Under the pieces are notes generated by a model that saw nothing but the letters and a program-made list of their open reading frames with translations, had not been told where the DNA came from and ran no database searches. A stretch of DNA of 20,659 bases. Source: Lachnospiraceae bacterium. GTDB lineage: Bacteria; Bacillota; Clostridia; Lachnospirales; Lachnospiraceae. Made by a program: the position numbers and the translations under genes. Shown piece by piece: positions 1 through 20,659 of the stretch; within the stretch, counting starts at the first letter, position 1, and the number at the start of each line of letters is the position of its first letter. The DNA lies in NCBI GenBank assembly GCA_024694785.1, contig JAILJL010000045.1, positions 1 through 20,659 on the forward strand, read 5' to 3'.

Positions 1-1316
1 CCTGCTCTTGTAAAGAAGAATACTTCGTTTTGAGCATTGCTTTCTTCAATGGCTTCTCTGTTGAGCTTGGCCCAGATTGCAGGCCAGCGGTTATGTATTG
101 ACTCAGGGGACTCGCCGTTATAAAGTACGCAGTCCATAGGAAGGTATTCGCCAAAGTCTGCCATCCATCCGCTTAATCCAAGTTCAATCATATTCTTTTT
201 GATAAGACTCTTATACCAGTCATATGCAAAAGGATTGGTAAGGTCAATCATTGCTGCCGGGAAGGTTGTAATTGTTACAAGGTAATCTTTGCCTTCCTTG
301 TCTTTGACGCAATATCCTTTCTTGGAGGCTTCGGCATAAAGCTCCTTCTCAATCGCCATAAAAGGATTGATGTATCCAAGGAAGTGAATGCCTTTTTCTT
401 TCCATTCGATTATTTTCTTGTCAAGGTTATGATATAAGCCCTTGTCCCATTCCCAGTTCCACATAACCTGATAACCGAAGCCGGTCCGTCTGCAACCGCA
501 CCAGTCTTGAGACCATATACCGCATATTTTCGCATCGGCCTTAAGGCATTTGTCGATTACTTCATCGATGCGTTCGGTACCTTCCTGAACCGCCAGTATC
601 GCACCGTCATATATCCAGGATGGGAGAGCGGTCTGGTGACCCAGCAGATCGCGAAGCTTCTTGCTTAACGCCGGAAAACTGTCAGCGGAATCCACGTAAA
701 GTACCGGAGGCTCCTGCGTATAGATTATGGTTACATTATCGTTTCTGAAGTCGAATTCCGAATAGGTATTAATATCCGCATGTACGAAATATCGTTTACT
801 GGATACGTAAGTCGGTTGTGCGTAATAAGATTCGTAACGATCGAAAGGAAGGGTCTTACCGGGACGTCTGCCTCTTATTTTCTCTTTTATAAGCTTTGTG
901 CCGATACGCTTGGCGTTCTGGTGTTCCGCAACGAAGATACGCACATTTTCTCCCTTAAGATCAAATTCGGAATATGTCTCGCCGCAACCGTAGATATGTT
1001 CATCATCATATGCGGGAAGCATTACCCAATACCGATTGTAATTATTGGCAGAAGGAGAGGCGCTGATATATTCAATCTTGATTCTGCCCGAATTCTCTTC
1101 GGTAATCTCGATACGATGAGAAGAGTTATCCTTGGGATTCGTAAAGACAAGGATAGTCTTGTTGCCATCGTCATAGATGCTGTTCTTAACAAGTTTACTG
1201 ATATGATGATTCTTTTGTTTGTAATTGAAGCTTCCGCGGTTCATGGTAAAGTTGTTTTCGCCCACGCCGACTATCAATTCTATGTGTTTTAATTCCTCGA
1301 AATTTATAGCAGTCAC
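1..1316 (-). CDS. GH31 alpha-glycosidase, YihQ/sulfoquinovosidase-like (partial, C-terminus beyond left edge)
   Basis: Retaining GH31 glycoside hydrolase, expected to cleave a terminal alpha-linked sugar in the cytoplasm; no signal peptide is visible. The first 438 residues are present. The N-terminal beta domain holds an IYGCGE motif, followed by the barrel with AVQEGTE (Q244), SQDWCG (Q270), FGYQVMWNW (280-288) and GWMADFGEYLP, whose D387 is the expected nucleophile. From memory of E. coli YihQ, Q262, Q288, W304 and D405 map to Q244, Q270, W286 and D387, all at a constant offset of 18. The sulfonate-binding R301 maps to Q283, so the substrate may not be sulfoquinovose. The acid/base Asp and the region of YihQ Y508 lie outside the window. 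The start is set at GTG 1316 because the frame is open to there, a GGGATGG stretch lies just upstream, and residues before the internal Met at 1244 look homologous. That internal ATG lacks a good ribosome site. Transcribed divergently from the GH3 gene. Confidence 0.88.
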   Translation of the reverse strand, partial: MTAINFEELKHIELIVGVGENNFTMNRGSFNYKQKNHHISKLVKNSIYDDGNKTILVFTNPKDNSSHRIEITEENSGRIKIEYISASPSANNYNRYWVMLPAYDDEHIYGCGETYSEFDLKGENVRIFVAEHQNAKRIGTKLIKEKIRGRRPGKTLPFDRYESYYAQPTYVSSKRYFVHADINTYSEFDFRNDNVTIIYTQEPPVLYVDSADSFPALSKKLRDLLGHQTALPSWIYDGAILAVQEGTERIDEVIDKCLKADAKICGIWSQDWCGCRRTGFGYQVMWNWEWDKGLYHNLDKKIIEWKEKGIHFLGYINPFMAIEKELYAEASKKGYCVKDKEGKDYLVTITTFPAAMIDLTNPFAYDWYKSLIKKNMIELGLSGWMADFGEYLPMDCVLYNGESPESIHNRWPAIWAKLNREAIEESNAQNEVFFFTRA

Positions 1317-1357
1317 CCCATCCCATAATTTATTAAATGATTTAATTAATTATAGAA

Positions 1358-1366
1358 ATTATATCA
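1358..1366 (-). promoter_or_regulatory. Extended -10 promoter for the GH31 gene
   Basis: On the minus strand the sequence reads TGATATAAT, a perfect extended -10 (TGnTATAAT), 41 bases before the GTG start. No good -35 lies 17 bases upstream (TTTCAC), as is common for extended -10 promoters. Inferred from sequence only. Confidence 0.55.
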
Positions 1367-1426
1367 TAAAAGTAAAAAAAGTGAAAGCAATTGATGAAAA
1401 GAGTGGTTTTATCACGGAGCTTTTTT

Positions 1427-1435
1427 TGATATAAT
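1427..1435 (+). promoter_or_regulatory. Extended -10 promoter for the GH3 gene
   Basis: Reads TGATATAAT, the same extended -10 as the divergent GH31 promoter, 38 bases before the GH3 start. The -35 position (TTTTAT, 1407-1412) is weak. The two -10 elements lie about 70 bases apart, so one regulator bound between them could control both glycosidases. Confidence 0.55.
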
Positions 1436-1461
1436 ACTATCAGGGTAGAGTGACATTGATT

Positions 1462-1467
1462 AGAGGA
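1462..1467 (+). promoter_or_regulatory. Ribosome binding site deciding the GH3 start
   Basis: AGAGGA lies 6 bases before ATG 1474. The longer frame from GTG 1450 has no such site. Confidence 0.7.
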
Positions 1468-1473
1468 ATAATA

Positions 1474-3828
1474 ATGATTAATATTTATGAACAAGCCGCG
1501 AAAATGATATTGGGCATGACGCTTGAAGAGAAAGCGTCTTTGGTATCGGGATTTGACTGCTGGAATACCAAGGTTGTTGAGAGTGTGGGATTAAGCAGTG
1601 TAACGCTTTCGGACGGGCCTCACGGATTAAGAAAACAGATTCAGAGTCAGGATAATCTTGGTATTGGCGGTAGTATACCGGCAACTTCTTTTCCTGCACA
1701 ATGCTTAAGTGCGTGTTCATTTGATCCGACGGTTACTTACAAAATCGGTAAAGCAATCGGTGAAGAATGCAGAAATGCCGATGTTGCTATGATTCTTGGC
1801 CCGGGAATCAATATTAAAAGACATCCTTTATGCGGAAGGAATTTTGAATATTTAAGCGAAGACCCGATCGTGGCAGGTAAGATGGCGGCCGGGTTCATTA
1901 ATGGTGTGCAATCGACGGGTGTCGGTGCATGCATTAAGCATTTTGCAGCTAATAATCAGGAACGCCGCAGAATGACGATTAATGCGATAATAGATGAAAG
2001 AACACTTCATGAGATCTATCTTAAAGGTTTTGAAATTGCTCTAAAGGAAAGCAATCCGCGCGCAATTATGTGTTCATACAATAAGATCAACGGAACATAT
2101 GCAAGCGAGAATGAATATATACTGACCGATATTTTAAGAAATAAGTGGAAGTACTACGGACTTACGATATCGGACTGGGGAGCCGTGCACGACAGAGTTA
2201 TGGGTCTTATGGCAGGACTTGATCTTGAGATGCCGGGATCTGCCGGTGTTAATGATGCCAAGATTATTGAAGGCATCAATACAGGCAGGCTTACAGAGAA
2301 AGCTTTGGACAGAGCGGTCATGCATATAATTGTATATGTGCTTGCAACGGACAGAAATGTCGGAATTAAGTTCAAATGCGACTTTGAAGAGCATCATAGA
2401 GTGGCTGTGTGTGCAGCAAGAGAATCTATGGTATTGCTTAAAAATGATGATGATATATTGCCTGTAAAGTCAGGTTCGATTGCGGTTATAGGAGATTTTG
2501 CCGTTAATCCGCGCTATCAGGGTGCGGGTTCTTCAAAAGTAACTCCGAATAATCTTGACTGCCCATTGGAAGAATTAAAGAAAGCAGGTCTTGATATAGA
2601 ATATGCAAAGGGATATTCGTCAAAGCCTGACAGTAAGCTTATAGAGGAAGCGTGTGAAATTGCGAAAGGAAAGGACCATGTAATTATCTTTGCAGGACTT
2701 ACCGAGAGATATGAGTCGGAAGGTGTCGATAGACGTGATATGAGCATGCCTGATTCTCATAACGAACTTATCAAAGAGGTATGTAAGGTTAATAAGAACG
2801 TTATTGTTGTTCTTATGTGCGGTGCGCCGGTTTTAATGCCGTGGATAGACGATGTTAAGGCAGTACTTCTTGCTTACCTCGGCGGAGAAGGTGTAGGTGA
2901 AGCAATAGCTGATATTGTGACCGGTAAAGTATCGCCATCCGGTAAGCTTGCTGAGACCTGGCCAATATCGCTTGAAAGTGTTGCAAGTAATGAGAATTTC
3001 CCGGGTGATATGAGAACTGTAGCATATAAAGAGACAATTTATGTGGGCTACAGAGATTATATTACCAATAATAAGAGAACAAGATATAATTTCACGCATG
3101 GATTGTCGTATTCGAAGTTCGCTTATAATACAGGCCGTTCTCAGCAATATGCTAACTTTGGTGACAAGTTTAATGTAAGCTTCGCTGTTAAGAATACAGG
3201 CAATATTACAGCCAAAGAGACATCTTTTGTATTTGTACAGAAAATGGATGAGGGAGTATATATGCCGAAGCTTACCCTGGTAGGATTTGCAAAGCATGAG
3301 TACAGACCCGGCGAAGAGCATATGGTTACCGTTAACATAGATACGAAGGATTTCGGATATTACCATACGGGAATCAAAGATTTCTATGCTTCGAGCGGTG
3401 TATATAATCTGTACTGCGGTACCTCGATAGATAATCTTGTTCCGCTTACACAGGTAATACTTAAATCTGAGGAGATAGCGGAACCTTCTTACGCACCGAA
3501 TGACTTTGAGAAGCTTACAGGTCATAAGCTTCCCGAGCCGGTATATAGGATTAAAAGGCCTTATACAATGGAGAATTGCCTGGATGATGCAAAGCATACA
3601 TTGCTTGGCAAAATGGTTATAATGATAATAAGGCATGTTGCGGGTAATCCTGCGGATCGTGAGAGCGGGCAGGATCTTATGATTGATGCAAGTCTTGTGG
3701 AGATGCCGTTCTTTGCGCTTATGATGTCTTCGGCCGGACAGATTTCGGAAGAGGGCATGCAGGGAATTATCGATTTAATCAACGGAAAGATTCTAAGGGG
3801 AATATATAAGATATTGAAGAATAAGTAA
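1474..3828 (+). CDS. GH3 beta-glucosidase-type glycoside hydrolase
   Basis: Family 3 glycosidase of 784 residues that should release beta-linked sugars, probably glucose, from oligosaccharides inside the cell; there is no signal peptide. The N-terminal barrel carries the KHF substrate-binding motif (K155, H156, with ERRR just after) and the TISDWG motif whose D234 is the expected nucleophile. The second alpha/beta domain has LTERYESEGVDRR, where E416 is the likely acid/base by analogy with the family's SEGxDR motif. A fibronectin III-like domain follows (about 570-680). A helical C-terminal tail contains a PFFALMMSSAGQIS stretch and ends in a Lys-rich segment; comparable tails occur in other Firmicute GH3 enzymes. 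No PA14 insert is seen. The start is ATG 1474, with AGAGGA 6 bases upstream. A hairpin terminator follows at once, so the gene is probably monocistronic. Exact sugar specificity cannot be read from the sequence. Confidence 0.94.
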   Translation: MINIYEQAAKMILGMTLEEKASLVSGFDCWNTKVVESVGLSSVTLSDGPHGLRKQIQSQDNLGIGGSIPATSFPAQCLSACSFDPTVTYKIGKAIGEECRNADVAMILGPGINIKRHPLCGRNFEYLSEDPIVAGKMAAGFINGVQSTGVGACIKHFAANNQERRRMTINAIIDERTLHEIYLKGFEIALKESNPRAIMCSYNKINGTYASENEYILTDILRNKWKYYGLTISDWGAVHDRVMGLMAGLDLEMPGSAGVNDAKIIEGINTGRLTEKALDRAVMHIIVYVLATDRNVGIKFKCDFEEHHRVAVCAARESMVLLKNDDDILPVKSGSIAVIGDFAVNPRYQGAGSSKVTPNNLDCPLEELKKAGLDIEYAKGYSSKPDSKLIEEACEIAKGKDHVIIFAGLTERYESEGVDRRDMSMPDSHNELIKEVCKVNKNVIVVLMCGAPVLMPWIDDVKAVLLAYLGGEGVGEAIADIVTGKVSPSGKLAETWPISLESVASNENFPGDMRTVAYKETIYVGYRDYITNNKRTRYNFTHGLSYSKFAYNTGRSQQYANFGDKFNVSFAVKNTGNITAKETSFVFVQKMDEGVYMPKLTLVGFAKHEYRPGEEHMVTVNIDTKDFGYYHTGIKDFYASSGVYNLYCGTSIDNLVPLTQVILKSEEIAEPSYAPNDFEKLTGHKLPEPVYRIKRPYTMENCLDDAKHTLLGKMVIMIIRHVAGNPADRESGQDLMIDASLVEMPFFALMMSSAGQISEEGMQGIIDLINGKILRGIYKILKNK

Positions 3829-3830
3829 TG

Positions 3831-3860
3831 AAAGGCGGTTATTGAAGGATAACCGCTTTT
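3831..3860 (+). terminator. Rho-independent terminator after the GH3 gene
   Basis: AAAGGCGGTTAT pairs with ATAACCGCTTTT (8 perfect inner pairs GCGGTTAT, then one G-T pair and A-T pairs) around a 6-base loop TGAAGG. A T-rich run follows. It sits 2 bases after the stop codon. Confidence 0.85.
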
Positions 3861-3890
3861 GTCTTATAAGATTAAGCAAAAAGCTTTTGA

Positions 3891-3920
3891 TTGAAAAAAA
3901 ACCGAAAGATTTGGTATAAT
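3891..3920 (+). promoter_or_regulatory. Promoter of the tocopherol cyclase-like/NAGPA operon
   Basis: TTGAAA (3891-3896), an 18-base spacer, then TATAAT (3915-3920) preceded by TGG, giving also an extended -10. This close match means that ATG 3919, which falls inside the -10, cannot be the start of the next gene. Confidence 0.75.
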
Positions 3921-3943
3921 GGAAAGAGTTATGAAAAATATGC

Positions 3944-3949
3944 GGGAGG
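3944..3949 (+). promoter_or_regulatory. Ribosome binding site deciding the start at 3955
   Basis: GGGAGG lies 5 bases before ATG 3955. The in-frame ATGs at 3919 and 3931 have no such site, and the first lies in the promoter. Confidence 0.75.
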
Positions 3950-3954
3950 TTTGT

Positions 3955-5091
3955 ATGGGCAATAGAAGTGATTTGAACAGAGATCAGTATATGCTTACAG
4001 GTAGGCTCGCAAGAAAAGGGTATGACTGGTGGTGGCATAATTTTACCGGTATTAATGAAGAGACCGGTGAACGAAAGCAGTTTTACATTGAGTTTTTTGG
4101 TTGTAATCCTAAGAAAGCCAAGGATGTACCGTATTTTGTGTGGAACAAGCCAAAGAAGAAGCTTGGCGACAGACCATCTTATTTTATGGTTAATGTGGGC
4201 TACTGGGGCAAGGATCATGCGCAGTTACATCGGTTTTTTGCATGGAAGGATGTCAGGCTTCATCCGGGAGCTCCTTTTGTTATTGAAGCGGGCGATTGTA
4301 TATGCAGCGAAGTCTATACGGAAGGTTATGTCAGCGTACATAGTGACGAGGAGAGGATGCATCCGGAATGGATGAGCGATGCGGGTTCCATGTCATGGGC
4401 ATTGGAAATCAATAAGAAGATTGCTTACAATGTAGGATATGGGGCAGCTGCTTTTTTCAGGAAGATTAATGCCTTTGAGATGTTCTGGCATGCGGAAGGT
4501 ATCAAGACTGAGTATAAGGGCGAAGTAATTCTTAATGGCGAAAGATATATTGTGATTCCGAAAGAATGCAACGGTTATGCGGATAAGAATTGGGGAAGGG
4601 ACTTTACTTCTCCGTGGATATGGTTGTCATCCAATAATCTTACAAGTCTGACAACCGGAGAAAAGCTTAGAAACAGCGTTTTTGAAATAGGCGGAGGACG
4701 CCCGAAAGTAGGATTTGTGGCTCTTGATAAGAAGCTTCTTGGCGTATTTCATTACGAAGGCAAAGATTATGAGTTTAATTTTTCAAAGTTCTGGACTAAG
4801 TCAAGAACGAGATTCAAATGCTATGAGACCGGAAAAGAAATTATATGGCATATAATCCAGGATACAAGACGTGCGCGCCTTGTTACCAATGTTCATTGCA
4901 GGAAGGATGAAATGCTTAACATTAATTACGAATCACCGGACGGATATAAGCGTCATAACAGGTTATGGAACGGCGGAACCGGACGTGGTGAACTTATATT
5001 ATACAAGAAAGGATTATTTGGAAGATTAAGTCTCGTCGATGATGTGCTGGCAGAAGAGATAGGATGCGAATACGGCGAGTATAATAATTAG
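3955..5091 (+). CDS. Tocopherol cyclase-like family protein
   Basis: A 378-residue protein of the tocopherol cyclase family, a lipocalin/Svf1-like double beta-barrel fold. The family hallmark is clear: GYADKNWGRDF (207-217) followed by PWIWLSSNNL matches the 'Y-x-x-KNWG-x-x-F-x-x-W-x-W-x-x-x-N' core of plant and cyanobacterial tocopherol cyclases. The aromatic-rich N-terminus (YDWWWHNF, then QFYIEFFG) fits the first barrel. No signal peptide or membrane helix is seen, so it is probably cytoplasmic. An anaerobic Firmicute is not expected to make tocopherol, so the true ligand is unknown: a lipid, quinone-like or isoprenoid compound is a guess. The start at 3955 follows GGGAGG; the longest frame begins inside the promoter. 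The next gene starts 9 bases after the stop, so the two form an operon. The family assignment is sure, the function is not. Confidence 0.85.
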   Translation: MGNRSDLNRDQYMLTGRLARKGYDWWWHNFTGINEETGERKQFYIEFFGCNPKKAKDVPYFVWNKPKKKLGDRPSYFMVNVGYWGKDHAQLHRFFAWKDVRLHPGAPFVIEAGDCICSEVYTEGYVSVHSDEERMHPEWMSDAGSMSWALEINKKIAYNVGYGAAAFFRKINAFEMFWHAEGIKTEYKGEVILNGERYIVIPKECNGYADKNWGRDFTSPWIWLSSNNLTSLTTGEKLRNSVFEIGGGRPKVGFVALDKKLLGVFHYEGKDYEFNFSKFWTKSRTRFKCYETGKEIIWHIIQDTRRARLVTNVHCRKDEMLNINYESPDGYKRHNRLWNGGTGRGELILYKKGLFGRLSLVDDVLAEEIGCEYGEYNN

Positions 5092-5094
5092 GGA
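5090..5094 (+). promoter_or_regulatory. Ribosome binding site deciding the start at 5101
   Basis: AGGGA overlaps the previous stop codon. It directly abuts ATG 5095 but lies 6 bases before ATG 5101, the normal spacing, so the second ATG is preferred. Confidence 0.5.
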
Positions 5095-5100
5095 ATGAGT

Positions 5101-6312
5101 ATGGAAATTAACGAAATGAAAGAAAATGACAATAGAAACGGACAGCCGTCAAAGAAGCTTATAGGCGGTATGATAGCAATGGCGGTGGTGCTGTTTCTAG
5201 TAATATCGTACATATTCGTGATGTATACGGATAATGCCTTTATATCGAAATGGCGCACGATATATATTGAGACTGCAATGTCTACCAAGACACACCAGTG
5301 GCTTGCAGAGTGGTTCATTCCTCATAGTGTAATCGAGGAAGTAATGGAGAATAAGCGCGAGGAGCTGGAAAGACAGAGAGATAACAATAGTGACTGGGGT
5401 GACTCCGGTGAATTCGACGATGAGAATGTGGCAGGTGAAAGAGACTTCTATAAGGTCTATTATGAGCTTGATACGGAAGAATTTAAGCTTTATCTTAAGC
5501 AGCATCCGGAACTTTTAAGTGATGGTTACGAGAACCTTGTGATTGAGGATCTCGAGGGCGAATTGGGACTTATGACTGCGCAGGGTGATCCGCTTCTTGT
5601 TGTCAATGCAAAGGAGAAGTGTCTTATAATAAGACTGTCCGGAAGTGGATACGAAGGCAAAATGGCGATTGTTAAGGATTCATCCAAGGTTACTCTTGCC
5701 AAGTCGGAGATGCTCGGTTCCTACGGGCAGGAAGTTGAGACATATGCAAAGAAGTATGATGCTTTGATTGCAATTAACGGTTCGATGTTCTCAGATGCGG
5801 GTGGTCACGGAAGCGGCGGCATTGTCCGCGGATGTCTTGTCATTGATGGTGTTGACTATGGTGAACCTAAGGGTGATGACTGGAAATTCTTCGGTATGAA
5901 GAAAGATGACGATCATCTTAATATCGTAACGTACAGTCCCTCGATAGTAAATGAATACAGGTGGGCAATTCAGTGCTATCCGGCGCTTGTAATCAACGGA
6001 AATTCAATTGTTGACGGTACTTTCGGAATGGGAATCCATCCCCGTGCTGCAATAGGTCAGAATTTAAGAGGCGATTTCTTCCTGCTTGTGATTGACGGAC
6101 GACAGGTGGGATACAGCCTTGGCTGTACGGTTTCTGATTGTGCTTACCATATGGCAAAGTACGATGCATATCAGGCGGTTAATATTGATGGTGGAAGCTC
6201 GGCTGTTATGTTTTATCTTGGTCAGCAGATAACCAAGTCTTCATCCGCAACGGGACGCGGCAGATATATACCGGATTCAATTATGGTATTAAGGCAGAAT
6301 AGTGGTAATTAA
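5101..6312 (+). CDS. Membrane-anchored phosphodiester glycosidase (NAGPA-domain) protein
   Basis: A 403-residue protein with one N-terminal membrane segment (about residues 20-42, after a short Lys/Arg-containing cytoplasmic tail) and no clear cleavage site, so it is likely an outside-facing anchored protein. An acidic, charged linker (about 75-125) leads to a C-terminal NAGPA domain (about 190-400). The family signatures are ALIAINGSMF (N226), the later HPRAAIGQ segment, a DGR motif and NIDGGSSAVMF (361-371, with D363). The domain is named after the lysosomal enzyme that removes N-acetylglucosamine from a phosphodiester. Bacterial relatives are linked to exopolysaccharide or to trimming of teichoic acid-type polymers, so an envelope glycan is the likely substrate (inferred). 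It shares an operon with the tocopherol cyclase-like gene. ATG 5095 is an alternative start two codons upstream. Confidence 0.88.
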   Translation: MEINEMKENDNRNGQPSKKLIGGMIAMAVVLFLVISYIFVMYTDNAFISKWRTIYIETAMSTKTHQWLAEWFIPHSVIEEVMENKREELERQRDNNSDWGDSGEFDDENVAGERDFYKVYYELDTEEFKLYLKQHPELLSDGYENLVIEDLEGELGLMTAQGDPLLVVNAKEKCLIIRLSGSGYEGKMAIVKDSSKVTLAKSEMLGSYGQEVETYAKKYDALIAINGSMFSDAGGHGSGGIVRGCLVIDGVDYGEPKGDDWKFFGMKKDDDHLNIVTYSPSIVNEYRWAIQCYPALVINGNSIVDGTFGMGIHPRAAIGQNLRGDFFLLVIDGRQVGYSLGCTVSDCAYHMAKYDAYQAVNIDGGSSAVMFYLGQQITKSSSATGRGRYIPDSIMVLRQNSGN

Positions 6313-6319
6313 GCATTAT

Positions 6320-6353
6320 AAAAGCTCTTCACGTGTGGTTGTGAAGAGCTTTT
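6320..6353. terminator. Bidirectional terminator between convergent genes
   Basis: AAAAGCTCTTCAC (6320-6332) pairs perfectly over 13 bases with GTGAAGAGCTTTT (6341-6353) around the 8-base loop GTGTGGTT. It is followed by T residues on the plus strand and has a TTTTAT tail on the minus strand. It lies 7 bases past each of the two stop codons and can serve both the NAGPA gene and the DUF4317 gene. Confidence 0.9.
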
Positions 6354-6359
6354 TTAGTG

Positions 6360-7511
6360 TTATTCTTCTTCGGAATGATCATCGAAAGCAAAGGTTCTTG
6401 CATCAATTCCATTAACAGTAAGGTGTGAATCGACAGCAATGACAAGGCACTGCTGACCGTCAATTACTTTGGTGCGAAGTAAATCCGTACGTTCCGGGTT
6501 GACTCTTATGGATATGTCCGGAGTCTCTATCTTGAAACTTCGTTTATTGATAAGAGATGCTGCTGGGATCGTCTCGCCTTGCCCGATAGAGTCATTGAAT
6601 TTGTCATCAAATGAGGTCATTTTGTCTCCATCGGCGCCTGCATCGTAGAAAATCTGCTTTAATTCGTCTTTGGTAATCATAACAGGGTCGGGATTATCGG
6701 CATTCATATCGACAAGTTCCTTGATGTTATCATGTATGTTCTTGACAACTTCGAATTCGCAGGTCTCATTAAGAGTATCTTCAATAAGCGTGTTAAAATT
6801 GGCTTTCTGCTCAATTATGGTTCTTGCAGGCTCGGCGTGAAGCACCTTTTCTATGAATTCAGGATGCATTTCCTTGGCAGTTTTTGAATAGTACAATACA
6901 GAGTGAAGATCGGTATTTCTGTCATTAAATGCAGGGAACATAAAAGCTGTAAGCGGTGGTTCGACTACCCAGTCACGTATTCTGTCACGAATAAGATTCT
7001 CTTCAGCATCGTAGCTTAGGCCCCCTTTAGTTAAAGTAACGGGACAGATAAGCGCATTAAGATATGAGAATACATCTTCCGATGCGTCTTCAAGATCGAG
7101 TGAATCTTTGGTCTTGCCCGGAATGTCGTATTTGGAGTGAATCAATATAATATAGTAGTTCTGTCCGTATTCGTAAGACGCAATAATCTTGTCGAAGAAT
7201 TCGTCAATAAGGGCGTCGTCTTTTAATTCAGACTTGTTAAGATTATAAAGGAAATCCCATTCGCCGCCCGGATTCTCCGCGTCAACGGAAAATTCCATTG
7301 TGAAAAGATTGGTTCCGATGGAGCCGGAGAGTGATTTGCGGAATAAATCATAATACTTGTATTCTTCTTCTTTACTTAGACTTAAGAATGCTTCTTTCAT
7401 GCTGCATTTAATCTCTTTGTTGGCATCGACATAGCATGCTGCAATACGGCTTATGGCGCATCTGTCTTCGGTAAATTGCTTTTTAATCTCTGAAATTTCT
7501 TTTTTATTCAT
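6360..7511 (-). CDS. DUF4317 family protein
   Basis: A 383-residue protein that I recognise as DUF4317 from its N-terminus (MNKKEISEIKKQFTEDRC, then ISRIAACYVD), a signature seen in many Clostridia. It has no signal peptide, no membrane segment and no known catalytic motif. It is acidic, soluble and mixed alpha/beta, with a central segment (EPPLTAFMFPAFNDRNTDLH) typical of the family, and ends in an acidic tail (DDHSEEE). The role is unknown for the whole family. The start is firm: AAGGAAGG lies 6 bases before ATG 7511. It has its own promoter (7543-7571), is monocistronic, and runs convergent to the NAGPA operon and divergent from the GreA-like operon. The family call is recollection, not a search. 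Confidence 0.85.
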   Translation of the reverse strand: MNKKEISEIKKQFTEDRCAISRIAACYVDANKEIKCSMKEAFLSLSKEEEYKYYDLFRKSLSGSIGTNLFTMEFSVDAENPGGEWDFLYNLNKSELKDDALIDEFFDKIIASYEYGQNYYIILIHSKYDIPGKTKDSLDLEDASEDVFSYLNALICPVTLTKGGLSYDAEENLIRDRIRDWVVEPPLTAFMFPAFNDRNTDLHSVLYYSKTAKEMHPEFIEKVLHAEPARTIIEQKANFNTLIEDTLNETCEFEVVKNIHDNIKELVDMNADNPDPVMITKDELKQIFYDAGADGDKMTSFDDKFNDSIGQGETIPAASLINKRSFKIETPDISIRVNPERTDLLRTKVIDGQQCLVIAVDSHLTVNGIDARTFAFDDHSEEE

Positions 7512-7542
7512 GATAATCCTTCCTTATCAAAACGCTTATTTG

Positions 7543-7571
7543 ATAATACCAAAGGATATTTTTAAGGTCAA
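7543..7571 (-). promoter_or_regulatory. Promoter of the DUF4317 gene
   Basis: On the minus strand TTGACC (7571-7566), a 17-base spacer, then TATTAT (7548-7543) preceded by TGG. The -35 lies inside a perfect 10-base palindrome, GTCAATTGAC (7567-7576), which could be an operator half or a chance feature of the -35. Confidence 0.75.
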
Positions 7572-7625
7572 TTGACTTTTTATAGTAAAAATCAATTCCA
7601 AATTGTGTAATTTTCGTATTGTTTA

Positions 7626-7654
7626 TTGCCATAACAGTTTGTATGCCTTAAAAT
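7626..7654 (+). promoter_or_regulatory. Promoter of the GreA-like/kinase/asparaginase operon
   Basis: TTGCCA (7626-7631), a 17-base spacer and TAAAAT (7649-7654); each box matches the consensus at 5 of 6 positions. The first coding base is 20 bases beyond the -10, so the leader is very short. No internal promoter is obvious in the four-gene operon. Confidence 0.7.
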
Positions 7655-7660
7655 ATAGTT

Positions 7661-7666
7661 GAGGTG
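7661..7666 (+). promoter_or_regulatory. Ribosome binding site deciding the start at 7674
   Basis: GAGGTG lies 7 bases before ATG 7674. The longer frame from TTG 7659 would begin upstream of this site. Confidence 0.6.
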
Positions 7667-7673
7667 TAGTGTG

Positions 7674-8177
7674 ATGTTTGACGATCTTACAAAATCAGAT
7701 ATTGAGAATATCGAGAAAGAGATAGAGTATAGGAAGCTGGTTCTACGTAAGCAGCTTATTGCTGATGTACAGGAAGCAAGAGCCCAGGGCGATCTTTCCG
7801 AGAACTTTGAGTACTATGCCGCAAAAAAAGAAAAAAATGCTAATGAGAGCAGAATAAGGTATCTGGAGAATATTATCAGAACTGCCAATATTATAGAAGA
7901 TGAGACAACAATCGACGAGATAGGGCTTAATACCAATGTTACGGTATACCTTCCGGAGGATGATGCGGAAGAACATTACAGAATAGTTACGACAATAAGG
8001 GGAAATTCGTTAAAAGGGCTTATAAGTATCGACTCACCGCTTGGTAAGGCACTACTTAATCATAAAGTGGGGGATAAGGTTACAATTAAGGTTAACGATG
8101 ATTACAGCTATGATGTTGTAATTCGTGCAATCGATAAGGCACCGGATGATTCGGATGACGTTATCAGAAAGTTTTGA
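7674..8177 (+). CDS. GreA/GreB-family transcript cleavage factor (paralogue-like)
   Basis: A 167-residue GreA/GreB-type protein. These insert a coiled coil into the RNA polymerase secondary channel and stimulate cleavage of backtracked RNA. The N-terminal coiled coil is present with the conserved tip AQGDLSENFEYYAAKKEK; D40 and E43 match the two catalytic acidic residues of GreA (D41 and E44 in E. coli), so cleavage activity is plausible. The C-terminal FKBP-like domain shows the family's SPLGKALLNHKVGDKVTI stretch (about 124-141). The residues between are diverged from housekeeping GreA and the tail is acidic (DDSDDV), so this may be a second, specialised copy; the main greA would lie elsewhere. 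It is the first gene of an operon with two hybrid kinases and an asparaginase, and the next start lies 11 bases after its stop. Confidence 0.87.
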   Translation: MFDDLTKSDIENIEKEIEYRKLVLRKQLIADVQEARAQGDLSENFEYYAAKKEKNANESRIRYLENIIRTANIIEDETTIDEIGLNTNVTVYLPEDDAEEHYRIVTTIRGNSLKGLISIDSPLGKALLNHKVGDKVTIKVNDDYSYDVVIRAIDKAPDDSDDVIRKF

Positions 8178-8188
8178 GGTTGTACTCG

Positions 8189-10645
8189 ATGCGTAACGAA
8201 AAGAATAAGAGACAAATGTTACAGTTCAGAGAGAATGCGATTAATGAGCTTTTTGCTAAGCTTTTCTTTTACAGTCTCCCTGTCAGCCCTGTTATGTATA
8301 TATTGACACAATTGGGTATCTTTGAAATAGATAAGTATTATTGTATTCTTTTAAGTGTTTTTCTTGTATTCGCAGGCCTCGGCATGCACTTTCTTAACAG
8401 GTCGGAGAGGTTTTCGCGATATGCCAGGTATTTCGGCATTATTTCTCTTGAAATTATTATAGGATTTTCTGCGACAAGAGCAACGGTAGGTATATATATC
8501 GCCTATTCTTTTGCTGTATTTTTGAGCTGCCTGTATGTGAGTAATACGCTTACAATAGTTGTTAATATAACGAGCTATATTACGCTTCTTATATCTTTGT
8601 ATTTCAGAGGCATTGATCAGGTAAGGCATAATTATATAGTTGATACCGCTTTTGATTATTTTATCAAATATGCATTTGGTTATACACTTGAATGTATTCT
8701 GCTGTTTCTTATTTCCCTGACGGTTATAAGGTATGAGAAAATGCTTATTGAGGAAGTAAAAGGCGAGGAATCAAAACGTAAGAAAGCAGAGCTTGAGAAT
8801 AAGCAGAAAAGCGAATTCCTTGCTGAAATGTCCCATGAAATTAGAACACCTATTAATGCTGTAATGGGTATGAATGAGATGATTTTGAGAGAGACGTCGG
8901 ACAAGAGTATAACTGCGTATGCCAATACCATTAAATCCGCAGGCAAATCATTGCTTATGATAGTCAATGATATTCTTGATTTTTCCAAGATTCAGTCCGG
9001 CAAGCTTGAAATCGTCAATGAAGAATATGATACCTTCAATTCTTGGCTTGACACAATTAATCTCTATGGTTCGCAGGTAAGCGGTAAGGGACTTGATTTT
9101 GAAATACAGATATCGGAAACCATTCCTGAGAGACTTAAAGGTGATGAGTACAGAATTAAGCAGGTAGTGGGCAACCTCTTAAGTAACTCAATTAAATATA
9201 CTGAAAAAGGTTTTGTTAATTTAAGAGTCGACTTTGAATTTGATGAAAACGATGACACAAAGGGCGATATGGTGGTATCGGTTATCGATTCGGGTATAGG
9301 AATCAAATTTGATGATATACCTAAATTATTCAAGGATTACGGCAGAGTGGATATTGAAAAGAACCGCAAGATAGAGGGCACTGGTCTTGGTCTTAAGATA
9401 TGTAAGCAGCTTGTTGAGATGATGGATGGAGAGCTTACGGTTTCTTCAGTATACGGAGAGGGTTCTGTATTTTCCATAAGATTTCCGCAGACAGTTATCA
9501 GCAAGAATCCGATAGGATGCTTTGAAGAGAGATTTGTTGAAGATGATGCGAAGACCGAAAAGAATGAGAATAAGATAAGAGTTATTGCAAAAGACGCAGA
9601 TATTCTTATTGTTGATGATAATGATATGAATATTATGGTTGCCGAGAATCTCCTTAAGAAATGTGAGGCACGCATAGATTCGGTAATGTCGGGACTATTA
9701 TGCATAGAGGCGGTAGTGAAGAAACATTATGATATCATTTTCCTTGATCACATGATGCCCGATATGGACGGAATAGAAACATTACATAAGCTTAGAGAAG
9801 CTTATTCCGATTATGTTAAGGGCACTTCCATAGTGGTACTTACTGCTAATGCGATTAAGGGAGCAAAGGAGAAGTATCTTGAAGAAGGATTTGATGATTA
9901 TATCTCCAAACCGATATCAACGGAAGAGCTTGACAGAATATTAATGGAGAATCTTCCGGCCAACAAGGTATTTGTGGAGGATGGACCTGTTAAAGAGCAG
10001 ATTAATACGGATGGCGGATTCTCCGGTTACGCCAAGTATAATCTTGATATAGATAAAGCGCTTGAATTAATGGATGGTGAGATGGATATTTTCCTTGAGA
10101 TGGTCGATGTCTTTATCAAGGACAGACCGGGTAAGAGGGAGAAGATGGTTAATGCATTAAATGCGGGAGATATGTACAATTATGCAATTTTGGTACATGC
10201 TCTTAAGTCAAATGCACGAACCGTCGGAGCTTTTGTGCTTGGTAATATGGCTTATGCGGAAGAGCTTGAAAGCAAGGCGAATAATATAGCCTTTATAGAA
10301 GCTGATTATGAGGCGCTTTTTGCGGAATGGGATAAAGCAGTTGCAGGCATGGAAGCATTGATTAATGAACGAGGCGGGAGCGAATCTGAAGAAGAACCTG
10401 CGGGCGAGCTTAAGCTTATGGAGAGAGACGAGTATGAGGAAAAGCTCCTTATTGCAATGGCCTGTATAGAGGAATTTCAGCAGGAACAGGCAATGGAGAT
10501 TTTACAGGATATAAAGAATCATCTGGTGCCGGACAGTCTTACGGAATGTGTAGACACAACGCTCAAACTGCTTGATGATTTCATGTATGATGAGGCAAAA
10601 GACATTATTAAGGATTATCTTACCGGTGAGAATGCCGGAATATAG
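8189..10645 (+). CDS. Membrane hybrid histidine kinase (HisKA-HATPase-REC-HPt), kinase 1
   Basis: An 818-residue hybrid sensor kinase. The N-terminal 190 residues form about six hydrophobic membrane segments with no large outside domain, so the signal is probably sensed in or near the membrane. A short charged coiled segment leads to HisKA (EMSHEIRTPINA, H216), then the ATPase domain (N-box NLLSNSIKYTEKG with N333, IDSGIGI, GTGLGL). Next comes a receiver (IVDDND, D520 in FLDHMMPDMDG, then SKP) and an HPt domain (VHALKSNARTVGA, H670). A helical tail of about 75 residues (741-818) follows, shared with kinase 2. All relay residues needed for His-Asp-His transfer are present, but there is no DNA-binding or enzymatic output. 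The start is ATG 8189 after GAGG; the frame opens earlier at TTG 8174, overlapping the previous stop. It ends one base-pair register from the asparaginase leader. Confidence 0.92.
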   Translation: MRNEKNKRQMLQFRENAINELFAKLFFYSLPVSPVMYILTQLGIFEIDKYYCILLSVFLVFAGLGMHFLNRSERFSRYARYFGIISLEIIIGFSATRATVGIYIAYSFAVFLSCLYVSNTLTIVVNITSYITLLISLYFRGIDQVRHNYIVDTAFDYFIKYAFGYTLECILLFLISLTVIRYEKMLIEEVKGEESKRKKAELENKQKSEFLAEMSHEIRTPINAVMGMNEMILRETSDKSITAYANTIKSAGKSLLMIVNDILDFSKIQSGKLEIVNEEYDTFNSWLDTINLYGSQVSGKGLDFEIQISETIPERLKGDEYRIKQVVGNLLSNSIKYTEKGFVNLRVDFEFDENDDTKGDMVVSVIDSGIGIKFDDIPKLFKDYGRVDIEKNRKIEGTGLGLKICKQLVEMMDGELTVSSVYGEGSVFSIRFPQTVISKNPIGCFEERFVEDDAKTEKNENKIRVIAKDADILIVDDNDMNIMVAENLLKKCEARIDSVMSGLLCIEAVVKKHYDIIFLDHMMPDMDGIETLHKLREAYSDYVKGTSIVVLTANAIKGAKEKYLEEGFDDYISKPISTEELDRILMENLPANKVFVEDGPVKEQINTDGGFSGYAKYNLDIDKALELMDGEMDIFLEMVDVFIKDRPGKREKMVNALNAGDMYNYAILVHALKSNARTVGAFVLGNMAYAEELESKANNIAFIEADYEALFAEWDKAVAGMEALINERGGSESEEEPAGELKLMERDEYEEKLLIAMACIEEFQQEQAMEILQDIKNHLVPDSLTECVDTTLKLLDDFMYDEAKDIIKDYLTGENAGI

Positions 10646-10665
10646 TGATAGAAAGTGGGTTAATT

Positions 10666-11688
10666 ATGGGGAATTGTAAGAGAAAGATTCTGCTTATCGC
10701 AACGGGAGGAACCATTGCGTCAACCAAGACGGAGCATGGATTAAGGCCGGGGATATCTTCGGATGAGATTCTAAAGTATATTCCGGAGGTCAGAGAGTTC
10801 GCGGAAGTTTCTGCCTGCCAGATATGTGCGGTGGATTCGACAAATATGAAACCGGAGATATGGTGTGAGATTGTTCGCACAATCAAAGAGCAATATGATT
10901 ATTTTGACGGATTTGTAATAGCCCATGGTACGGATACAATGGCATATACAGCGGCAGCGCTTTCTTACCTTATTCAGAATTCAAGTAAGCCTATAGTGCT
11001 TACAGGTTCACAAAAGCCTATTGAATATAAGGAGACGGACGGCGCGAGAAATCTGCTAGATGCATTTATCTATGCAGCTGATGAGAAGAGTCAGGATGTG
11101 TCGATTGTATTCGATGGCAAGGTTATTGCGGGAACAAGGGCAAAGAAGGTAAGATCAAAGAGCTTTAATGCCTTTGACAGTATAGATTATCCTTTCATAG
11201 CAATAATTCAGGGCGGACAGATTATGAGATATCTTCCGACGATTGAGTTTGAGAGACAGGTTACATTCTATGAGAATGTAGATGATAAAGTATATCTGAT
11301 GAAGCTTATTCCGGGCATGAAAGTTCATGATATGGAATCGATATTCAAGTATTATGATGCGATTATTGTGGAAAGCTTCGGAGTGGGCGGAATTCCCGAT
11401 ACTATCTCGGAGGATTTCTATCGCCTTGTAGAGAAATATCCGTCGACACTTATTATTATGTCTACACAGGTATCTCATGAAGGTTCGGATATGACTGTTT
11501 ATGAGGTAGGACAGAGGATTAAAGCTGATTGTCATTTCCTTGAAAGCTATGATATGACACTTGAAGCGGTAATTGCAAAGACGATGTGGATTTTGGCCAA
11601 TACGGATGACAAGAATGCTCGGGAAGAGCTTTTCTATAAGCATATTAACTATGATCTGATATTCGGAAAAAACAGAGAGGCCAGATAG
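10666..11688 (+). CDS. ansA: Type I (cytoplasmic) L-asparaginase
   Basis: A 340-residue L-asparaginase that hydrolyses asparagine to aspartate and ammonia. It has no signal peptide, and its length fits the low-affinity cytoplasmic AnsA type rather than the exported type II enzyme. Both active-site blocks are intact: ATGGTIAST (T16, first catalytic Thr) and AHGTDTMAYTA (T89 and D90). VLTGSQKPI follows, then the allosteric-type C-terminal domain with the SFGVGG and STQ stretches. ATG 10666 is preferred, with a weak GTGGG 6 bases upstream; the frame opens at GTG 10645, which overlaps the kinase 1 stop. It sits in an operon between two paralogous hybrid kinases, 9 bases from the second. This suggests a link between asparagine/nitrogen status and signalling, but that is inference. 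Confidence 0.93.
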   Translation: MGNCKRKILLIATGGTIASTKTEHGLRPGISSDEILKYIPEVREFAEVSACQICAVDSTNMKPEIWCEIVRTIKEQYDYFDGFVIAHGTDTMAYTAAALSYLIQNSSKPIVLTGSQKPIEYKETDGARNLLDAFIYAADEKSQDVSIVFDGKVIAGTRAKKVRSKSFNAFDSIDYPFIAIIQGGQIMRYLPTIEFERQVTFYENVDDKVYLMKLIPGMKVHDMESIFKYYDAIIVESFGVGGIPDTISEDFYRLVEKYPSTLIIMSTQVSHEGSDMTVYEVGQRIKADCHFLESYDMTLEAVIAKTMWILANTDDKNAREELFYKHINYDLIFGKNREAR

Positions 11689-11697
11689 GAGTTAACT

Positions 11698-14187
11698 ATG
11701 GTACGAGAGAACAGATCGGATTTCTTTCGAATGATAGCCAAGAAAAACGCTGAGAATGCAGCAAAGTTGTACGGTGTACTTTCCGCCGTAGAATTATTTA
11801 TGCTCATTTTGCAGCATTTTACCGATAAATTGTTCGGAACCGGCAAGCATGTATTTAAGATGATGTACATAATCATTCTTATATATTCGTTTACTTCCGC
11901 GATGGTACTTAACTACCTTAAGAAGAAGGCGGATAAGAATTATGTTATTATCAATAACTTAATTGCGGTTATGGGTATCATTACAATCGGATGGACCGAA
12001 CTTATGGCTTATCTTGATTTTGTGTATCTTGGTACCTTTGATTTTACATTATTTGTGGCAATCTCGGTCGCCTTCCTTATGTTCCTTATAGTGCAGTATT
12101 ATGCGCTTTATGTGATCGTTCTTCTTAACGGCGTTACAATGGCGTGCATGAGTTTCTATATTTCCTTAGCGACCGGAAGAACAATGGCACCGACGGTTAA
12201 TCTCATTCTTTTCCTGCTTATTGCGACTTCGGGTACTATTGCAAAGTACAGGATTGCAATGTCAGACTTCGATAAGCAGAGCGTTATTATGAAGCGTAAT
12301 AGTGAGCTTTTTGAAGCTAATGAGAGAATACTTAATATGAAGGATTCGGCAGAGGCTGCAAGTGTGGCCAAAAGCCAGTTTCTTGCTAATATGTCGCATG
12401 AAATCCGTACTCCTATCAACGCGATTCTTGGTATGGATGAAATGATTCTAAGAGAGAGCGATAATGAGGAAATAAGTAATTACGCCGCAAATATCCAGAG
12501 CTCGGGAAGGAATCTTCTTCAGCTTATTAATGATATTCTCGACATTTCGAAGATTGAATCGGGCAAGCTTGAAATCGTTCCGGTTAACTACGATTTGGCG
12601 GAACTTATCAGTGTCATAGTAAATGAAATGAAGGCAAGGGCAAATGATAAGGCGATTGAAGTTAATTTCGAGGTATCGCCGACGATGCCTTACAAATATT
12701 TCGGTGATTCGGTAAGAATCAAGCAGATAATTACGAACATTATGACGAATGGTATCAAATATACCGAGAAGGGAAGCGTTACCCTTTATGTTAATGGCAT
12801 TGAAGCCGGCGGTAATTATCTTATAATGATTTCCGTAATCGATACGGGTATCGGTATTAAGCCGGAAGATATGGAGAATTTATTCGAGAAGTTTACGCGA
12901 CTTGACCTTGAGAAGAACAGAACAATTGAGGGTACGGGACTTGGACTTGCGATTACCAAACAGCTTGTTGATGTAATGGGTGGAACAATAGATGTTCAGT
13001 CGGTATATGGACAGGGAACTAACTTCGCGGTTACAATTCCGCAGACCGTTGTTGACACCGAGCCGATTGGCGACTTCAGGGAACGCTATCAGCAGTCGGT
13101 TCTTGAAAGAGAGAAGTATAAAGAAAGCTTCATTGCGCCGGAGGCACATATCCTTGTTGTAGACGATAATGATATGAATATTCAGGTTATAAGAAGTCTT
13201 CTTAAAAAGACTGAAGTCATGCTTGATGAAGCGTCTTCGGGTAAGGTAGCGCTTTCTCTTACGTCGAAGAATAAATACGATTTAATTCTTATGGATCATC
13301 TTATGCCGATTATGGATGGTATAGAGACTTTCCATCATGTCAGAAATGATGATGATTCAATTAACAAGGATACACCTGTCATAATTCTTACCGCAAATGC
13401 GGTATCGGGTGCCAAAGAAGAGTATCTTAACGAGGGATTTGCGGGATATCTGTCGAAGCCTATCGACGGCAGGACACTTGAAACCACAATTATCCGGTTC
13501 CTTCCGGAAGACAGGTATACTTACATTAAGGAAGACATAATGGTAGAAAAGCTCGCGGACCATGAACTTCGTGACGAACTTTCAAGCAAGCTTATGAATG
13601 CGGAGATCGATCTTGAGACCGGCCTTAGATACCTTGACTACAATCTTGATAATTATTTCGATATGGCCGATATCTACGTTAAAACCGCGGACAAGTTGGC
13701 ACCTTCCCTTGATGAGTATGTTACAAATAACGATTGTGATAACTTTAGGATCAAGATTCACGCAATCAAGAGCAGTTCCAAGAATATTGGTGCGGTCAGA
13801 CTTTCGGATGATGCACAGAGGCTTGAGACTGCTGCAAAGAATATGGATATCGACAAGATTAATACCAACTGGCCGTTATTCAAGAAATTCTGGTTCGATG
13901 TTGTAGAAGCACTTCGCGAGATAAGACCTGATAAGGTGGAGAATGTCATTGCGGAAGAAGATAAGATTGAGGACAGAAATGCGGTATACGGACTTGTAAG
14001 TGAAATGAAGATAGCACTTGTTGACTACGAGCTTGATACTGCGGAAGATATAGCGGAGAAGCTTAAGGGATATAAGCTTACCGAAGAAGAGAGCAAGTTG
14101 ATTAACAATGCGACCATTTCAATGGGTGAATTTAATTACGATGAAGCGGTAGATTATCTTAACGCATTTCTTGAAGCAATGAGATAG
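11698..14187 (+). CDS. Membrane hybrid histidine kinase (HisKA-HATPase-REC-HPt), kinase 2
   Basis: An 829-residue paralogue of kinase 1 with the same domain order. About six membrane segments (20-195) are joined by a coiled linker to HisKA (NMSHEIRTPINA, H234). The ATPase domain follows (NIMTNGIKYTEKG, IDTGIGI, GTGLGL). The receiver has VVDDND, D533 in LMDHLMPIMDG, then SKP. The HPt domain (IHAIKSSSKNIGA) carries H688. The last 70 residues form a helical module ending in FNYDEAVDYLNAFL, matching FMYDEAKDIIKDYL at the end of kinase 1. The membrane parts of the two differ much more than the catalytic parts, so they may sense different signals. No output domain or response regulator is encoded nearby. 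The start is firm: AGGAG overlaps the asparaginase stop and lies 6 bases before the ATG. A strong terminator follows. Confidence 0.93.
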   Translation: MVRENRSDFFRMIAKKNAENAAKLYGVLSAVELFMLILQHFTDKLFGTGKHVFKMMYIIILIYSFTSAMVLNYLKKKADKNYVIINNLIAVMGIITIGWTELMAYLDFVYLGTFDFTLFVAISVAFLMFLIVQYYALYVIVLLNGVTMACMSFYISLATGRTMAPTVNLILFLLIATSGTIAKYRIAMSDFDKQSVIMKRNSELFEANERILNMKDSAEAASVAKSQFLANMSHEIRTPINAILGMDEMILRESDNEEISNYAANIQSSGRNLLQLINDILDISKIESGKLEIVPVNYDLAELISVIVNEMKARANDKAIEVNFEVSPTMPYKYFGDSVRIKQIITNIMTNGIKYTEKGSVTLYVNGIEAGGNYLIMISVIDTGIGIKPEDMENLFEKFTRLDLEKNRTIEGTGLGLAITKQLVDVMGGTIDVQSVYGQGTNFAVTIPQTVVDTEPIGDFRERYQQSVLEREKYKESFIAPEAHILVVDDNDMNIQVIRSLLKKTEVMLDEASSGKVALSLTSKNKYDLILMDHLMPIMDGIETFHHVRNDDDSINKDTPVIILTANAVSGAKEEYLNEGFAGYLSKPIDGRTLETTIIRFLPEDRYTYIKEDIMVEKLADHELRDELSSKLMNAEIDLETGLRYLDYNLDNYFDMADIYVKTADKLAPSLDEYVTNNDCDNFRIKIHAIKSSSKNIGAVRLSDDAQRLETAAKNMDIDKINTNWPLFKKFWFDVVEALREIRPDKVENVIAEEDKIEDRNAVYGLVSEMKIALVDYELDTAEDIAEKLKGYKLTEEESKLINNATISMGEFNYDEAVDYLNAFLEAMR

Positions 14188-14190
14188 ATT

Positions 14191-14218
14191 AAGCCCGGGA
14201 TGCAATTCCCGGGCTTTT
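14191..14218 (+). terminator. Rho-independent terminator of the kinase/asparaginase operon
   Basis: AAGCCCGGGA (14191-14200) pairs perfectly with TCCCGGGCTT (14207-14216) around the 6-base loop TGCAAT, then TTTT. It is very GC-rich for this DNA. It may also stop the convergent aminotransferase gene, though the minus-strand tail has few T residues. Confidence 0.9.
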
Positions 14219-14227
14219 GTTGTGCTA

Positions 14228-15319
14228 TTATGCATTTAATAAAAGACTGATGAGCTTATCGTTGTCTTCGCGGTTCATGAAGCAGAATCTTATGTAGCGA
14301 TCGCTTAAGAACGGGAAGGAGTCGCAGTTTCTTATCATGAAATTGTTACGGATGGCAAGTTCGAATAAGCTTCCGGCATCGAGCTTTTCATCAAGGATCT
14401 TTAACAGGATGAAGTTGGCATCTGCCGTGTAAGCCTTATATTTATCTGATTTTGCAAAGATCTCGTAGATTCTTCTTTGCTCTTCGTGCATGAATTCTTT
14501 TGTTCTCTTGATATAATCCGTATCTTTGTACATTACGGTTCCCGCAAATGCGGCAATTGAGTTAACGGACCAAGGATTCTGCTCGGAACGGATTTTATTA
14601 AGCAATGCTTCATTCTTCGTTATTGCATATCCGAGACGAAGTCCCGGGGATGCGAAAAACTTGGACACGCCGCGAAGTACGATAAAATTATCGAAGCGTT
14701 CTGTTAAAGGCGCTGCAATCGCAAATTTTTCGTGTTCGGAGAATTCCATATATGTCTCGTCTATCATTATGAAGGTGTTAAAGTCTTTGCATAACTGCAT
14801 AATTAAAGAGAGCACATCCTGTGTGATGATTCCCGATGTAGGATTATTGGGATTGCATATTACAAGCATATCATAATGTGTGCTCTGTAATTCCGTGAAT
14901 AGGCTTTCGATATTAAGGCGGAAGTCCTCGGATTCCTTTAATTCAAAGTAGGTTATATCACCGCCGGATAAGCCTATTTCATGGCCATATTCCGAATATG
15001 TCGGACCTACGATAAGAGCTTTCTTAGGATGAATAAACTGAGCCATAAGGCTTATAAGTTCTGTGGAACCGTTGCCGACCGTAATGTATTGAGGATTACA
15101 TGAGCAGTACTCGCCGATTGCCTTTCTTAGTTCGGTATAATTCCTGTCAGGATACGTCTCGATTACATTGACATTCTTTGCAAGTTCTTCCTTCATAAGA
15201 GGAGAGATGCCAAACGGATTGACATTGGCTGCAAAGTTGATAATGTCTTCTTTTTTGATGCCGAATTCTTTCTCTATAAGTTCAAGGTCACTGCCATGAA
15301 ATGCTTTCTTTTTTTCCAT
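14228..15319 (-). CDS. PLP-dependent class I/II aminotransferase-fold enzyme, CobD/HisC-like
   Basis: A 363-residue fold-type I PLP enzyme. The N-terminal HGSDLELIEKEFG and then INFAANVNPFGIS closely resemble threonine-phosphate decarboxylase (CobD), which opens with HGG and 'DFSANINPLG', and less closely histidinol-phosphate aminotransferase. Other landmarks are YPDRNYTELR, VGNGSTELI (phosphate contact), NPNNPTSG, IDETYMEF (Asp that contacts the PLP ring nitrogen), and RGVSKFFASPGLRLGYA with K220 as the Schiff-base lysine. The C-terminal RFCFMNREDN segment fits the substrate-carboxylate Arg. CobD makes aminopropanol phosphate for the cobalamin side chain, but no cobalamin gene lies near, so decarboxylase and transaminase remain open. 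The start has AGGGTG 7 bases upstream. It is monocistronic and divergent from the large operon. Confidence 0.85.
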   Translation of the reverse strand: MEKKKAFHGSDLELIEKEFGIKKEDIINFAANVNPFGISPLMKEELAKNVNVIETYPDRNYTELRKAIGEYCSCNPQYITVGNGSTELISLMAQFIHPKKALIVGPTYSEYGHEIGLSGGDITYFELKESEDFRLNIESLFTELQSTHYDMLVICNPNNPTSGIITQDVLSLIMQLCKDFNTFIMIDETYMEFSEHEKFAIAAPLTERFDNFIVLRGVSKFFASPGLRLGYAITKNEALLNKIRSEQNPWSVNSIAAFAGTVMYKDTDYIKRTKEFMHEEQRRIYEIFAKSDKYKAYTADANFILLKILDEKLDAGSLFELAIRNNFMIRNCDSFPFLSDRYIRFCFMNREDNDKLISLLLNA

Positions 15320-15350
15320 TATATATCACCCTGCCAATCCCCCTAAATTG

Positions 15351-15379
15351 TTGCATGAAGGGGTTAATTTGTATATAAT
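15351..15379 (+). promoter_or_regulatory. Candidate promoter of the large-protein operon
   Basis: TTGCAT (15351-15356), a 17-base spacer and a perfect TATAAT (15374-15379), about 105 bases before the start at 15484. The -35 is only a half match. Just downstream lies a tandem 8-base repeat, ATTATAGG twice (15381-15396), which also forms the -10 of the opposite promoter. Confidence 0.5.
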
Positions 15380-15388
15380 TATTATAGG

Positions 15389-15418
15389 ATTATAGGTGTT
15401 ATTATGCCTATATGTCCA
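15389..15418 (-). promoter_or_regulatory. Candidate promoter of the aminotransferase gene
   Basis: On the minus strand TGGACA (15418-15413, 5 of 6 consensus), an 18-base spacer and TATAAT (15394-15389), 70 bases before the start. A second candidate lies upstream: TTGATT (15452-15447), 16 bases, TATAAT (15430-15425). The first overlaps the plus-strand promoter region, so the two directions may compete. Confidence 0.5.
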
Positions 15419-15483
15419 TTAACCATTATAGCAATTAATGCTGAAAAATCAATGGTTCAAAATGATGTGAGACAGGTACGGAT

Positions 15484-18400
15484 ATGAGAAGAAGAATGCA
15501 GGATTTATCTGCAGGCGTATTTGAATATGAAGGCCCGAGGATTAAGCTCTCGGAAGACAGATTATTGTTATCCGCGACGGAAGGTGAGAATCTTAAGGGC
15601 TCTTTTAAGATAGAGAGCACCAATGGTGTACCTATGCGTGGAATCGTATATTCCGATAATCCGCGTATGGATCTGCTTAATGCACAGTTTTCGGGAGTTG
15701 TTGCCACAATTGAATACCAGTTTCATACCGACGGACTTATAAGAGGTGATATTCAAAAGGGTGATTTCTATATCATTCTTAATAAAAACGAATATAACCT
15801 TCCTTTTGTTGTAGAGACAAAGAAAGCCTTATTTAAAATAGGCGATATGGTCATAGATTCCCTCGACAGCTTTCTGGAAGCTGCCAAGAAGGATGAGCAT
15901 TCAGCTTTTTCTTTTTTTGCATCTCCGATGTTTAATTCTGTGCTTGATAAGGAGAATCAGAAGGTTAACCTGTCGTCAAGACTGCTTTCTTATGAGGGAA
16001 CGACTCTTCATAATATGGAGGAGTTACTTACGCTTCTCGGGCTTAAGGACGAGATGGTACTTACCACGGATTTTGACGATCTGTATTATGAGAATCCGAC
16101 AGAGAATATAAGGGAAATCATTGAGATAAGCAAGTCTTCTTATGGATTTGCCGAAGTGGATGTAAGAACGGACGCGCCGTTTATCGTTTTACCCCGCGGG
16201 CATTTTTATAACGAAGACTTTATCGGGTCTGTTTTACAGATACCGTTTTTCCTTGATATATCGCATTTACATGCGGGTATGAATTACGGAAGAATTAAGA
16301 TTAATTCGGGAAGATATGAATTCTCTTTTAATATAATTGCTCATGTCAAGTCGAATCGTGACAGTGAGCGCAAAGCGCTTATCGAGAGGCAGGAGACACT
16401 TTTTAATATCTTTAAAACCTATATAGACTACAGAGTCGGAAGAATAATGACTGCTTCCTTCTCTTCCAATATGCTTATTATCCTGGATCATGCTATTTCC
16501 ATATTCCCGGAGACCATGCTTTTGTGGCTTTTTAAGGCGCAGGTATTTTGTGTAAGCAATAGACAGAAAGAAGCACAGTGGGTGTTAGAGCAGTATAAGA
16601 ATGATTTCTTAAGTGCACCCTCCGATATATATGGATATTACCTTTATGTAACGACTTTTCTTAACAGGGAACCGTCATATATTAGGAAAGTTGCGGATAA
16701 GATAAAAGCGCTCTATAAGGAGTCTGAAAGGGATGAGCTTTTATTCTATTGTCTGTTGTTTCTTGATGAATCGTATAAGGACTCACCTCTTAGAAAGTAC
16801 AGGGCAATAAAGGAGCGTGTACTTAAGGGTTCGACAAGTCCGCTTTTACTTGCGGAAGCTTATCATATCTTAAAGGATAACGTGTCTGTACTTGAAGAAG
16901 TAGGAACTTTTGAAGTGAGACTCTTTAATTTTATTAAGAAGCACGGGCTTATGCAAAAAGAGATGATTCTTATGCTGTCGGATATGATATCCTTTGAGAA
17001 TCTGTACAATAAGTCCCTTATTCCGGTACTTATCGAAGGTTTTGACAGATATGACAGTGACAGAATCCTTATTGCGTTATGTAAGATGCTTATAAGGAAA
17101 GAGCATTACGACCGTAAGGCCAATACGTATTATCTGCTGGCGATTGAACGGGAGCTTAATATTCCGGGATTATTCGAGGCATATATTATGTCTGCATCGA
17201 ATAATTCAAGAGAAGCATATCCTAAGATGGTATCTTATTATTTCCAGTTTAAGACAAGTCTGCCTTATAAGCATAAGGCAATTGTCTATGCGGGAATTAT
17301 CAACAACCGCGAGAAACAGATGTCTATATATCTTAAGTGCAAGCCTGAGATAGAAGAGTTCGCGGTAGAACAGATATATGCAGGGCATCTTGATGAGAAT
17401 CTTGCCATTATATATGAGCATTATCTTAAGGAAGTTACCATAACCCACGAGCTTTCAAGAGCGTTGTCGCCACTTCTTTATATACATAAGCTGATCATAT
17501 TCGATAAGCCGTATCTTAAGCGTGTTATATGTATTCACAGGCAGACCAATAAAGAGATGTCATATCCGATAATTGACGGTGTGGCGTATCTTCCGATATA
17601 TTCCAAAGAGCATCTTATTGCGTTCGAGGACGGATTCGGGAATCGATATATATACGGGGTTGATTATGATCTGCAGATTCTGATAAGGGCTGAGGCTTTG
17701 ACCAAGAAGTGCCTTAAGGTAGCGCCTGAGCAGATGCCGTACCTTATTCATTACATTGATTCGATATGGAAAGTCGACAGCGAGCAGATGGACTTTACCG
17801 ATAACGATCTTAGTTATCTTAATATATTGCTTTCATCCAATGTGATAACGGATGATTATAAGCACATGCTGCGTCCGCAGATCATTGATTTCTATTACAG
17901 AACGGAAAGAATAGAGCTGCTTGACGAGTATCTTAAGTCGCTTGATTTCGAGGGTCTTGACGAACAGCTAAGAATACTGGCATCAGAGCTTCTGGTAACA
18001 AGAGGCTTCTATGACAAGGCATTTGATGTGATAGTGCGGTACGGATGCAATCAGATAGCGCCTTCGTTAATGCTGATTTTGTGTTCCAATATTATAATTG
18101 CGCGTAATTACGAGGCGGATGATTACCTTATCGGATTATGTGCAAATGCATTCTCAAGAGGCAAGTATAACGAGGTTGTGCTTACATATCTGTGTAAATA
18201 TATGTATGGTTCCACAGATAAACTGTACGACTTATGGATTGCTGCAACGGAATATGAGATTAATACGTTCGAACTTGCGGAGCGTCTCTTGGTTCAAATG
18301 ATATATTCTGAAGTATATATTCCGAAGAACGAGGATATCTTAAGAAGCTATATAGAGCAGGGCGGTAAGAAGCTTGTACTTGATGCATATCTTTCCTATC

Positions 18401-19044
18401 ATGCATATAAGTATTTTGTAAAAGAATCGATGTACAACAAGCTTACCATGACGCAGCTTACCGAGATGTACGAGCATAAGATGAAACTCAATACCTGCGA
18501 GAAGTTTGCACTTCTTAAGTATCTTACTGAGACAGGAGCGGATAAGCGGGATATAATTAAGGAATTATATGAAGAGTTTGCACTTAAGGGATATAATTTC
18601 GCTTTCTTTAATGATATACCGCGGGAAATTACCGAGGAATTACCTCGTGACGGCAAGAAGATCCTTGAATACAGGACGGTTCCGGGTAGTCAGGTATATA
18701 TAAGATACAGGGTCCTTCGCGGCCATGATGATGAAGACGTTGCCTTTATCAAAGAGCAGATGACCGAGATGTATGAGGGAATATTTGTTAAAGAGTTTAC
18801 TCTGTTTTACGGGGATTCTGTTCAGTATTACATAAGCGAGAGCAGTGACTACCAGGTAGAGATCAAAGAAAGCGGAGAGATTTCCAATATGGATATCAAG
18901 CCGCTTAAGGAAAGCACGAGATTCGAGATATTGAACGATTTGATTATATCGGAGCAGTTAGGCGAATTGTCTCTTTATGAGAGTAAGAAGGATCGTTATG
19001 ATTCTTTACTGAAGGAAGCGGCAGAGTGCCTTAAGAGGAAGTAA
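15484..19044 (+). CDS. Very large DUF5717-type protein, helical repeat scaffold
   Basis: An unrecognised 1186-residue protein that I believe belongs to the Lachnospiraceae family DUF5717; the name is recalled, not searched. It has no signal peptide, membrane segment or catalytic motif. Residues 1-115 and about 215-290 are beta-rich with Ig-like strand patterns (KGSFKIES, GDFYIILNKNEYNLPF, GRYEFSFNIIAHV). From about 300 to 1070 it is almost entirely helical, with irregular Leu/Tyr-rich helix pairs like TPR or Sel1 repeats but no exact consensus. Residues about 1075-1145 turn beta again (VPGSQVYIRYRVL, EFTLFYGDSVQYYI), followed by a Lys-rich helix. This suggests a cytoplasmic scaffold that binds proteins. 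ATG 15484 has only a weak AGG upstream; ATG 15496 is an alternative. The stop is one base from the next gene's ATG, so the two products are probably made together and may bind each other. Confidence 0.85.
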   Translation: MRRRMQDLSAGVFEYEGPRIKLSEDRLLLSATEGENLKGSFKIESTNGVPMRGIVYSDNPRMDLLNAQFSGVVATIEYQFHTDGLIRGDIQKGDFYIILNKNEYNLPFVVETKKALFKIGDMVIDSLDSFLEAAKKDEHSAFSFFASPMFNSVLDKENQKVNLSSRLLSYEGTTLHNMEELLTLLGLKDEMVLTTDFDDLYYENPTENIREIIEISKSSYGFAEVDVRTDAPFIVLPRGHFYNEDFIGSVLQIPFFLDISHLHAGMNYGRIKINSGRYEFSFNIIAHVKSNRDSERKALIERQETLFNIFKTYIDYRVGRIMTASFSSNMLIILDHAISIFPETMLLWLFKAQVFCVSNRQKEAQWVLEQYKNDFLSAPSDIYGYYLYVTTFLNREPSYIRKVADKIKALYKESERDELLFYCLLFLDESYKDSPLRKYRAIKERVLKGSTSPLLLAEAYHILKDNVSVLEEVGTFEVRLFNFIKKHGLMQKEMILMLSDMISFENLYNKSLIPVLIEGFDRYDSDRILIALCKMLIRKEHYDRKANTYYLLAIERELNIPGLFEAYIMSASNNSREAYPKMVSYYFQFKTSLPYKHKAIVYAGIINNREKQMSIYLKCKPEIEEFAVEQIYAGHLDENLAIIYEHYLKEVTITHELSRALSPLLYIHKLIIFDKPYLKRVICIHRQTNKEMSYPIIDGVAYLPIYSKEHLIAFEDGFGNRYIYGVDYDLQILIRAEALTKKCLKVAPEQMPYLIHYIDSIWKVDSEQMDFTDNDLSYLNILLSSNVITDDYKHMLRPQIIDFYYRTERIELLDEYLKSLDFEGLDEQLRILASELLVTRGFYDKAFDVIVRYGCNQIAPSLMLILCSNIIIARNYEADDYLIGLCANAFSRGKYNEVVLTYLCKYMYGSTDKLYDLWIAATEYEINTFELAERLLVQMIYSEVYIPKNEDILRSYIEQGGKKLVLDAYLSYHAYKYFVKESMYNKLTMTQLTEMYEHKMKLNTCEKFALLKYLTETGADKRDIIKELYEEFALKGYNFAFFNDIPREITEELPRDGKKILEYRTVPGSQVYIRYRVLRGHDDEDVAFIKEQMTEMYEGIFVKEFTLFYGDSVQYYISESSDYQVEIKESGEISNMDIKPLKESTRFEILNDLIISEQLGELSLYESKKDRYDSLLKEAAECLKRK

Positions 19045-19045
19045 T

Positions 19046-20332
19046 ATGGATGAGATTACATACTTCGGACTGGATCTGTCCGAGTATTACAGCCAAATAA
19101 GTTATTTCAGAGATTCGATGGAAGAACCTGTGTCTATAAGTACGCATCCGGGAACCGAAGAATTCCTGATTCCAACGGTTATCGGCAAGAAGACAGGGAT
19201 TGCGCAATGGTTCATCGGTGATGATGCATTAAAGCTTAATAATCCGATAAGCGGCATATTAAGCAAGGCCTTCAGGAAAGAGAAGATTGTCGTGGAGGAT
19301 GAGGAATACGAGGCTACAGAGCTTTTATCCTTATATATTCGCAAAGTTTTTGCTATGACAGCTGTGGCTTCCTGCGATAAGGCGAGGGATTATTTCATAA
19401 TCTGCGTAGATCATGCGACACAGATGCAGACCGAGACGTTACTTACGATAACGGATTCGTTGTCGATTCCGCGTGAACACGTTAAAATATGCTCGAAGCA
19501 GGAATGCTTTTGCTATTATGCGATGAACCGGGAGCCTTCGCTTACGCTTCACGATTCTTTGCTTATGGATTATTGGCATAATTCCTTCAGATTATACGTG
19601 TTATCCAAGGATACAAGGCTTACACCGACGGTTGTAAAGGTCTCGGAATTGCAGTTTCCGGCGCTCAATCACATGTCGGATAACTTAAATATGAGCGACG
19701 AAGAGATGGCAGTCCATAAGGATGATGTATTCTTAAAAGCGCTTGATGATATACTCGGTGAGAGAATAACGTCGTCGGTATATCTTGTAGGTGACGGATT
19801 TGACGGCGGGTGGATGAACAGATCAAAAAGCAGATTATGTGCCGGAAGAAGGGTCTTCTTCGGTATGAATCTATATACCAAGGGCGCATGTTATTATGGT
19901 CAGATTATAAGACGTAAGTTCAAGAATCAGCCGGAGTACCTTTATCTTGGCGGAAGCAATATGTTATATAATATCTGTCTTAAAGCATACGACAAGGAAG
20001 AATTCCGTATGAAGACATTGATATCTGCCGGATATAACTATCAGGATGCGTATGGGGCCATGGATCTTATTGCAATGCCTGATGATGAGCCGGAGATTAC
20101 GTTCTATTGTAAGCCGATTAAAGGCGGAGAGGGTACGGAGTATACGTTTCCGTTAAAAGGACTTGTCGCAACGGATAATCTTACTACCAGATTAAGAGTA
20201 TTCGGTAAAGCTACAAGTCCGGACAGAATTCTTATTAACATTAAGACAATGCCTTTTGGTGAGATGGAAAGGGAACCCGGATTATCCTGGGAATATGAAA
20301 TAATGCCGGGGAAGAACGAAAGCGAAGTATAA
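19046..20332 (+). CDS. Hsp70/actin-fold-like protein, degenerate (DUF5716-type)
   Basis: A 428-residue protein, I believe of family DUF5716 (recalled). Several segments line up in order with the Hsp70/actin ATPase fold. FGLDLSEYYSQISYF (6-20) resembles phosphate-1 (Hsp70 GIDLGTTxS). IPTVIG follows, then YFIICVDHAT in the place of the 'AVITVPA' strand. LLMDYWHNSFRLYVL (D175) sits where phosphate-2 DxGGGT should be. SVYLVGDGFDGGWM (G249-G251) resembles the adenosine motif. Phosphate-2 keeps the Asp but lacks the glycines, so ATP hydrolysis may be weak or lost. The last third (from about 300) is beta-rich, like a substrate-binding or accessory domain. There is no signal peptide. GAGGAA before the ATG and the 1-base gap from the previous stop indicate translational coupling. 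The fold call rests on motif order alone. Confidence 0.8.
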   Translation: MDEITYFGLDLSEYYSQISYFRDSMEEPVSISTHPGTEEFLIPTVIGKKTGIAQWFIGDDALKLNNPISGILSKAFRKEKIVVEDEEYEATELLSLYIRKVFAMTAVASCDKARDYFIICVDHATQMQTETLLTITDSLSIPREHVKICSKQECFCYYAMNREPSLTLHDSLLMDYWHNSFRLYVLSKDTRLTPTVVKVSELQFPALNHMSDNLNMSDEEMAVHKDDVFLKALDDILGERITSSVYLVGDGFDGGWMNRSKSRLCAGRRVFFGMNLYTKGACYYGQIIRRKFKNQPEYLYLGGSNMLYNICLKAYDKEEFRMKTLISAGYNYQDAYGAMDLIAMPDDEPEITFYCKPIKGGEGTEYTFPLKGLVATDNLTTRLRVFGKATSPDRILINIKTMPFGEMEREPGLSWEYEIMPGKNESEV

Positions 20333-20376
20333 TAATATTGCATAATAATTTAATTTAGATTAAAGAAGGGAGCAAA

Positions 20377-20659
20377 ATGTCGAAATTCATATATTGTCCG
20401 ATTGCGATGTCGGATAGTCCGTATCATGTGAAAAGTCTGGATTATAACTTTTACTCCTTGGAAGAGCTTTTCAGTTATTACAGGAAGAATAGAATTCTTA
20501 TTGATAACAGTATTATGGAGCAGGATTTCGTCTTCTGGATAAGACAGCAGGGAGAAGGGCTGCTGGCAGAGAAGCTTACGCAGATCCTGAAGGGAAAGGG
20601 CACGCTTATTATGTATATAGAAGCGCTTTTACCCTATATCAATACTTTTTCCGAAGACG
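20377..20659 (+). CDS. Unrecognised protein, third gene of the operon (partial, runs off right edge)
   Basis: An open frame continues to the window edge from ATG 20377, preceded by AAGGGAG at 5 bases, giving 94 residues. It begins MSKFIYCPIAMSDSPYHVKS and continues with aromatic-rich text (YNFYSLEELFSYYRKNR). No signal peptide, membrane segment or known motif is seen; the visible part looks soluble and mostly helical after the first strand. It lies 44 bases after the Hsp70-like gene, on the same strand with no terminator between, so it probably belongs to the same operon. That spacer is AT-rich and holds no convincing promoter. Function unknown. Confidence 0.75.
   Translation, partial: MSKFIYCPIAMSDSPYHVKSLDYNFYSLEELFSYYRKNRILIDNSIMEQDFVFWIRQQGEGLLAEKLTQILKGKGTLIMYIEALLPYINTFSED

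Follow-up and report, generated by a model that had tools for sequence, protein, structure and literature searches.

The small operon at the right-hand end of the window (the whole 20,659-nucleotide stretch of DNA analysed here) has about an even chance, judged by sequence comparison, of being a relic of an order-level multi-Hsp70 machine and of now working as an ATP-independent adaptor complex of a scaffold, a pseudo-Hsp70 and a TPR protein. We refer to the first two genes, which encode a DUF5717 and a DUF5716 protein, as D17 and D16 (Table 1). The window is an entire contig from a MAG that is 69% complete, and the third gene reaches the contig end and is therefore incomplete. Strong Pfam matches, together with homologues across many genomes, indicate that D17 and D16 are real genes and not chance open reading frames. 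The window proteins match PF18984, PF18983 and PF18980 with E values of 2e-228, 9e-81 and 5e-70, and the bit scores of 760.9, 271.8 and 236.2 lie far above the curated cut-offs of 25, 25 and 34.7. Both proteins are thus clear members of DUF5717_N, DUF5717 and DUF5716_C, whose one-line Pfam descriptions are function-less names that mention neither Hsp70 nor a larger operon.

Table 1. Features of the D17/D16 locus in the window.
Feature	Positions	Strand	Basis
Gap of 164 bases between D17 and a divergent CobD-like gene	15320..15483	.	presumed promoter region
D17, DUF5717 protein, 1186 aa	15484..19044	+	ORF and Pfam
AAGAGGAAG, ribosome-binding-site-like, for D16, within the 3′ end of D17	19033..19041	+	by eye
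D16, DUF5716 protein, 428 aa, probable pseudo-Hsp70	19046..20332	+	ORF and profiles, motif counts
AAAGAAGGGAG, ribosome-binding-site-like, ahead of the TPR gene ATG	20362..20372	+	by eye
TPR protein, N-terminal 94 aa, partial gene	20377..20659	+	ORF; complete relatives are TPR proteins

The TAA stop codon of D17 (19042-19044) is followed after one base by the ATG of D16 at 19046. This exact gap is particular to the window's genome: in 20 relatives the spacing ranges from -14 to +88 bases, with 19 of the 20 between -14 and +23, values that depend on the starts picked by the ORF caller. The operon promoter is presumed to lie in the gap upstream of D17, where no plus-strand sigma-70-like site is listed. 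No CIRCE element, the mark of the HrcA heat-shock regulon, was found within 300 bases 5′ of the first gene; the best of 39 regions had 7 mismatches in 18 positions, which equals background. The scan is able to detect the element, as 11 of 276 loci carry it at two mismatches or fewer. Four of these (L053, L082, L173 and L195) belong to the D17/D16 system, but the 1.7 kb around CIRCE contained no gene recognised as part of the operon in any of the four.

Of 150 genomes sampled from the window's family, 147 contain D17 and 145 contain D16, most with one match. The earlier note had proposed a tightly coupled operon and had set non-conservation of the pair beforehand as its refuter; this refuter failed, the two genes being adjacent in 137 of the 141 genomes where both are listed. 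Neither gene was found in G029 or G091, and G098, G128 and G146 have D17 with no D16 match found. G020 (67% complete) carries D16 without D17 on a 163-kb contig, where the six other ORFs read beside it match no D17, TPR or c4 model (c4 is described below). All 20 family loci that were read contain D17, D16 and the TPR gene, the last two forming a single ORF in L069. The set is fast-changing, with a median identity of 27-30% for the three proteins vs 85% for DnaK (36 pairs from nine genomes; 28 pairs for TPR), and D17 distances track those of DnaK (Spearman 0.77, over non-independent pairs). The source names of the homologues bear out the assignment to Lachnospiraceae. As for the suggestion that the system is undescribed, we found no paper on DUF5717 or on the system in the literature searched, but both proteins already belong to named Pfam DUF families.

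Extension of the locus to the right in other genomes, as the earlier note had advised, agrees with its view that the operon continues past the window: the TPR gene, cut here, is often followed by a further gene in relatives. The "third unknown gene" is indeed part of the operon but is no longer unknown, since its complete relatives are TPR proteins (242-301 aa in relatives read with a separate gene). D16 and TPR are fused in five genomes, which supports their association, not a stoichiometry such as the fixed ratio suggested in the earlier note. An apparent fusion in the same-genus genome G502, a 670-aa open frame, was rejected because there are two genes there. In all five same-genus loci read, and in 9 of the 20 from the family, the next gene is c4, which encodes an apparent membrane coiled-coil protein with two membrane helices by hydropathy in 9 of 13 distinct proteins and one in the other four. 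The coiled coil of c4 was judged by eye. Because this membrane protein is so often next, the earlier description of the complex as probably cytoplasmic may be incomplete.

D17 matches DUF5717_N over residues 1-876 and DUF5717 over 879-1172, and the picture of a giant scaffold-like protein beside a degenerate partner holds. Hydropathy gives no strong membrane segment in D17, only a single weak one (1.62, residues 855-873), and none in D16. The family loci read have D17 as one fused gene, whereas 15 of 19 sister-family loci have a separate gene (D17N) for its N-terminal ~290 residues, with the remainder forming D17C. TPR_19, a TPR family, matches 5 of 15 sister D17C proteins, and a direct PDB sequence search with D17 returned only a weak match to the TPR protein PA4667 (E 0.22). 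A likeness of D17N to BACON/Ig-like domains (PF19190) is hinted at by one weak match (E 0.0025) among 14 sister proteins, the other 13 having none. The sister D17N proteins also appear beta-rich by eye. As stated in the earlier note, no known enzymatic motif was found in D17 or D16.

D16 is probably a decayed Hsp70 paralogue, with Hsp70-C of a larger operon as its nearest relative. A D16 profile alignment of 49 rows, the window's D16 included (A2), aligns with sister-family D16 at E 6e-54, with Hsp70-C at E 2e-23 over 402 columns along both the nucleotide- and substrate-binding parts, and with DnaK at E 7e-6; six unrelated profiles gave E values no better than 0.058. PF00012 (Hsp70) does not match the window's D16 at E ≤ 1, and a direct PDB search gave only a weak match to DnaK 2v7y (E 0.1). 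PF00012 does match the sister D16 orthologue of locus L079, at E 3e-22. Sister D16 can still be recognised as an Hsp70, with decayed phosphate-binding motifs; in family D16 those motifs are gone. The motifs GTTN/H and GGGT were found in none of 20 family D16 proteins (fused L069 excluded), 18 sister D16 proteins or 49 A2 rows, the family and A2 sets both containing the window. They are kept in 19/19 Hsp70-A, 18/18 Hsp70-C (a 19th, a fragment, was left out), 16/16 full-length Hsp70-vWA and 20/20 DnaK proteins picked by similarity. This loss is not proof of lost nucleotide binding. A DxG[FY]G-type motif occupies aligned columns in 11/18 Hsp70-C, 16/18 sister D16 and 19/20 family D16 proteins, and is present in 0/20 DnaK (mostly DLGTG there), 0/19 Hsp70-A and 0/16 Hsp70-vWA. 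A DxGFG-type motif is found in 35 of the 49 A2 rows; the D16 of the window has TMPFG at this place. In a tree with long D16 branches and a program warning, family D16 groups with sister D16, that of G152 being closest. The "Hsp70/actin-fold" label for D16 can be narrowed to a degenerate Hsp70, with no match found to a cytoskeletal actin.

In sister families the gene order is D17N, D17C, Hsp70-A, GrpE fusion, D16, Hsp70-C, Hsp70-vWA, TPR, and 18 of 20 neighbourhoods are complete from Hsp70 to TPR. This large operon, present for example in Defluviitalea phaphyphila Alg1, encodes a GrpE fusion and three Hsp70s in which the motifs are intact, and Hsp70-vWA carries a vWA domain at the expected lid position. 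Of 78 named loci that have at least 6 kb upstream, 14 show no D16 near Hsp70-vWA. The sole candidate locus outside Clostridia, L226 (Planctomycetia), was rejected, its 342-aa vWA protein not being an Hsp70. The sister operons share Hsp70s and GrpE with the DnaK and HscA machineries, to which D16 is related by apparent descent, but they place several paralogues and a scaffold in one operon and replace a lid with vWA in one paralogue. The large operon showed no J-domain protein, which is odd for an Hsp70 machine. The family loci differ further: none of the 20 has a motif-intact operon Hsp70 or the GrpE fusion. A search of 240 genomes of the class gave nine matches to the GrpE fusion, all to its C-terminal part and in short frames (173-235 aa), from which we take the fusion to be missing from this sample; the eight family genomes listed among the 240, the window's own included, gave no match.

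In the RpoB tree, G152, which has the large operon, is the sister lineage of the family (SH-aLRT 99), suggesting that the small locus is what was left once the GrpE fusion and all three Hsp70s with intact motifs had been lost. Loss rather than never having gained them leans on this one genome, a MAG with seemingly broken genes for Hsp70-vWA and TPR. G170, on the next branch, is without DUF5717, and the large operon requires six changes on the tree. We hypothesize that an ancestral machine lost its other operon Hsp70s and its GrpE fusion in the window's family. D17 would be a large helical scaffold, and D16 would sit on it and, independently of ATP, hold clients or act as an adaptor, client holding being a guess from ancestry. 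The TPR protein would dock partners, perhaps a client and perhaps ordinary DnaK, and c4, where present, would anchor the complex to the membrane on its cytoplasmic side. The result would be a fixed adaptor or assembly platform and not a cycling chaperone.

TPR proteins are common partners of Hsp70s, and full-length DnaK is kept in 10 of 10 family genomes searched while the operon's own Hsp70s are gone. D17, D16 and TPR could thus be co-chaperones that recruit housekeeping DnaK to a site or client, with D16 acting like Hsp110 or substituting for GrpE once the dedicated GrpE was lost. We consider this unlikely, as searches of the three proteins revealed neither a J-domain nor a nucleotide-exchange domain, and D16 is without ATP motifs, unlike the ATP-binding Hsp110 proteins. 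Less probable still is that D16 serves as an FtsA-like, actin-fold adaptor on a D17/c4 scaffold at the membrane, with a role in the cytoskeleton or cell shape. The nucleotide domain of Hsp70s, the relatives of D16, has the actin fold, and c4 resembles a membrane coiled-coil protein. However, the window's D16 matches no MreB, FtsA or ParM, DUF5716_C being the sole family found, and its profile follows Hsp70-C over the 402 columns given above; moreover, the loss of its nucleotide motifs makes filament cycling unlikely.

A comparable degree of doubt attaches to a domesticated conflict module: a defence-like Hsp70/GrpE/repeat-scaffold set of the GAP1-N2 GTPase kind, fixed in the family, in which the fast change of D17, D16 and TPR vs DnaK would reflect an arms race. 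The second theme, HSP70/GrpE, described in the passages of PMC7159879 (Kaur et al. 2020) drawn on here shares its parts list with the present system: HSP70, GrpE, a second HSP70-domain protein and a repeat protein fused to TPR/DnaJ, in Firmicutes among others. Apart from that analogue, searches by title and abstract returned nothing on the D17/D16 system or on pseudo-Hsp70s. HSP70 and GrpE occur together in the sister operons and in none of the 20 family loci, and for the FNIII-repeat protein fused to TPR/DnaJ the candidate counterparts would be the TPR_19 matches in D17C and the weak Ig-like hint in D17N. The DO-GTPase or GAP1 of those systems was not seen here: no such gene is among the operon genes (Pfam on L079 genes; gene order for other loci, whose operons hold no additional conserved gene), neighbours outside the operon being only partly annotated. 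Conversely, those passages make no mention of an Hsp70-vWA fusion. No PADLOC family matches D17 or D16 at E ≤ 0.001; among nine proteins searched, Hsp70-C and Hsp70-vWA of L079 match PDC-M61B (E 5e-10 and 3e-6), the match covering part of the Hsp70. The near-universal, syntenic and mostly single-copy occurrence in the family, with D17 tracking DnaK, is also unlike mobile defence islands.

The remnant adaptor complex remains our preferred reading. These are near-universal genes of a dominant gut family for which no function was found in the literature searched, which is a real gap. The series from motif-intact Hsp70s through a decaying D16 to a motif-free D16 beside a scaffold offers a natural experiment in the conversion of a chaperone into a structural adaptor, with testable partners and named organisms, including D. 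phaphyphila Alg1 with its large operon. We tentatively propose, somewhat short of an even chance, that a folding or assembly machine specific to the order, devoted to one client or assembly and equipped with three active Hsp70s (one with vWA instead of the lid), a dedicated GrpE and, on a giant scaffold, a pseudo-Hsp70, was reduced in Lachnospiraceae to an ATP-free pseudo-chaperone complex of the core genome. If true, a whole gut family would depend on a "dead" Hsp70.

Sequence comparison argues that D16, the DUF5716 protein of the window, is a decayed Hsp70. Pfam HSP70 gave no match to the window's D16, and NCBIfam gave none for D17 (the DUF5717 protein), D16 or the third gene. A profile of 49 D16 proteins, the window's included, matched the D16 of sister families at E 6e-54 and the Hsp70s encoded beside it there at 2e-23 (Hsp70-C), 6e-8 (Hsp70-A) and 8e-6 (Hsp70-vWA), as well as DnaK at 7e-6; six unrelated control profiles gave 0.058 or worse. 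The sister D16 profile matched Hsp70-C at 6e-75 and DnaK at 6e-24. The GTTN/H and GGGT motifs are absent from all 20 Lachnospiraceae D16 counted (the fused protein of locus L069 was dropped), all 18 sister D16 and all 49 rows of the D16 alignment. Both are kept in 19/19 Hsp70-A, 18/18 Hsp70-C and 16/16 Hsp70-vWA, fragments having been dropped from these sets, and in 20/20 DnaK, a set chosen by similarity. Hsp70-C (11/18), sister D16 (16/18) and Lachnospiraceae D16 (19/20) share a DxGFG-type motif, counted in aligned columns, that no DnaK (0/20), Hsp70-A (0/19) or Hsp70-vWA (0/16) has; it is strict in 35 of the 49 alignment rows and reads TMPFG in the window. In an Hsp70 tree, whose branches are long and for which the program warns of long-branch effects, Lachnospiraceae D16 groups with sister D16, that of L087 (the locus of genome G152) being closest.

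Features of the window, with the Hsp70-vWA gene of the sister-family reference locus L079
Feature	Position	Strand	Annotation
D17	15484-19044	+	Pfam DUF5717_N plus DUF5717
D16	19046-20332	+	Pfam DUF5716_C
Third gene, start part	20377 to contig end	+	ORF at the right end
CobD-like aminotransferase	14228-15319	-	TIGR01140 274.5 bits, below cut-off 290.55; divergent from D17
Two mutually related proteins	8174-10645 and 11698-14187	+	hybrid histidine kinases by eye; flank an asparaginase-resembling gene (by eye)
DUF4317 protein	6360-7511	-	E 3e-142; function-less family name
Hsp70-vWA of L079	16843-18915

Nineteen of the 20 neighbourhoods read in the order outside Lachnospiraceae carry the locus, and it is absent from L091, reached from a below-cut-off match. 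In order, the genes are D17N and D17C (the two parts of D17 as separate genes), those for Hsp70-A (554-581 aa) and for a GrpE fusion (564-644 aa, but 279 aa in L087), then D16 (457-565 aa), Hsp70-C (539-572 aa), Hsp70-vWA (691-725 aa in most) and TPR. Hsp70-A through TPR are all present in 18/19 loci, some ends being visible only in extended loci; L082 ends after Hsp70-A at a contig edge. A separate D17N is missing from L085 and L086, D17 is fused in L072 and L077, and wide gaps or additional ORFs occur in L083, L084 and L089. In L079, Hsp70-A, Hsp70-C and Hsp70-vWA all match Pfam HSP70, the GrpE fusion has a GrpE match at its end (E 5e-11), and D16 hits DUF5716_C at E 6e-23 as well as HSP70 at 3e-22; DnaJ is absent among the Pfam matches listed for the sister-operon proteins. 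In Hsp70-vWA of L079 and its relatives the vWA domain is placed after the beta substrate-binding part, with a MIDAS-like motif, DTTGS, invariant in 12/12 aligned proteins.

A search with the substrate/vWA region of Hsp70-vWA, limited to a single genome for each species, yielded 79 loci from the best 80 of 128 relatives. Carriers include Defluviitalea phaphyphila Alg1, Petrocella sp. FN5, Candidatus Epulonipiscium MAGs, a Vallitaleaceae MAG and many Defluviitaleaceae or uncultured Clostridia; one planctomycete locus was rejected as a plain vWA protein. D16 accompanies Hsp70-vWA in 45 of the remaining 78 loci, in identical order throughout, and 29 extend to D17C. D16 was not seen in 33, of which 19 have less than 6 kb upstream of Hsp70-vWA and 14 have at least 6 kb, so some lineages have a split or rearranged operon. 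In certain Defluviitaleaceae MAGs (L156, L160, L172, L203, L225 and others) the parts lie dispersed among other DNA, or D16 lies away from Hsp70-vWA; L213 has an extra Hsp70-like gene downstream.

In Lachnospiraceae the locus is a trio of D17, D16 and TPR, found in 20/20 neighbourhoods (in L069 D16 and TPR form a single ORF); in the window, which is an entire contig, one base separates D17 from D16. D16 is fused to TPR in five genomes (G043, G067, G126, G025 and G071), exactly those whose D16 frames exceed 650 aa in the DUF5716_C search of the family sample. A likely coiled-coil membrane protein, c4, follows TPR immediately in 9/20 neighbourhoods and in 5/5 read from the window's genus (seven genomes including its own, five others read around the locus). 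Among 13 distinct c4 proteins, nine have two hydrophobic helices and four have one, between long arms, and none matched Pfam above a cut-off. The Lachnospiraceae D17 profile matches sister D17N at E 6e-40 and D17C at 1e-80. TPR_19 matches 5/15 D17C, and the D17C profile is weakly similar to the operon's TPR family (probability 84%). D17N looks Ig-like by eye, with a single weak BACON match among 14 proteins. In G114 (L268) and G130 (L269), D16 (519 aa) carries an inserted stretch of some 100 residues and D17 is enlarged to 1284 aa. A CobD-like relative lies divergently beside D17 in 9/20 family loci, in 4/4 same-genus loci reaching that far, and in 11/19 sister-family loci, some with a small ORF between. 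Same-genus G499 also has a kinase (HATPase_c, Response_reg, Hpt) near the locus.

DUF5717_N is present in 147/150 Lachnospiraceae genomes (123/125 good ones), in 62/116 genomes of the order sample (11, counting the window's own genome, are family members, and a further one falls below cut-off) and in 10/245 of the class sample (nine are family members, own genome included, and the remaining one, G374, is below cut-off). DUF5716_C is present in 145 of the same 150. Among the matches listed, D16 lies directly downstream of D17, within 3 kb, in 137 of 141 genomes with both; in the other four they are on separate contigs. Neither was found in G029 and G091, and G098, G128 and G146 have D17 with no D16 match. 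G020 (L270) encodes a 409-aa D16 but no D17; the six other ORFs in the 10 kb read match neither the D17 nor the TPR or c4 models. Homologue source names are mostly Lachnospiraceae bacterium, also Herbinix, Clostridium sp. and Roseburia.

The simplest reading is that, toward Lachnospiraceae, Hsp70-A, the GrpE fusion, Hsp70-C and Hsp70-vWA were lost and D17N and D17C fused. In a quick RpoB tree of 30 genomes, G152, from sister family f4 and carrying the large operon, is sister to eight Lachnospiraceae genomes (SH-aLRT 99). Its operon is intermediate in form, with a short GrpE protein and apparently broken Hsp70-vWA and TPR genes, each split into several ORFs; this may be decay in progress or an assembly error. 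The next branch, G170, has no DUF5717 match, and genomes of family f22, mixed with and without, follow. The large-operon label needs six changes on this tree, with G155 and G156 labeled from DUF5717 matches alone and G153 from a locus cut after Hsp70-A. DnaK is present in 10/10 Lachnospiraceae genomes searched for HSP70, G043 and G149 having a second one elsewhere, and no HSP70 gene lies beside D17 in the 20 family loci read. The window's own genome, a 69% complete MAG, gave only two HSP70 matches, in frames of 334 and 339 aa.

Beyond the observed relationship, motif loss, gene order and fusions, we propose that, with the other operon parts lost, D17 would serve as a scaffold and D16 as an ATP-free adaptor or holding subunit, while TPR may do the docking and c4 the tethering. 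In open-licence PubMed Central literature DUF5717 is absent, DUF5716 occurs in one paper whose title points to an unrelated subject, and the system itself was not found by titles and abstract openings. The nearest described analogue, as far as the relevant portion of PMC7159879 goes, is a GAP1-N2 theme with HSP70 and GrpE; it has a GTPase and GAP1, whereas neither is seen in the present operon.

Compared with L079, nine sister loci are 54-95% identical in their three Hsp70s, the most conserved genes within each, and 20-84% identical in D17, D16, TPR and the GrpE fusion. Across 36 pairs of nine Lachnospiraceae genomes, DnaK has a median identity of 84.7%, D17 one of 26.9% and D16 one of 30.0% (TPR, 30.0% over 28 pairs), and D17 distances track those of DnaK (Spearman 0.77, 36 non-independent pairs). 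The D17, D16 and TPR set is thus core to Lachnospiraceae yet fast-changing.
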